Origin: Micrococcales bacterium
Lineage (GTDB): Bacteria > Actinomycetota > Actinomycetes > Actinomycetales > Microbacteriaceae
Reading direction: 5' to 3'
Assembly (NCBI GenBank): GCA_947454255.1
Contig: CANGIU010000004.1
Location: 1-64,000 of the forward strand
Length of the DNA stretch: 64,000 bases
The first letter of the stretch is position 1. Every line of letters begins with the position of its first letter. The notes under the pieces were generated by a model. The model saw only the letters and a list, made by a program, of their open reading frames with translations, was not told the DNA's origin and did not search any database. Of this stretch, positions 1 through 64,000 are shown in pieces. The translations under genes were made by a program, and so were the position numbers.

Positions 1-392
1 CAGGTGGAACTGGCTCTATCTACCTCACCAACCATGACAACATGTTGACAACTGGAATTGAAGTTAACGTCAAGCCTGTCGGTAAGCGTATTGAAAGATT
101 GAGTTTGCTTTCCGGTGGTGAAAGATCTTTGGCAGCGCTTGCGTTGCTGGTTGCAATCTTTAAAGCTCGCCCTTCACCTTTCTATGTTCTGGACGAAGTA
201 GAAGCTGCGCTTGATGATGCAAACCTTGGTAGATTGCTTAACATTTTTGTTGATCTTAAGAAATCTTCACAGCTGGTAATTGTTACTCACCAGAAGAGAA
301 CTATGGAGATAGCAGATGCGCTCTATGGAGTGTCTATGCGTCAAGACGGAATCAGCGCTGTTATTGGTCAGCGCATCGAAGAAAGCGAATAG
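1..392 (+). CDS. smc: Chromosome segregation ATPase SMC, C-terminal end (5' truncated by window)
   Basis: This is the last ~130 residues of the SMC ATPase that compacts and segregates the chromosome with ScpA/ScpB. The reading frame is open from base 3 at the window edge, so the first ATG inside (base 42) is not the start. The ABC-type signature [17 protein letters not shown] is followed by the Walker B/D-loop segment [13 protein letters not shown] and an H-loop (IVTHQKRTM), which is the complete C-terminal half of an SMC head domain. It sits 2 nt upstream of ftsY, the usual actinobacterial order, and probably shares its transcript. Confidence 0.95.
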
Positions 393-394
393 CT

Positions 395-1459
395 TTGGCT
401 GGGCTAATCTTTTGGCGCAAGAAAAAAGAGGATAAAGCTCAAGATGTTGAGCCTGCTGTTATTCCCGTAATTGAAACAACACTTGATCAGCCTGATATTG
501 AGCCCGAAGTTCATGATTCCGTCATTGAAACTGAAGTGATTGCCGAGTCAGTTATTGTTACAGAGACCGTTCTAGAGGCAGTCCAGTTGCCTAAACGCAA
601 GTTCTCTGGTGGCATTAAGTCTCTTTTTAGTCGCATTAAGTTCGATGTTGAGAATCTAAATGATTTAGAAGATGTACTCATCCAGGCAGACTTTGGAGTT
701 GACGCCGCTGAAAGCATTGTCGCTCAAATCAAATCGCGAGCAAAAGCCTCTGGCGCTAAAACAGAAGGAGAACTAAAGCAGATCTTGACTGATCTGTTGA
801 CGGAATCTTTCACCAGAGAAGACATCGCACTCAAGTTAGATAGCGGTGTGCAACCATATGTGATTTTGGTGGTTGGGGTAAACGGGGCTGGTAAAACAAC
901 GACGATTGGAAAGCTTGCTAACTGGCTAGTTCAAGGAGGAGCAAAAGTTACCCTCGGAGCGGCGGACACTTTCAGGGCTGCTGCAGTAGAGCAACTTGCC
1001 ACCTGGGCTACTAGAAGCAATTCAGAGATAGTAAAGCCAACTACCGAAGGTCAAGAGCCGGCATCGGTTGCCTACGAAGCAGTGGAGAAGGCAATTGCTA
1101 ATGGATCAGATATCGCCATCATCGATACCGCGGGTAGATTGCAGAATAAACAGGGTCTAATGGATGAGCTTGCCAAGGTAAGAAGAGTCATTGAGAAACA
1201 GACTCCGATTAGTGAAGTTTTACTCGTTCTGGATGCAACTACGGGTCAAAATGCGCTAGCTCAAGCTAAGGCTTTTGCTGAGGTAGCGCAGGTGACCGGG
1301 ATTGTGCTCACCAAGTTAGACGGTACCGCTAAGGGTGGAATTGTCTATGCAATCCAAGATCAGCTAAATCTTCCAATCAAGCTTGTTGGGGTTGGCGAGG
1401 GCATTGATGACTTTGCTTTCTTTGATGCAGAGGAATTCGCTCAAGGCCTAGTTGGCTAG
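395..1459 (+). CDS. ftsY: Signal recognition particle receptor FtsY
   Basis: SRP-receptor GTPase (354 aa) that docks SRP-ribosome complexes at the membrane for co-translational insertion. Residues ~11-65 form an acidic, Glu/Val-rich A domain; the NG domain spans ~75-354. GTPase motifs are visible: G1 GVNGAGKTTT (161-170), DTFRAAA, DTAGR and TKLDGTAKGG. The start is a TTG only 2 nt after the smc stop, giving MAGLIFWRKKK, a short hydrophobic/basic N-terminus typical of FtsY. It lies between smc and ffh, so receptor and SRP protein are co-located. Confidence 0.95.
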   Translation: MAGLIFWRKKKEDKAQDVEPAVIPVIETTLDQPDIEPEVHDSVIETEVIAESVIVTETVLEAVQLPKRKFSGGIKSLFSRIKFDVENLNDLEDVLIQADFGVDAAESIVAQIKSRAKASGAKTEGELKQILTDLLTESFTREDIALKLDSGVQPYVILVVGVNGAGKTTTIGKLANWLVQGGAKVTLGAADTFRAAAVEQLATWATRSNSEIVKPTTEGQEPASVAYEAVEKAIANGSDIAIIDTAGRLQNKQGLMDELAKVRRVIEKQTPISEVLLVLDATTGQNALAQAKAFAEVAQVTGIVLTKLDGTAKGGIVYAIQDQLNLPIKLVGVGEGIDDFAFFDAEEFAQGLVG

Positions 1460-1485
1460 GCTTAGATTCGACCTAGGAGTTATAA

Positions 1486-2985
1486 GTGTTCGGCAATCTA
1501 TCTGATCGTTTAGTTGAAACGTTCAAGAATCTGCGCAGCAAGGGAAAACTATCTGCTGCCGATATCGACGCTACCCTTCGAGAAATAAGAAGAGCATTAC
1601 TTGAAGCAGATGTTGCGCTTGAGGTTGTCAAGAACTTCATCGCAGCAGTTCGAGAGCGAGCTCTTGGTGACGAAGTTTCTAAGGCTCTGAATCCAGCTCA
1701 GCAAGTTGTACAAATTGTGAATGAAGAACTGGTTCAGATTCTCGGTGGTGAGCAAAAGCGAATTTCATTTGCTAAGAACCCACCAACAGTAATAATGCTT
1801 GCTGGTCTTCAGGGTTCCGGTAAAACAACACTTGCTGGAAAATTAGCTAAATGGCTGAAAGATCAGGGTCAGACTCCAATTCTTGTTGCCTGTGATTTGC
1901 AGAGACCAAACGCTGTTAATCAACTTCAGATTCTGGGTGAATCTGTAGGGGTTCCTGTCTTTGCTCCAGAAGCAGGAAATGGTTCAGGTAATCCTGTAAC
2001 AGTTGCCAAAGATGCCATCAAACATGCCAAGCAAAAACAGTTCTCGGTTGTCATCGTTGACACTGCAGGTCGATTGGGTATCGATGAAGAGCTGATGAAG
2101 CAGGCGAAAGATATTCGTGATGCTACGGATCCCGATGAAGTTCTTTTCGTAATTGACTCGATGATTGGTCAAGATGCAGTAAACGTTGCTAAAGCATTTG
2201 AAGATGGTGTTGGCATAACCGGTGTAGTAGTAACCAAGCTTGATGGTGATGCAAGAGGCGGTGCAGCTCTTTCGGTTGCTCAGGTAACTGGTAAACCGAT
2301 TGTCTTCGCCTCGACTGGTGAAGCACTTGATGCCTTTGAACCTTTCTATCCAGATCGCATGGCTTCTCGTATTTTGGATATGGGAGATATCCTTACCCTC
2401 ATTGAGCAGGCTCAGAAATCTTTCGATGAAGAGCAAGCCATGGAGATGGCAGAAAAACTTGCCAAAGATAACTTCACTCTTGAAGACTTCATGGATCAGA
2501 TGCAGCAGCTCAAGAAAATGGGTTCCATCAAGAACATGCTGGCCATGATGCCTGGAGCTGGAAAGCTTCGTTCGCAATTGGATAACATCGACGAAAAAGA
2601 GATTGACCGCACCGAAGCCATCATTCGTTCGATGACTCCTAAAGAGCGTAAAGATCCAAAAATTCTCAACGGTTCTAGAAGACTTCGTATCGCCAGAGGC
2701 TCAGGTATGACTGTTACCGATGTGAACTCTTTAGTAAACCGATTTGAACAAGCAGCCAAGATGATGAAGACCATGGCTAAGGGTGGAAATCCTGGTTTGC
2801 CAGGGATGCCACAGGGATTACCTGCCTTTGGAGGAGCTGGTTCTCAGGCTAACAAGAACAAGAAGGCTAAGCCTAAAAAGGGTGGTAAATCTGGAAACCC
2901 AGCAAAGCGTGCAGCAGAGGCAGCAGGGATCAGCATCGAAAGCCAAGGAGATTCGGGCTCAGGTTCGGCCTTTGGCCTCAAATAA
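1486..2985 (+). CDS. ffh: Signal recognition particle protein Ffh
   Basis: SRP54-type GTPase (499 aa) that binds 4.5S RNA and nascent signal sequences. The N domain (1-90) precedes the G domain with GLQGSGKTT (~107-115), DTAGR and TKLDGDARGG. The Met-rich M domain follows (~300-440) with the RNA-binding segment SRRLRIARGSGM. The last ~60 residues are a Gly/Pro/Lys-rich tail common in actinobacterial Ffh. The GTG start at 1486 is preceded by AGGAG about 7 nt upstream. It forms a unit with ftsY, 26 nt apart. Confidence 0.96.
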   Translation: MFGNLSDRLVETFKNLRSKGKLSAADIDATLREIRRALLEADVALEVVKNFIAAVRERALGDEVSKALNPAQQVVQIVNEELVQILGGEQKRISFAKNPPTVIMLAGLQGSGKTTLAGKLAKWLKDQGQTPILVACDLQRPNAVNQLQILGESVGVPVFAPEAGNGSGNPVTVAKDAIKHAKQKQFSVVIVDTAGRLGIDEELMKQAKDIRDATDPDEVLFVIDSMIGQDAVNVAKAFEDGVGITGVVVTKLDGDARGGAALSVAQVTGKPIVFASTGEALDAFEPFYPDRMASRILDMGDILTLIEQAQKSFDEEQAMEMAEKLAKDNFTLEDFMDQMQQLKKMGSIKNMLAMMPGAGKLRSQLDNIDEKEIDRTEAIIRSMTPKERKDPKILNGSRRLRIARGSGMTVTDVNSLVNRFEQAAKMMKTMAKGGNPGLPGMPQGLPAFGGAGSQANKNKKAKPKKGGKSGNPAKRAAEAAGISIESQGDSGSGSAFGLK

Positions 2986-2996
2986 CCCGCAGTTGG

Positions 2997-3025
2997 TTGC
3001 TCGAGAGCAGTATTTCTGGCACAAT
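2997..3025 (+). promoter_or_regulatory. Promoter for rpsP-khpA-rimM-trmD (TTGCTC-17-CACAAT)
   Basis: A -35 hexamer TTGCTC (2997-3002) and -10 hexamer CACAAT (3020-3025) are separated by exactly 17 nt, overlapping the last codons of or just past ffh. The same architecture, with the same downstream bases AGACAAGTTGCCT, occurs in front of rplS (5197-5225). That agreement is the main reason to trust this weak-looking promoter. Predicted transcription start is near 3031-3032. Confidence 0.6.
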
Positions 3026-3032
3026 AGACAAG

Positions 3033-3072
3033 TTGCCTGCAGTTTGACCCTCTAACCAAACTGAAGAGGCAA
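3033..3072 (+). promoter_or_regulatory. Structured 5' leader hairpin of rpsP
   Basis: Immediately downstream of the predicted start, TTGCCT (3033-3038) can pair with AGGCAA (3067-3072), and inside it CAGTTTG (3040-3046) pairs perfectly with CAAACTG (3057-3063) around a 10-nt loop. The two helices stack with a small asymmetric bulge. It opens a ~120-nt untranslated leader before rpsP. A role as an r-protein autoregulatory or stability element is inference. Confidence 0.5.
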
Positions 3073-3151
3073 CCCCATAGAGCTTGAATACCGAGTGTGC
3101 CCCCACGCTCACGGTTGATCGTTCGCCCCAATTCATAAAAACAGGAGCATT

Positions 3152-3724
3152 GTGGCTGTAAAAATCCGCCTAAAGCGTCTCGGGAAACTGAAGTCGCCTC
3201 ACTACCGTATCGTCGTTGCAGATTCACGCACCAAGCGTGATGGACGCGCAATCGAGGAAATCGGTCGTTACGTACCAACCAACGATCCATCAATTATTGA
3301 AATCAACTCTGAGCGTGCCCTTTACTGGCTTTCAGTTGGCGCGCAGCCAACCGAGCAGGTAGCAGCTTTGTTGAAGCTAACCGGTGACTTCCAGAAGTCA
3401 AAGGGTGATGCAACTGCAAAGAACACTGTTAAGCCTCAGGTTGCTAAAGAAGTTTTCGTAGCAGACACCAAGAAGAAGCCAGTTCTTAAGCCTCGTGAAG
3501 AGATTGTACTTAAGAAGACCGCTGACAAGTCTGCAGAAGATGTAGTTGAAGCAGTTGTTGAAGCTGCTGTTGCTGAAGGCGTGCTTGAAGATGTTGTCGA
3601 GGCAGCTGCTGAAGTAGTTGAAGAAGCTGCTGCAGAAGTTGCTCCAGTTGAAGAAGTAGCAGCGGAAGCTGCACCTGCAGAGGAAGCACCTGCTGCTGAA
3701 CCTGCAACTCCAGAAGAGGCTTAA
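3152..3724 (+). CDS. rpsP: 30S ribosomal protein S16 with long acidic tail
   Basis: Small-subunit protein S16. Residues 1-85 are a normal S16 core ([12 protein letters not shown]..., [24 protein letters not shown]). The protein is 190 aa, about twice the usual ~80-90: residues 86-128 form a Lys-rich linker and 129-190 an Ala/Glu/Val repeat tail that is almost uncharged except for Glu/Asp. C-terminal extensions of S16 are known in actinobacteria, but this one is long and very acidic. GTG start with AGGAG 4-9 nt upstream. It opens the rpsP-khpA-rimM-trmD operon. Confidence 0.95.
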
Positions 3725-3727
3725 GTC

Positions 3728-3964
3728 GTGCTTGCCGCTGCGCTCGAACACTTGGTTAAAGGTATTGTGGATCATCCTGAGGATGCCACCGTCACTGAAC
3801 GCTCGACAAATCGTGGAGATTTGTTAGAGATTCACGTTCACCCTGATGACCTTGGCCGAGTAATCGGGCGCAACGGACGCACCGCTAAGGCACTGCGCAC
3901 CATCATTAACGCTCTTGCCGATGGCAAGAAGGTGCGCGTAGACGTAGTAGATAACGATTTCTAG
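3728..3964 (+). CDS. khpA: KH-domain RNA-binding protein KhpA (YlqC family)
   Basis: Small (78 aa) single KH-domain RNA-binding protein. The GxxG loop is visible as VIGRNGRTAKALRTIINAL. It lies between rpsP and rimM, its standard place in Gram-positive genomes, where KhpA works with KhpB (Jag) in RNA binding and cell-division/size control in firmicutes. The GTG start is 3 nt after the rpsP stop, so it is likely translationally coupled. Its 3' end overlaps the proposed rimM start. Confidence 0.9.
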   Translation: MLAAALEHLVKGIVDHPEDATVTERSTNRGDLLEIHVHPDDLGRVIGRNGRTAKALRTIINALADGKKVRVDVVDNDF

Positions 3965-4508
3965 TAAGACTAGCCTTCGGGTCGGTCGGTTACTAAAGGC
4001 CCACGGCCTTAAAGGTGCTATCAAACTGGAGCTATACACAGATGCTCCGAATGATCGATTCATTCCCGGTGCAACTTTTGAGTTGCAAGTTCCGGAGAGC
4101 TCCCCTTGGTTTGGTAAGACCGTAACGGTTACCGAACTGCGTTGGTATAACGCTCAACCAGTTCTCTTCTTAGAAGGCATCAGCGATCGAACTGAAGCTG
4201 AATCTCTAATCAAAGCAATTCTCTTAGTTGAGCAAGATCTAGCAGAAATTCCAACTGAACCTGATGCCTGGTACCAACAGCAACTTGTTGGCCTTAAGGT
4301 AATCCGAGATGGCGTGCAGGTTGGAACATTGCTTAGAGTTGAAGATTTTCCATCGCAAGATATGTTGATTGTGAAAACAACTGATGACCGAGAAGTCATG
4401 GTTCCATTTGTGAAAGCAATTGTCCCTGAGGTAAACGTTGCGGAACAATTCATCACCATTACTCCACCTGCGGGTCTATTTGAGGAACTTGAGGAGAGCG
4501 GGGAGTAG
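3957..4508 (+). CDS. rimM: Ribosome maturation factor RimM (apparent ATT start)
   Basis: 16S rRNA processing/30S maturation factor that binds S19. The conserved N-terminus [20 protein letters not shown] is encoded upstream of the first ATG (4083), so the gene must start earlier. In that frame a TAG at 3948-3950 sets the limit, and no ATG, GTG or TTG lies between it and the conserved motif. ATT at 3957 gives [12 protein letters not shown], the expected length for family members (183 aa), and overlaps the khpA stop by 8 nt. Start by ATT, as in E. coli infC, or by coupling to khpA termination, is inferred. The C-terminal PRC-barrel domain has the motif [11 protein letters not shown]. Confidence 0.88.
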
Positions 4509-4510
4509 TC

Positions 4511-5194
4511 ATGCGAATTGATGCTGTCACAATCTTCCCTGATTTCTTTGCCGCGTTAGATATTTCTCTATTGGGCAAAGCTCAAGAAAACAAAGTCATT
4601 GAATTCAACGCTATTGACCTGCGTAATTACACCCACGATAAGCACAAGACAGTAGATGATTCTCCCTATGGTGGCGGTGCAGGGATGCTCATGAAGCCAG
4701 AACCTTGGGGCGAAGCACTTGATGAATTGCTAAACCCAAATGGTTCAACAGTTTTGATAGTCCCATCGCCTGCCGGTGAGCTATTCAAGCAGGCAACTGC
4801 TCAAGAGCTATCAGCCAAAGAACACATTGTCTTTGCCTGCGGTCGCTATGAGGGCATTGATCAGAGAGTCTTTGATTGGGCTAAGGATAAAGCTGAAGTT
4901 AGGCTAATCAGCCTTGGGGATTATGTCCTAAATGGTGGTGAAGTCGCTGCCATGGCCATGATTGAAGCAATTGCGAGGCTTATTCCTGGTGTTATCGGAA
5001 ATGCCGAAAGCCTGGTTGAGGAGTCCCATAGTTCTGGCCTCTTGGAGTATCCGAGCTATACCAAGCCTGCTCTTTGGCGAGATTTAGAAGTTCCTGAGGT
5101 GCTACGAGGGGGAAATCACGCCGAAATAGCTAAGTGGAGACATGAACAAGCTGTAGCCAGAACCAAGGCCGTTCGGCCTGACTTGCTTCCCTGA
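4511..5194 (+). CDS. trmD: tRNA (guanine-37-N1)-methyltransferase TrmD
   Basis: SPOUT methyltransferase (227 aa) that makes m1G37 in tRNAs reading CNN and some other codons, preventing +1 frameshifts. Conserved segments include [29 protein letters not shown], the knot region [14 protein letters not shown] and [20 protein letters not shown], and the C-terminal [17 protein letters not shown]. The ATG is 2 nt after the rimM stop. This is the last gene of the rpsP operon; rplS has its own promoter right after it. Confidence 0.97.
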
Positions 5195-5196
5195 CA

Positions 5197-5225
5197 TTGC
5201 CCTAAGGCTTTATCTATGGCAAGAT
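5197..5225 (+). promoter_or_regulatory. Promoter for rplS (TTGCCC-17-CAAGAT)
   Basis: TTGCCC (5197-5202), a 17-nt spacer and CAAGAT (5220-5225) lie just after the trmD stop. The following AGACAAGTTGCCT is identical to the sequence after the rpsP promoter. TTGCCT at 5233-5238 lies near the predicted 5' end of the mRNA and is complementary (one G-U pair) to AGGCAG at 5317-5322, which overlaps the rplS Shine-Dalgarno region. It could therefore mask the ribosome site. That regulatory reading is inference. Confidence 0.6.
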
Positions 5226-5329
5226 AGACAAGTTGCCTAAAACAAGCTCTGCCGCAGGGGAGCACAGCAACACAAGACACTAAATTACCCGTTATTGACC
5301 TGCGCGCAAGAACAGAAGGCAGAAACAAA

Positions 5330-5689
5330 ATGCAGATCCTAGATTCAGTAGATGCACCAAACCTTAAGTCAGATATTCCTGAATTCCGCGTTGGAGACAA
5401 CGTGAAGGTGCACGTAAACATCATTGAAGGTAACCGTAGCCGTGTGCAGGTTTTTCAGGGTGTAGTTATTCGCCGTTCAGGCGCAGGTGTTCGCGAGACC
5501 TTTACAGTGCGTAAGGTTTCATTCCAGGTTGGTGTTGAAAGAACTTTCCCAGTTCACTCCCCAGTTATCGAAAAGATTGAACTTGTCAGCCGTGGTGCTG
5601 TCCGTCGTGCGAAGCTTTACTACCTACGTGACCTACGTGGTAAGAAGGCGAAGATTCGTGAGAAGCGCGACAACCAGGTTCAGGCATAG
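5330..5689 (+). CDS. rplS: 50S ribosomal protein L19
   Basis: Large-subunit protein L19 (119 aa, normal length) at the 30S-50S interface. Conserved stretches include [45 protein letters not shown] and the basic C-terminus [22 protein letters not shown] at 5330, with GAAGG 10 nt upstream as the ribosome site. It is preceded by a ~95-nt leader after its own predicted promoter and is followed 41 nt later by lepB, as in other actinobacteria. Confidence 0.97.
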
Positions 5690-5730
5690 TTTTCCAGCCG
5701 GCTCACAGGCAAAGAACTTAGTCTTTACCA

Positions 5731-6483
5731 ATGGCAAAAGCTGAAAGAGCACCAAGAGGCCCACTCAAGGCATTCAGGTTGCAACTTAGAAAGGTAAAAA
5801 GCAAGAACGCCTTCTTGGCTTTCTTCATTGACACGCTAGTCATCTTGCTTTCTGCGCTTTTGATTTCTTTTCTAATCAAGTCCTTCTTGTTGCGCTCTTT
5901 CTACATTCCTTCCGGTTCGATGTTTGACACCTTGCAAATCAACGATCGCATCGTAGTTAATGAATTAGTTCCTAACGTCATCCCACTTCAACGCGGTGAT
6001 GTTGTCGTATTCAAAGACCCAGGTGGTTGGCTATCTTTCAAACCAACTAAGAAACCAACAACACCAATAGGCCAGATGAGCGAATGGTTGTTATCTGTTA
6101 CCGGTCTAAGTGCTCCTGATAATGACCAGCACTTGGTAAAGCGCGTAATTGGTATCGGTGGAGATCACATAGTTTGCTGTGATGCAAACAAGCACATCAC
6201 CATAAATGGCAAAGCAATAACGGAACCATATGTTGCCAAAGGTTCCGATGCTTCGAGAACTGATTTTGATGTCACAGTTCCAAAGGGTTCCTATTGGGTA
6301 ATGGGAGATAACCGCGGCAACAGCGAGGACTCCAGATACCATCCGGACACACCGGGTAAAGGTTTCGTAGCTGCAAAATATGTTGTTGGTCGAGCATTCA
6401 TAATCTCTTGGCCTTTCCCACATTTCAAATGGCTAGATAACTACGCAGATGTCTTCAAGAACGTCCCAGTTCCCAAGCCTTAG
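5731..6483 (+). CDS. lepB: Signal peptidase I
   Basis: Membrane-bound serine protease (250 aa) that removes signal peptides from Sec and Tat substrates. One N-terminal transmembrane segment (~29-50) precedes the catalytic box YIPSGSMFDTL, with the Ser nucleophile at residue 63. The general-base Lys is at ~137 in LVKRVIGIGGD, and box E is VMGDNRGNSEDSR. The basic N-terminus (KAERAPRGPLKAFRLQLRK) fits a cytoplasmic anchor. The 3' end overlaps the rnhB start by 35 nt. Confidence 0.95.
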   Translation: MAKAERAPRGPLKAFRLQLRKVKSKNAFLAFFIDTLVILLSALLISFLIKSFLLRSFYIPSGSMFDTLQINDRIVVNELVPNVIPLQRGDVVVFKDPGGWLSFKPTKKPTTPIGQMSEWLLSVTGLSAPDNDQHLVKRVIGIGGDHIVCCDANKHITINGKAITEPYVAKGSDASRTDFDVTVPKGSYWVMGDNRGNSEDSRYHPDTPGKGFVAAKYVVGRAFIISWPFPHFKWLDNYADVFKNVPVPKP

Positions 6484-7120
6484 TTTCGAAAATACCTTTT
6501 TCGAATCAGGCGTCCGTTTCATCATTGGAATAGACGAAGTTGGTAGAGGTTCAATCGCCGGTCCAGTTGCAGTCGGTGCAGCTCTTCTCGATATTCAAAT
6601 AAATACTTCTGGCTGGCCCGAAAAACTCCAAGACAGCAAACTCGTATCTGAGAAGAACAGAGAGGCTATGTTCTCTGATGTTTCCAATTGGGTCAGAGGG
6701 TGGGCAGTTGGTATGGCGAGCTCTGATGAAATAGAAGCACAGGGGATTGTCACTGCACTTGCTCTCGCAGGATCCCGAGCACTTGAGGAACTCCTAACTG
6801 AATCAGCGCTTCGTGCCGAGATCGCGAGTGCAGGAATTCAGATCATTTTGGATGGTTCTCACAACTGGCTTGGGGTGAAAGCTATGGGAATCCCCGTGGC
6901 CATCAAGACCAAGGCAGACCGGGATTGTGTCAGTGTTGCCGCCGCTTCAGTGCTAGCCAAGGTGACCAGAGATCGACTAATGATTGAGCTAGAAGATAGC
7001 TACCCAGGCTACGGACTAGCTTCGAATAAGGGTTATGCTTCAGCAACACACATTGCTGGGCTAAAAGAAAAAGGTATTTCCCCAATCCATCGAACAAGTT
7101 GGCTTTCAAAGATTATCTAG
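6449..7120 (+). CDS. rnhB: Ribonuclease HII
   Basis: RNase HII (223 aa) nicks RNA in RNA/DNA hybrids, including single ribonucleotides in DNA. The first catalytic pair Asp29-Glu30 sits in GIDEVGRGSIAGPVAVGAA; further acidic residues lie in IILDGSHNW and KADRDCVSVAAASVLAKVTRD. The C-terminal Y-G-x-x-S-N-K-G-Y motif is present (YGLASNKGY). The chosen ATG lies inside lepB (35-nt overlap) and supplies a ~22-residue N-terminal lead; a later non-ATG start is possible. Confidence 0.93.
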   Translation: MSSRTSQFPSLSFENTFFESGVRFIIGIDEVGRGSIAGPVAVGAALLDIQINTSGWPEKLQDSKLVSEKNREAMFSDVSNWVRGWAVGMASSDEIEAQGIVTALALAGSRALEELLTESALRAEIASAGIQIILDGSHNWLGVKAMGIPVAIKTKADRDCVSVAAASVLAKVTRDRLMIELEDSYPGYGLASNKGYASATHIAGLKEKGISPIHRTSWLSKII

Positions 7121-7138
7121 GGTTAGACTTTTAGGCAC

Positions 7139-7462
7139 ATGGACGAGAACGAATTTGACGATTATGACCGCGAGGCAGAGTTAGCTCTTTTTCGCGAGTA
7201 TCGATCAGTAGTAGACACCTTTAGGTTTGTAGTTGAGACCGAGAGAAGGCTGTATTTAGCCAATGAAGTTGAGTTCAAAAGAATTGACACTGATACAGAT
7301 TTCTATTTTGAACTAGCTATGACTGATGTCTGGGTGTGGGATATCTATCGCACAGACAGATTTGTGAAGAATGTTCGAGTATTGACATTCAAGGACGTCA
7401 ACATCGAAGAGTTAACCGGTAAAGCTTTCGATATTCCTAAAGAACTCACAGTCGGCGAATAG
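7139..7462 (+). CDS. DUF2469 family protein
   Basis: A 107-aa acidic cytoplasmic protein matching the actinobacteria-specific DUF2469 family (MDENEFDDYDREAELALFRE, ERRLYLANEVEFK, DVWVWDIYRTDRFVKNVRV). It is almost always found right after rnhB in actinobacteria, as here (18 nt). Its function is unknown and no catalytic motif is visible. Confidence 0.9.
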   Translation: MDENEFDDYDREAELALFREYRSVVDTFRFVVETERRLYLANEVEFKRIDTDTDFYFELAMTDVWVWDIYRTDRFVKNVRVLTFKDVNIEELTGKAFDIPKELTVGE

Positions 7463-7482
7463 TCCGACTTTTCCACAAATTC

Positions 7483-7502
7483 CAATCTAGTTTTCTAGAT
7501 TG
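7483..7502 (+). terminator. Perfect 8-bp hairpin after the DUF2469 gene
   Basis: CAATCTAG (7483-7490), loop TTTT, and CTAGATTG (7495-7502) form a perfect stem between the DUF2469 stop and the dprA start. There is no trailing T tract, so it may be a weak or factor-assisted terminator, or a processing site. In many actinobacteria yraN and comM (yifB) occupy this junction; only 65 nt remain here. Confidence 0.4.
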
Positions 7503-7527
7503 ACCGCAAATCCACCAAACTCATTTA

Positions 7528-8736
7528 GTGATCGATGAACGCTTTGCTCTACTGGAGTTAAATGCCGATCAGGTGCGAAATGAAATGCAAAATCTCAGTG
7601 ATTCAGCTGATTTTCTTTTTGATTTTGCTGCCGCTACTTGGTCTTTGATCTGCGAGCCGGGGGATACCATCGCGGGTTTTCTAAGAACACAATTGGGAAG
7701 TGTTGAAGCCCTAGTTCAAGTAGTTTGTGGAGCTTCGAGTAAAGCTCTTCTAGATCTCTTACCTATCGACGAATTCACCAATCAGAACCTGGAGGTCACT
7801 CTTAGTAGATCACTTGAAGTGTGGAGGGGAAGAGCCAGACAGGCTGATGTATTTCAATCTCTTCAACTTCTCCGAGCCCTTGGTGGAAAACTTGTTACTC
7901 CAAAATCAAAGTATTGGCCAGAGCAACTAGATGACTTAGGAAATGGAACACCGGCTGCACTTTGGGCGCTGGGAGATATCTATTCATTAAATGCAACTCA
8001 ATCAGCTGTTTCTGTTGTTGGTTCACGAATCATTAGCCAATATGGCAAACAGGCAACTAAAGATATTGTGACAGCGCTTGTGAAACGAGATAAAGCAATA
8101 GTCTCTGGGGGAGCTATTGGCGTCGATGCCTTAGCCCATGAACACTCCTTAGTTTTGGGGTCAAAGACGGTTGCAGTAATGGCTGGTGGATTAGATCGCC
8201 TATATCCAAGACAGAATCAAGAGCTTTTTCAACAAATACAAAAATCGGGGCTTCTAATATCTGAAGTAGCACCTGGGGTATCTCCAACCAAGTGGCGGTT
8301 CTTGCAACGCAATCGTTTGATTGCTGCTCTCTCACAGGCAACCATAGTGATTGAAGCAGGTGTTAGATCTGGAACTATCAATACAGTGCATCACGCCAAT
8401 GACATTGGTAGGCCAGTTGGTGCTATTCCCGGCTCAATTCATTCGGTCAGGTCTGCAGGTTGCCATGAATTGATTAAGGCAGGTAAAGCTCAACTTATTT
8501 CAACACCTATGGATATAGCCGACCTGATTGGTGAAACTAACTACTTTGAGCAGCCAATCAAATCATTGAGCGCTTGGGAGATAAGAGCGCTAGACAGTAT
8601 TGGCAATACGGTGTCATCAATTGATGAGATCGCCAGAATTGGAGGATTGGCACGTTTTGAAGCTGAGCTGGCCTTGGCAAAGCTTGCTAAGCAAGGGTTA
8701 GTTACCCTTACTTCCAACGGTTGGGCTAAGTGCTGA
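7528..8736 (+). CDS. dprA: DNA-processing protein DprA (Smf)
   Basis: Rossmann-fold ssDNA-binding protein (402 aa) that protects incoming single strands and loads RecA during natural transformation. Core motifs are SVVGSRIISQYG, IVSGGAIGVDALAHEHSL, TVAVMAGGLDRLYPRQN, FLQRNRLIAALS, VIEAGVRSGTINT and AIPGSIHSVRSAGCHELIK. A winged-helix C-terminus (~340-402) follows. GTG start at 7528. It is followed by xerC 15 nt later. The usual neighbour comM is absent at this locus. Confidence 0.93.
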   Translation: MIDERFALLELNADQVRNEMQNLSDSADFLFDFAAATWSLICEPGDTIAGFLRTQLGSVEALVQVVCGASSKALLDLLPIDEFTNQNLEVTLSRSLEVWRGRARQADVFQSLQLLRALGGKLVTPKSKYWPEQLDDLGNGTPAALWALGDIYSLNATQSAVSVVGSRIISQYGKQATKDIVTALVKRDKAIVSGGAIGVDALAHEHSLVLGSKTVAVMAGGLDRLYPRQNQELFQQIQKSGLLISEVAPGVSPTKWRFLQRNRLIAALSQATIVIEAGVRSGTINTVHHANDIGRPVGAIPGSIHSVRSAGCHELIKAGKAQLISTPMDIADLIGETNYFEQPIKSLSAWEIRALDSIGNTVSSIDEIARIGGLARFEAELALAKLAKQGLVTLTSNGWAKC

Positions 8737-8751
8737 AATACTCTAAGTAAC

Positions 8752-9657
8752 ATGCAGAGTGAAATAGCTAGCCAAGCACACAGGTTTGCTGAGAACCTTG
8801 TCGCCGCTCGCGGTTACTCTAAAAACACTGTTAAGGCTTATCTAACTGACGTTCTAGATCTCGCTGACTACTTGCAAGCTCAGGATGTCACTCAGGTTCA
8901 GGATCTGAATCTTGAATTACTTCGGGAATGGTTGTGGGCGGTTAGTCAACGCGAATCTGCAAAGAGCACTTTAGCTAGAAAGAGTGCAGCGGTTCGATCA
9001 TTCACAGCTTGGCTCGCGATAGAAAAACTTGTTAAAGCAGACCCTGGGCAAAGACTTAAGTCTCCCAAAGCTGAAAGGCACTTGCCTAAAGTTGTTGCTA
9101 AGGACTCTCTAAACGAGGTGTTCAGTCACCTAAAGGTTCTTGCTGAAACTGGTGATGCAAATGCAGTTAGAGACAGGCTAGTTTTTGAAATGCTCTATGC
9201 AACCGGATGTCGTGTCAGTGAACTTTGTTCACTAGATCTGCTGGCGGTTGACCTTGGCAGAAACATAATCAGGGTCATGGGTAAAGGGTCAAAAGAACGA
9301 GTGGTCCCATTTGGGTTACCTGCAAGAGATGCTTTGGATGGCTGGCTGAACGTTAGAGCTAGTTTGCAGCCAGCCCCTGGAGAGCAAGCACTTCTGATAA
9401 ACGCTAAGGGTAAACGACTAGGAGTAAGGGCTGTCTATCAACTTGTGGCAAGCCTTCTAGTAAATACTCCAACTGGGGTTGCTGGTCCGCATACTTTGCG
9501 TCATACCGCAGCAACACATCTTTTGGACGGCGGAGCAGACCTTCGTGCAGTCCAAGAGCTTTTAGGTCACGCCAGCTTGAGTACTACTCAGATCTACACG
9601 CATGTTTCTGTTGAACGACTCAGAGACGGTTATCAAAACGCTCACCCTAGGGCTTAG
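8752..9657 (+). CDS. xerC: Tyrosine recombinase XerC
   Basis: Site-specific tyrosine recombinase (301 aa) expected to resolve chromosome dimers at dif with XerD. An N-terminal SAM-like core-binding domain (~5-95) precedes the catalytic domain. The catalytic set is complete: Arg154 (TGCRVSEL), Lys178 ([10 protein letters not shown]), His247 and Arg250 ([12 protein letters not shown]), His273 ([12 protein letters not shown]) and nucleophile Tyr282. The position next to dprA matches chromosomal xerC rather than a phage integrase, so it is not an obvious partner of the island at 37.4 kb. Confidence 0.93.
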
Positions 9658-10151
9658 GTTCCCAAAGGAACTAGGCGACTAGTTGGCAATCCTCCAATAA
9701 TTGCAAGCGGTGAGAAATATCCAAGCGCCGTCCGAGTACCAAAGTGTAGGCAGGTTATTTCACAATGCCATTTGTAGTAAGGCTCAGGTTCACACACTGT
9801 CCCAATCGGGTCTCCCATAGCGACGAAAGACCCAACGCTCAGTTCTGAACAAACCGGTTCGATAGTCGCCTTCATGCTTGAGCCAAATTCGATGGTGATC
9901 GTGTTTCTATATCCAACCTGACCAACGAAGAAAACTTTGCCTGAGGCAGGAGAGATCACCTCTGTGCCAAGCTCAACAGGCAAGTCGATACCTCGGTGGC
10001 CAGCCCCATAGGCGCTTAATGGGCTTTCATACTGATTGATGACATCGCTTGGACTAATGCCAATAATTGGAAAAGTTAGGGTTTCTGGATCGGTTTCAGT
10101 CGGAAATAGTAGGTTTCCAAGGACTAGGGAGGCTAAAAAGGCGGTCTTCAT
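9654..10151 (-). CDS. Secreted M23-family peptidase (LytM-like)
   Basis: Small (165 aa) exported zinc metallopeptidase-like protein. Residues 1-20 form a short hydrophobic signal segment. The M23 ligand motif HRGIDLP and the distal [13 protein letters not shown] (two His, disulfide-capable Cys pair) match the actinobacterial M23 form commonly found upstream of rpsB. It probably cleaves or binds peptidoglycan outside the membrane. It is transcribed against xerC, with stops overlapping by 4 nt, and divergently from rpsB. Confidence 0.85.
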
Positions 10152-10224
10152 GAGCTAACACTGACTCAAATCCTTGGCCCAGGCTAAAGAGTTGTTGAAG
10201 GGGTGGAAAACTCGCCATATCCGC

Positions 10225-10233
10225 TGGTATGCT
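10225..10233 (+). promoter_or_regulatory. Possible extended -10 promoter for rpsB-tsf
   Basis: TGGTATGCT gives a -10 of TATGCT with an upstream TGG extension, ~205 nt before rpsB. No good -35 is visible 17 nt upstream (GGAAAA). It is the best promoter candidate I see for the long rpsB leader. Confidence 0.3.
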
Positions 10234-10268
10234 GGTAACTAGCGGTTAGCCGTAAAAATCCAAGACCT

Positions 10269-10420
10269 AAAAACTCTAAGTTTTTGCTGTTTTCCGACTT
10301 CGCGTGTCGAATAACACACCGGTTTATCAGTCCCATAAGTTTCACGGGTGAACTGGGTGCGGCACCAGGAGCACTAGACAACCGTTTAATGCTATTAACT
10401 GATCGACGCATAATTGCGTC
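10269..10420 (+). promoter_or_regulatory. Long structured 5' leader of rpsB
   Basis: The ~200 nt before rpsB contain no gene but two clear hairpins: AAAAACT/AGTTTTT (10269-10275 with 10279-10285, 3-nt loop) and GACGCA/TGCGTC (10405-10410 with 10415-10420, TAAT loop). The second ends directly before the Shine-Dalgarno AGGAG (10425-10429). Such placement suits control of S2/EF-Ts synthesis by S2 binding, as known for rpsB leaders elsewhere. I do not recognise a named leader family. Confidence 0.45.
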
Positions 10421-10437
10421 AAAAAGGAGATACTGCC

Positions 10438-11283
10438 ATGGCAGTAGTAACCGTTCGCCAGCTGCTAGACAGCGGTGTTCACTTTGGTCACCAGACCAGA
10501 CGTTGGAACCCAAAGATGAAGCGCTTTATCTTAACTGACCGCGCCGGCATCTACATCATTGACTTACAGAAGTCACTAACCCACATCGACAAGGCATACG
10601 AGTTCACTAAGGACCTAGTTGCTAACGGTGGAACAATCTTGTTCGTTGGAACCAAGAAGCAAGCTCAGGAAGCAATTGCAACTGAAGCTCTTCGTGTTGG
10701 TATGCCATACATCAACGAGCGTTGGTTGGGTGGTCTTTTGACTAACTTCCAGACTGTCTCAAAGCGCCTTGCACGTCTAAAGGAACTTGAGGTCATGGAC
10801 TTCAAGGACACCAAGAAGTCTGGATACACCAAGAAGGAACTTTTGATTCTTTCTCGCGAGAAGGTAAAGCTAGAGAAGACTCTTGGTGGTGTTCGTAACG
10901 TAACCAAGACTCCATCAGCGATCTGGGTTGTTGACACAATCAAGGAGCACCTAGCAATTACTGAAGCTAAGAAGCTTGGTATTCCTGTTATTGGAATTCT
11001 TGACACCAACTGTGACCCAGATGAGGTCACCATTGGTATCCCTGGAAACGACGATGCTATTCGTTCAGTTCACCTGCTAACCCGCGTTATCGCAGATGCA
11101 GTTGCTGAAGGTCTAAAGCAGAAGCACTCAAAGCCAGAGCAGGTTCAACCTCTAGCTGACTGGGAGCAGGAACTACTAGCTAGTGCTGCAGCTCAGGCTG
11201 AAGTTGCACCAGCTGTTGAAGAAGTAGCAGTAGTTGAAGAGACTCCTGCTGTTGAAACCGTAACTGAGAAGGAAGCTGAATAA
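10438..11283 (+). CDS. rpsB: 30S ribosomal protein S2
   Basis: Small-subunit protein S2 (281 aa). The ATG at 10438 ([20 protein letters not shown]) is chosen because AGGAG lies 8 nt before it; the frame extends further upstream to a TTG, but that would place the ribosome site inside the gene. Conserved segments include [39 protein letters not shown] and GNDDAIRS. The last ~37 residues are an Ala/Glu/Val-rich acidic tail like that of S16 in this genome. It is in an operon with tsf (2-nt gap). Confidence 0.96.
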
Positions 11284-11285
11284 GC

Positions 11286-12113
11286 ATGGCAAATTACACT
11301 GCTGCAGATGTAAAGACTCTGCGCGAGCGTTCAGGCGCCGGAATGATGGACTGCAAGTCTGCTCTTGATGAAGCAAACGGTGACCTAGACAAGGCGATGG
11401 AAGTTCTTCGCCTTAAGGGTCTAAAGGGTGTTACCAAGCGTGAAGGTCGCACAACAAGCAATGGAATCATCATCGCTCGTGTTGCTGGAAACAAGGGTTA
11501 CCTAATCGAACTTGCTTGTGAGACAGACTTCGTTGCTAAGGCAGACAAGTTTGTTGCTCTTGGTGATCTAATTGCTGATGCAATTGCTGCTGCCGGTGCT
11601 GACTCAGTTGATGCTGCTCTTGCAGCTTCTGTTTCAGGTAAAACTGTTGGCGATGCAATCACTGACGAGGCTGCAATCATGGGCGAGAAAGTTGAACTTC
11701 GTAAGGTCTCTGTTGTTTCAGATGACAACATCGATGCTTACCTACACCGCACATCAAAGGACCTACCTCCACAGGTTGGTGTTTTGCTTGCGTTCAAGGG
11801 TTCAGATGTTGAGACCGCTCACGATGTGGCAGTTCACATTGCAGCATTTAGCCCAACTTACCTAACTTCAGCAGATGTCCCTCAGGATATCGTTGACACC
11901 GAGCGTCGTATTGCAACAGAGACTGCTCGTAACGAAGGTAAGCCAGAAGCAGCACTAGAGAAGATCGTTGAAGGTCGCGTAAAGGGATTCTTCAAGGAGA
12001 ACTGTCTACTAGAACAGGACTTCGCTAAGGACAACAAGCTAAGCGTTGCTAAGGTCCTAGAGCAGCACGGCCTGACCGTCTCTTCATTCGTGAGACTCCG
12101 CGTAGGCGCATAA
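11286..12113 (+). CDS. tsf: Elongation factor Ts
   Basis: Guanine nucleotide exchange factor for EF-Tu (275 aa). The N-terminal UBA-like motif LRERSGAGMMDCKSALDEANGD and the TDFVAK signature (LACETDFVAKADKF) are intact. The ATG is 2 nt after rpsB, and the pair ends at a strong terminator (12135-12161), so rpsB-tsf is a two-gene transcript separate from pyrH-frr. Confidence 0.97.
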   Translation: MANYTAADVKTLRERSGAGMMDCKSALDEANGDLDKAMEVLRLKGLKGVTKREGRTTSNGIIIARVAGNKGYLIELACETDFVAKADKFVALGDLIADAIAAAGADSVDAALAASVSGKTVGDAITDEAAIMGEKVELRKVSVVSDDNIDAYLHRTSKDLPPQVGVLLAFKGSDVETAHDVAVHIAAFSPTYLTSADVPQDIVDTERRIATETARNEGKPEAALEKIVEGRVKGFFKENCLLEQDFAKDNKLSVAKVLEQHGLTVSSFVRLRVGA

Positions 12114-12134
12114 CTAAAAGCTTTAAAGTGAATT

Positions 12135-12161
12135 GGCTCGGTCGAAAGACCGAGCCTTTTT
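12135..12161 (+). terminator. Rho-independent terminator after tsf
   Basis: Stem GGCTCGGTC (12135-12143), GAAA tetraloop, GACCGAGCC (12148-12156), then TTTTT. A perfect 9-bp GC-rich stem with a T tract; it ends the rpsB-tsf transcript. Confidence 0.95.
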
Positions 12162-12212
12162 ACTTAGCCAGCCTAAACTAGGAATGAGCCTAAGTCTTTG
12201 AGAGGGATAGCC

Positions 12213-12923
12213 ATGCCATCAACCCCACGTCGTGTGTTACTAAAACTTTCTGGTGAAGCCTTTGGTGGCGGAAGTCTAGGTGTCAACCCAGATATCGTCG
12301 CTGGCATTGCCAAAGAAATTGCAGAAGCTGCCAAGAAGGTTGAGATTGCAGTTGTCGTTGGTGGCGGTAACTTCTTCAGAGGGGCAGAACTATCTCAGCG
12401 GGGTATGGATCGAGCACGTGCCGACTACATGGGAATGTTGGGTACCGTTATGAACGCTTTGGCTCTCCAGGACTTTCTAGAACAAGCTGGTTGTGACACT
12501 AGAGTCCAGTCAGCAATTTCAATGGCTCAGGTAACAGAGCCTTATATTCCGCTTCGCGCAATTAGACACATGCAAAAGGGTCGCGTAGTGATTTTTGGTG
12601 CAGGTGCTGGTCTTCCATATTTCTCAACCGATACTGTTGCCGCTCAAAGAGCTCTAGAAATACACGCGATTGAAGTATTGGTTGCCAAGAACGGTGTTGA
12701 CGGTGTTTATTCTGCAGATCCTAAGAAAGACCCGAAGGCTAAGAAACTTGAAGAGCTAACCTATCAAGAAGCACTTGTGCAGGGTTTGAAAGTTGTTGAC
12801 TCAACTGCGTTTAGCCTTTGTATGGATAACAACATTCCGATGGTGGTATTTGGCATGCAACCTGAGGGTAACATCACTAAGGCTTTGCTAGGTAAGAAAA
12901 TCGGAACTCGCGTAAGCGCATAG
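12213..12923 (+). CDS. pyrH: UMP kinase
   Basis: Hexameric bacterial UMP kinase (236 aa) converting UMP to UDP. Motifs include [13 protein letters not shown] (nucleotide binding), [32 protein letters not shown] and [15 protein letters not shown] at 12213 is chosen because AGAGGGA lies about 6 nt upstream; a TTG 15 nt earlier would overlap that ribosome site. frr follows 23 nt later, the universal pyrH-frr arrangement. Confidence 0.96.
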
Positions 12924-12946
12924 AGTTTCATAACAAGGAGAACAAA

Positions 12947-13507
12947 ATGATTCCAGAAATTTTGGCAACTGCTGGCGACAAAATGAACAAGGCTGTTGAG
13001 TCTGCTAAAGAAGATTTTGCAACAATTAGATCTGGTAGAGCAAATCCAGCTATGTTCCAACGCTTGATGATTGATTACTATGGCACTCCAACTGCGCTTT
13101 CATCTCTTGGAGCTATTGCCAACCCAGAAGCTAGAACAATCGTTGTCACCCCATATGACAAGGGCGCACTTGCTGCTATTGAAAAGGCAATCAGAGACAT
13201 GCCTAACCTTGGTGCAAACCCAACCAATGACGGTAACTTGATTCGGGTCAGTCTTCCTGAACTAACCGAAGAACGTCGCAAAGATTACGTAAAGATTGTT
13301 AAGACAAAAGCTGAAGATCACCGTGTAGCAGTTAGAAACATTAGGCGCAAAGCTAAGGATGATCTTGACGCTCTAAAGAAGGACGGTCTTGCTGGCGATG
13401 ATGACCTGGCTCGTGCCGAAAAGGAACTTGAAGCCGTCACAAAATCACATGTAGACGCTATTGATGATGCATTGAAGCGCAAAGAAACTGAACTTCTAGA
13501 GGTTTAG
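12947..13507 (+). CDS. frr: Ribosome recycling factor
   Basis: RRF (186 aa) splits post-termination ribosomes with EF-G. Conserved elements include [48 protein letters not shown] and the C-terminal long helix. AAGGAG lies 8 nt upstream of the ATG. It is followed 1 nt later by cdsA. Confidence 0.97.
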
Positions 13508-13508
13508 T

Positions 13509-14378
13509 TTGAGTACTGCTGAAACTAAATCCAGAAGTCTTTCCCAATCAGTAATTTTTGGGCTGATTCTGGGCTTTACATTTTTAGGCTCAGTACTCTT
13601 CATTAAAGAACTATTTGTTGCACTTATCGCATTAGCCTGCGCTGTTGGCGCTTGGGAGTTATCAACTGCTCTAAAGCAAAAGAATTGGTATGTTCCAAGA
13701 ATTCCGGTAACAGTCGGTTCTTTAGTAGTTATGCCACTTGCCTATTACGGAGGAGAACGGTGGCAGTGGCTCGGGGTTCTTGCTATCGTTGCCGCTTTGA
13801 TGCTTTGGCGAGGTGTCCAACTTATGATTGCACGCACCTCATTGCAACGATCATTTTCTGAGATTATTCGAGATTTCAGCGCAGCGGCGTTTGTGGTTGT
13901 CTACCTGCCTCTAACGATGAGCTTTGCAGCTCTAATAATTAGGGAACCAGCTCATGCAAACGCAGTGGATGGAAAATATTGGATCTTGACTGTCGTCATC
14001 ACAGTCATTCTGATAGACAGCAGTGCGTACCTATTTGGCCGGAAATTCGGTAAGCACCCGATGCTTCCTAAAGTGAGTCCAAAGAAGTCCTGGGAGGGAT
14101 TTGCTGTTTCAGCGATTTTTGCTCTCTTCAGTGCAATCATCTTTACTCTCTTGCTTTTGCACCTGCCATGGTGGTTTGGGGTGATTGTTGCTGGTGTGGT
14201 GTTAATGTCAGCAGTATTGGGAGATTTTGCAGAATCACTGATTAAGCGTGATCTAAGGGTAAAGGACATGTCTGACCTGATACCCGGCCATGGTGGAATG
14301 ATGGACCGACTGGATTCAATGCTTCCAGCCTCGCTAACCGGTTACGTCCTAATGATTATTGCGACAAGACTTTTCTAG
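13509..14378 (+). CDS. cdsA: Phosphatidate cytidylyltransferase
   Basis: Integral membrane enzyme (289 aa, ~8 hydrophobic segments) making CDP-diacylglycerol from phosphatidate and CTP, the branch point of phospholipid synthesis. The C-terminal signature is present as SLIKRDLRVKDMSD followed by LIPGHGGMMDRLDSM. TTG start at 13509 directly after frr. This is the housekeeping CDP-DAG synthase and differs from the CarS-like protein at 47972-48553. rlmN and dxr, frequent next neighbours in actinobacteria, are not found here. Confidence 0.95.
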   Translation: MSTAETKSRSLSQSVIFGLILGFTFLGSVLFIKELFVALIALACAVGAWELSTALKQKNWYVPRIPVTVGSLVVMPLAYYGGERWQWLGVLAIVAALMLWRGVQLMIARTSLQRSFSEIIRDFSAAAFVVVYLPLTMSFAALIIREPAHANAVDGKYWILTVVITVILIDSSAYLFGRKFGKHPMLPKVSPKKSWEGFAVSAIFALFSAIIFTLLLLHLPWWFGVIVAGVVLMSAVLGDFAESLIKRDLRVKDMSDLIPGHGGMMDRLDSMLPASLTGYVLMIIATRLF

Positions 14379-14399
14379 TAATACTGCGACAATAGACAC

Positions 14400-14966
14400 G
14401 TGAGTTACGAATTCAGCCGAGCAGGAGACCGCAAACGCGGTTATGACCCAGAACAAGTCAATGCCTTTCTTGCCTTTGCTAAGGATCAATTCTCTAATCC
14501 GCTAAGCCAACACCTGACGGCTGAGAGCGTTAGAACAACTCGGTTCAAATTGGTCAAAAACGGATTTAGCATCTCAGCCGTTGATGCGGCGATGGAGAAA
14601 CTCGAAGATGTTTTTGCGAGCCGAGAGTTAGAGCAAACCGTTCAGGTCATCGGTATCCAAGCATTCAAGAACTTGTTAGGTGAGGGCCAGGAGCTTTTAG
14701 CCAATCGAGTCGCCAGAAAGCGCAGAAGGAAATTCAAGCACCGCAGTTTTCCATACCGAGGCTATAACCGTCGGCAGGTAGACAAATTCTGTATACAGGT
14801 AGCAACACATCTGGTTGATGGTTCTGAATTAAGCGTGAAACAGGTAAGACTTATAGCATTCAAGACACAAAGGGGAGGCTATGCCGAATACCAGGTTGAC
14901 GCTTTCATCGAAAAGTTTGTTGAAGTTCTCCAACGTGAAAACATCATTGAGAAAATTAGCCAGTAG
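14400..14966 (+). CDS. DivIVA-motif repeat protein
   Basis: A 188-aa cytoplasmic protein built of two related halves, each with a GYxxxQVdxF motif (RGYDPEQVNAFLAFA ~15-29; RGYNRRQVDKFCIQVA ~120-135) followed by a second block (VRTTRFKLVKNGFSISAVDAAM; VRLIAFKTQRGGYAEYQVDAFI). This matches the DivIVA-domain protein commonly next to cdsA in Microbacteriaceae. A polar or division role is inferred. GTG start at 14400. It overlaps the next gene by 32 nt in another frame. Confidence 0.75.
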   Translation: MSYEFSRAGDRKRGYDPEQVNAFLAFAKDQFSNPLSQHLTAESVRTTRFKLVKNGFSISAVDAAMEKLEDVFASRELEQTVQVIGIQAFKNLLGEGQELLANRVARKRRRKFKHRSFPYRGYNRRQVDKFCIQVATHLVDGSELSVKQVRLIAFKTQRGGYAEYQVDAFIEKFVEVLQRENIIEKISQ

Positions 14967-15603
14967 TCTTCTCGTTGCTGTTTTAGCATTGTCTGCAGTG
15001 GAACTTTCCACTGCTAATGCATCTGCCGCTAGCCAACCTAAGGCAACAGTGATTCTGTCGAAACTACTCACTAAAGGCAGAGCTCCAAAAACTGGTTACG
15101 ATCGAGCACTTTTCAGTGATGGCTGGGGAGACATCGGTGATTGCGATACAAGAAACTTCATTCTCAGTAGAGACCTAACCAATATTGTTTGGCGGGCTTC
15201 TCCTCGCTGCACTGTTGGTAGTGGAATTCTGAAGGACCCATATACGGGTAAGACTATAAATTTCGTTCGGGGAGTTAGCACTTCTTCAGCAGTTCAGATC
15301 GATCACGTGGTTGCAGTTAGCGATGCTTGGCAAAAGGGTGCTCAAAAACTATCTAGTGCGAAGAGGTATTCGTTCTATAACGATCCACTGAACCTAATCG
15401 CTGTCGATGGACCAGCCAATCAACAAAAGAGTGATAGCGATGCTGCCAGCTGGTTGCCTCCCAATCGCGCCTTCTGGTGCCCATACGTATCAAGGCAGAT
15501 TGCAGTCAAATACAAGTATTCTCTCTGGGTTACTTCCGCTGAACGGGAAAGTATGGTCAGAGTGCTAAAAACCTGCCCAAATCAGGTAATTCCTAAGGGT
15601 TAG
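14935..15603 (+). CDS. Secreted HNH-type nuclease (GmrSD/DUF1524-like)
   Basis: Predicted exported nuclease (222 aa). The GTG at 14935 is chosen because it begins a good signal peptide (MKTSLRKLASSLLVAVLALS, cleavage near ANASAAS); an in-frame ATG at 14881 would bury it. The HNH motif is QIDHVVAVSDAW, followed by FYNDPLNLIAVDGPANQQKS and an AASWLP block, the pattern of extracellular actinobacterial HNH nucleases. Three or more Cys could form disulfides. Likely roles are nutrient scavenging from DNA or competition; neither is shown here. Confidence 0.8.
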   Translation: MKTSLRKLASSLLVAVLALSAVELSTANASAASQPKATVILSKLLTKGRAPKTGYDRALFSDGWGDIGDCDTRNFILSRDLTNIVWRASPRCTVGSGILKDPYTGKTINFVRGVSTSSAVQIDHVVAVSDAWQKGAQKLSSAKRYSFYNDPLNLIAVDGPANQQKSDSDAASWLPPNRAFWCPYVSRQIAVKYKYSLWVTSAERESMVRVLKTCPNQVIPKG

Positions 15604-15659
15604 AGCTCAAAAACAGGGTCTAAGGTAAACTTGAGTCTTGTTGTGAAGGCGGTGAACTA

Positions 15660-16298
15660 ATGGGTAGATACGAGTTAGTTCGCGCACCTCTGAGGCAAAG
15701 AATTGCCCAAAGGCTATTCCCAAATAGAACACCAAGTTCTAATTTTGGTCGAAAAGTCAGAAATCTTTTGATGGCTTTGGTGGCATTTGCATTCGCCGGA
15801 AGTTATGTCCTAGTTACAGTTGTCGATCCTTACGGTGGTTCAGGCTCTAGTGCTTATGCATACTACGGCCTTAGCGATGATGAAGCTCAGTTCTACGAAT
15901 ACACCACCACTCAGACAGTTAGCTACGCTCGCGGTGGTTGGGAAATAGTTACCGGCGATGAAGCTATCCACATTGCTAATGCTGAAACACCACCAATAGG
16001 CACGGTCCAACAGTTTGCCTATGACCTAATTAATGAAAATGGTTGGGGCCGTGATCAATATTCTTGTTTAGTGGCTCTTTGGGACAGAGAATCACATTGG
16101 CGCGTTAACGCTTATAACTCCTCCTCAGGAGCTTATGGAATCCCACAAGCCCTACCGGGTACGAAAATGGCATCTGCTGGAGATGACTGGAGAACCAATC
16201 CAGAGACTCAGATTCGCTGGGGTATTGGCTATATCAAACATAGATACCATGCTCCTTGTGGTGCCTTTGCTCACTCAAATAAGTTCAACTGGTACTAG
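15660..16298 (+). CDS. SLT-fold lytic transglycosylase-like cell-wall protein
   Basis: A 212-aa membrane-anchored or secreted protein. It has a basic N-terminus, a TM/signal segment at ~36-54, a low-complexity Ser/Tyr-rich linker, and a C-terminal lysozyme-like domain with the probable catalytic Glu in WDRESHWRVNAYNSSSGAYG and a downstream WGIGYIKHRY motif. This is the actinobacterial SLT/Rpf-like arrangement, probably peptidoglycan cleavage. It is 56 nt downstream of the secreted nuclease and 2 nt before the next gene. Confidence 0.8.
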   Translation: MGRYELVRAPLRQRIAQRLFPNRTPSSNFGRKVRNLLMALVAFAFAGSYVLVTVVDPYGGSGSSAYAYYGLSDDEAQFYEYTTTQTVSYARGGWEIVTGDEAIHIANAETPPIGTVQQFAYDLINENGWGRDQYSCLVALWDRESHWRVNAYNSSSGAYGIPQALPGTKMASAGDDWRTNPETQIRWGIGYIKHRYHAPCGAFAHSNKFNWY

Positions 16299-16300
16299 TC

Positions 16301-16600
16301 ATGGGTAGAAATAACAAACCTAAAGGCTATAGCCGTGGTGGCGATGAAGAGCCGATGGATATTGCAAGGCTGCGCGATGGCATCAAGAAAACTGTTTTCA
16401 AAAACGGTATTGAGTTTTCTGTTCAAACTACTTCAGGTAAGACGGCTGACGGCAATAAAACTTGGATCTGTCCAGGTTGCAACATAACTTTTGGCCCTGG
16501 TATATCTCATGTTGTGGTTTGGGAGAGTGCGCTCGGTGTTGAAAAGCGTAGACATTTTCACAATGTCTGCTGGCAGAAGTTTCAGGGAAGATTATTTTGA
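16301..16600 (+). CDS. Conserved actinobacterial zinc-finger-like small protein
   Basis: A 99-aa protein with a CxxC pair (WICPGCNITFGPGISHVVVW) and a C-terminal RRHFHNVCW segment, which together could bind one zinc. It resembles a widespread actinobacterial family often mis-labelled ATP/GTP-binding protein, although no P-loop is present. Function unknown. Its last codons overlap the next start by 4 nt, suggesting translational coupling. Confidence 0.75.
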   Translation: MGRNNKPKGYSRGGDEEPMDIARLRDGIKKTVFKNGIEFSVQTTSGKTADGNKTWICPGCNITFGPGISHVVVWESALGVEKRRHFHNVCWQKFQGRLF

Positions 16601-17316
16601 GTCAAATTGAAATACGTTCTTCGGTCGAATTGCCTTCTAAAAGAGAACTCTTCAAGCTCAAGACAAAAGACGGGCTCAGTCTAATTGCAGAACTTGCAGT
16701 CCCGGTCTCAAATGCTCCGGTAGCGACCTTAGTCACACTTCATCCGCTACCAACAGCCGGTGGATTTATGGATTCACATATTTACCGCAAGGCAGCAAAT
16801 CGGCTCCCGCACCTAGCAGATCTAGCAGTGCTTAGATTTAACACCAGAGGAACATCTTCTCCTCAAGGAACCAGCGATGGAATCTTTGACGGCGGAAAAC
16901 TAGAAGAACTAGATGTGTGTGCAGCAGTTGATTATGTTTTAGCGATGGGCTTACCGAATCCTTGGTTGTTGGGGTGGTCCTTTGGAACAGAACTGGCACT
17001 GAAGTATGGACCAGATCAAGATGTCTTAGGAGCAATCCTTCTATCGCCACCACTTCACCGAACTTCTGATCAAGAACTGATTCGTTGGAATGACATCGAT
17101 AAGAAGCTCGTTGCACTAATCCCAGAACATGATGATTATCTGAAACCTGCTGAAGCTGCAGAGCGTTTTGCAATTGTGCCTGGAATTGAACTCGTAAACA
17201 TTGCAGATGCTAAACATCTTTGGGTTGGCGAGAGTGCGACAACAAGAGTCTTGAATGAAATCACAAGGATTGTGAACCCGGTAGCTTATCCGCTACCTGA
17301 ATTTATAGAGCTCTAA
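16597..17316 (+). CDS. Alpha/beta hydrolase family protein
   Basis: Cytoplasmic alpha/beta hydrolase (239 aa). The nucleophile elbow is GWSFGTE; a likely acid is in PEHDDYL and the His in DAKHLWVGE, giving a complete triad. The oxyanion segment is THPLPTAGG. Substrate unknown; the fold resembles CocE-/YuaR-like hydrolases. TTG start at 16597, coupled to the preceding small zinc-finger gene. Convergent with the AI-2E permease gene. Confidence 0.8.
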   Translation: MSQIEIRSSVELPSKRELFKLKTKDGLSLIAELAVPVSNAPVATLVTLHPLPTAGGFMDSHIYRKAANRLPHLADLAVLRFNTRGTSSPQGTSDGIFDGGKLEELDVCAAVDYVLAMGLPNPWLLGWSFGTELALKYGPDQDVLGAILLSPPLHRTSDQELIRWNDIDKKLVALIPEHDDYLKPAEAAERFAIVPGIELVNIADAKHLWVGESATTRVLNEITRIVNPVAYPLPEFIEL

Positions 17317-17330
17317 AGGATTACTTTAGA
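17312..17330. terminator. Short hairpin between convergent genes
   Basis: TCTAAAG (17312-17318) pairs with CTTTAGA (17324-17330) around GATTA, exactly where the hydrolase and the AI-2E permease genes converge. AT-rich and short, so at best a weak bidirectional terminator. Confidence 0.3.
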
Positions 17331-18382
17331 TCTTGCTTTGGAACCCAGACTTCTCGAATTATTAGAAGCAAGGTGGCGGCCATTGGGATAGCCAGAAGAG
17401 AACCAAGAACTCCAAGTAATGAACCACCAGCTAGGGCTGCCACGACTATAAGTGAGCCAGGAACGTTTACTGTCTTAGTCATAATCTTTGGTCCGATAAT
17501 GTATGCCTCTACCTGCAGGTAAACGGCAAGCACTGCAGCAACAATACCCGCGGTCATCATGGACTTGCTGGCCAAGGTGACTAACACAACGATGGACCAA
17601 CCTGCCATTGCTCCAATGATTGGAACTAGTACTAGCAAGAAGTCAACAAAAGCTAAGACAACCGAAAACTCAACTCCTGCAATCAACATGGTGGTGAAGA
17701 CTACGGACGCGTTGATGGACGCGACAAGCACCTGCCCCATCACGTATCTACCAATTGAATTTATTACCTTCTCTACTAAGCCGCCAACGCGGTCACGCTT
17801 GGACTTGGCGACAAGGTTGATTCCTACTTTTTTGATACTTGGTAGCGCAGCCATGAAATACAGAGTCAGAATGAATACAGTCATAGCGCCAATGACACCA
17901 TTGAATAGCGTCATCCCAATTTGAACTACTCCACCTAATAGGTTTGGCCAGTTTTTGCTATCAACTAAATAAGCACCAGTTGTGTTTAGCGCTGAACTTA
18001 TTGCGCCACCTAGATTCGCATCAGCAGATTGGACCCATGGGAGCTTTAGGAAATCGGTTAGCAGTGTGGGCAACTGGACTATGAATGAACTTGCTTGGTT
18101 GACCAAAGGCGGCAAAATCACCAAAGCCATAGTAAGTACCAGTGCGAGTATTCCGAGGACCACGATGGAGATTGCGTAGGAGCGTTTCTTGACTCTGCGC
18201 TGAATTACTTGGATAAGCGGTTCGAGTCCAAGGGTGATAAAAAGTGCAGTGATGATTGAAGTGATGATGCCGGCTAAGGAAATAGCGGCATTACCGATGG
18301 CAATGGCTGTTAGAACGCCAAGACCACCGAGAAGTCCGAATTGAAACGCGTGTTGGATTCTGAAATTAGTTGGTGCTGACAT
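17321..18382 (-). CDS. AI-2E family transporter (PF01594-like permease)
   Basis: Polytopic membrane protein (353 aa, ~8 hydrophobic segments). It matches the AI-2E/YhhQ-PerM permease family: the early FITLGLEPLIQVIQRR, the mid-protein VINSIGRYVMGQVLVASIN and the C-terminal PIIGAMAGWS and GPKIMTKTVNVPGSLIVVAAL blocks are characteristic. Family members export signals or act in ion/solute efflux; substrate here is not predictable. It lies 9 nt downstream of a DivIVA-like coiled-coil gene on the same strand. Confidence 0.85.
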   Translation of the reverse strand: MSAPTNFRIQHAFQFGLLGGLGVLTAIAIGNAAISLAGIITSIITALFITLGLEPLIQVIQRRVKKRSYAISIVVLGILALVLTMALVILPPLVNQASSFIVQLPTLLTDFLKLPWVQSADANLGGAISSALNTTGAYLVDSKNWPNLLGGVVQIGMTLFNGVIGAMTVFILTLYFMAALPSIKKVGINLVAKSKRDRVGGLVEKVINSIGRYVMGQVLVASINASVVFTTMLIAGVEFSVVLAFVDFLLVLVPIIGAMAGWSIVVLVTLASKSMMTAGIVAAVLAVYLQVEAYIIGPKIMTKTVNVPGSLIVVAALAGGSLLGVLGSLLAIPMAATLLLIIREVWVPKQDLK

Positions 18383-18391
18383 TCCCCGCTC

Positions 18392-19480
18392 CTAAGCTAT
18401 GTCTTTATTGATCTGATCAATAACTTGCTTCAAGTTATTCAGATAGGTGAGAATTCCCTCTTTTTCCAAAGCGAGTTTTCTTTCTTCGTTATCAAGTTTG
18501 TGAAGTCGGGCCGCAACTTTAGCCTGGGCATCAGCAAGATCTGACCTTGCTTCTGATTCTGCAGCTGCGATGATTGCCTCGGCTTTTTCTCTAGCCTCGT
18601 CGATTGTCTTCTTGTTAATTGATCGAGCACCAACTTCAAGTGTCTCCGCTTCCAGACGAGCAGTTGCGACTCGAGTTAGAGCGGTTGAAAGCTGAGCATT
18701 GGCGTCATCAAGATATTTCTGAGTTTGAGCAACTGCCTCTTGATACTTGCGTTGGTATTCCTTCTCAGCTTCTGCTTTTCTGGCGGTGAGCTCAAGATCC
18801 AAATCAATTCGGGCTTGTTCGGAAATCAAAGCAACGGCTAGTTGTTCTGAGATTTCTCCGGTTAGTTGGCGCTCTAGGATAAGTCGTCTTTCGGCAAGCA
18901 ATCGATCAGCTTCTGTCGCCTTGACTTCAATGTCTCGTTTTGCTGTTGCCCTCATTCTGGCAACCTCGGTTGATATAGCTCCGCGGATGGCACCGGCTTC
19001 TCTGAGTGCCTCATCGATCAGGCGCTGTGCTTCAAGGTTCGCCTTGGCTAAGGTTTCCTCATAATCGGTCTTGGCGGAGTTGATAATACGGTCAGCTCTT
19101 CGTTGAGCCTCAGCGACCAATTCGTCGTAATACTCTTGGCCATCTGCTTTACGCTGCTCAATATCGGTCTCGATACCGGCCAGGATGGCTGTTCGCTCTG
19201 CTTCAGCATCGGCAACCACACGATTGGCTAAATCCTCGGCTGTACTGAGGATTTGAGCCGCTTTAGCGCCAACTCCGGCGTAGCTAGGGCTGGTGTTCTC
19301 AGCCAACTGCTTATCTAGGTCAATTAGGCGATTCTGGGCCTCACGGAGCTCTAGAGCGAGCTGGTTGTTCAAGGTTGTGAGGTTCAGTAACTCCTTGCGG
19401 AAGTCCTTAATAGCGTCATCTACGGCTCCACGCTCGTATCCGCGCACAGCAATGGGAAACTCGGTTTCGTCGGCTGCCAA
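18392..19480 (-). CDS. DivIVA/FilP-like coiled-coil protein, paralogue 1
   Basis: A 362-aa protein with a short N-terminal DivIVA-type motif (FPIAVRGYERGAVDDAIKDF) followed by nearly continuous Ala/Glu/Arg-rich coiled coil to the C-terminus. TTG at 19480 is chosen because GGAGAG lies 7 nt upstream and it gives MAADETEFPIAVRGY, parallel to MAEEENFDIVMRGY of the paralogue at 26666-27724; a GTG 48 nt earlier is less likely. It resembles polarity/cytoskeletal proteins such as Streptomyces FilP/Scy. A role in polar growth or cell shape is inferred. Confidence 0.75.
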   Translation of the reverse strand: MAADETEFPIAVRGYERGAVDDAIKDFRKELLNLTTLNNQLALELREAQNRLIDLDKQLAENTSPSYAGVGAKAAQILSTAEDLANRVVADAEAERTAILAGIETDIEQRKADGQEYYDELVAEAQRRADRIINSAKTDYEETLAKANLEAQRLIDEALREAGAIRGAISTEVARMRATAKRDIEVKATEADRLLAERRLILERQLTGEISEQLAVALISEQARIDLDLELTARKAEAEKEYQRKYQEAVAQTQKYLDDANAQLSTALTRVATARLEAETLEVGARSINKKTIDEAREKAEAIIAAAESEARSDLADAQAKVAARLHKLDNEERKLALEKEGILTYLNNLKQVIDQINKDIA

Positions 19481-19556
19481 GGGTGCTCTCCAAAGGGCTT
19501 CGGTAGAATAGTACGGGCTGCCCCGCACCCCCCAAGTTTAGCCTGAATGGAGCCCA

Positions 19557-21284
19557 ATGCGTTTTGTTATTGCCACGGTTCTCCTAATTAGCTCTATGGT
19601 GACCTTTGGGCTTGGCCTACTCTTTCAGGGGCCATTTGAGGCCAGCGCTCAGCAGAGCATCAAATATGAGGTCAACGAGCCTGATTCCTATGTATTGATT
19701 CCCCATGACACTCTGGCCAAGCACGATGGCAAGGTATTTATTCAGGCTTCAGGAATCAAGAACATCTTCTATGCCGATGCCAGAGAAAAAGATATCCAGT
19801 ACTGGATTGGTGAATCAAATTATGTTCGATTGGGCATTAATCCAGGAAATGGCAAGGGCTTTACTTCACCGATTCGAATGGGTGGTACCAACGCCAACCC
19901 TTCAGGTAGCGATCTTTGGCGAAACCAGACGTCAGTCAAATCGAACCTACTCTCTCAGGTGTCTATGTTTGAAGACACCGGAGTTCTATTAGCAGGGGAT
20001 GGGTTTAGTCGAGCACCACAGTCAATCTCGATTCTTTGGAAGATTGATCAACCGATCAACTGGCCCTGGGTGCTTTTTGGGTTGGGTTTTCTTTTCCTAA
20101 TCTCAGCTTTGATTATCAATTACCTGGGCTTTAGAAATGTGCGTAAATTACGTGGCCCACGTAGAAGAATTCCACGGGCACCAAGTGGACCAAAATATCG
20201 TAGAAGAATTAGAGCTGATGTTCCTCGCAGAGGAAGAAGAGTTTCCGGACGCGGCAATGCCAAATTTGTATTAGCGCCAGTGATGCTCATTACAGTTGGC
20301 CTGTTGACCGGTTGCACTACATCTCAGAGCGTTGCCCCAACGGAAGAAGTTACTAAGTATCCAGTGCTTCAGGTAGTTATCACGGATAACCAGTTACAAC
20401 GAATAGTCGGTGATCTTGCAACAACTGTTAAGTCAGCTGATACAGCCAGAGATGCTAATGAATTGCAGAAGCGTGTGACTGGTCCAGCACTTGAGATTCG
20501 TCAGGTTAATTACCTGTTGCAAGGCAAGAGTAAAAAGATCAAGGCATTGCCAGATATTGTGGCAAACCCAATCACAGTTGCATTGCCAATGCAGATCCCT
20601 GCCGAGGAAACTCAATGGCAACCAAGAACCTTGATGTTAGTAACTAAATCACCTAATTCTAAAATTGGCCCTCAATTGATGGTTCTTCAGCAAGTAAGTC
20701 CTAGAGAGAATTACAAGCTTTGGTATCTGATTGATCTTTTGGCAGGCAATGCATTCCCGAAAGTGGCTGCTCAGGAAACTGGTGCTCTAACGGTTGGTGC
20801 AGATAATGCATTCCTTGCCACAAAACTATCTAGCCTGCCGTTTAAGTACGGAAACATTTTGAACAAAGGCGCAGAAAGCAAATTTGCCTCAAGTTTTAAC
20901 CTAAGCTCCGATGGTTTCTACGAAGCTAGATTTGCAGATCAGTCAAAGCAGGAAGTAGCGCTCAAAAAGGTTAAAGCGACTATCCAATTCCTGCATACCC
21001 TTGGAAACCCAAACATCATTGGAATGCTAACTCTCAAATCTGGTGGACTTATTGCTGTTTCAATGACTGACACTTCAATAATTAAGCCAACCACTCGAGG
21101 TTCTGCCGTTTCTGTAACAGAGACGGAGCAGAAGATTCTTTTGAATGCTCCTGGTAGTGCGACCGGACTAAAGATTAGTTACGAAAACATGCTTCTTTTC
21201 TACGTTCCGATTTCTGGATCAAACGAAAGAATTCGATTGCTTGGTGCGTCCCAGGGAATCCTAAGTGTGAAGGCACTGCAGTGA
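19557..21284 (+). CDS. Membrane protein with internal lipobox-like segment
   Basis: A 575-aa protein of unknown function in three parts. Residues 1-30 form a signal/TM segment followed by an extracellular domain (31-168); TM2 is ~169-191; residues 193-232 are an Arg/Lys/Pro-rich cytoplasmic linker. A second hydrophobic segment ends in GLLTGCTTSQ (Cys253), which reads as a lipoprotein signal in mid-protein, and is followed by a ~320-residue exported domain. It looks like a membrane protein fused to a lipoprotein. It is coupled by a 4-nt overlap to a thioredoxin-like gene. Confidence 0.65.
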   Translation: MRFVIATVLLISSMVTFGLGLLFQGPFEASAQQSIKYEVNEPDSYVLIPHDTLAKHDGKVFIQASGIKNIFYADAREKDIQYWIGESNYVRLGINPGNGKGFTSPIRMGGTNANPSGSDLWRNQTSVKSNLLSQVSMFEDTGVLLAGDGFSRAPQSISILWKIDQPINWPWVLFGLGFLFLISALIINYLGFRNVRKLRGPRRRIPRAPSGPKYRRRIRADVPRRGRRVSGRGNAKFVLAPVMLITVGLLTGCTTSQSVAPTEEVTKYPVLQVVITDNQLQRIVGDLATTVKSADTARDANELQKRVTGPALEIRQVNYLLQGKSKKIKALPDIVANPITVALPMQIPAEETQWQPRTLMLVTKSPNSKIGPQLMVLQQVSPRENYKLWYLIDLLAGNAFPKVAAQETGALTVGADNAFLATKLSSLPFKYGNILNKGAESKFASSFNLSSDGFYEARFADQSKQEVALKKVKATIQFLHTLGNPNIIGMLTLKSGGLIAVSMTDTSIIKPTTRGSAVSVTETEQKILLNAPGSATGLKISYENMLLFYVPISGSNERIRLLGASQGILSVKALQ

Positions 21285-22195
21285 GTAATTTAAATTCAGC
21301 TTTCAGTGGGGCAGTTGACCTCTCAACTCTTGCCAACAAAGTAGTGCAGGATCAATTGGAGCAAAAAGGTGTCAAAACTGACAACGCATTAAAAGTTCCG
21401 GCCTTCTCTATCGATGCCGAAGAGTCGATCATTCGACAGATAGTCCAGATTTCAAGCTCCGTGCCTGTGGTGGTTTGCTTCTATTCACCTGCTGATCAGG
21501 ACAGCGTGGCACTCAAGGACAAATTAGACAAGCTTGCTCTTGCAGGTGAGGGTAGCTGGTTTCTAGCCAAAATTGACCTCGTTGCACAGCCAGCTCTTGC
21601 GCAAGCTTTTGGAGTTTTAGAACCTGCGACGGTTGCTGTCATTCTGGCGGGTGAACCTAAACCACTTTTCCAAGGCGATCAGCCGGAAGAGGATTTAGCT
21701 TCCTTCATCAACAAATTGGTAGATGTTGCAAAAGGTCAGGGCATGCTAGGCAAGCTAGTTATAGGTGATGCAATGCCAGAGCAGCCACAACTTAGTCAAG
21801 CTGAACAAGATGCTCTAGATGCGATGGAAAAAGGTGACTTCAGTGCTGCAGTTCAAATTTATGAGGCTGAACTAGCACAAGCTCCTGGTAACGAGCAATT
21901 GGCTGAGAGGCTCGCGCAGGTTCGCTTGGTTGAGAGAACATATTCAGGCGATGTCGAAGCAGAACTTAGCGTTGAGCCAAAAGATTACTTAGCTGCAATT
22001 AGGAAAGCGGATTTCTATCTAGCTATTGGAGATTCTGTTTCTGCTTTCAACCTCTTATTGGATTGGTTTAGTCAAACGCAAGCTGATGAGCGCTCGGCTG
22101 TTTCAAAACATCTGCTCGAGCTATTCGTTGTTATAGGGAAAAATGATCCGAACGTGATTAGTGCTCGTAAACTGCTTGCGGCGAGGATGTTTTAG
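21281..22195 (+). CDS. Thioredoxin-fold/TPR protein (YbbN-like), no CxxC
   Basis: A 304-aa cytoplasmic protein with an N-terminal thioredoxin fold (~45-150) and a TPR-type C-terminal half (~175-304), the layout of the co-chaperone YbbN (CnoX). The active-site position reads VVVCFYSPADQDS, so the redox CxxC is lost, as in many actinobacterial YbbN proteins; a holdase or adaptor role is more likely than disulfide reduction. GTG start overlapping the previous stop by 4 nt. Confidence 0.8.
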   Translation: MSNLNSAFSGAVDLSTLANKVVQDQLEQKGVKTDNALKVPAFSIDAEESIIRQIVQISSSVPVVVCFYSPADQDSVALKDKLDKLALAGEGSWFLAKIDLVAQPALAQAFGVLEPATVAVILAGEPKPLFQGDQPEEDLASFINKLVDVAKGQGMLGKLVIGDAMPEQPQLSQAEQDALDAMEKGDFSAAVQIYEAELAQAPGNEQLAERLAQVRLVERTYSGDVEAELSVEPKDYLAAIRKADFYLAIGDSVSAFNLLLDWFSQTQADERSAVSKHLLELFVVIGKNDPNVISARKLLAARMF

Positions 22196-22196
22196 A

Positions 22197-23369
22197 GTGA
22201 GCGTTTATCTAGACAATGCTGCGACCACCCCGGTTCGACCTGAGGTATTGGTTGAATATACGAAATATTTAACGCTTCTCGGTAACCCCTCCTCAGTTCA
22301 CACTTCAGGGCAGCAAGTAAGGCAAGCGCTTGAAGAAGCACGTGAATCACTTGCCAAAACAATTGACTGTGATCGAAGTGAAGTGCTCTTTACCTCTGGC
22401 GGTACCGAGAGCGATAACCTAGCCATCAAAGGTATCTACTGGCAACGTAATTCAGATGATGCCAAACGAAATGTCATTATCACTGCTGGAACTGAGCACC
22501 ACGGAGTCATTGACCCCATCGAATGGCTAGAAGCTCAGCAGAACGCAGAAGTTGTTCTTGTTCCTGTGAATTTCGATGGCGAAATTGATCTAAATTGGTT
22601 AGCCGAATATTTAAAAGCAAATCATGAAAAAGTTGCCCTGATTAGTTTGATGTGGGCAAACAATGAAACCGGTGTGGTGACCGATATTGTGGCCGTTACT
22701 TCCCTTGCCAAAACGTATTCAATTCCAGTTCACTCTGATGCGGTAGCAGCATTTGGGCACATACCAACGAGCTTCAAGAATTCAGGATTACAGGCTATGA
22801 GCATCTCAGCCCACAAGATTGGTGGTCCAGTTGGAGTTGGTGCTCTTATTGTTTCTAGAAACACAAAACTTGTTTCCATCATTCACGGTGGTGGCCAAGA
22901 ACGTGGCATGAGATCTGGCACCATGAATGCTCCGGCTGCCAAAGCATTCGCCTTAGCAGCAGCCATTTGCATTCAAAACCTAATTTCCGAAATCGAGAGA
23001 GTTCAGCAACTTCGTAATCGACTAATTACGGAAGTTTTGGCTATCACCTCAACTATCTCTTTGACCGGTGGTCAAGCCAACAGATTGGCAAACATTTCCC
23101 ACTTCACACTCGCTGGTGCCTCAGGTGAATCGCTATTGTTCCTCTTAGATCAAAAGGGAATCTTTGTTTCTACCGGATCTGCCTGCCAAGCAGGAGTAAA
23201 TCGCCCGTCCCATGTCCTAATTGCAATGGGTAGAACCGAGGACCAGGCTAAGGGCTGTCTACGAATCACCTTCGGTCATGAAAGTACTGAATCTGATGTT
23301 GACGCTGTCATCAAAGAACTGCCAGCTGCCATTGAGAGCGCTTTGAAGGCCGGGCTGAGTTCACAATGA
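22197..23369 (+). CDS. Cysteine desulfurase (IscS/NifS family)
   Basis: PLP enzyme (390 aa) that moves sulfur from cysteine to an active-site Cys. GTG at 22197 gives VSVYLDNAATTP, the canonical N-terminus; earlier in-frame codons lie inside the upstream gene. The PLP Lys is in SISAHKIGGPVGVGAL, and the catalytic Cys in GIFVSTGSACQAGVNRPSHVL. Its position 14 nt before mnmA suggests it supplies sulfur for tRNA 2-thiouridine; supply for Fe-S clusters is also possible. Confidence 0.93.
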   Translation: MSVYLDNAATTPVRPEVLVEYTKYLTLLGNPSSVHTSGQQVRQALEEARESLAKTIDCDRSEVLFTSGGTESDNLAIKGIYWQRNSDDAKRNVIITAGTEHHGVIDPIEWLEAQQNAEVVLVPVNFDGEIDLNWLAEYLKANHEKVALISLMWANNETGVVTDIVAVTSLAKTYSIPVHSDAVAAFGHIPTSFKNSGLQAMSISAHKIGGPVGVGALIVSRNTKLVSIIHGGGQERGMRSGTMNAPAAKAFALAAAICIQNLISEIERVQQLRNRLITEVLAITSTISLTGGQANRLANISHFTLAGASGESLLFLLDQKGIFVSTGSACQAGVNRPSHVLIAMGRTEDQAKGCLRITFGHESTESDVDAVIKELPAAIESALKAGLSSQ

Positions 23370-23383
23370 GCGAGAATTAGCAT

Positions 23384-24514
23384 ATGAAGGTTTTAGCAGC
23401 GATGAGTGGTGGCGTTGATAGCGCTGTTGCCGCTGCACGTGCAGTTGAAGCAGGACACGAGGTTGTTGGAGTTCATCTGGCCCTCAGTCGCATGCCAGGA
23501 ACTCTTAGAACTGGATCGCGCGGTTGTTGCACAATTGAGGACAGCATGGATGCTCAGCGAGCAGCCAACCTAATCGGAATTCCATACTACGTTTGGGATT
23601 TCAGTGAGAAGTTTAAAGCGGAAGTGGTTGATGATTTCATAAGTGAATATCAATCCGGCAGAACACCTAACCCCTGCATGAGGTGTAATGAGCGCATCAA
23701 GTTCGCAGCCTTATTAGAAAAAGCATTAGCACTTGGCTTTGATGCTGTTTGCACCGGCCATTACGCCAGCATCTTTAGTGACGATGAAGGCAACCTAGAA
23801 CTTCACAGATCGATGGCCCTAGCAAAAGACCAGAGCTATGTTCTCGGAGTGTTAACCGTTGACCAGCTAAAACATTCAATGTTTCCAATTGGCCATACAG
23901 CCAGCAAAGACGAGATAAGGGCTGAGGCAGCAGCGAGAGGTTTATCTGTTGCGGCTAAACCTGATTCTTATGACATTTGTTTCATTCCAGAAGGCGATAC
24001 TCAAGACTGGTTGGCTGAACGACTTGGTAGCACTGCCGGTGAGATTGTAGACATGGAAGGCAATGTTCTAGGTAATCACCAAGGAGCACATGGCTTTACC
24101 GTAGGTCAGCGTAAAGGCTTACAACTTGGAAAGCCAGCTGTTGATGGGAAACCTCGCTATGTTCTAGCGGTTGATGTCATTAGTAACAAGGTGGTTGTCG
24201 GTCCGCAACAGGCACTAGCTGTAGTGGAACTCAGTGGTGATCGATTTACTTGGTGCGGAAAGCCTAAAGAGAATCCAGAAATATTCTTTGATGCGCACGT
24301 TCAAGTGCGAGCCCATGGTGAACAAGTTCCAGCCTCGGTGGCAGTTGTTGATGGGGCATTGGTTATGCGCCTCGAAGAGCCAATCTTAGGTGTCGCGCCA
24401 GGTCAAACAGCAGTGGTTTATTTGGGCACTAGAGTCCTAGCACAGACCACAATCGACCGCACAGTATCAGCAGTTGATGCCTTTTCCACAGGTTCGGCGA
24501 GTGCTGGTGCTTAG
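23384..24514 (+). CDS. mnmA: tRNA-specific 2-thiouridylase MnmA
   Basis: ATP-pyrophosphatase (376 aa) that thiolates U34 of Lys, Glu and Gln tRNAs. The PP-loop is [11 protein letters not shown], the first catalytic Cys lies in [12 protein letters not shown], and the second in [17 protein letters not shown] is present. It receives persulfide sulfur from the adjacent desulfurase, and ligA follows in the same direction as is typical for actinobacteria. Confidence 0.95.
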
Positions 24515-24533
24515 CGTCAGTACTCTTATTTAG

Positions 24534-27724
<3,191 letters not shown>

Positions 27725-27853
27725 TGGTTTATCTCCTGCAAAATGCTCAGCCTGTGAAATCAAGGCAACCAGACAAGTTTAGTCCAGTAATGAATAGGGC
27801 GTTAGTGCCGATATACTTGAAATAACACTCATAGGAAGAGTTTTGAGGAAAAA

Positions 27854-28150
27854 GTGTCTGAAATTACCCCTGAATTAGTTCGCCATCTGGCTTCGCTATC
27901 CAGAATTGACCTAGATGAGGCCGAGGTGGCTAGATTTACCGAGCAGCTAGCAGTAATCGTTGATTCTGTAGCAAAGATCTCACAGGCCATAGACGGGAAC
28001 ACACCGGCTACCAGCCACCCAATCCCTCTGGCTAATGTGTTCAGACCAGACGTCGTTGAGCCATCCTTAAGCCAAGAACAGGCCCTTTCGGGTGCTCCAG
28101 ACTCAGGTCAGGGCAGATTCCGCGTGGCCGCAATTCTGGATGAGGAGTAA
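27854..28150 (+). CDS. gatC: Asp-tRNA(Asn)/Glu-tRNA(Gln) amidotransferase subunit C
   Basis: Small GatC subunit (98 aa) that stabilises the GatA/GatB complex. Family pattern visible: [25 protein letters not shown] near the N-terminus and an LRPD-like [10 protein letters not shown] motif. GTG start preceded by GAGGAA. First gene of gatCAB, spaced 2 nt from gatA. Its presence implies indirect charging of Gln and/or Asn tRNAs. Confidence 0.93.
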
Positions 28151-28152
28151 AG

Positions 28153-29655
28153 ATGTCAGATTTGATCAGACTTAACGCCTCAGAGCTAGTCGAACTATTA
28201 GCAAAAGGCGAGATTTCCTCAGTTGAGCTAACTCAAGCTCACCTTGACCAGATTGCCAAGGTCGGTGATGCAGTTCACTCATTCCTCCACATCAGTGGTG
28301 AGAGTGCATTAGCTACGGCTAGAGATGTCGATTCAAGACGTGCCGCAGGTGAGAAACTAGCGGATCTTGCTGGTGTCCCAATTGCAGTTAAGGACAACCT
28401 CACTACTACTGATGCGCCTACTACCGCTGGGTCAAAGATTCTAGAGGGTTGGATTCCGCCGTACGATGCAACAGTAGTCACCAAGCTTAGAAACCAGATG
28501 TTGCCTATTTTGGGTAAGACCAACCTTGATGAGTTCGCCATGGGTTCATCAACAGAGTTCTCAGCTTTTGGGCCAAGTAAGAACCCTTGGGATCTAACTA
28601 GAATTCCTGGTGGTTCTGGCGGTGGATCATCTTCAGTCGTGTCTTCTTTTCAAGCACCACTTGCCATTGGTTCTGATACCGGTGGTTCAATTCGATTCCC
28701 TGGAGCTGTTACCGGAACAGTTGGAATCAAACCGACCTACGGTGCTGTGTCGAGATACGGTTTGATTGCTCTTGCCTCTTCGTTAGATCAAATTGGTCCT
28801 GTAGCAAGAAACGTACTTGACGCCGCTTATCTACAAGATGCAATTTCTGGTCACGACCCACACGACAGTACTTCACTGCCAGGGTCACTTGGATCAATGG
28901 TAGAAGCTGCAAAACGAGGCTCACTCAAGGGTAAAAAAGTTGGTTTGATCAAACAACTCTCCGGCGATGGTTTTCAACAGGGAGTTCGTAACCGTTTTGC
29001 AGAGGCGCTAAAGCTTATTACTGATGCAGGTGCAGAGATTGTTGAAGTTGATTGCCCAAGTTTTGAATATGCAATCGACGCTTACTACCTAATCCTTCCA
29101 GCGGAAGCATCGAGTAATCTAGCTAAGTTTGACTCAGTTCGTTTTGGTATGAGAGTTTCCCCAAAGGGTAACCCAACTATCGAACGTGTAATGGCCGCAA
29201 CACGTGAGGCAGGATTTGGCCCTGAGGTTAAGAGAAGAATCATTCTCGGAACCTATGCTCTTTCTTCTGGCTCTTTCGACAAGTTCTATGGTGCTGCACA
29301 AAAGGTCAGAACTCTTATTCAGCGCGATTTCGATGCAGCCTTCGCTAAGGCTGATGTTCTCGTGTCTCCAACTGCGCCAACAACTGCATTCAAGTTTGGC
29401 GAAAAGGTATCCGATCCTTTGGCTATGTATTTGAACGACATCGCAACTATCCCCGCAAACCTTGCAGGCATCCCGGGTATCTCAGTGCCTATTGGTCTTG
29501 CTGATGAAGACAATCTTCCGGTAGGTATTCAGTTCCTTGCTCCTGCTCACGAAGACGCCCGATTGTATGAAGTTGGAGCAGCTCTTGAAGGAATCCTCGA
29601 AGGTATTTGGGGTAAACGAATGATGGACTTCGCACCAGAGTTGAAGGTGAACTAA
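28153..29655 (+). CDS. gatA: Glutamyl/aspartyl-tRNA amidotransferase subunit A
   Basis: Amidase-signature enzyme (500 aa) that frees ammonia from glutamine for the GatB kinase site. The catalytic Lys lies in [10 protein letters not shown], and the cis-Ser/Ser pair in [13 protein letters not shown] and [25 protein letters not shown] precedes the ATG. Stop and gatB start overlap (taATG), indicating coupled translation. Confidence 0.96.
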
Positions 29656-31160
29656 TGGCTAAGGCAAACTTGATGGATTACGAAAAAGCCCTTGAGCTTT
29701 TTGAAGTGGTTATTGGTCTCGAAGTTCACGTGGAACTTAACACGAACACCAAGATGTTCTGTGGTTGCCGTAATGACTTTGGTGATGAACCAAACACCAA
29801 CGTCTGTCCTATCTGTCTTGGGCTTCCTGGATCATTGCCTGCAGTCAATGGGAAGGCTATTGAGTCATCGATTTCAATTGGTCTGGCTCTTGGTTGCCAG
29901 ATTGCACCAACCGGCAGATTCTCAAGAAAGAACTATTTCTACCCCGATCTTGCCAAGAACTTCCAGACCTCTCAATACGACGAGCCAATTGCGTTCGAAG
30001 GTTCAATTGAAGTAGAAGTTCCTAGCGGAAATAAATACACAGTGTTAATCGAACGTGCTCACATGGAAGAGGACGCTGGAAAACTTACTCACATCGGTGG
30101 AGCAACCGGTCGTATCCAAGGTGCTGAATACTCTCTAGTTGATTACAACAGAGCTGGTGTTCCACTAGTGGAAATAGTAACTAAGCCTGTCTATGGATCA
30201 GGAGCAGAAGCCCCAGAACTAGCAGCTGCCTATGTCCGCTTGATTAGAGAAATCGTTAAGGCCCTTGGTGTCTCCGATGCTCGCATGGAAAGAGGTAACG
30301 TGCGATGTGATGCTAACGTTTCACTTCGCCCACACGGTCAAGAAAAACTTGGTACCAGAACAGAAACTAAGAACGTAAACTCACTCAGATCAATTGAGCG
30401 TGCAGTTAGATACGAAATTCAACGCCAAGCACAGATTCTTGCCAATGGTGGAACCATCACGCAAGAGACTCGTCACTGGCACGAAGATAAGGGCGCAACC
30501 AGCTCTGGAAGACCTAAGTCAGACGCTGACGACTATCGTTACTTCCCAGAACCAGATCTAGTTCCGGTTCAACCATCACACGAAATGATTGAACGACTAA
30601 GAGCCGCTCTTCCGGAAAACCCTGCAGATCGCCGCAAGCGACTAGCAAGCGAGTGGGGCTTTGCAGAACTTGAGTTTAGAGATGTCGTTAATGCGGGCCT
30701 TATGGACCTTATTGAAGAGACAGTGGCACAAGGAGCTAAACCTCAGTCTGCTCGTAAGTGGTATGCCGGTGAACTATCTCGTATTGCTAACGCTGAAGAG
30801 AAGGATGTTTCAGAACTGAACATTACTCCAGCGCAGGTTGCTGAACTTGCCAACTTAGTTGAGTCTGGCAAGATCAATGACCGTATCGCACGTGAAGTAC
30901 TATCAGCAGTCCTAGAAGGTGCGGGCTCGCCTGAACAAATAGTTAAAGATCGAGGTCTAGAAGTTGTCTCTGATGACGGTGCACTTATTGCAGCTATCGA
31001 TGAAGCACTGAAGAGCCAGCCAGATGTTCTTGAAAAGATCCGTGAAGGAAAAGTTCAAGCAGCTGGTGCAGTTATCGGTGCAGTAATGCAGGCTATGAAA
31101 GGCCAAGCCGATGCAGCAAGAGTGCGGGAACTCGTTTTGGAACGGGCAGCGAGCCTTTAA
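29655..31160 (+). CDS. gatB: Glutamyl/aspartyl-tRNA amidotransferase subunit B
   Basis: GatB subunit (501 aa) that phosphorylates and amidates mischarged Glu- or Asp-tRNA. Signature regions are [12 protein letters not shown], the zinc-site Cys of FCGC and [14 protein letters not shown], and [16 protein letters not shown]; the C-terminal YqeY-like tail domain is present. It is the last gene of gatCAB and is followed by a bidirectional terminator. Confidence 0.96.
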
Positions 31161-31165
31161 AGAGA

Positions 31166-31192
31166 AAACCCGAGGCTAGTAACCTCGGGTTT
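31166..31192. terminator. Bidirectional terminator between gatB and tRNA-His
   Basis: AAACCCGAGG (31166-31175) pairs with CCTCGGGTTT (31183-31192) around a 7-nt loop. The plus strand continues TTTCTATTT and the minus strand TTTTCTCTTT, so it can end both the gatCAB transcript and the opposing orn/tRNA-His transcript. Confidence 0.85.
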
Positions 31193-31197
31193 CTATT

Positions 31198-31274
31198 TGG
31201 GGTGAGTAACGGGACTTGAACCCGCGACATCCTGGACCACAACCAGGCGCTCTACCAGCTGAGCTATACCCACC
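31198..31274 (-). tRNA. tRNA-His (GTG)
   Basis: Complete cloverleaf on the minus strand. The extra 5' G(-1) typical of tRNA-His faces C73; the acceptor is GTGGGTA/TACTCAC; the D arm is GCTC/GAGC; the anticodon arm CCTGG-TTGTGGT-CCAGG gives anticodon GTG; the T arm is GCGGG-TTCAAGT-CCCGT. The 3' CCA is encoded (31198-31200). Location directly after orn is the usual actinobacterial arrangement. Confidence 0.96.
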
Positions 31275-31280
31275 ATGTGT

Positions 31281-31299
31281 ATTTCAGTAAAACTGAAAT
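31281..31299 (-). repeat. Perfect 8-bp hairpin between orn and tRNA-His
   Basis: ATTTCAGT and ACTGAAAT flank a 3-nt loop, 6 nt upstream of the tRNA-His 5' end and 7 nt after the orn stop. No T tract follows on the minus strand, so a processing or mRNA 3'-end stability role is more likely than termination. Confidence 0.5.
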
Positions 31300-31305
31300 C
31301 AACTC

Positions 31306-31917
31306 CTAGAGTTTATCATTTCTAATCGAGCCCGCGACAGCCTGTGCTTCCTCAGTGCTAGGGCCAGGCCCTTCAACAAATACAGTCTGGCGGTAGTACT
31401 TGAGCTCTTCGATAGATTCGAGGATATCGGCAAGGGCTCGGTGCCCACCGTCTTTCTTAGGAGCTTGGAAATAGGCCCTTGGATACCAGCGCTTAGAAAG
31501 CTCTTTGATGGTCGAAACATCGATATTCCGGTAGTGCAGGTGGGCATCCAGAGCAGGCATGTATTTGGCAATAAACATGCGATCTGTGCCAATGGTGTTA
31601 CCGGCTAGGGGAGAAGTCTTTGCTGTTGGGATGTATTTCTTGATGTATTCCAGAACCTGAGCCTCGGCATCGGCTAGTTCAATTCCGCTTGCGAATTCTC
31701 TAATCAAGCCTGAGTCAGTGTGCATTTTGCGGACATAGTCACCCATTGCTTCAACTGTGCCAGGTCTCGGCTTGATGACTAGGTCTATTCCTTCATCTAA
31801 CACGTTTAGATCGAAGTCAGTAACAACAGCTGCAATCTCAACCAGACATTCAGTGTCTGGGTTAAGGCCAGTCATCTCACAGTCAATCCAGACCAGGTAT
31901 TCAGGAATATTCATCAT
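31306..31917 (-). CDS. orn: Oligoribonuclease
   Basis: DEDDh 3'-5' exonuclease (203 aa) that degrades 2-5-nt RNA, including pGpG from c-di-GMP turnover. Exo motifs are present: VWIDCEMTGL, TDRMFIAKYMP and HRALADILESI with the catalytic His. Two adjacent ATGs (31917, 31914) can start it. An orn/tRNA-His pairing is conserved in actinobacteria. Confidence 0.95.
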   Translation of the reverse strand: MMNIPEYLVWIDCEMTGLNPDTECLVEIAAVVTDFDLNVLDEGIDLVIKPRPGTVEAMGDYVRKMHTDSGLIREFASGIELADAEAQVLEYIKKYIPTAKTSPLAGNTIGTDRMFIAKYMPALDAHLHYRNIDVSTIKELSKRWYPRAYFQAPKKDGGHRALADILESIEELKYYRQTVFVEGPGPSTEEAQAVAGSIRNDKL

Positions 31918-31929
31918 GCTCTCAAACTA

Positions 31930-31959
31930 AACAAGGCCACCGACAGCGGTGACCTTGTT
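31930..31959 (-). terminator. Terminator-like hairpin after the RND pump gene
   Basis: AACAAGGCCACC (31930-31941) pairs with GGTGACCTTGTT (31948-31959): a 12-bp stem in which the single non-Watson-Crick position forms a wobble pair in one strand. It lies between the pump stop and the orn start. Only a weak T-rich stretch follows on the minus strand. Confidence 0.65.
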
Positions 31960-31977
31960 AAGTTTAGCCCTAGTGCC

Positions 31978-34900
31978 TTAGGCAGTCTTGGCTTTGGTTG
32001 CCTTGTTCTTGGCAGCTCTCTTTAAAGCCTTACGCTCTTTACGTCCTTCAATCAGTCTGTATAGGACTGGAACGATGATCAGAGTCAATATGGTTGAAGA
32101 GAACAGACCACCGATAACTACTACTCCAAGTGGCTGAGAGATAAATCCTCCAGAACCTGTGATGCCTAGAACCAGTGGCGAAAGCGCTCCAATGGTTGCC
32201 AGAGCAGTCATAAGAATCGGGCGTAGTCTCTGACGAGCACCGTTCATAATGGATTCTTCTAGAGGCATACCTTGCTTGCGGTACTGGTTAATCAAATCAA
32301 TCAGAACAATTGCATTGGTAACCACGATTCCAACCAAGAGCAACATACCGATAAGGGCTGGAAGGCCTAGAGCTGTGTCTGTTACTAGCAAAGCGACAAA
32401 AGCACCGGTAGCTGCGAATGGAATAGAAATTAGCAATACCAAAGGTTGAACCAGGCTTCTAAATGTTGCCACCATGATTAGGTAAACAATTGCAATAGCG
32501 GCAAGAAGTGCCAGCAAAAGCTGACTGAATGATTCAGCTTGGTCTGCAGAAACACCACCGATTGGAAGGATGCTAGTTCCAGCAGGCATGTTGTCCTTGA
32601 TGGTGTCAATCTGAGTTGCTACCTCTGAGGTGATGACAGTCAGGCTCGCCTTTGGGTCTGGAGTCAACGAAACTGTTGCTGCAAGATCACCGTCTTGAGT
32701 GGTAACAGTGGTTGGTACCGTCACCAATTCAATATTTGCCAGCCTGTAAAGTGGTGTCATTCCAAGCGCTGTTGGGATGCCAATTGCCCTAACTTGATCA
32801 ACTGTGGTCGGTTGAGATCCTGAATTGATGATTATGCTAACGGCCTGGTTCTCAATGTTGATTGACCCGATTGTTGATGGACGCATTGATGCAGCCACCA
32901 GTGCAGATATTGTTCCTTCACTAAGCCCAACTCGGGCAGCAGCGACTCGATCAACAGTTACCTTTAGAGTTCTCTGCTTTTCGCTCAGAGTGGTTGTGAT
33001 TTCAGAACCAACGTTTTTGATCTTTCCATCAAGAACAGACTTGACCTTGGCAACACCGTCACGAAGTTGGGCATCAGTCTTTGCGGTAACTGTTACTTCA
33101 ACGTTTCCGCTTGAACCAAAAGACCCACCTGACTGGAACTTAACGGTTCCTAGTTCTGGGTGCTTCTTAAACTGAGCTTCCATCTTCTTTTGGAAATCTT
33201 CTCCATTAACAGACTTCTTGGTTGAAATCTGAATCTGGATACCGTTAGCGCTCTGGCCATAGGCAACTCTTGAATCAGAAGTCGAACCGATGGTTGTGGT
33301 AACGGCTTCGGTGTCATTTGAATCTAAAAGAAGTGCCTCAACACCCTTAGCAGCAGTTAGCTTGTCATCAAGGGTTGATCCTGAAGGGACAGTCTGCTCA
33401 ATGCTGAAGGTGTTAGAGCCTGAACTTCCAATGAAGTTGGTCTTTAGCAGTGGAACTAGACCAAAGGTGAAGATCAGAACCATGAAAGCAGCTACCAAAG
33501 TAATTACTGGACGCTTCTGAGTGGCCTTCAGGACAGGGAGGTAACCTCGCTGCAATAGAGACTTTCGTTCCTTCTCTTCTTCCTCCGAACGCACCTTGGC
33601 TGCAAGCTGCTTAGCTGCAGCCTCGGTCAGTGTTGCTTCCACAGCAGGGGCTTTTAGGAACCAGGTAGCGATAACTGGAACGATAGTCAGCGAGACAAAC
33701 AGTGATGCGACAAGCGCGATAGCGAAAGTCAGAGCGAATGGTCTAAATAACTGACCAACTAATCCGCCAACACCTGCAATCGGCAGGAATACCGCAACAG
33801 TAGTCAGGGTAGCTGCGGTGATAGCGCCGGAGACTTCTTTAACTGAGTTGAGAATCGCTTCTGATTTCTTCTCACCATAAGACAGGTGTCGGTTGATGTT
33901 CTCAATAACAACAATTGAGTCATCAACCACACGTCCAATCGCGATTGTTAATGCGCTAAGGGTAAAGAGGTTAAGTGAATAGCCGAAAGCAGATTCACCA
34001 ATGAATGCGATGAGTAGTGAGGTTGGGATGGAAACAGCTGTCACCAAAGTTGATCGCCAAGATCTTAGGAAGATCAGGATGATGATTACCGCAAACAAAA
34101 GCCCCAGCAAACCTTCTTCAACTAAGTCTGTAATTGACTTCTCGACATAAGGGGCCTGATTATAGGTTTCGTTGATTTCAACGTTTCCACCAAGCTTGGT
34201 TGCTAGTTCTTTTTCAAGTGGCTGAATGTCTCTGGAAATTGAAACAGTGTTACCTTCTTGCGTCTTGGTAATAGCGATAGACAAAGCAGGCTTGCCGTTG
34301 ACTCTAGATATAGATGTACGTGGCGCAAGTGCGTAGTTAACTTCAGCAACATCGCCAATAGTTAGCACTCTGCCGTTAGGAACCGTTGACTGAAGCGGAA
34401 GCGACTTCAGGGCAGCAACAGAATCAACTGCTGTTCCAACTTCAACGCTGATCTGACCCTCAGAGTCTTCAAGAGATCCCGCAGGAACAATAAATCCGTT
34501 TGAGCGAATTGCAGTAGCAATTGCTTGAGCCGACAGACCATTGGCTGCTAGAACTTGTGGCCTAAGTTTTAGTGTGATCTGGTAATCACGAATTCCACCG
34601 ATTTTGACATCTTTGACACCGCTAACCTTCTTAAATAGTGGTTCAGCAACTGAAGGAAGAAGTTTTGCCAACTCTGTGTTATCGCCAGTCTTTGAGGCAA
34701 CGCTTAGGGCCATTACTGGAATGCTGCTAAGGGATCCAGAAATCACATTTGGTTTGGCATCTGTAGGCAAAGTTGATTTGATTGAGTCAACAGCGTTGTT
34801 TAGAAGTTCAGTGACTTTAGCCGAGGTAATTCCGTAGTTGAACTCAACTCGAACGGTTGAGATTCCACTCTGGCTAGTTGAAGAAGTAGCTGTAACACCA

Positions 34901-35127
34901 TCAACACTGGCAACAGAGTTCTCGATTACCTTGCTTACCTGTGCATCGACAACTTCAGGAGATGCACCAGGGTAAGACGTAACAATAGCGGCCTCGGGGA
35001 ACTCAAGAGAAGGGAAGAGCTCTTGCTTTAGCTGACCTACGGAGATAAATCCGAATACAGCGAGAATAACTGTGAGCAGTGCGACAACTGATCTATTAGC
35101 AAGACTTAGCTTGGCAAGACGAAACAT
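31978..35127 (-). CDS. RND-superfamily efflux transporter (AcrB/HAE1-like)
   Basis: A 1049-aa inner-membrane pump with the duplicated RND layout: TM1 at ~13-30, a large extracytoplasmic loop, TM2-6 around 335-495, second half beginning with the TM near 540, a second loop, and TM8-12 at ~860-1020. The proton-relay Asp pair lies in TM4 (AIGRVVDDSIVVIENIN). The second half ends in a Lys-rich tail. No membrane-fusion or outer-membrane partner is nearby, as expected in a monoderm. It is monocistronic under a palindromic operator; substrate unknown. Confidence 0.9.
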   Translation of the reverse strand: MFRLAKLSLANRSVVALLTVILAVFGFISVGQLKQELFPSLEFPEAAIVTSYPGASPEVVDAQVSKVIENSVASVDGVTATSSTSQSGISTVRVEFNYGITSAKVTELLNNAVDSIKSTLPTDAKPNVISGSLSSIPVMALSVASKTGDNTELAKLLPSVAEPLFKKVSGVKDVKIGGIRDYQITLKLRPQVLAANGLSAQAIATAIRSNGFIVPAGSLEDSEGQISVEVGTAVDSVAALKSLPLQSTVPNGRVLTIGDVAEVNYALAPRTSISRVNGKPALSIAITKTQEGNTVSISRDIQPLEKELATKLGGNVEINETYNQAPYVEKSITDLVEEGLLGLLFAVIIILIFLRSWRSTLVTAVSIPTSLLIAFIGESAFGYSLNLFTLSALTIAIGRVVDDSIVVIENINRHLSYGEKKSEAILNSVKEVSGAITAATLTTVAVFLPIAGVGGLVGQLFRPFALTFAIALVASLFVSLTIVPVIATWFLKAPAVEATLTEAAAKQLAAKVRSEEEEKERKSLLQRGYLPVLKATQKRPVITLVAAFMVLIFTFGLVPLLKTNFIGSSGSNTFSIEQTVPSGSTLDDKLTAAKGVEALLLDSNDTEAVTTTIGSTSDSRVAYGQSANGIQIQISTKKSVNGEDFQKKMEAQFKKHPELGTVKFQSGGSFGSSGNVEVTVTAKTDAQLRDGVAKVKSVLDGKIKNVGSEITTTLSEKQRTLKVTVDRVAAARVGLSEGTISALVAASMRPSTIGSINIENQAVSIIINSGSQPTTVDQVRAIGIPTALGMTPLYRLANIELVTVPTTVTTQDGDLAATVSLTPDPKASLTVITSEVATQIDTIKDNMPAGTSILPIGGVSADQAESFSQLLLALLAAIAIVYLIMVATFRSLVQPLVLLISIPFAATGAFVALLVTDTALGLPALIGMLLLVGIVVTNAIVLIDLINQYRKQGMPLEESIMNGARQRLRPILMTALATIGALSPLVLGITGSGGFISQPLGVVVIGGLFSSTILTLIIVPVLYRLIEGRKERKALKRAAKNKATKAKTA

Positions 35128-35148
35128 TGGGTCTCCATAAATTTGATG

Positions 35149-35168
35149 TTATTTACCTAGGTAAATAA
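35149..35168. promoter_or_regulatory. 20-bp perfect palindromic operator at the RND pump promoter
   Basis: TTATTTACCT/AGGTAAATAA is a perfect 20-bp palindrome 21 nt upstream of the pump start codon. It begins at the end of the probable -10 and covers the likely transcription start. Size and symmetry suit a TetR-, MarR- or PadR-type dimer. No such regulator is encoded in the window, so it would act from elsewhere. Confidence 0.75.
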
Positions 35169-35198
35169 TTATGCCACAGATTGGCGATTTCTAGTCAA
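35168..35198 (-). promoter_or_regulatory. Probable promoter of the RND pump gene
   Basis: On the minus strand TTGACT (35198-35193) and CATAAT (35173-35168) form -35 and -10 boxes with a long 19-nt spacer; the palindrome 35149-35168 follows directly. The long spacer is the weak point. Confidence 0.5.
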
Positions 35199-35261
35199 TT
35201 ATCCACCGTGCCCAAAACTCAAACCAGAGTGTTATTCCCAAAAGGGGACTAGGGTTGTCTG

Positions 35262-36620
<1,359 letters not shown>

Positions 36621-36631
36621 AAAGAAGAACC

Positions 36632-37291
36632 ATGATTGACCTACACCTAGCCCCACAAGAAGATCACTCAAAGATTAGCCACAAGCTAGTAGTTGGTGGA
36701 ATCGGACTTTTCATTTCACTACTCATTGGAATGGTCGTATTAACCTTCCCTAGGTTCTTCCTCTTCAACCCAATGGCTGAGGGCGATCCAGTAAGAGCAA
36801 TCGAGTTGACTGTTTCTTCAATCGGCTGGATTTTGCTTCTACTTGGCCCGGCAACTATTTTGATTCGATACGGTTCTGGAAACTCTTCACTCATTAAGTT
36901 CCTACCCGCAATCGCACTAATCTGGCCGGTCTCCCTAGTTGCTAGCCACATCACTCTCTTTTTACAAAAAGGCACCTGGTATACCGGTTACCTAATTCAG
37001 TATCCGATCTTCGTCCTTACCGACATCATTCTGCCAATCTTTCTGATCTACGTTTGGGATGTACTCCGTCCCCGTAACCCTCTAACCGGCCCTCGTGGAG
37101 CAACAGGCAAGACTGGTTCAACTGGAGCTGCTGGTTCTAAAGGTGCGACAGGCTCAACTGGAAGAACTGGAAGAACTGGAACAACTGGAACAACTGGGAA
37201 AACCGGCGCTACCGGAACTACTGGCGCAACAGGAACCAAAGGTGCAACAGGACAGACAGGTAAGACTGGCGCTCAAGGCAAAAAAGGTTAG
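36632..37291 (+). CDS. Membrane protein with C-terminal collagen-like tail
   Basis: A 219-aa protein with four hydrophobic segments (~19-40, ~61-79, ~91-111, ~122-143) followed by ~22 Gly-X-Y triplets (153-219), dominated by GAT, GTT, GKT and GRT, and ending GAQGKKG. It is 11 nt after the first collagen-like gene on the same strand, so the two are probably co-expressed. The positively charged Lys/Arg triplets here and the acidic Asp/Glu ones in the neighbour could complement each other. No known function. Confidence 0.8.
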
Positions 37292-37309
37292 TTCTTAGAA
37301 AACGGCTTA

Positions 37310-37325
37310 CTAAACCTTGGTTTAG
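37310..37325 (+). repeat. Near-palindromic hairpin after the collagen-like gene
   Basis: CTAAACC-TT-GGTTTAG (7-bp stem, 2-nt loop) lies between the collagen-like membrane gene and tRNA-Arg. It may end the collagen-gene transcript or mark the tRNA promoter region; TATAAA at ~37346 is a candidate tRNA -10. Confidence 0.35.
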
Positions 37326-37363
37326 GGTTAAAATTTGTTGTTGGCTATAAAAGTCAACAGCTA

Positions 37364-37436
37364 GCCTTCGTAGCTCAGTGGATAGAGCAAGAGCCTTCTA
37401 ATCTCTTGGTCGCAGGTTCGATTCCTGCCGAGGGCG
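37364..37436 (+). tRNA. tRNA-Arg (TCT)
   Basis: Acceptor GCCTTCG/CGAGGGC, D arm GCTC/GAGC, anticodon loop CTTCTAA (anticodon TCT), T arm GCAGG-TTCGATT-CCTGC, discriminator G73, no encoded CCA. The last pair of the anticodon stem (31-39) is a C-T mismatch, while an extra A-T can form at 26-44. The 3' 27 bases form the left end of a 29-bp direct repeat, so this is an island attachment site. Confidence 0.93.
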
Positions 37437-37438
37437 CT
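37410..37438 (+). repeat. Left attachment repeat (attL) in the tRNA-Arg 3' end
   Basis: 29 bp (from TCGCAGGTTCGATTCC to GGGCGCT) covering the T arm and 3' acceptor strand of tRNA-Arg. An identical copy is at 41756-41784; bases on both sides differ. This is the classic footprint of tRNA-targeted integration. Confidence 0.9.
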
Positions 37439-37493
37439 GAGAGGCCGAATGTTCAATCTTTCTCAAGGCAGATATAGTCTTACAGGGAGCCAG

Positions 37494-39152
37494 CTACAAC
37501 CTCACCACGAGCTTTGATCCACCATCTTCAACTTGGGTAATAGACCAATTTGAACCTGAGACACTGTCGAAGAATCGTGTTCCCAGTCCAGGAGTGCCTG
37601 ACCTGGGGCCAATTCCATTGTCGCGTAATTCAACCAATACGCCTTCGCCTAAATTCTTAACCGAAATCGCTACCTTAGAAGCTAGTCCGTGTCGCACTGC
37701 ATTGGATAAACCTTCGGTCACTACGAGAGTTATCTGTTTGACAATATTTTGATCGCTAACGGACTCATCGCATTCAAGGTCTATTTGGATAAAACCCTTC
37801 CATCGAGCAATGAGGCTATTGAGCTGAGCTCTAATTGGTCTTCTGTCGAGAGGCTCCAGCGGGGTTCCTGTGTTGAGTAGCCGCTGAACCGCAGTAAGTT
37901 CCTCTGAAACCATGTCTAAGTTTGCCTTCCCCGACTCGACCTGGATGGCAATCGACAACAACTTATTCTGCACATCGCTGTGCAGGTAGTTTGCGATTTC
38001 ACGTTTGGTCAGTTGAGCCCTTGCCTTCATAACCTGAGTATCGAGACCCAATTTTTCAGACAACTTCTGGAGTTGTTCGCGCATCTCATTGCGCGTGGCT
38101 AGAGCTCCAACGACGAAGCTGGTCATGTAGCCAGTCTGCAGTATCCAAATAAACAGAACAAAAAACGCCGATGTATCGGTGAAACCTTGTAGGTCACCAA
38201 AAAATTGTTTGCTAACAGCGACTATTAGAGCCGCCAGCAAAATGTGAACAAAAATGTAGACCAACCAAGCGACACTAGAGCTCGTGATTTTAAGGAGTCT
38301 AGCCCCCAGATAAGTCAAGGCAATTGTCGTAGAGGTGAGCGTTGCCCTTAAGAACCCTTGAGTCCAGCCAGATGCGGAAACATAAGGTCCGAGTGTTCCC
38401 AAGAACAGGATTAGGGCGACTGGCCAAGCAACATAGGGGTGAGTTAAGATGGCCACTCGAGAAAGTGATCGTAATGTGAAGTTGGTTTGACTTTGGTCTT
38501 CACGATTCCAAAGTCGATGGGTGAGCGGCCTAAGTCCGTTTTGAACGACGTCTCTAATCAGTTCTGAAACTGCAAAGTTGCTACCTAACTTCAGGCCGTC
38601 TTTTATCCTGCCAATTTCCTCGGACAGTCGACGATATTCTTGATTTGAGCTAGAAATGACTAAGGGATCGTTTGACGCTCCGAAGGCTAGTTCGGCAACG
38701 AGAGTGTCCCGTTCTTCCTGAAACCTTGCTCGAGTTGCAGCCAAAATTGCCAGAGCTGGAAGAGTCACTAGACCCAACAGTGCAGTCTGAATCATACGCC
38801 CACCAATGAGCGTGCCAAAGTTTCTTTCAACTCCGAAAAGTGCTCCAAAAAGTGTGGTCGTGCCTCCTTTGGTAGCACCAATGAAAGTCGAAAACATAAG
38901 TACACCGAGAAGCCACGACTCTTCTCGTCGAGCGAATGTCCATTTGTCGGCAAGCACTATCAAACCCCAGCAGAGAGCCATGGAGAGAACATTGGCTAAT
39001 GTCCAAAACAATAAATTCTTCCAATCGCCGAGATGTGCGGTTGAAAGAAGTGAAGTGAGCAAGAAAACGGGCAGTACGAAAAGGTAAGAAGGCGCGTAGA
39101 AAAGCGAAGGGCCTGTTATGTCTCTTTTAAGTTCTCTCCACTTACTTTTCAA
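37494..39152 (-). CDS. Membrane sensor histidine kinase (NarL/DesK-type)
   Basis: A 552-aa kinase with two clusters of TM helices (~18-68 and ~80-140; ~235-350), a cytoplasmic stretch between them, and a C-terminal transmitter. The HisKA_3-like phospho-acceptor is His391 in NYLHSDVQNKLLS, followed by an HATPase domain with N box EGLSNAVRHG (~482-491) and G boxes RDNGIGPRSGTPGLGTRFF (~513-531). TTG start overlapping the regulator stop by 4 nt. The multi-TM input suggests sensing in or at the membrane; signal unknown. Confidence 0.85.
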   Translation of the reverse strand: MKSKWRELKRDITGPSLFYAPSYLFVLPVFLLTSLLSTAHLGDWKNLLFWTLANVLSMALCWGLIVLADKWTFARREESWLLGVLMFSTFIGATKGGTTTLFGALFGVERNFGTLIGGRMIQTALLGLVTLPALAILAATRARFQEERDTLVAELAFGASNDPLVISSSNQEYRRLSEEIGRIKDGLKLGSNFAVSELIRDVVQNGLRPLTHRLWNREDQSQTNFTLRSLSRVAILTHPYVAWPVALILFLGTLGPYVSASGWTQGFLRATLTSTTIALTYLGARLLKITSSSVAWLVYIFVHILLAALIVAVSKQFFGDLQGFTDTSAFFVLFIWILQTGYMTSFVVGALATRNEMREQLQKLSEKLGLDTQVMKARAQLTKREIANYLHSDVQNKLLSIAIQVESGKANLDMVSEELTAVQRLLNTGTPLEPLDRRPIRAQLNSLIARWKGFIQIDLECDESVSDQNIVKQITLVVTEGLSNAVRHGLASKVAISVKNLGEGVLVELRDNGIGPRSGTPGLGTRFFDSVSGSNWSITQVEDGGSKLVVRL

Positions 39153-39784
39153 AGTGTATTGCCGCCGCTAGATCTGAAGTAAACCTTCGCCATGTGAACT
39201 CTTTGATTGCGAGTAGCGTCTGGCGATAAACCCAGAGCTTTGGCAATGCGTGAAATTGCAACTTCAACAGATCGCTCGGTCACGAAACGCTTTTTGGCGA
39301 TCTCTGCATTGGATAAGCCTTCTGCGAGATAACGAAGAGTTTCCACTTGAGTTGAAGTAAGTTTTCCAAGTTCAGTCTTAGCTCCTGGACTGGCCGTTTT
39401 CCCTTTCCCGGAATGAGCGAGATGAACTGCTGACATCAATGTATCGATGCTCGTAATTGATGACTTGGTTAGGTACTGAGCTCCGCCTGGCAATGTTGGC
39501 AAATTCGCATCCAGCAACCGCGGATCATCAAAACTTGTTAGAAAAACTATGCCTACCGAAGGGTTTATTCGTCGAAAGGCTCGAGCTAGATCAAGGCCGG
39601 TGGGCCCAATGCCAAGGTGAAGATCTAGAACAGCAACGTCGAAGTAATTGCGAATTGAGTGGTCTCTGGCCTCTGAAGCTGATGCGGCGTCAAATACAAC
39701 CTGAATTCCTCTTGAGGCAAGAGCAGAGCAGATTGCTAGCCTCGTCAGAGAATCATCCTCAACTACCGCGACTCGAAAGCTCAT
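39149..39784 (-). CDS. LuxR/NarL-family response regulator
   Basis: A 211-aa regulator with receiver domain (1-~125; acidic pocket VVEDD 8-11, phospho-Asp54 in AVLDLHLG, conserved Thr/Lys in FLTSFDD and YLTKSS) and a C-terminal helix-turn-helix (GLSNAEIAKKRFVTERSVEVAISRI). The HTH is of the LuxR type. It is the upstream partner of the kinase (4-nt overlap) and is divergent from the secreted protein gene, its most obvious target. Confidence 0.88.
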   Translation of the reverse strand: MSFRVAVVEDDSLTRLAICSALASRGIQVVFDAASASEARDHSIRNYFDVAVLDLHLGIGPTGLDLARAFRRINPSVGIVFLTSFDDPRLLDANLPTLPGGAQYLTKSSITSIDTLMSAVHLAHSGKGKTASPGAKTELGKLTSTQVETLRYLAEGLSNAEIAKKRFVTERSVEVAISRIAKALGLSPDATRNQRVHMAKVYFRSSGGNTL

Positions 39785-39821
39785 GTATCAAGTTTGCTGG
39801 AATCTAAGGGGTGTGGCAACC

Positions 39822-39842
39822 TTGTATGACCTCATTTGTATG
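39822..39842. promoter_or_regulatory. Direct repeat TTGTATG in the divergent island promoter
   Basis: TTGTATG occurs at 39822-39828 and 39836-39842, 14 bp apart, in the 152-nt gap between the response regulator and the secreted protein gene. A TGGCT-TCTT-AGCCA hairpin follows at 39860-39873. These are candidate sites for the island regulator; direct evidence is absent. Confidence 0.3.
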
Positions 39843-39936
39843 GTTAGCACATCTAATTGTGGCTTCTTAGCCAAGAATCAGGTCATTCTCCTTCGTAACT
39901 GTGTAGGTTCAAAACTAAAGACAGGAAGGCCTACTG

Positions 39937-41739
39937 ATGACCATCAAAAATAAGGCACTCTATTTTTTCACAGCCGTGTCGATGCTGATTGGTTTTGTGT
40001 CCGCAGCGCCTCAGTCTGCGTCAGCTGCAAGCAGCCTTGGTGGGCACGATTCTGCTTCGAGAGAGTCTCTCCTGGTAGGGGTTGCGGCCGACATCGACTA
40101 CACCTGCATAAGCGACAGCACCGATTATTACTTTGAAACACAAGGTTGGGGAACAGAGCAGCTGCTTCTGCCGCCGGGCCTCAGCTATGACTCAACTACT
40201 CACCACATTTCTGGAATGCCCACTGAAGTCGGGCTGTACACGCTACCTGGCATGTGGTGCGACGTTTATGATTTTGCAACCAATCACATCCAATCAACGA
40301 ACTTGATGAATGCGGGATCCATTGAGGTGCTAGAACCGATTGCTCCGCCGCCTCCCACAATTGCAGGTGCTCAGATTTGGCTAGAACCGCTAAACAACGC
40401 TTATTGTGAATATTCGATGACATTGAACTTTCCCATGGGCGCCGACGAGAACTCTGTAGTGGTTCAGTTCGGAGATGAATTTGGTAGCAAAACATTGCAC
40501 GGCCTCGAACTGAACAGTGTCAGCCATTGGCGAGTGAATCCCACCCACCCAGAAGAGTTGGCAGCAGAGTTTCCTAACGACTGGAGCTACGAAGATGAGG
40601 AAATAGGAGACAGTGTCTCTTGCGGAGACCCTCTAATGGTGACCGTCGATTACAAGTGGCATGACGAACAGGCTTCAAGATCGACTGCTACCGTGCAGCC
40701 ATTCCGCTTCGATAGCGATCTCAGCTCTTATCTGTACATAGAAGACAGCAAGTGCACGATTCAATTAGATTTTAAGCTTCAGCACGAACCGCTTGACTTC
40801 CAAAATCTGATAGCTCCTATAACGTTTTACATCTCGGCACCGGGAAGAAACGCAAGCCTAGCTTTCAGCCTAGAAGATAGCGAACTAGGTGACTGGGGCG
40901 AGATTTACGTGAACCTCACAGACAAGTTGATATCGTCGGCGTACGTGAATGGGCACAGTATTAGCGGCTCGAAGATCGCCGTTCAAAGTACAGGAACATT
41001 CACCTGCGGAGATTTCATACCAACGCAGATGTATGCACAGATTACACCTCTTGGCAACCCCTACATGCTCGACGATTCATACCCTGATGCATTGTTGCCA
41101 TGCGGTAAAGGCACTTTCAGCGCACAGGATCTGGGCTACCAGAATCATGACCTGTGTGACTACGCTCCAATAGGAAGCTACGTGGACTCTCTAGGGGCCA
41201 TTGCAGCCACGCCGTGTCCAGCGGGAATGACCACCCTTGAAGCCGGATCCGCAAGTAAGAATGATTGTTTTTACCCTGCAGCGATTTGCGGAAAAGGGAC
41301 ATATTCCCCAAGTGGTCACGACCTCGCTGATGCACCTTGTGTTGATGCGCCAATCGGCAGTTACGTGAGCATTAAAGGAGCAATGCAGGCCACCGAATGT
41401 GCTTTCGGTATGACTACCGAAGAAACAGGCTCTGCATCACAATACGACTGCTTTAAGCCAGCTACGCCAACAATCGCCAAACTGAAGACACCGAAGATAG
41501 CGAAGTTCGGAGCTTCGCTTTTACTTCTAGGCATAACCGATCAGGGTACAAATCTAACCTTGACGGCTTCTGGGGCCTGCACTGTCGTGCCAGTGCCTTC
41601 AGGTTTATCCCAGAACTACAAGGTGACTATGGCTAAGAAAGTTGGCACCTGCAAGTTCTCGGCATTTGCTAAGCAACGTGGTCGCTACACGAGTCTCACA
41701 AAGACAATCTCGATCAAGGTTACAAAAACCGGCAAATAG
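39937..41739 (+). CDS. Secreted cysteine-rich multidomain protein
   Basis: A 600-aa exported protein. Signal peptide 1-31 (FFTAVSMLIGFVSAAPQSASA). An Ig-like putative-binding motif (GLSYDSTTHHISGMPTEVG) lies at ~85-105, then a beta-rich middle region with paired Cys. Two ~62-residue repeats begin at ~388 and ~450 (CGKGTFSAQ..., CGKGTYSPS...) with PIGSYV and GMTT(L/E)E(A/T)GSAS(K/Q)xDCF, resembling GCC2/GCC3 or ephrin-receptor-like Cys repeats. A C-terminal Lys-rich beta domain (~510-600) follows. AGGAAGG precedes the ATG. Possibly an adhesin or phage/predator-facing surface protein; function unproven. Confidence 0.75.
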   Translation: MTIKNKALYFFTAVSMLIGFVSAAPQSASAASSLGGHDSASRESLLVGVAADIDYTCISDSTDYYFETQGWGTEQLLLPPGLSYDSTTHHISGMPTEVGLYTLPGMWCDVYDFATNHIQSTNLMNAGSIEVLEPIAPPPPTIAGAQIWLEPLNNAYCEYSMTLNFPMGADENSVVVQFGDEFGSKTLHGLELNSVSHWRVNPTHPEELAAEFPNDWSYEDEEIGDSVSCGDPLMVTVDYKWHDEQASRSTATVQPFRFDSDLSSYLYIEDSKCTIQLDFKLQHEPLDFQNLIAPITFYISAPGRNASLAFSLEDSELGDWGEIYVNLTDKLISSAYVNGHSISGSKIAVQSTGTFTCGDFIPTQMYAQITPLGNPYMLDDSYPDALLPCGKGTFSAQDLGYQNHDLCDYAPIGSYVDSLGAIAATPCPAGMTTLEAGSASKNDCFYPAAICGKGTYSPSGHDLADAPCVDAPIGSYVSIKGAMQATECAFGMTTEETGSASQYDCFKPATPTIAKLKTPKIAKFGASLLLLGITDQGTNLTLTASGACTVVPVPSGLSQNYKVTMAKKVGTCKFSAFAKQRGRYTSLTKTISIKVTKTGK

Positions 41740-41755
41740 ACTTGTAACGTAATAA

Positions 41756-41784
41756 TCGCAGGTTCGATTCCTGCCGAGGGCGCT
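41756..41784 (+). repeat. Right attachment repeat (attR), copy of the tRNA-Arg 3' end
   Basis: Exact 29-bp copy of 37410-37438, 16 nt after the secreted protein stop. It is only the tRNA 3' part; no acceptor 5' strand, D arm or anticodon arm is present, so it is not a second tRNA gene. Confidence 0.9.
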
Positions 41785-41797
41785 TTAAACTTGGATC

Positions 41798-42171
41798 ATG
41801 GTTGAGTGGTCATTCATTGATAGCTTGGCGGCTAAAGTCGCAGGCTGCAATATTGTCTTTGATGAAGCTAGCCCTCAGCACTCGTTGAGAGAATGGTGCT
41901 TAGACGGGAAAATAGTTGCCTGGGAAAGACCACTTAGTAAAAGAGACATGAGTTTGCTTGGTGAAAAAGCCCCAAAGGGCAGGGTCCTCGCCATCAAAAT
42001 GCCAGACCTAATCACTAGAGATGCCTGGCTTCAGACTTTTTCAGGGCCATGCTTCGTTAGTCAACATTTCTTGAACTACCCATCATGCTTGTTGATATGG
42101 AACTGGCGAACAAGGAACTAGTTACCCAACTATTCGAACAAGGGGTATTAGCTAGTTCCCAAGCTAAATAA
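41798..42171 (+). pseudogene. MmcQ/YjbR-family gene with a 1-nt frameshift
   Basis: The first 96 codons match the YjbR (MmcQ) family: VAWERPLSKRDMSLLGEKAPKG, VLAIKMPDLI, CFVSQHFLNYPS. The frame then runs into nonsense (CLLIWNWRTRN) and stops at 42119-42121. From 42085 another frame encodes MLVDMELANKELVTQLFEQG, the expected family C-terminus, ending at 42171. Adding one base near 42084 joins them into a normal ~124-residue protein. Either a real disabling frameshift or a sequencing error. YjbR proteins are small DNA-binding-fold proteins of unclear role. Confidence 0.65.
42114..42159 (+). repeat. Long-range inverted repeat at the 3' end of the YjbR pseudogene
   Basis: GGAACTAG (42114-42121) pairs with CTAGTTCC (42152-42159), and inside it TACCC (42123-42127) with GGGTA (42143-42147). 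It could act as a transcript end, but lies within the frameshifted coding region. Confidence 0.35.
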
Positions 42172-42202
42172 ATGTAGACCTGAGGCACAAAGCTCTAACT
42201 CA

Positions 42203-43021
42203 TTATTTGTATATTTTCTCCACGGCCCTGGTTAGGACTGCTCGAGCCTCTGTCACAGAGATATTGTCGTAGGACCCTGACATCCTCAATGAGATGAGAA
42301 ATCTTCCGTCCGCTATGATTACTGACCCGCCATGGCTTGAGAGAAAATCATAGCCACTTGAGGACCAATCTGAGTCCTCAGAAAAATAGGCGGAATTTTC
42401 GGGGCCAACACCGAGCTTCGATTTGCTGGTGCCCAAGTCGCTAAAAGTTGTTTGAACTCCATCTCCGTCGTAATCGCAGTATGGGTTTGCATAGCCATCC
42501 TTGATAAGAGAGATGACCTTAGCTGGGTCTTGATCTGAATTAAACTCGACTATGTCTTCATTAAAGTAAGTGCTTGTGCCATTTAGGTCTGTGGTAGCTA
42601 GCAAAGTTCCATGGTCCTTGATGATTGAAGAAATCTTGCCATCTTCTGAGCATTCGGAAGCTCCGGCATCAAAAATAACCCAAGCAACAGTGTCCATAAT
42701 TGTCACGGGCGATTCTGGCTCTGAAACGTCAAAAGAAAAATCTGATGGCTGCATTAGAACATCTCGTGCTTGTGCCTTTGTCAGATGCAAAGATTTCGGA
42801 CCTAATGTAATAGCTGCAACTACGACAATAACTAAAAGCGCTCCCGCGCCAATGATTAGATTTCTCTTCATCGATTTACCGGCTAAGAAATTTAGTTTGC
42901 CTTGAAATGGCACTGGATTGTTGGCAGAATTTTCTGCTACATTGGTCAACTTGTTTCCACAGGAAACACAAAATTTTGATTCTTTATCTAGCTCGGATCC
43001 ACAGTTTCCACAAAAAGCCAT
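42203..43021 (-). CDS. Zinc-ribbon membrane protein of unknown function
   Basis: A 272-aa protein with an N-terminal zinc ribbon (FCGNCGSEL and FCVSCGNKL, four Cys), a basic stretch, one TM segment at ~52-72 (NLIIGAGALLVIVVVAAITL) and a ~200-residue exported domain rich in Asp, Ser and acidic residues with two or more Cys. The layout, cytoplasmic zinc ribbon, single TM, extracellular sensor-like domain, is common in actinobacterial proteins of unknown role. The extracellular part has a vague likeness to PknH-type sensor domains; I am not confident of that. Confidence 0.65.
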   Translation of the reverse strand: MAFCGNCGSELDKESKFCVSCGNKLTNVAENSANNPVPFQGKLNFLAGKSMKRNLIIGAGALLVIVVVAAITLGPKSLHLTKAQARDVLMQPSDFSFDVSEPESPVTIMDTVAWVIFDAGASECSEDGKISSIIKDHGTLLATTDLNGTSTYFNEDIVEFNSDQDPAKVISLIKDGYANPYCDYDGDGVQTTFSDLGTSKSKLGVGPENSAYFSEDSDWSSSGYDFLSSHGGSVIIADGRFLISLRMSGSYDNISVTEARAVLTRAVEKIYK

Positions 43022-43168
43022 TTCTAGTTCCTAATCTATGTCGTTTATCCCTTTAGAAAACCTTATCCAAACAGGAACAAGATTTCCAACTCCGCGACAA
43101 AGTTGTTCTATAACAAGTTGTTATCGACCTGGTTGGCACCCATACCTCTGCGATTCAAAAAGAGAGGC

Positions 43169-43184
43169 ATTTCATTCATGAAAT
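43169..43184. repeat. Inverted repeat in the 43.0-43.2 kb intergenic gap
   Basis: ATTTCAT-TC-ATGAAAT lies in the 219-nt gap between two minus-strand genes, downstream of the 43241-43894 gene and upstream of 42203-43021. Nothing else is recognisable in the gap; a terminator or operator are both possible. Confidence 0.3.
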
Positions 43185-43240
43185 AGTGAATTGCGCTCTG
43201 GAAGCTAGAAAATAAGGAATTCAAAACTGTTGGGCTGGAT

Positions 43241-43894
43241 CTACTTCTGAATTAAAGCGTTTCCGGCTGCAACCAATCTGGTCAATTCCTTGATGGTTGA
43301 TGGAGTTAGCCAATTGGAATCACTCCAAGTTCCTTCACCGACAGTGTAGACATCTTTTTCTGTTACCACAGTCAAAATAGCCCCGCTCAATTGGGTTTTC
43401 ATTTTTTGCCCAATTGCAAGGTCTGTATTGCCGGAAATGGAGAGTAGCTTTTCAGGCTCAGACATTCTTGTTGCTATGTAGATGAAACCATTCTTATACA
43501 ATCTGATTGAGCCCCATCCAAAGTACTCCTTTAGGAAAACTGGGCCAGTTACCTTATCTCCGTTTTCAACTGTCTCTTTCAGCGCTCCAGTTCCACCTTT
43601 AACTCTCTCAGTTTTTGCTTTAAGATCTCTGGCGGCTTCCTTGGCCTTCCTAGAATTTTCCCGATATTCTTCGATCGAAATGCCACTAGGCCTAACGGCC
43701 CAAATCAAGGCTTTAAACCCGGTAATAAAAAAGGTCACTGGTGACAGGAGACCGTAAAGCCAAATTTTGCCTTGGTCTTTGTCTTTGCGCAGACTTGCGA
43801 TAATTCCGGGCACGCTTGCGAGTGCGAGGGCTAAGCCAAGTCCACCAAATCCACTCGATTCAGATTGGCTAGCTGAATCAATTGAAATATGCAT
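43241..43894 (-). CDS. Hypothetical membrane protein
   Basis: A 217-aa protein not recognised. It has hydrophobic segments at ~17-34 and ~43-65, a Lys/Glu/Ala-rich probable coiled coil (~75-110), and a C-terminal soluble part with GWGSIRLYKNGFIYI and repeated Thr/Val strands. The C-terminal block resembles a small beta-barrel or PH-like domain by texture only. It is 56 nt downstream of pntB. Confidence 0.5.
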   Translation of the reverse strand: MHISIDSASQSESSGFGGLGLALALASVPGIIASLRKDKDQGKIWLYGLLSPVTFFITGFKALIWAVRPSGISIEEYRENSRKAKEAARDLKAKTERVKGGTGALKETVENGDKVTGPVFLKEYFGWGSIRLYKNGFIYIATRMSEPEKLLSISGNTDLAIGQKMKTQLSGAILTVVTEKDVYTVGEGTWSDSNWLTPSTIKELTRLVAAGNALIQK

Positions 43895-43950
43895 AACTTC
43901 CTTTCAACTTTTCCATAGTGATTTTAGGGTGGTTAGATACGGTTGGTACT

Positions 43951-45366
43951 TTAAAGCGCTCTAAGGATATCTTCGACACGTTCCTTAGCGTCACCAAAGA
44001 GCATTGCTGCATTCTCTCTAAAGAACAGTGGGTTCTGAACACCTGCGTAGCCCGATGCCATTGAACGCTTGAAGACAATTACGTTCTCTGCTTCCCAGAC
44101 TCGTAGCACTGGCATTCCAGCGATTGGGCTAGATGGGTCCTCAGCTGCGGCTGGGTTAACGGTGTCGTTAGCTCCGATAACTAGAACTACTGAAGTGCTT
44201 GCAAAGTCATCGTTGATTTCATCCATCTCATCGACGATGTCATAAGGGACTTTAGCTTCAGCAAGGAGAACATTCATGTGCCCTGGCAATCTTCCAGCAA
44301 CTGGGTGGATACCAAACCTTACGGTGACACCTTTATCTCTTAGTCTTGCCGCAAGATCAGCAACAGGGTATTGCGCTTGAGCAACAGCCATTCCATAACC
44401 AGGAGTGATTACTACTGAGGTCGCGTTTCTTAGAAGTTCAGCAACAGATGCTGCATCTGTTTCTCGGAATTCACCTAGATCTTCATCACTGCTGGTCGGT
44501 GCTTCGATTCCAAAGCCTCCTGCGATGACAGAGATAAACGATCTGTTCATCGCTTTACACATGATGTATGAAAGGTAAGCACCTGAAGAGCCAACAAGGG
44601 CACCGGTAACAATAAGCAAGTCATTGTTTAGTAGGAAACCTGCTGCTGCTGCTGCCCAACCTGAGTAGCTGTTGAGCATAGAAACTACAACTGGCATATC
44701 TCCTCCACCAATTGAAGCAACTAGGTGCCAACCGAGAGCAAGGGCTAGAACTGTGACTGCTATCAAAAGGCTGATATCTGGCATTGCGACATACCAAACA
44801 GTAAGAGCAATAAATGCAACTAGTGCACCGACGTTCAGGAAGTTCTTTCCTGGCAACATAAGCGGCTTAGATGAAATCTTTGCTGAGAGTTTAAGGTTTG
44901 CAACGATTGAACCTGTGAAGGTAACCGCGCCAATAAAGACTCCGATGAACACTTCTGCATGGTGTACACCAAGAAGATTCTCAGGTGTTCCAGAGTCATA
45001 CAGGGCACCGTTCCAACCAATAAGCACTGCGGCAACACCAACGAAACTGTGCAGCAGCGCAATTAGTTCTGGCATACCGGTCATCTCAACAACACGAGCG
45101 CGCCATAGGCCTATTGATGCACCAATAACTAAACCAATGACAATGAAAATCAACCCAAGTTGGGCTGCAGGATCATTCCAGCCATTGGTAATGGTTAGTA
45201 GAGTGGTGGCCACAAGGGCCAGAGCCATGCCGGAAACACCGTAGATGATTCCGCCCTTAGCGCTCTCGTGCTTACTCAATCCAGCTAAGGAAAGAATGAA
45301 CAGCAGCGATGAAACTATGTATGCGGCGGTAGCTAGCATTGGGGCAATAGTTAGAAGGGATTCCAT
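43951..45366 (-). CDS. pntB: NAD(P) transhydrogenase subunit beta
   Basis: Membrane subunit (471 aa) of proton-translocating transhydrogenase, which drives NADPH formation from NADH with the proton gradient. About 9 TM helices (to ~270) precede the NADP(H)-binding dIII domain, with [58 protein letters not shown] and [19 protein letters not shown]. The ATG starts directly after pntA, whose end holds its ribosome site (GGGAGG). Confidence 0.96.
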
Positions 45367-46899
45367 TTATTTGCCTCCCTTCGAGAACATATTGAGCATT
45401 CGTCTTGTAACAGCAAACCCACCGAAGATGTTGATGCTGGCCAAGGTGGTTGCGATGCCGGCCAAAATTTGAACGGCCAAGTTAGGAACTGTTAGCTGAA
45501 GCAAAGCTCCCACAACGATGATTCCAGAAATTGCGTTAGTCACGCTCATCAATGGTGTGTGCAATGCATGATGCACCTTACCAATGACGTAGAAACCAAT
45601 CACAACTGAAAGGGTCAACACTAGGAAGTGCTGAGGAAGCGGTGCTGGCGCAAATGCACAGATCAAGAACAGCATCGCAATACCGAAAGCAAACAGTGCA
45701 CCGCGACGTTGCGGTGACATGGTCTTCTTCTCTTTGGCAACAGGTGCTTCAACCTTGGCAGCCTGTGGTGCTGCAGAAACCTGAACCGGTGGTGGCGGCC
45801 AAGTAATTGAACCATCCTTGACAACTGTTACCGATCGTTGAACGATATCCTCAAAATCAAGAGTAAGGACACCGTTCTTTTCAGGGGTCACCAATTTCAA
45901 AAGGTTGACGAGGTTAGTTCCGAAAAGTTGCGATGCCTGTGCAGGTAAACGTCCTGGTAGATCGGTGTATCCAATGATTGTCACGCCATTACTAGTAACT
46001 ACTTTTTGGCCAGCTACTGATCCTTCAACGTTTCCACCTTGAGCTGCAGCCATGTCTACGATTACGCTTCCAGATTTCATGCTGGCAACATCTGCTGCAG
46101 TTATTAACTTTGGAGCAAGTCTTCCTGGAATTAGTGCAGTGGTAATGATGATGTCGACATCAGCGGCTTGCTCTGAGTAAATCTCCGCAGCACGCTTGTC
46201 GTAGTCTTCGCTTGTTGCCTTGGCATAACCATCGGAAGATTCCATCTTCTCGGCAACCTCAACAGCGAGGTATGTTCCACCAATTGATTTAACTTGATCT
46301 GCTACTTCAGGTCTAGGGTCAGTCGCTCTCACAATTGCACCAAGGCTTGAAGCTGCCCCGATAGCTGCAAGACCAGCAACACCAGCGCCGGCGACCAAAA
46401 CTTTAGCTGGCGGAACTTTTCCGGCGGCTGTTACCTGTCCGGTGAAGAAGCGGCCAAACTCATGTGCTGCTTCAATAACTGATCGATAGCCGGCAATGTT
46501 AGCCATTGAGCTAAGCACATCCATTGATTGTGCTCTTGAGATTCTAGGAACAGCGTCCAGTGCAAGTGCAGTGATACCTCGGGTAGCAAGTGATTCAAGT
46601 AAGTCTGGACGAAGAGAAGGAGTCATAAGGCTAACGATGATGGCGTTGTCACTTAGCTGGGCAATCTCTTCAACAGTTGGTGCTGCCACCTTTAGAACAA
46701 CTTGAGCAGACCAAGCCTCCGAAGTATTGCCAAGTGTTGCTCCTGCCTGCACATAGGCAGAATCAGGGAAGGTTGATAGTTCTCCCGCGTGGGACTCAAC
46801 AATGACCTGATAGCCAAGGTCGATAATTGCCTTTACGGTGGTTGGAGTTGCTGATACTCGGGTCTCACCAGATTGCTCTTTGATTACGCCTATTTTCAT
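45367..46899 (-). CDS. pntA: NAD(P) transhydrogenase subunit alpha (fused dI and membrane part)
   Basis: Alpha subunit (510 aa) with NAD-binding dI (MKIGVIKEQSGETRVSATP; VLVAGAGVAGLAAIGAASSLG; DMAAAQGGNVEGS) and a C-terminal membrane part of four TM helices (~395-505), the E. coli-type fusion rather than split PntAA/PntAB. Start at 46899 (second of two adjacent ATGs) gives the conserved N-terminus; a start 36 nt upstream would add non-conserved residues. Operon with pntB, divergent from an alpha/beta hydrolase. Confidence 0.94.
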   Translation of the reverse strand: MKIGVIKEQSGETRVSATPTTVKAIIDLGYQVIVESHAGELSTFPDSAYVQAGATLGNTSEAWSAQVVLKVAAPTVEEIAQLSDNAIIVSLMTPSLRPDLLESLATRGITALALDAVPRISRAQSMDVLSSMANIAGYRSVIEAAHEFGRFFTGQVTAAGKVPPAKVLVAGAGVAGLAAIGAASSLGAIVRATDPRPEVADQVKSIGGTYLAVEVAEKMESSDGYAKATSEDYDKRAAEIYSEQAADVDIIITTALIPGRLAPKLITAADVASMKSGSVIVDMAAAQGGNVEGSVAGQKVVTSNGVTIIGYTDLPGRLPAQASQLFGTNLVNLLKLVTPEKNGVLTLDFEDIVQRSVTVVKDGSITWPPPPVQVSAAPQAAKVEAPVAKEKKTMSPQRRGALFAFGIAMLFLICAFAPAPLPQHFLVLTLSVVIGFYVIGKVHHALHTPLMSVTNAISGIIVVGALLQLTVPNLAVQILAGIATTLASINIFGGFAVTRRMLNMFSKGGK

Positions 46900-46949
46900 C
46901 ATGTAACAATCTTCGCCTATATCTGGAGACTGCAAAGTAGGCTTTGGGC

Positions 46950-47930
46950 ATGAAAGCCTTCAGAAGATTTATGGTTAGAGCCCTCTTAGCGGGAATTCTG
47001 TCTTTTCTTATAGTTCCTTTTCTAATTCCCTTCAACTCATCGGGCACTCTTACTGCCGCTCAGGCAGCGCCGGGGGCTGAATTCGTCAAACTAAATGGCT
47101 TAGATGTCAGGGTGGAAAGAACCCCATATTCGGGCGATTGTGGCTGTAATGCGCCTTTGATTGTCCTTATGCATGGCTTTGGAGCTAGCACCTTCAGTTG
47201 GCGCCACGTTCAAGAACCATTTAGCCAACTTGGTGAAGTTATTGCCTATGACCGACCTGCCTTTGGATATACAGAGCGTAAGAGCACCTGGGCTGGACCT
47301 AACCCATATGGCTTCGAGGGTAACTTCTTGATTCTTGATGATCTGATAGCTAAGTATGGGTCTGGTAGAAAAGTAGTTTTGGTTGGTCACTCAGCAGGAG
47401 GTCAAATTGCTGCTGAATACACGAGGTTGAACCCTGCAAAGGTCTCAGCGTTGATTCTGGTTGATGCTGCCATTTTGACTACTGGCGGCGGCCCCTCTGG
47501 ATTTGACTGGTTCTATGCATTGCCCCAGATGCAGAAGCTTGGCCCAATTTTGGTTAGCAGCATTGCTACATCTGGAGACGATCTCTTACGCAAGAGCTAC
47601 TACGACAAAGCCAAGCTAACTCAGGATGTCTATGACGGTTACCACCAACCGTTAAAAATCAAAGGTTGGGAGCAAGCGTTTTGGTTCTTTTCAACTGCAC
47701 CTAGAGATAACAAGCTTAAAGAAAATCTAGGCTCTCTTACTTTGCCAACTTTGATTATTACGGGGAAGTATGACGCTGTAGTGCCAGCCAAAGATGCCCC
47801 CGTATTACATAAGCTAATACCTAACTCAACTTTAGAGATCATTGCTAAGACCACGCATCTTCCTCAAGAAGAGCAACCTGGTTTGTTTATGAAGGCAGTG
47901 ACCAAGCACTGGATAGATTTAGTTAAATAG
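46950..47930 (+). CDS. Exported alpha/beta hydrolase
   Basis: A 326-aa hydrolase with an N-terminal signal or anchor segment (~10-30) and a hydrolase domain. The HG oxyanion motif is MHGFGASTFSW, the nucleophile GHSAGG, a probable acid in GKYDAVVP and the His in TTHLPQEEQP. ATG at 46950 is used; a TTG 6 nt upstream is possible. Similar to haloalkane dehalogenase/epoxide-hydrolase-like actinobacterial proteins, but the substrate is not predictable. The gene diverges from pntA. Confidence 0.8.
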   Translation: MKAFRRFMVRALLAGILSFLIVPFLIPFNSSGTLTAAQAAPGAEFVKLNGLDVRVERTPYSGDCGCNAPLIVLMHGFGASTFSWRHVQEPFSQLGEVIAYDRPAFGYTERKSTWAGPNPYGFEGNFLILDDLIAKYGSGRKVVLVGHSAGGQIAAEYTRLNPAKVSALILVDAAILTTGGGPSGFDWFYALPQMQKLGPILVSSIATSGDDLLRKSYYDKAKLTQDVYDGYHQPLKIKGWEQAFWFFSTAPRDNKLKENLGSLTLPTLIITGKYDAVVPAKDAPVLHKLIPNSTLEIIAKTTHLPQEEQPGLFMKAVTKHWIDLVK

Positions 47931-47971
47931 AAACTAGATATGTTGTTTGTTTTGAATTTTGGGGGTAGCTA

Positions 47972-48553
47972 GTGAACATTGAACTTAATCAGTTCTTACA
48001 GACCCTCTCGCAAGCATTCACACTGCTGTTGCCAATTACATTTGCTGGGCTTTCTTTAATTATCTGCATGAGAAAGAACTGGCTAGCCAAACTCGATATT
48101 CCACTTGATGGTGGAATCAAACTTGGGGGAGAGCCACTTATTGGAAAGAGTAAGTCAGTTCGTAGTTTGGTCATTTATCTAGTAGTGGCAACCCTAGTAA
48201 CAATGCTGCTGAATTCTTTGGCGCAGGAATCTGATTTAGTAGCGCCTGTCTATTTGAATAATCCACTCATTCTTGGACCCGCGATTACCTTGTGTTATTT
48301 GGCTGGGGAAATAGTAAATAGCTTTGTTAAGAGAAGATTGAGAATAGCCACTAGTGGCCATGCTCTAACAAGTCTTGGAGCTAGAGTTCAATCAATCACT
48401 GACAATATAGATGGAATCATCTCAAGCGGTCTGCTGTTCATCTTCGTCTACAAACTCTCAACAGAAATACTGATGACTGCCTTTGTTCTATCAGTATTTA
48501 TTCACTTGAGCACAGATGCGCTTATGAGAAAACTAAAGCTAAAACGCAAGTAA
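47972..48553 (+). CDS. CDP-archaeol synthase (CarS)-like CTP transferase
   Basis: A 193-aa membrane protein with ~5 hydrophobic segments. The loop PLDGGIKLGGEPLIGKSKSV (44-63) and the later motif AGEIVNSFVKRRLRIATSG (~110-128) with DNIDGIISS match the CarS/PF01864 family, which activates unsaturated archaeal ether lipid phosphates with CTP. It is distinct from the housekeeping CdsA at 13509. Bacterial members can act on other lipids. GTG start after GGGGG. Its 3' end overlaps the convergent phytol-kinase-like gene by 15 nt. Confidence 0.75.
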   Translation: MNIELNQFLQTLSQAFTLLLPITFAGLSLIICMRKNWLAKLDIPLDGGIKLGGEPLIGKSKSVRSLVIYLVVATLVTMLLNSLAQESDLVAPVYLNNPLILGPAITLCYLAGEIVNSFVKRRLRIATSGHALTSLGARVQSITDNIDGIISSGLLFIFVYKLSTEILMTAFVLSVFIHLSTDALMRKLKLKRK

Positions 48554-49162
48554 TAATATTGCACCTGCAACTGGGACAGTCAGGTTATCAAAGCCAAGTG
48601 GCGTGATTCTTTCGACAAAAGTTAGCCCGACAGCAATACAGGGTGCGAAAAAATACATTCCCTGCCAAGGGTAGGTAAGTCCGTCACCATAGGCAACTAA
48701 AATTCCCAACGCTACCAGGAAGAATGTAATAGTTCCGGCCCAGGTCCTGATCTTTGATTTCAGTAAAGTGCCAACCAATCCAGCTAATGAATCAGCCAAG
48801 GTAATTATGAGAATTGCTGGGATAAAAACTTTTGGGTTGCTAAGCGAGACTACGTATGTGCATAAATAGCCAAGGCTCAAAACATACTGGCCATATGTTT
48901 GACGTTCGACATCATTGACTGAGGTTAGGAGATCTAACCTACTGAAAATGTAGAAGAGTATTCCACCTCCGATTATCAGTAAGACAACCCAGATTGCCGG
49001 TAGATACAGGTATTCAAGAATCACGACGCAGCCGGAAACTATGTGAGCAAATCTACGCATTATTTCTGGTGAGACACCAAAGACTCGCTTTATTAGCTCA
49101 ATTGCTGCGAAGCCGGCACAGAAAATCAGAGAAATCCCTAGAGCAATTAGAAAATCAATCAT
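48539..49162 (-). CDS. Phytol/dolichol kinase-like membrane protein
   Basis: A 207-aa protein with ~6-7 TM segments. The family block is ITLADSLAGLVGTLLKS followed by IRTWAGTITFFLVALG (the D-S-x-A-x-x-x-G and G-T-x-x-F pattern of VTE5/SEC59 CTP-dependent prenol kinases), and an N-terminal RRFAHIVSG matches the R-K-x-x-H region of the family. It would phosphorylate a prenyl or lipid alcohol. Last gene of the minus-strand operon; 4-nt overlap with the GNAT-like gene. Confidence 0.75.
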   Translation of the reverse strand: MIDFLIALGISLIFCAGFAAIELIKRVFGVSPEIMRRFAHIVSGCVVILEYLYLPAIWVVLLIIGGGILFYIFSRLDLLTSVNDVERQTYGQYVLSLGYLCTYVVSLSNPKVFIPAILIITLADSLAGLVGTLLKSKIRTWAGTITFFLVALGILVAYGDGLTYPWQGMYFFAPCIAVGLTFVERITPLGFDNLTVPVAGAILLLAF

Positions 49163-49665
49163 GCTGTCACCTTCGCTCTAATTGCAAAAAGAGGCTTCGC
49201 TGATTTGGTGTGCTGGGCAACCGCAGTTCTACTTGCACGGTTCAATCGCTTTGTTACAAAGCGACCTCTGGAAGCTACTATGACTTGGAAAAGTGAGGCT
49301 TCTCTAAAACCAAATTCGATTATGGCTTGTCTTATCAATGCAGCATCGTAGGTGGCAAGGATGAGTCCATCTGGAACATTGGCAAGCTCTCTAGCTAAAA
49401 GAATGAATGAGGATGCAGAGCGGAAGTCAGGCTTGATGAACATCAAGCCAACTTCCTTTAGACCTGGTCTTAGTTCTTCTCGGATTCCCCAGCCGACCAG
49501 TTGGTTCTCATGCCGCAGTATTACTAGATCGCCGGCGTGGGCGACTAATTGAAGGCTTTCAGCTGATCTTGGAGTGAGTTTGGTTTCAATCAGGGAAGTG
49601 TGCTGAATTTCTTCCAGAATTTCTTGAATAGAGCCTTCCAGAACTGGCGTTGCTACTAAAGCCAT
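49159..49665 (-). CDS. GNAT-like acyltransferase family protein
   Basis: A 168-aa soluble protein. The start at 49665 (MALVATPVLEG) is used because it overlaps the previous gene by only 10 nt. A GNAT-type texture is seen (LVILRHENQLVGWGI, KEVGLMFIKPDFRSASSFILLARE with basic/Ser acetyl-CoA loop, FGFREASLFQV), but a classic Q/RxxGxG/A loop is not clear. It may modify a precursor or an enzyme in this operon. The family call is tentative. Confidence 0.55.
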   Translation of the reverse strand: MALVATPVLEGSIQEILEEIQHTSLIETKLTPRSAESLQLVAHAGDLVILRHENQLVGWGIREELRPGLKEVGLMFIKPDFRSASSFILLARELANVPDGLILATYDAALIRQAIIEFGFREASLFQVIVASRGRFVTKRLNRASRTAVAQHTKSAKPLFAIRAKVTA

Positions 49666-50258
49666 ATGACGGCACCGATAGCGATTGCAAGAGAGACTGG
49701 GATCCAAAACAGCAAGACACCGGTCTTACGAGTTTTGATAGTTGACAGTTGCAAGCCGGCAAGAATTCCAAGTACCGTAGCTACCAACCATGCAGGAATA
49801 GTGACCAGCTGGCTTAGGAAGAAGATAAGTGCAACTGCCAGAGTTAGATGCGGTGTTACAACTCCAACGTAGTAAACCTTGTCATTCACCTTTGCAAAAC
49901 CATTGACTGTGAAAAGTACCAATCGAAGTATGCCGAAGGCAAGAATTAAAAAACCGATAAGGAATCCGGCAACACCTGGCAGCAATACCTGTTCGGTAAC
50001 CAGTGCTGCTAGTACTGAGTAATTGATGGCATCTACCATGCTGTCTAGGTAAGTGCCAAAGATGCTTGAAGTTCCTAATCGTCTCGCGACAAAACCATCC
50101 AGTGTGTCTAGCAAGAATGCTAGAACTGAAAATAAGATGGCAAGTTTTGGATTATTAGAAAGTATGAAGGAAATCGAAGTCCAAGCTGAGAGCAGGCTAA
50201 AAATGGTAACTAGTCCGGCCCAACCAATTTGCTTAGCTATGCCCCTAATGTGATTCAC
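49656..50258 (-). CDS. CDP-alcohol phosphatidyltransferase
   Basis: A 200-aa membrane enzyme with ~6 TM segments carrying the complete CDP-OH-PT motif: Asp51-x2-Asp54-Gly55-x2-Ala58-Arg59, Gly68, Asp72 and Asp76 (LDTLDGFVARR, FGTYLDSMVD). It replaces CMP of a CDP-activated lipid with a head-group alcohol. GTG at 50258 is chosen because GGGGAGC lies 7-10 nt upstream; it overlaps the dikinase gene by 14 nt. Substrate and head group unknown; the pairing with a CarS-like enzyme suggests a non-standard CDP-lipid. Confidence 0.85.
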   Translation of the reverse strand: MNHIRGIAKQIGWAGLVTIFSLLSAWTSISFILSNNPKLAILFSVLAFLLDTLDGFVARRLGTSSIFGTYLDSMVDAINYSVLAALVTEQVLLPGVAGFLIGFLILAFGILRLVLFTVNGFAKVNDKVYYVGVVTPHLTLAVALIFFLSQLVTIPAWLVATVLGILAGLQLSTIKTRKTGVLLFWIPVSLAIAIGAVIWL

Positions 50259-52680
50259 GTGTAATGCTCCCCGTAGTTCCGTTAATAGTGATGATATCCC
50301 CTGTATTAAGTATGGTGGTTGCACCCAACGCCGCGACTACTGCAGGAATGCCTATTTCACGAGCGATGATAGCTGCGTGCGATAGTGCGTTTCCTCGCTC
50401 AGCCAAAATGCCAGCGGCTTGAGTAAACAGTAGTGTCCAACCGGGATCGATGTGGTGCACAACGAGAATCTTTCCTCGCACATCAACCGAAGCATCAAAT
50501 TCAGTACAGACAACAACCTCAGCAGTGAGGACCCCAGGTGCCACACCACGTCCGGCAAAACCATCAGTGCCATCGGTTGGTAGGACAGGATTCAAATGTG
50601 CTCCAGCAATATTTCCAACACCTTTGATACCTAACTCCATATTGGTTTTGCTATAGGTGCTAAAGAGTTTCTTACGCTGAGAAATAACTGGCTTTGCATC
50701 TAATGACCAAGCATGAGCGTTAACTATCTCGTCTACCTCTTGTTCGGTGAGCCAATAGATATCTCTGCTGGTCTTCAGGAAACCCTCCGCACTAAGGATC
50801 TTGCCTACCGCATCGTAGAGAGTTCTAGATAGGTCAAAAGTCTGTGCTCTGTTAAAGCGGAAACGTTCGCGCCAATCTATTGCTTTACGAGTGTTATTAG
50901 ACACCCATCGCAACAGTGGTCGTTGGTAGAAAGGCACGGATTTTGGCCAAGCAAGCTTTTGCTTTGCTTTGTCGTTTCTGTTTACCGAGTTAGAGGTAAA
51001 TGTTGATTCATGGGCCTTTAGGGCCATCTCCAAGACATCTGAGAGATCGTCGGTAAGGCGAACAGATTCAAGCTTTAGTTCACCTGGGGTTCTAGAACCA
51101 AATGCAGTTACATATGCATCTGCGGCTTCGGTAACTTTGTACCAACTCGGCGTCATTCGCAAAGCGTCGATTGTTTTAACCTGTTCATTGCTGAGTGCTT
51201 TAGCTATAACGCCGCCAACCTGCGCAAGCTGCTCCAGAGGCTTTAGGCTAGCCCGATCGGTTAGCCCTTGCAGGAAGGCAAGATATTCAGTTTGATCTTC
51301 AGAGTTGAAAAAATATTTCTTTAGCATTCCATGGAAGACCATGAGCTTTACGTCATTCAGGATTGGAATGGCCCAGTCTGAGAGAAGTTCAACCTTAACT
51401 CGTTTAGAGGCTGCCAACAATTCAGCAGCGTTGACATACTCCACCTGGTAACTCTTGAAGAATGCAATCTTCTTGGCAAACTTCTTTCTAAATTGCTTTG
51501 ATTTGGATTCAGACCGGTTTATCAGCCAGAGGAAGTTCACGATTGCCAAAATGGATTTTAGATCCATCGTCTTTCTACGCTTTGGTCTTTCAACCTTTTT
51601 GGTTACTGGATTGAGCATTGCTTCAAAGAACTGCTGGTTGGCTCTACCAGGTAAGAACTTTAGAAGTTCATACCAATTTGTGATTCGGTAATAGACATTT
51701 CCATTTAGGTAGCCAAGCATGTTTCTAAATTGAGCTTCATCGGCACGCAAAAGGTGCTCTGGTGTTCCTAAGAGCCGAAGGAAGGACATATAAACACCGG
51801 CGTATAGCTCGCGGATAACTGAATAAGTCAGGGGGAGAGTAACACCGGGGTAGTTCTCGGAAATATTTGTTGAATCCCAATCCAATTCATAAGAAAGGTT
51901 ACGAACTGTAATCGGTCGCATTTGTAGGAACATGATTTGTCCATGGGCAATAGCCCATTCGATATCCAACGGGTAACCCAATTTTGCTTCAAGTTCAAGA
52001 GAGAGCCTGCAGAGGTTACGTAGGTCCTTAGAAATAGATTTGGTATCCAGTTGATCTCTAAAAAATACATATTCTTTTGAATCTGAACCTTCAACGACGG
52101 TGTTGCGCCAGGAATCTACACTGGCAATAGCAATGGCACCTGAACCATTCTCGGTAAAGAGAACGCCGGAAGAGCTTCCATAAAACATCTCTTGAACAAT
52201 GAATGAGCCACCCAGATCAAAGTCTCGGAGTCCTCGCTCTCGCGCGTAGCGAAGCACTCGGATAGTAAGCATGCTCTTAAAGCACGCAAGGGCATGCTTC
52301 TTTAGGGCTTTCTGGTTGTATTCAACATCAAGGAATGACTCATACTGACCAGCGAAAGAAGCGATAGGGCCGTCTTCAACTATTGCTGAAGTTCTAAAGC
52401 TGACCTTTGTCCAAGATTTCTCAGTGATTGTTGTGTGGATCTTGGTAAGTTCGCCATCGTTGAAGGTTAGCGTAGCCAGAATCTGATCTATTGCTTTTAT
52501 AAGGGGAGCTTCTCTACCAGTGTTGAAGTATGAATCGATTGATTTAACTAAATGCATCCTAGTTTTTTCAAAGTTTAGGATGACATCAGAAAATGGGACA
52601 ACGACGAATGCCGGTACCGGCAATCTAAATTCATCGCGCAGTCTTGTAAGACCCTGCGCTTTTCCCCCTAGAGCATTCAC
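50245..52680 (-). CDS. PEP-synthase/rifampin-phosphotransferase-like dikinase
   Basis: An 811-aa enzyme with N-terminal ATP-grasp (GGKAQGLTRLRDEF, VPAFVVVP, SFRTSAIVEDGPIASFAGQYESF, LQMRPIT), a ~350-residue unassigned middle domain (~290-640), and a C-terminal swivelling domain with phosphohistidine ~His768 in GNALSHAAIIAREIGIPAVV. The PEP-binding barrel of PEP synthase is absent, so the layout fits the rifampin phosphotransferase type: beta-phosphate of ATP via His to a hydroxyl acceptor. The acceptor may be a lipid intermediate. It overlaps both neighbouring genes. Confidence 0.8.
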   Translation of the reverse strand: MNALGGKAQGLTRLRDEFRLPVPAFVVVPFSDVILNFEKTRMHLVKSIDSYFNTGREAPLIKAIDQILATLTFNDGELTKIHTTITEKSWTKVSFRTSAIVEDGPIASFAGQYESFLDVEYNQKALKKHALACFKSMLTIRVLRYARERGLRDFDLGGSFIVQEMFYGSSSGVLFTENGSGAIAIASVDSWRNTVVEGSDSKEYVFFRDQLDTKSISKDLRNLCRLSLELEAKLGYPLDIEWAIAHGQIMFLQMRPITVRNLSYELDWDSTNISENYPGVTLPLTYSVIRELYAGVYMSFLRLLGTPEHLLRADEAQFRNMLGYLNGNVYYRITNWYELLKFLPGRANQQFFEAMLNPVTKKVERPKRRKTMDLKSILAIVNFLWLINRSESKSKQFRKKFAKKIAFFKSYQVEYVNAAELLAASKRVKVELLSDWAIPILNDVKLMVFHGMLKKYFFNSEDQTEYLAFLQGLTDRASLKPLEQLAQVGGVIAKALSNEQVKTIDALRMTPSWYKVTEAADAYVTAFGSRTPGELKLESVRLTDDLSDVLEMALKAHESTFTSNSVNRNDKAKQKLAWPKSVPFYQRPLLRWVSNNTRKAIDWRERFRFNRAQTFDLSRTLYDAVGKILSAEGFLKTSRDIYWLTEQEVDEIVNAHAWSLDAKPVISQRKKLFSTYSKTNMELGIKGVGNIAGAHLNPVLPTDGTDGFAGRGVAPGVLTAEVVVCTEFDASVDVRGKILVVHHIDPGWTLLFTQAAGILAERGNALSHAAIIAREIGIPAVVAALGATTILNTGDIITINGTTGSITRESH

Positions 52681-53519
52681 GAGAAGAATGCTACCAAGCC
52701 AATGGTGAAGAATCCCACGATAGTGGCGGCTTGGACGAACCTATTTGATTTACTAACCAGGACAATAAGCAGCCCGGCTAGGACTCCCAGCAGTCCTAGA
52801 CAGTAACTGAAGCCACCTAAGAAATATCCACTTAGAGCTAGGCAAAGGGCTAATACTGCAACCGAAACGGGGCGACCCCATACCGCTAGGTAGGTGTCTT
52901 GAACAACCTCTCCTGAAGCGTTCTTTCGGATTTCGAACTTTCTCATTACTTCAAGGGCTGCCATCGAAAGAATAAAGGCTAGCCCGTTTAGAACAGCTTG
53001 AATTGAATATTGAACTCCAAAAATAGTAAGCGACCAGAGATAGAAGAAAACGAATATCAATTGGTGGCTTAGGAAGTAAAGAGTGAAATGGCGGTTTAGC
53101 CATTGCGCGGCAAAGAATTCATAGGCAGTAAGGGTTGAAAAGATCAGGACCGCAAGGTAGGCAAGAAGGCTGAACCATGAATTGGTGAAGATAGCAATGG
53201 AGCTAACAGCAGAGAGCTCAATCAGAAACGCAATGAAACCTATCGGTTTGAGTTGCTTGTGAGTGATGACTCCACGTTGGACAGGTCGATTCGGGTAGTT
53301 CGCATCATCGTGAGAGCGATCCTTGAACTCGTCCATTACTCGCTGACGTAAAAGGAAAGCAGTGAATGCGACTGTAATTAAAAAGGTGATGAAATAGTTT
53401 GTTTGAGTTGGAACCTCAGTAGTGGATGTAGCGACTAGCCAGATTGCAGTTCCAACTGAAAGAGTGATTACGACCGGGAGCGGAAACCGCTCCCGGAAGT
53501 AATCAGCTGCTGAACCCAA
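52677..53519 (-). CDS. UbiA-superfamily prenyltransferase
   Basis: A 280-aa protein with 8-9 TM segments. The first Asp-rich motif is intact: Asp63, Asp67, Asp71, then Asn74, Pro76, Arg78-Pro79 (MDEFKDRSHDDANYPNRPVQ). A second polar region (EVMRKFEIRKNASGEVVQDTY, ~185-210) replaces the usual second DxxxD. UbiA enzymes transfer a prenyl chain to an aromatic ring, to glycerol-phosphate lipids (DGGGP synthase) or to heme; which applies is unknown. It overlaps the dikinase gene by 4 nt. Confidence 0.82.
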   Translation of the reverse strand: MGSAADYFRERFPLPVVITLSVGTAIWLVATSTTEVPTQTNYFITFLITVAFTAFLLRQRVMDEFKDRSHDDANYPNRPVQRGVITHKQLKPIGFIAFLIELSAVSSIAIFTNSWFSLLAYLAVLIFSTLTAYEFFAAQWLNRHFTLYFLSHQLIFVFFYLWSLTIFGVQYSIQAVLNGLAFILSMAALEVMRKFEIRKNASGEVVQDTYLAVWGRPVSVAVLALCLALSGYFLGGFSYCLGLLGVLAGLLIVLVSKSNRFVQAATIVGFFTIGLVAFFS

Positions 53520-53524
53520 TAGAA

Positions 53525-54175
53525 CTAGCGGGCAATAAATTCAGGGCTTTTACGGATGTGGGTAACCACTAGTCCGAGCAAACCGAAGAGCATTACGTAT
53601 CCGTTCAAGCCTTGCAGGTCATCATTAGTGCTAACAATTAGCACTACGCCAGAAAGAGTCACAACGTTGAAGAACAAACGTGTGAACATTGCATCTCTGA
53701 CCGAAGCAATGTGGAGAGTAACTATGTGAACTGCTGGCATTAGGGCACCTGCAAAAACAACCACATAGAACAAAATGGCGATTGGTTCTGCATTGAAGTA
53801 GAACAAACCGTTGTCGCTAAATGAAGGATTTGAAGGTGTAACAAATGTTCGTAGAACAAATAGTGTTCCGATAACAAGCGCTGCCACAACTAGTAGGTTA
53901 CGGCGAGTCGATGCTGTGAAGTCAGATGTGCCTGCTGCCACAAAGAACAGATTTGCTAGACCAAACGGAATAACTCCGATGGTTGTTAGCAGTGTTAGAT
54001 CTGCAGGTTGTGTTGCGACAATTACTGACCAGGTGGCAAAAGCTACTGCCAGAAGGGACATTCCAATGCCAAACATGCGGAAGGCATAAGTTTTTCCCGA
54101 CACGAATCGGAAACCTAGTAAAGCAAAAGATAGGCCCCCGATGAGAAAGAAAATAAATACATTTAGATTCGTCAT
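53525..54175 (-). CDS. Seven-TM membrane protein, first gene of the lipid-type operon
   Basis: A 216-aa protein with about seven hydrophobic segments and little else. No motif recognised; an eighth helix is not evident. It is the promoter-proximal gene of a six-gene minus-strand unit and lies 5 nt before the UbiA gene, so it probably shares the pathway, perhaps as transporter, flippase or scaffold; that is guesswork. Confidence 0.6.
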   Translation of the reverse strand: MTNLNVFIFFLIGGLSFALLGFRFVSGKTYAFRMFGIGMSLLAVAFATWSVIVATQPADLTLLTTIGVIPFGLANLFFVAAGTSDFTASTRRNLLVVAALVIGTLFVLRTFVTPSNPSFSDNGLFYFNAEPIAILFYVVVFAGALMPAVHIVTLHIASVRDAMFTRLFFNVVTLSGVVLIVSTNDDLQGLNGYVMLFGLLGLVVTHIRKSPEFIAR

Positions 54176-54226
54176 ATCTGCAGACTAGTGGACAGTATTA
54201 GAAAAATGCTAAATATTGACCCTTCG

Positions 54227-54245
54227 TTTATGAAATATTTATGAA
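54227..54245. promoter_or_regulatory. Direct repeat TTTATGAA x2 upstream of the lipid-type operon
   Basis: TTTATGAA occurs at 54227-54234 and 54238-54245, 11 bp apart, so both copies face the same side of the helix. They sit 50-70 nt upstream of the 54175 start in an AT-rich stretch and may bind an activator of the operon. No cognate regulator is present. Confidence 0.35.
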
Positions 54246-54248
54246 TTT

Positions 54249-54271
54249 GTGGGCGGCATTTAGCCACCCAC
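54249..54271 (-). terminator. Terminator-like hairpin after the SDR gene
   Basis: Minus strand: GTGGGTGGC-TAAAT-GCCGCCCAC, a 9-bp stem with one U-G pair, 15 nt after the SDR stop. The T tract is weak on that strand; on the plus strand TTTTGTTTT follows but the stem has a C-A mismatch. It separates the SDR gene from the lipid-type operon. Confidence 0.6.
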
Positions 54272-54285
54272 TTTTGTTTTAGGTT

Positions 54286-55083
54286 CTATTTAAGAAGTGA
54301 GGCCATTTGCTTATAGATAACCTTCGCGGCATAGACAGGGTTAAGCCTGCTTAGGAAGTCCATGGTCTTAGCGTCTTTTCCGATTACTAGCCTTGGCTGG
54401 TTCTTTGAAATTGCATCTACCATTTGTCGTGCTGCTAGATCTGCTGCTGTGGTCGGAAAACTACTCTCGCTAGAGAACGCAGTTGCTTTCATTCCAGAGT
54501 TAGCTGCGATGTTAGTCGCTATGGCACCTGGGAAGACCACTGTCACTCCAACCTTGGTGTTTAAAAGTTCAGATCGTAGGCCTTCAGTAAATAGCTTTAT
54601 AGCGGCTTTAGATGCTCCATAGACACTTTGACCGGGTACCGGTGCATACGCTCCCATTGACGAGACATTCAAAATGTGGGCCTCTGGCCTAGTGATCAAA
54701 CCAGGTAGAAAAGCTTTGGTCAGCATCAAAGGTCCGGTGAAGTTGACATTCATCACATGATGAGCATCTTCAAGGCTTAGTTCATTCACCTTTACGAAGG
54801 GCTGAATGATGCCAGCGTTATTGATGAGTGCATCAACTTCGCCGATGGCTTTCTTTACCTGTGCAGGCAATGCGAGCACTGCCTTTGCATCAGACACATC
54901 AAGGACATGGCTGGAACAAGTACCACCGAGTGCTTCAACAAGGTTTACAGTCTCAGCCAAGGTATCTTTTCTAAAATCTACTAAAGCAACCTTTGCCTTA
55001 CGGCGCACAAGCTCAAGAGCTAACTCTCTTCCCATGCCACTGCCAGCGCCTGTAACAACAACTACTTTTCCTTGAATCTCCAT
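54286..55083 (-). CDS. Short-chain dehydrogenase/reductase
   Basis: Classical SDR (265 aa). Cofactor motif TGAGSGMG (~11-18) with VALVDFR after beta-2 (Asp ahead of Arg, ambiguous NAD/NADP preference), NNAG, and the catalytic Ser-Tyr-Lys set in NVSSMGAY and VYGASKAAIK. The C-terminus (ISKNQPRLVIGKDAKTMDFL) resembles membrane-associated SDRs acting on lipids or steroids. It is on the same strand as the lipid-type operon, but a hairpin terminator lies between them. Confidence 0.85.
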   Translation of the reverse strand: MEIQGKVVVVTGAGSGMGRELALELVRRKAKVALVDFRKDTLAETVNLVEALGGTCSSHVLDVSDAKAVLALPAQVKKAIGEVDALINNAGIIQPFVKVNELSLEDAHHVMNVNFTGPLMLTKAFLPGLITRPEAHILNVSSMGAYAPVPGQSVYGASKAAIKLFTEGLRSELLNTKVGVTVVFPGAIATNIAANSGMKATAFSSESSFPTTAADLAARQMVDAISKNQPRLVIGKDAKTMDFLSRLNPVYAAKVIYKQMASLLK

Positions 55084-55142
55084 TGATTCTCCTTTTTTGT
55101 TCCCAAGTTCCAGACTACGCCTGTTTGAGATAGCCTTACGCC

Positions 55143-55622
55143 ATGGACCTAAAAGATATAGAACTTACCTCACTCGACGGCAGAGCAACCACTTTTGGAG
55201 CATTAGCTAAGAAGGTAACACTAGTTGTCAATGTTGCATCTCGCTGTGGTCTATCACCTCAGTATGAAGCGCTTGAAGCTATGCAGAAGAAATATGGAGC
55301 TAAGGGATTTACTGTTATCGGAGTACCTTCGAATCAGTTCTTTCAGGAACTAAAAGACAGTGAAGATATTTCTAATTACTGCTCGACTACCTGGGGAGTT
55401 ACTTTTCCCATGACGGAAAAGGCAAAACTAAACGGTAAGAGTGCTCATCCGCTTTACGCTGCTTTGACCAAAGTAAAAGATGCAGATGGTAAGGCTGGAA
55501 ATGTGAAGTGGAACTTTGAGAAGTTCCTCATTCTGCCAAACGGTGAAGTGAAGAGATTTAGACCAACTACTAAACCTGATGCGCCAGAGATCATCTCTCT
55601 GATTGAAAGCAACCTCGCTTAG
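55143..55622 (+). CDS. Glutathione peroxidase-family thiol peroxidase
   Basis: A 159-aa peroxidase of the Cys-GPx type. The peroxidatic Cys35 lies in VNVASRCGLSPQY; the Gln of the tetrad is in GVPSNQFF and the Trp/Asn in NVKWNFEKFL. Such bacterial enzymes usually use thioredoxin and reduce lipid or hydrogen peroxides. Divergent from the SDR gene; its stop overlaps the convergent aldo/keto reductase stop by 4 nt. Confidence 0.92.
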   Translation: MDLKDIELTSLDGRATTFGALAKKVTLVVNVASRCGLSPQYEALEAMQKKYGAKGFTVIGVPSNQFFQELKDSEDISNYCSTTWGVTFPMTEKAKLNGKSAHPLYAALTKVKDADGKAGNVKWNFEKFLILPNGEVKRFRPTTKPDAPEIISLIESNLA

Positions 55623-56539
55623 CCAGCAACAAAAGCTAGTTCTTGACTGGTTAATTTCACTTCCTGCATTAGTGCATCTAACTGTTCAATTGTCCTGCCT
55701 GAGGCAATTGGTACAGTCACACCAGATTGATTTCTCAACCACTCAAGTGCAACTGCGGTAGTGGAAACGCTTTGCTGCAGAGCAACTTTTTCGAGTCTTT
55801 CCAACAATGCAAAGTTCTCAGCTGTGGCGTAGTTGTTGGTAACACCTTCGGCTCTGGCAGAAGAAACTTCTGCGCCGGGGCGATATTTGCCGCTTAGGAA
55901 TCCACTACCAAGTGTCGAATAGGGGAGTCCTGAGATTCCATACTCAATAACAGATCTAGCGCCATCAGACTCATATGGTAGGCGAGCGACAAGACTGTAT
56001 CGGTTCTGAAGTGCAATGTACTTTGCAAAACCATGGGTCTGGCTGATGCGAAGTGCTTCACCTAATCTGTCAAAGGTGTAGTTAGAAGCTGCGATGTATC
56101 TGACCTTTCCAGAGGTTACCAAAGCATTGAACCCTTCAAGAGTTTCCTCTAGCGGTGTCTCTAGGTAATCTGAATGTGCGTAATAGATATCGATGTAGTC
56201 AGTTTTGAGACGTCTGAGGCTGTCTTCGCAAGCAAGTGCGATGTTCTTTTTACCTAAACCTTTTCGAGTTTCCAGCATGGCAACTTTAGTTGCGATAACT
56301 ACCTGATCGCGGTTACCTTTGCTTGAAGTCCAGTTACCAATAATGGTTTCGCTTTCTCCACCCTGGTTTCCTTCTTTCCACGCTGAATAAACATCAGCTG
56401 TGTCCACAAAATTTCCGCCCAGTTCTGTAAATCTATTCAAGAGAGCGAAGGACTGATCCTGATCTGCTGTCCAACCGAAGACATTGCCGCCAAAGCAAAG
56501 ATTAGAAACCTGTAGGGAAGTTTTTGGTAGAGAAATCAT
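55619..56539 (-). CDS. Aldo/keto reductase
   Basis: AKR-fold NADPH oxidoreductase (306 aa). ATG at 56539 (MISLPKTSLQVSNLCFGG) is chosen with GAAAAGG upstream; an earlier ATG adds non-conserved residues. The catalytic tetrad is visible: Asp and Tyr in FVDTADVYSAW, Lys in VIATKVAM and His in IYYAHSDY. The C-terminal NADPH region (VPIASGRTIEQLDALMQEV) is normal. Similar to YajO/Tas-type AKRs; substrate unknown. Confidence 0.9.
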   Translation of the reverse strand: MISLPKTSLQVSNLCFGGNVFGWTADQDQSFALLNRFTELGGNFVDTADVYSAWKEGNQGGESETIIGNWTSSKGNRDQVVIATKVAMLETRKGLGKKNIALACEDSLRRLKTDYIDIYYAHSDYLETPLEETLEGFNALVTSGKVRYIAASNYTFDRLGEALRISQTHGFAKYIALQNRYSLVARLPYESDGARSVIEYGISGLPYSTLGSGFLSGKYRPGAEVSSARAEGVTNNYATAENFALLERLEKVALQQSVSTTAVALEWLRNQSGVTVPIASGRTIEQLDALMQEVKLTSQELAFVAG

Positions 56540-56721
56540 GAATGTGCCTTTTCTTTCGGAATCCAATAACAAATAAGCAACGATACCAATTGGTGCAGTA
56601 GCTCAACCTGAGGCTAAGAACACCAGAAACTCGAGCCCTGAACGATGCTATTGGATAAGTCTAAATGGCACATTAGCTCGAATTATTTTCTAGACTAAGA
56701 GGACAGACAGAGAGGTTCAAC

Positions 56722-57711
56722 TTGGCTACCAGTACGCCTGCCATATCCCTAAAAGGTCTTTCTAAGAGCTTCGGAAAGATAGCAGCTGTCAAAGATCTAA
56801 ATCTAGACATCGGCGCAGGAGAGTTCTTTTCGATGTTGGGCCCGTCAGGCTCAGGCAAGACAACAGTTCTCAGAATGATTGCAGGCTTTGAACTGCCCAC
56901 CGCAGGAACAGTTGAGCTAAATGGCGAGGATGTCACCCAACTTGCTCCCTTTGATAGAGATGTAAACACCGTATTTCAGGACTACGCGCTTTTTGGTCAC
57001 ATGTCTGTTTTTGAAAACGTCGAATATGGACTTAGAGTCAGGAAAATTTCAAAGGCTGAGCGTAAGCGCAAAGTTATGGAAGCGTTGGATACCGTTCGTC
57101 TTGCTGATTTGGCTGACCGCAGGCCATCGCAGTTATCTGGTGGGCAGCGTCAAAGAATCGCCTTAGCAAGAGCAATCGTCGTTGAACCTAAGGTTCTTCT
57201 TCTAGATGAACCATTGGGGGCTCTAGATCTAAAACTCCGTGAGCAAATGCAGATTGAGTTGAAGCAGCTTCAACGCCAGCTGGCAATCACATTCGTTTTT
57301 GTTACCCATGATCAGGAAGAAGCGCTTACGCTCTCTGATCGCATTGCCGTTTTCAACAATGGCAAGATTGAGCAACTTGGAACCCCGCAGGACCTTTATG
57401 AAAGGCCTAAGAGTGAATTTGTTGCCGGTTTTGTGGGCACCTCAAATATTTTTACTGAAAAAGAATCCACTGCTCTGTTTGGAAAAAAAGGTCGGTTTGC
57501 TCTTAGGCCAGAAAAGGTAACTGTCAGCGAAAAGAAGAAGACGGGGAGCATCAGTGGCATCATTGCTGAAGTTATCTATCTGGGCAGTTTCACAAGACTA
57601 ATAATCGATGTTTCAGGAATACATATCAAAGCAACAGTTCCAACCGATGTTTTTCACCGTGACCAGACGGTGCAAATAAATATGAGCGCTGCCGACCTGG
57701 TAGCTCTCTAA
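56722..57711 (+). CDS. potA: Spermidine/putrescine-type ABC transporter ATP-binding protein
   Basis: A 329-aa importer ATPase. Walker A GPSGSGKT, signature LSGGQRQRIALARA, Walker B VLLLDEPLGALD and H-loop FVTHDQEEAL, followed by a C-terminal TOBE domain (~270-329). The TTG start at 56722 follows a GAGAGG-like ribosome site. It heads the four-gene pot operon. Names follow the polyamine type; another small amine or iron substrate cannot be excluded from sequence alone. Confidence 0.85.
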   Translation: MATSTPAISLKGLSKSFGKIAAVKDLNLDIGAGEFFSMLGPSGSGKTTVLRMIAGFELPTAGTVELNGEDVTQLAPFDRDVNTVFQDYALFGHMSVFENVEYGLRVRKISKAERKRKVMEALDTVRLADLADRRPSQLSGGQRQRIALARAIVVEPKVLLLDEPLGALDLKLREQMQIELKQLQRQLAITFVFVTHDQEEALTLSDRIAVFNNGKIEQLGTPQDLYERPKSEFVAGFVGTSNIFTEKESTALFGKKGRFALRPEKVTVSEKKKTGSISGIIAEVIYLGSFTRLIIDVSGIHIKATVPTDVFHRDQTVQINMSAADLVAL

Positions 57712-57732
57712 ATGTAAGAAGGAGAAAACGGA

Positions 57733-58893
57733 ATGCGAATAACTGCAACAGTGAAGTTGCTCGCTATAGGTTCAGCAGCAATGCTGGCTCTAAGCGGATG
57801 TGCATCTTCAAATAATGGTGGCGACATGCTTCAGTCCTTGGGTGATAACGAGAAGACCGTTTCACTCCTAGGTTGGCCAGGTTACGCCGAAGACGGTTCA
57901 ACTGATCCTGCATACGACTGGGTAACTCCATTCGAAAAGGAATCGGGTTGTAACGTCACTTTCAAGCCATACGGAACCTCAGACGAGGCTATTACGCTTT
58001 TCAAGACTGGCGACTATGACGCCATTGCCGCTTCCGGTGATGCGACTCTTCGACTAATCGCTGCCGGTGATGTTCAGCCATTGAACACTGCACTTATCCC
58101 TAACTACGCTGGGGTCTACGAGTTCCTCAAGAACCGTGACTTCAACACAGTAGATGGTAAGACCTACGGTGTTCCTCACGGCTATGGCGCTAACTTGTTG
58201 ATGTATAACACTGACGTAGTGAAGCCTGCTCCTACATCTTGGAGTGTCGTATTCGACGGTGCATCAGCATACAAAGGTAAGGTCACTGCATACGATTCAC
58301 CTATCTACATCGCTGATGCTGCTCTTTACCTTATGAAGCACAACACTGATCTAGGAATCACTAACCCTTACGCGCTCGATGAAACACAGCTTGCTGCTGC
58401 GGTTACTTTGCTCAAGGCGCAGAAGGAAAACGTTGGCGAGTACTGGAGCGACTACCTAAAGTCAATTCAGTCATTCACTACCGGAGACTCTGTAGTTGGA
58501 ACTACTTGGCAGGTAATCAAGAACTACACTCCTGCAGAAGCACACGTCGAAGCAATTCTTCCTTCAGAAGGTGCAACTGGTTGGTCTGACTCTTGGATGA
58601 TTTCATCCAAGGCTAAGAGCCCTAACTGTGCATACGCTTGGTTGAACTACATTGACAGCCCGAAGGCTAACGCTGCGGCTACCGAGTACTTCGGTGAAGC
58701 ACCGGCAACTCCAGATGCTTGTCAGTATGGCAGCGCAGACTTCTGTGCTACCTACAATGCTGGTGACACAGAGTTCGAGAAGCAGATCTGGTACTGGACA
58801 ACCCCAATTGAGAAGTGTCTAGATGGCCGCACAGATGTTAAGTGCACCGACTACGCAGCTTGGACCCAAGCTTGGCTTGAGATCAAGGGTTAA
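57733..58893 (+). CDS. potD: Polyamine-type ABC transporter substrate-binding lipoprotein
   Basis: A 386-aa periplasmic-binding-type lipoprotein. Signal with lipobox LALSGCASS (Cys ~23); then the type-2 binding fold with VSLLGWPGYAED, YGTSDEAITLFKTGDYDAI and YGVPHGYGANLLMYNTDVV, typical of PotD/PotF relatives. Four C-terminal Cys residues could form disulfides. AAGGAG precedes the ATG. Captures substrate for the PotB/PotC channel. Confidence 0.85.
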   Translation: MRITATVKLLAIGSAAMLALSGCASSNNGGDMLQSLGDNEKTVSLLGWPGYAEDGSTDPAYDWVTPFEKESGCNVTFKPYGTSDEAITLFKTGDYDAIAASGDATLRLIAAGDVQPLNTALIPNYAGVYEFLKNRDFNTVDGKTYGVPHGYGANLLMYNTDVVKPAPTSWSVVFDGASAYKGKVTAYDSPIYIADAALYLMKHNTDLGITNPYALDETQLAAAVTLLKAQKENVGEYWSDYLKSIQSFTTGDSVVGTTWQVIKNYTPAEAHVEAILPSEGATGWSDSWMISSKAKSPNCAYAWLNYIDSPKANAAATEYFGEAPATPDACQYGSADFCATYNAGDTEFEKQIWYWTTPIEKCLDGRTDVKCTDYAAWTQAWLEIKG

Positions 58894-58899
58894 CCAAAG

Positions 58900-59811
58900 T
58901 TGAAATCGAATTCGGGAGCGAGGGTAGTAGCTAAGGTTGAACCTACCCTCGCTCACCGAATTTCGACCAAGCTCTACTCCAAGCCAAAACTTCGTTTACA
59001 GTTGCTGCTTAGTGCGCCAGTAACCTGGCTTGGACTTGTATACATCGCCGCACTACTCGCTCTTTTAGTAACAGCATTCTTTACAGTAGATTCCTTCACC
59101 GGGAATCTAACCCCTGGCTTTTCTTTAGAGAACTTTGCTTCACTCTTTACTAACTCTCTCTATAGCACTGTGACGTTTAGAACTATTGGTATTGCGCTCG
59201 CGGTAACAGTTGTTGATGTTCTTCTAGCACTCCCTATAGCGTTTTATATGGCGAAGGTGGCATCTCCTAGAGCTCGTGGTGTTCTCGTCATCTCAATCCT
59301 TATGCCGCTTTGGGCAAGCTACCTGGTGAAGGCTTACGCTTGGCGATCGCTTCTGTCCAATGTCGGCATCTTCGCTTGGCTCCTAAGGCCAATTGGTTTA
59401 GATACGCCTGGCTATTCGCTTCTTGGAGCGGGGATTACCTTGGGATATCTTTGGCTTCCTTATGTAATTCTCCCGATCTATGCATCACTTGAAAAAGTGC
59501 CAAGCAACCTGTTAGAAGCATCAAGTGATTTAGGTGCTAAAACTTGGCCAACACTTAGAAGGATTGTTTTCCCCTTGATCTTGCCAGGCATTGTTGCTGG
59601 ATCAATCTTTAGTTTTTCTCTAACGCTTGGTGATTACATCACAATTAACATCGTCGGTGGGGCTAACCAGATGCTCGGTAATTTGGTCTATTCCAACGTA
59701 GGTGTTGCCAATAATCTTCCGATGGCTGCTGCCATTGCATTAGTTCCAGTATTAATTATGTTTGGATACCTATCTGCAGTTAGAAGAACTGGAGCTCTGG
59801 ATAACCTATGA
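58900..59811 (+). CDS. potB: ABC transporter permease, PotB type
   Basis: A 303-aa permease with six TM segments and the EAA coupling loop NLLEASSDLGAKTWPTLRRI. The N-terminus (~1-35) is Lys/Arg-rich. TTG start 6 nt after potD; the stop overlaps potC by 4 nt. It pairs with PotC to form the channel. Confidence 0.85.
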   Translation: MKSNSGARVVAKVEPTLAHRISTKLYSKPKLRLQLLLSAPVTWLGLVYIAALLALLVTAFFTVDSFTGNLTPGFSLENFASLFTNSLYSTVTFRTIGIALAVTVVDVLLALPIAFYMAKVASPRARGVLVISILMPLWASYLVKAYAWRSLLSNVGIFAWLLRPIGLDTPGYSLLGAGITLGYLWLPYVILPIYASLEKVPSNLLEASSDLGAKTWPTLRRIVFPLILPGIVAGSIFSFSLTLGDYITINIVGGANQMLGNLVYSNVGVANNLPMAAAIALVPVLIMFGYLSAVRRTGALDNL

Positions 59812-60608
59812 GACTTTCAAGATCAGCTAGGTGGACGTTGGTGGCAATCACCTCATCCATCCTCACGGTCATATATTTGCCGTTGGCAATCGTGTTACTT
59901 AATTCCTTTAACTCCTCTCTAAACATGGATTGGCCACCACCTGGGTTCACTCTGGAATGGTGGCAGCGAGCAGGAGCATCCACCGGATTGCTCGATGCTT
60001 TGATCACAAGCTTGGTGATAGCAGCATGCTCTGCAGCTATCGCTTTGGTGCTTGGAACGATGCTTGCGATGGCTTTATCTAGGTATAAATTCTTTGGCAA
60101 GAATGCAGTGAGCCTAATGATTATTTTGCCTATTGCCTTGCCTGGCATTGTTACCGGTATTGCATTAAATAACGCCTTTAGAACGCTCTTAGGAATGCAA
60201 CTCTCGATCCTTACAGTCGTCATAGCCCACGCTACTTTTTGCATCGTTACTGTCTATAACAATGCCCTTGCAAGACTCAACCGGATGGGGAAGAGCATGG
60301 AAGAGGCTTCCGCTGATTTAGGAGCTGGAGTTTTTACCACGTTCAGGTTGGTGACATTACCGCAGATGCTTTCGGCTCTAGTCGCCGGTGGGTTACTGGC
60401 ATTTGGCTTGAGTTTCGATGAAATCATTGTGACAACTTTTACAGCCGGCGGTGGAACGCAGACACTTCCAATTTGGATTCTGAACAATATGTTTAGACCA
60501 GGTAAGGCACCAATCGTTGATGTTGTTGCTGTCTTTATGGTGATTGTCTCAATCATCCCAATTTACTTTGCACAGCGGCTCACCGCTAAGGAAGCAAAAG
60601 CTAGTTAG
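59808..60608 (+). CDS. potC: ABC transporter permease, PotC type
   Basis: A 266-aa permease with six TM segments and the EAA loop [20 protein letters not shown]. The N-terminal [19 protein letters not shown] motif is typical of PotC. The end overlaps the convergent gcvP by 8 nt. Completes the potABCD-like operon (order A-D-B-C here). Confidence 0.87.
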
Positions 60609-63432
60609 CAAACGCCTCAATAGGTGGGCATGAACAAACTAGGTTTCTATCTCCGTAAACATTGTCAATACGATTCACGATTGGCCAGTACTTATTTCTG
60701 AACTGTTTGGCTGGGAATACTGCTAGCTCTCTTGAGTATTTTCTGTCCCAGTCGCCAACAAGATGTTTAGCAGTGTGAGGTGCATTGCGTAGCGGAGAAT
60801 CTTCAATTGCATAGATTCCCTTTGCAACTTCATCAATCTCTGCCTTGATCTGCAGCATGGCATCGATAAACCTGTCTAGCTCTTGCTTAGGTTCAGACTC
60901 AGTTGGTTCAATCATTAGGGTTCCAGCAACAGGGAAAGACATGGTCGGAGCATGGAAACCATAGTCAATCAAACGCTTGGCAATGTCTTCACCGGTGACA
61001 CCAGTGTCTTTAGTAATACCTCTGATGTCGATGATGCATTCGTGCGCAATTAGATCGCTCTTACCTGTGTATAGGAGCGGATAAGCGTGATCAAGTTTCT
61101 TAGCGATGTAGTTGGCTGAAAGCACTGCAACAGCTGTTGCATCCTTTAGACCTTGTGTCCCCATCATGCGGATGTATGCCCAAGATATTGGCAGGATGCT
61201 TGCTGAGCCATAAGGAGCTGCAGAGACCGGCCCATATGCTGGCAGCACACTCTGAGCGTTGTTATGGCCTGGTAAGAAGGCTGCAAGGTGAGCTCTGGCA
61301 GCGACAGGGCCAACACCTGGTCCTCCGCCACCGTGAGGAATACAGAAGGTCTTGTGCAGGTTTAGATGGCTAACATCGCCCCCGAATTCACCGAACTTGG
61401 CATAACCCACAACAGCATTGGTGTTAGCACCATCGATGTATACTTGCCCACCAGAAGCATGCACCTGATCACAGATATCGACAATCGCTTCTTCATAAAC
61501 ACCATGCGTTGATGGATAGGTAACCATTAGAGCTGCTAACTGATTACCAGCTTCAGCAATCTTTGCCTTCAGATCAGATACGTCAACGTTTCCATTTTCA
61601 TCACAGGCGACTACGACCACTTGCATTCCAGCAAGTACAGCTGAAGCCGCATTGGTTCCGTGTGCGCTTGATGGGATTAGACAGATAGTTCTCTGGTTAT
61701 CTCCACGAGATAGGTGGTAACCGCGAATAGCAAGGAGGCCGGCAAGCTCACCCTGGCTACCAGCATTAGGTTGCAATGAAATATCTGAATAACCAGTTAC
61801 ATCAGAGAGCCAAGAGGTTAGTTGTTCAATTAGTTCCAAGTAACCTTGAACATCTTCCTTTGGTGCAAACGGGTGAAGCCCTGCAAACTCTGGCCAGGTA
61901 ACAGCTTCCATTTCTGTAGTTGCATTTAACTTCATTGTGCACGAACCCAGTGGAATCATTCCGCGATCTAAAGCGAAATCGTAATCTGCTAGTCGCTTTA
62001 GGTATCTAAGCATTGCAGTTTCTGAATGGTAAGAGTTGAACACTTCGTGAGTTAGATAACTGCTTGATCGTGCAAGCTCAATAACGGCTTTTTCATCAGT
62101 AAGAGGATGACTAACCCCGAAGGCTTCTAAGACCTGATTTAGAGTTTCTCTAGAAGTTGTTTCATCAACTGAGATACCTAGCGTGCGCTCATCAATAACT
62201 AACATAGTGATGTTGTTCTTACGAGCTTTGTCAAAGATCGCCTTGGAATCTACATCTGAGATTGTAAAAGTATCGAAGAAGTTTTCAGAACTCACCTTTA
62301 GTCCCGCTGAGCCCAAAGTATTAGCAAGAGAATGTGCTTTGTTTAGAACTTCAGTTGCAATTGCCTTTAGCCTTGCTGGACCGTGGTAAACCGCATACAT
62401 TCCAGCCATAACAGCAAGAAGTACTTGCGCAGTACAGATATTCGAAGTTGCGCGTTCGCGTCGGATGTGTTGTTCACGTGTTTGCAGAGTAAGTCTGTAT
62501 GCCGGTGAACCATCAGTAGTAACTGAGACTCCAACTAAGCGACCTGGCATTGAACGCTCTAGATCTTCACGAACCGCAAGGTAACCTGCGTGTGGACCGC
62601 CAAAGCCCATAGGGACACCAAAGCGCTGGGTAGTTCCAACAACGACATCTGCACCCATTTCTCCTGGCGGAGTAATCAGCGTAAGCGCTAATAAATCAGC
62701 TGCTGCGATAGCAACCGCATTCTTTGAGTGGGCAAAGGCAAACAACTTAGTTAGATCATGGATAGCACCCGATGCGCCAGGATACTGGGCAAAGACACCA
62801 AAGAAATCTCCGGTTAGTATCTCTGGGTTTGTTGATGCTTCTGCAAGGTCAAAGTACTTAACTTGAATACCCAAAGGTTCTGCTCGGTGATCTAGCAGTG
62901 CTTTGGTCTGCGGGAATATGTCGCTGGAAGCATAGTAAACATTTGCTTCAACTGAAGATGTTCTTCTAGCAATGAGCATCGCCTCTACCGCAGCTGTGCC
63001 TTCATCAAGCATCGAAGCGTTAGCAGTCTTCATGCCAGTTAGGTCTGTCACCATCGTCTGGAAGTTAATTAAGGCTTCTAGTCGACCTTGAGAAATCTCG
63101 GGCTGATAGGGAGTGTATGCCGTGTACCAAGAAGGGTTCTCTAGAACATTTCTCTTAATAACTGCTGGTGTATTGGTGTTGTAATAACCCTGGCCAATAA
63201 GTGAAGTTGTAGTGCGGTTCTTTGAAGCAATCTGCCTTAGTTCAGCGATTGCCTGAGCCTCACTAATTGACGCTGGAAGCTTCGAGTCACCTTTGAATTT
63301 AATAGCGTCTGGAAGGGCTGCATCTAAGAGCTCTTCAAGGGACTGGTAGCCGAGAGCGCTCAGCATATCTTTCTGGTCTGAGTGGTTTGGACCAATGTGG
63401 CGATACTTGAAGTCTTCGTGAGCTAGAACCAT
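60601..63432 (-). CDS. gcvP: Glycine dehydrogenase (decarboxylating), P protein
   Basis: PLP-dependent P protein (943 aa, full length, one-chain type) of the glycine cleavage system; it decarboxylates glycine and passes the methylamine to GcvH. The PLP Lys is in [18 protein letters not shown]; the N-terminal RHIGPN, the mid GSCTMKLN and the Gly-rich loop are conserved. It is last in the gcvT-gcvH-gcvP order on the minus strand, 6 nt after gcvH. Confidence 0.96.
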
Positions 63433-63438
63433 TTAGGT

Positions 63439-63813
63439 TTATGCCTCGCCAGTCAATACGTTGTATTCGGCAGCAGTTAGGAGTTCTGGCAGGTTAGTAA
63501 AACGAACTTTGATAAGCCAGCCAGCACCAAATGGATCTGCGTTGACGGTTTCAGGAGCAGAAACAACAACTGGGTTAGATTCAACTACTTCACCATCGAG
63601 GGGAGCGTAAAGCTCACCCACAGACTTGGTGGATTCGATCTCACCACAAATCTTCATATATGTAGTTGCGGTCCCAGCTTTAGGAAGATCAACGAAGACA
63701 ACGTCACCTAGTTTCTCGGCCGCATATGCAGTAATCCCGATGGTGGCCACATCGCCTTCGATTAGCACCCACTCGTGTTCCTTGGTGTATTTCAAGTTCT
63801 CTGGATTGCTCAT
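63439..63813 (-). CDS. gcvH: Glycine cleavage system H protein
   Basis: Lipoyl carrier (124 aa) of glycine cleavage. The fold is recognisable ([46 protein letters not shown]). The lipoylated Lys lies in [15 protein letters not shown] start; 8 nt separate it from gcvT upstream, so the three genes form one operon. Confidence 0.96.
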
Positions 63814-63821
63814 TTCTTTTC

Positions 63822-64000
63822 CTAACTCGCTCTCTTATAAAAAGGTAGTTTGACAACTTTCATTTCAAGTCTGGTGCCGCGGATATCAACACTAACTAAA
63901 GAACCTAGTGCTGAATGCTCTGGTGAAACATAAGCCATTGCAACTGGATAGCCCAAGGTCGGAGATAGCGCGCCAGAGGTTATCTTTCCAATGCTGTCAG
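63822..64000 (-). CDS. gcvT: Aminomethyltransferase GcvT, C-terminal end (truncated by window)
   Basis: The last ~58 codons of the T protein, running off the right edge. The translation [20 protein letters not shown] and [20 protein letters not shown], ending FYKRAS, matches the GcvT C-terminal barrel. First gene of gcvTHP. Confidence 0.9.

Follow-up and report, generated by a model that had tools for sequence, protein, structure and literature searches.

A candidate phospholipid operon in Rhodoluna-type bacteria that pairs a UbiA-superfamily enzyme with a rifampin-phosphotransferase-like dikinase

Among the described systems closest to the locus considered here is the archaeal glycerophospholipid pathway, which uses GGGP synthase (GGGPS), DGGGP synthase (DGGGPS), CarS and archaetidylserine synthase and decarboxylase. 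The locus shares with it an enzyme of the UbiA superfamily, a CarS-like protein and a CDP-alcohol transferase of serine type, and a counterpart of the decarboxylase occurs in the version of the operon carried by relatives, but no GGGP synthase scores over cut-off, the third motif of the UbiA protein is altered and a rifampin-phosphotransferase-like dikinase is added. Archaeal-like lipid genes beside normal ones are likewise known from other bacteria. Cloacimonetes have GGGPS and DGGGPS and are reported to be without CarS (PMC7852524), and orthologues of G1PDH, GGGPS and DGGGPS are reported for Streptomyces (PMC6431249). In the carrier of the present locus a CarS-like gene is present and GGGPS was not found.

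The dikinase has its own set of described relatives, namely the rifampin phosphotransferase Rph and the phenol dikinases HpeHI and PpsAB, with which it shares an ATP-grasp domain, a phospho-His swivel and a central substrate domain, and like which it terminates after the His domain; it differs from them in being set in a lipid-type operon with UbiA. Two further systems are met beside related UbiA–dikinase pairs in unrelated bacteria. On a Roseinatronobacter plasmid the pair is followed by a DUF3419 gene, which we take to belong to the BtaA family of betaine-lipid synthesis, and no such gene is present in the window, by which we mean the whole stretch of 64,000 nucleotides that was analysed. 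In Streptomyces clavuligerus the pair adjoins AfsA, known from gamma-butyrolactone clusters of that genus, and an ICMT-family gene, which suggests a signalling molecule or secondary metabolite there, whereas the window operon is without AfsA and has CarS. Since the pair can stand beside either DUF3419 or AfsA, it is a reusable module, and a membrane lipid need not be its product in every case.

Gene content and packing of the locus

The operon lies in a metagenome-assembled genome (MAG) of a Rhodoluna-type member of the Microbacteriaceae, a tiny freshwater bacterium. A preliminary description had reported six tightly packed minus-strand genes and a convergent CarS gene, and this arrangement is confirmed by the open reading frames, their spacing and purifying selection. 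All seven open reading frames are present (Table 1), and the spacings read from CarS to the membrane protein gene are -15 (convergent), -4, -10, -14, -4 and +5 nt, computed with start codons picked to agree with relatives; for the CDP-alcohol transferase this is a GTG at 50258 in an open frame that extends to 50324. With equivalent starts the spacings in the related locus L014 are identical, and dN/dS against it is 0.06-0.18 for all seven genes, the values for CarS and the kinase-like gene being rough because dS exceeds 1 for both. The accessory membrane protein matches no Pfam or NCBIfam model and is found in four of the eight carriers in the genus (G000, which is the genome of the window, G245, G260 and G234), and thus lies outside the operon core. 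A separate cdsA, named by eye and without a profile, lies at 13509-14378. A phage defence function was also considered and rejected, none of the seven proteins matching PADLOC at E<=0.001.

Table 1. Features of the operon, with positions in the window
Feature	Position	Strand	Basis and remarks
CarS-like CTP:lipid-phosphate cytidylyltransferase	47972..48553	+	15 nt overlap with operon; Pfam, NCBIfam, profile of relatives
Kinase-like multi-span membrane protein	48539..49162	-	VTE5/SEC59-type by motifs only; kept in carriers
GNAT-like protein, putative	49159..49665	-	Kept in carriers
CDP-alcohol phosphatidyltransferase, phosphatidylserine-synthase-like	49656..50258	-	Pfam, NCBIfam pssA, solved match, motif
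Dikinase 2, rifampin-phosphotransferase-like (ATP-grasp, central, phospho-His domains)	50245..52680	-	Pfam, phmmer, model
UbiA-superfamily membrane prenyltransferase, ExxRK type	52677..53519	-	NCBIfam, fold, alignment, tree
Membrane protein, accessory	53525..54175	-	No family match; in 4/8 genus carriers

Protein families encoded by the operon

The CarS protein scores 38 bits against the CarS-like Pfam family (cut-off 22) and 57 bits against the CDP-archaeol-type model of NCBIfam, for which the equivalog cut-off is 148. A profile made from eight relatives matches the solved CDP-archaeol synthase 5guf with E=1.7e-11, as against E=0.45 for CdsA. The Pfam model PF01864 matches 56 of 396 genomes of the phylum, own genome included (E<=0.001), most of these scores looking like CdsA cross-hits; of two matches that were inspected, one (G433) is a solo CarS without UbiA and the other (G656) is a cdsA by its neighbours. 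The operon CarS profile is matched in eight of 394 genomes of the class, again including its own (E<=1e-5), the other seven matches being partial at 26-30 bits, and the CarS of the related locus L018 has no match among plasmids.

The CDP-alcohol transferase is over the Pfam cut-off with 48.7 bits, and its top NCBIfam family is pssA (59.8 bits, below the equivalog cut-off of 107). Its best solved match is the phosphatidylserine synthase 7pow (E=5e-8), and the motif DxxDGxxAR..G..D..D is intact, with its Asp and Gly residues invariant in nine sequences. The dikinase has all three expected domains, with PPDK_N and PEP-utilizers matched above their Pfam cut-offs, and the catalytic His768 of the phospho-His domain is invariant in ten sequences. 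A phmmer search finds Rph (5fbs) with E=5.5e-38, and Rph (5hv1) is also the top match of the predicted model (E=4e-29, TM 0.45), a model of moderate confidence (pLDDT 75, pTM 0.58). Operon proteins of this type, dikinase 2, branch apart from dikinase 1 (94/94).

The UbiA protein has no Pfam match up to E=0.1 and matches NCBIfam prenyltransferase models below cut-off (59 versus 239 bits). Against the PRK13592 prenyltransferase model (NF010118, cut-off 443 bits) it scores 41.5 and its relative from L018 scores 428.5, both below; none of 396 phylum genomes and no control matches this model at E<=1e-20, which is no proof of absence, and this threshold misses the window protein too. Fold searches return UBIAD1 (Z 14.8) and the Aeropyrum pernix UbiA (Z 13.6), and as soluble prenyl synthases also reach 13.7 the fold is of isoprenoid-synthase type and does not indicate the substrate. 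Motif 1 (DxxxD) is present, with D63, D67 and D71 invariant, and motif 3 has ExxRK in place of the second Asp-rich motif, to which D183, D187 and D190 of the Methanocaldococcus jannaschii UbiA belong (PMC9385802). At the site aligned to RDIETD of MenA the window protein has RKFEIR and others have RKIRAP or similar. The change is not unique, because the heme O synthase of the same genome likewise has Lys at this position (VKYKDD).

The kinase-like protein matches no Pfam, NCBIfam or PDB profile, and the GNAT-like protein has no Pfam or NCBIfam match and no significant one in the PDB (best E=1.6). Given the lack of matches in Pfam and NCBIfam, these names, like that of the membrane protein, come from motifs only, by which the one protein resembles lipid kinases of VTE5/SEC59 type and the other is a putative GNAT-like protein. 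Both genes are conserved among carriers. It may be noted that CarS, UbiA and the CDP-alcohol transferase all fall under NCBIfam equivalog cut-offs, which counts against the explanation preferred below.

Distribution of the operon and of its relatives

With the exception of the membrane protein gene, the six genes occur as a set in sister species as well, at identities as low as approximately 40%. Within the genus the operon is carried by 8 of 67 genomes, with the full six-gene run on a single contig in half of these (G000, G245, G221 and G239); CarS is truncated by a contig end in G260, the set is divided between two contigs in G235 and G241, and in G234 the operon is seen at a contig edge only. 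The dikinase is found in one of 22 good-quality Rhodoluna genomes. With so sporadic an occurrence the operon does not serve a core membrane function.

Four genomes that belong to two further families within the order carry a related operon. It contains homologues of UbiA, CarS, the dikinase and the CDP-alcohol transferase and, in addition, a second dikinase and a phosphatidylserine decarboxylase; in one of these families (f20) the UbiA is found in 3 of 18 genomes. BLAST searches with the window kinase-like and GNAT-like genes found no match in these operons. In each of these four genomes the decarboxylase is the sole match to PF02666, and none was found at E<=0.01 in nine Rhodoluna genomes (five carriers and four non-carriers). 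The earlier proposal that the genes work as one pathway is supported, as the set stays together across species and its core across families, and the neighbourhood survey, in which a lack of joint conservation would have spoken against it, found the genes conserved together in the genomes searched. The UbiA of the related locus L017 has no match among plasmids, a weak result because a UbiA of this kind sits on the Roseinatronobacter plasmid, and when viral contigs were scanned with a UbiA pattern, none of the 52 matches to the pattern proved to be a relative. A literature search for this combination of genes, with most subscription journals outside its coverage, found no description.

Candidate pathway and competing readings

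The reading that we favour, with somewhat better than even confidence, is that of an operon dedicated to making a minor phospholipid in parallel to the CdsA pathway. UbiA would attach a chain, isoprenoid or similar in nature, to an acceptor that is either a small molecule or a lipid, and the dikinase, whose class draws phosphate from ATP via phosphohistidine, would most likely phosphorylate a hydroxyl group on either the substrate or the product of UbiA, judging from its family and pairing. Going by the best matches of the two proteins, CarS would then use CTP to activate the lipid phosphate so formed, after which the CDP-alcohol transferase would exchange CMP for serine. Recycling of a prenol or of a lipid alcohol may be the task of the kinase-like protein. 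The reusable core consists of UbiA and the dikinase, and the head-group genes around it vary.

That the product is of lipid type, as first proposed, is supported by CarS, the phosphatidylserine-synthase-like transferase and the relatives' phosphatidylserine decarboxylase in the same operon. The related operons with a decarboxylase point to a branch of phospholipid synthesis in which the head group is serine, or elsewhere ethanolamine, and the product is probably, on sequence grounds, an unusual lipid with a serine head group. In the two other families the decarboxylase would give an ethanolamine head group; with none found in the tested Rhodoluna genomes, the lipid there would either retain its serine or bear another alcohol. 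Rhodoluna lacicola is reported to have DPG, PG and two unknown glycolipids as major polar lipids and no serine lipid (PMC4156110), a profile that would count against a serine lipid if the strain carries the operon.

If the favoured reading is true, some bacteria have a second phospholipid pathway, in which head groups are activated in the archaeal manner and which also employs a class of dikinases until now linked to drug inactivation and phenol breakdown. Isoprenoid lipids would then be built outside the GGGP route, which bears on the exclusivity of the lipid divide, and a function would be given to UbiA and PEP-synthase-like genes that are annotated by family only or as hypothetical. More tentatively, and with the balance somewhat against it, the operon may represent an undescribed class of bacterial phospholipids, with a prenylated core made by the UbiA–dikinase pair without GGGP synthase, a bacterial CarS and a serine or ethanolamine head, the pair supplying different head groups or products elsewhere among bacteria (DUF3419-type, AfsA-type).

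Rather unlikely, though the best of the alternatives, is a prenylated and phosphorylated signalling molecule or secondary metabolite, decorated by CarS and the transferase, in place of a membrane lipid. The sporadic distribution and the S. clavuligerus neighbours fit this, as do the likeness of the dikinase to rifampin phosphotransferase and its scores, below cut-off, against the PigC/RedH ligase models of NCBIfam; CarS, the transferase and the relatives' decarboxylase, however, are enzymes of lipid head groups. We consider it improbable that the operon serves prenol salvage, in which the kinase-like protein and the dikinase would make a prenyl diphosphate from phytol or another prenol for UbiA, with the head-group genes as a second function. 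In plants VTE5 and VTE6 feed a UbiA enzyme in this way, and the kinase-like gene shares the operon with dikinase and UbiA, but in the other families these two stay paired where no match to the kinase-like gene was found, and the family of that protein is only putative.

A true archaeal-type diether phospholipid, made through G1P, GGGP, DGGGP and CDP-archaeol, is less probable still. CarS, motif 1 of UbiA, the serine-type transferase and the relatives' decarboxylase do resemble the archaeal late-stage set, and the genome search advised in the preliminary description found a polyprenyl synthase in all nine carriers. That same search found PcrB/GGGPS (PF01884) over cut-off in none of the nine (best 19 bits, partial; G000 is 94% complete and several others are incomplete MAGs of 66-89%), as against 5 of 14 control genomes, and UbiA has ExxRK at motif 3 in place of the Asp motif. 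Of the original interpretation, a single pathway, a lipid-type product and a separation from heme O and menaquinone synthesis are supported; an archaeal lipid proper is not.

UbiA enzymes in general serve heme O, menaquinone and pigment pathways, but that this one does so with its neighbours there by chance is very improbable, as the genes keep together in different species and families, G000 has separate genes for heme O synthase and MenA outside the operon, and in a tree, with some long branches, that includes nine paralogues (CtaB, MenA and others from four carriers) the 11 operon-type UbiA proteins form a separate 99/99 group, so that in the genomes searched they fall in no known unrelated pathway.

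Conservation of the operon core

The window comes from a streamlined freshwater Microbacteriaceae MAG (1.24 Mb, 94% complete), of which it is contig C4. All seven genes named in the preliminary description are present where it placed them, as is the separate, normal cdsA gene (named by eye), and the tight packing holds: with starts set to agree with relatives, overlaps of 4, 10, 14 and 4 nt join neighbouring genes, a 5 nt gap separates the UbiA gene from the membrane protein gene upstream of it, and the convergent CarS gene overlaps the operon by 15 nt. The G+C content of the operon genes (41-47%) is close to that of the window (47%), and dN/dS against the Rhodoluna sp. locus L014 is 0.06 to 0.18 for all seven.

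A UbiA search of 198 genomes of the order gave four matches besides that of the window, and in all four genomes, from two other families (f16 and f20), CarS and a dikinase share the operon with UbiA. The order in f20 (G070, G112 and G098) is UbiA, CarS, dikinase 1 (an extra dikinase), CDP-alcohol transferase, and then a phosphatidylserine decarboxylase and dikinase 2 (the window type) in a single open frame; this was profile-tested in G070 and recognised in G112 and G098 by reading the frame, inside which the G098 contig stops. In G079 (f16) it is CarS, dikinase 1, transferase, decarboxylase, UbiA and dikinase 2. The decarboxylase is the sole PF02666 match in each of these four genomes, and PF02666 gave none in the nine Rhodoluna genomes tested (five carriers of the operon and four non-carriers). 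The finding is real and extends beyond what had been read from the sequence alone: a core of the unit is shared between families, with a head-group decarboxylase alongside. In G070, G112 and G079 the operon genes are followed by an extra gene, GNAT-like by eye; its L018 and L017 copies fell below every family cut-off, and it had no BLAST match with the GNAT-like gene of the window; the window's kinase-like gene likewise had no BLAST match in the f16 and f20 operons.

A plasmid search with the G079 dikinase 2 returned one match at E<=1e-20, in Roseinatronobacter sp. S2, where DUF3419 is followed by a 439-aa protein without a family and an AMP-binding ligase. We take DUF3419 to be the family of BtaA, an enzyme that attaches homoserine to diacylglycerol as its head group. 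Queries with the Roseinatronobacter proteins found the UbiA-dikinase pair in 16 plasmid records of one species, Streptomyces clavuligerus. The UbiA-like protein there is annotated as hypothetical, matches over 39 residues only and is under the Pfam cut-off (19.6 vs 34.2 bits), with the shared invariant residues kept; S. durmitorensis has no annotated UbiA near its dikinase. Since UbiA and dikinase are paired in four settings (Rhodoluna, f16/f20, Roseinatronobacter and S. clavuligerus), we regard them as the core.

Locations of the operon and of the features compared with it
Feature	Location	Genes
Operon	window, 47972-54175	six minus-strand genes and convergent CarS
cdsA	window, 13509-14378
Roseinatronobacter sp. 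S2 plasmid	L093:3835-8507	UbiA, dikinase, DUF3419, unknown, weak GNAT-like, AMP-binding ligase
S. clavuligerus giant plasmid (one record examined)	L094:7355-14033	AfsA, ICMT-family, dikinase, UbiA-like, oxidoreductase in a row
S. durmitorensis plasmid	L095:4669-14991	AfsA, ICMT, nitroreductase, dikinase, P450, nucleotidyltransferase, thymidylate-kinase, KAS III
Solo CarS-like gene	L077:9915-10469
ABC transporter operon, G235	L109:5039-8900
ABC transporter operon, G241	L023:4073-7933

The enzymes encoded

Against solved structures, a CarS profile built from eight relatives matched CDP-archaeol synthase with E=1.7e-11, compared with only 0.45 for CdsA. A solo CarS-like gene, with no UbiA match nearby, was seen in a GC-rich genome of another lineage of the phylum. 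For the transferase, which retains the catalytic Asp and Gly residues, the best solved match was phosphatidylserine synthase, both with the window protein (5e-8) and with the profile (5.7e-14).

The UbiA protein (model pLDDT 82) retains motif 1 and has ExxRK at the motif 3 position; as the heme O synthase of the same genome also has that Lys, ExxRK alone does not indicate lost diphosphate binding. Placement in a known pathway such as heme O synthesis, raised in the preliminary description, was not borne out by the tree, in which 11 operon-type UbiAs form one group (99/99) apart from nine paralogues from four carriers, including the heme O synthase and MenA that the window genome itself encodes. 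The inner order of this group is unsure because of long branches.

Sequence and model agree in pointing to a dikinase resembling rifampin phosphotransferase. The model is moderate (pLDDT 75, pTM 0.58) and matches that enzyme domain-wise (TM 0.45, rmsd 17). The protein retains an intact phospho-His motif and terminates after the domain that carries it. One half of the dikinase tree holds dikinase 2, the Roseinatronobacter protein and both Streptomyces proteins, and dikinase 1 of f16 and f20 forms a separate group (100/100), the branch between the halves having support of 94/94.

The proposed lipid product

The operon is best read as a phospholipid branch, given its CarS and serine-type transferase and the decarboxylase found in the relatives. 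Two observations cast doubt on this, namely the S. clavuligerus setting, which is signal- or secondary-metabolite-like by look, and the sporadic occurrence in Rhodoluna. The operon falls short of archaeal lipid synthesis, which the preliminary description left open: at the PF01884 cut-off GGGP synthase was found in 0/9 carriers and in 5/14 control genomes, and the classic archaeal route was therefore not found in the carrier sequences searched. The polyprenyl synthase also proposed for checking is present, with at least one in each of the nine carriers. Archaeal-type lipid genes have been reported in bacteria, with GGGPS and DGGGPS in Cloacimonetes (PMC7852524) and G1PDH, GGGPS and DGGGPS in lineages including Streptomyces (PMC6431249); the passages of these papers on such genes contain no description of the present gene set. 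We rate the operon as a probable phospholipid branch.

Distribution within the genus

A search of 67 genus genomes found UbiA in 8 and the dikinase in 7; among the 22 of good quality, the dikinase is in the window's own genome only. Gene order is constant wherever contigs permit (UbiA, dikinase, CDP-alcohol transferase, GNAT-like, kinase-like, convergent CarS), the run being complete on a single contig in the window genome, G245, G221 and G239 and split between two contigs in G235 and G241; a contig end cuts CarS in G260, and in G234 only a contig edge is available. Operon proteins are 37-59% identical to those of G221 and G239, whereas the AB hydrolase flanking the operon in G221 is 83% identical, a sequence pattern that would fit fast evolution or between-species exchange. 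Close to the lipid operon, or to the fragment of it present, G235 and G241 carry an ABC transporter operon that looks polyamine-type.
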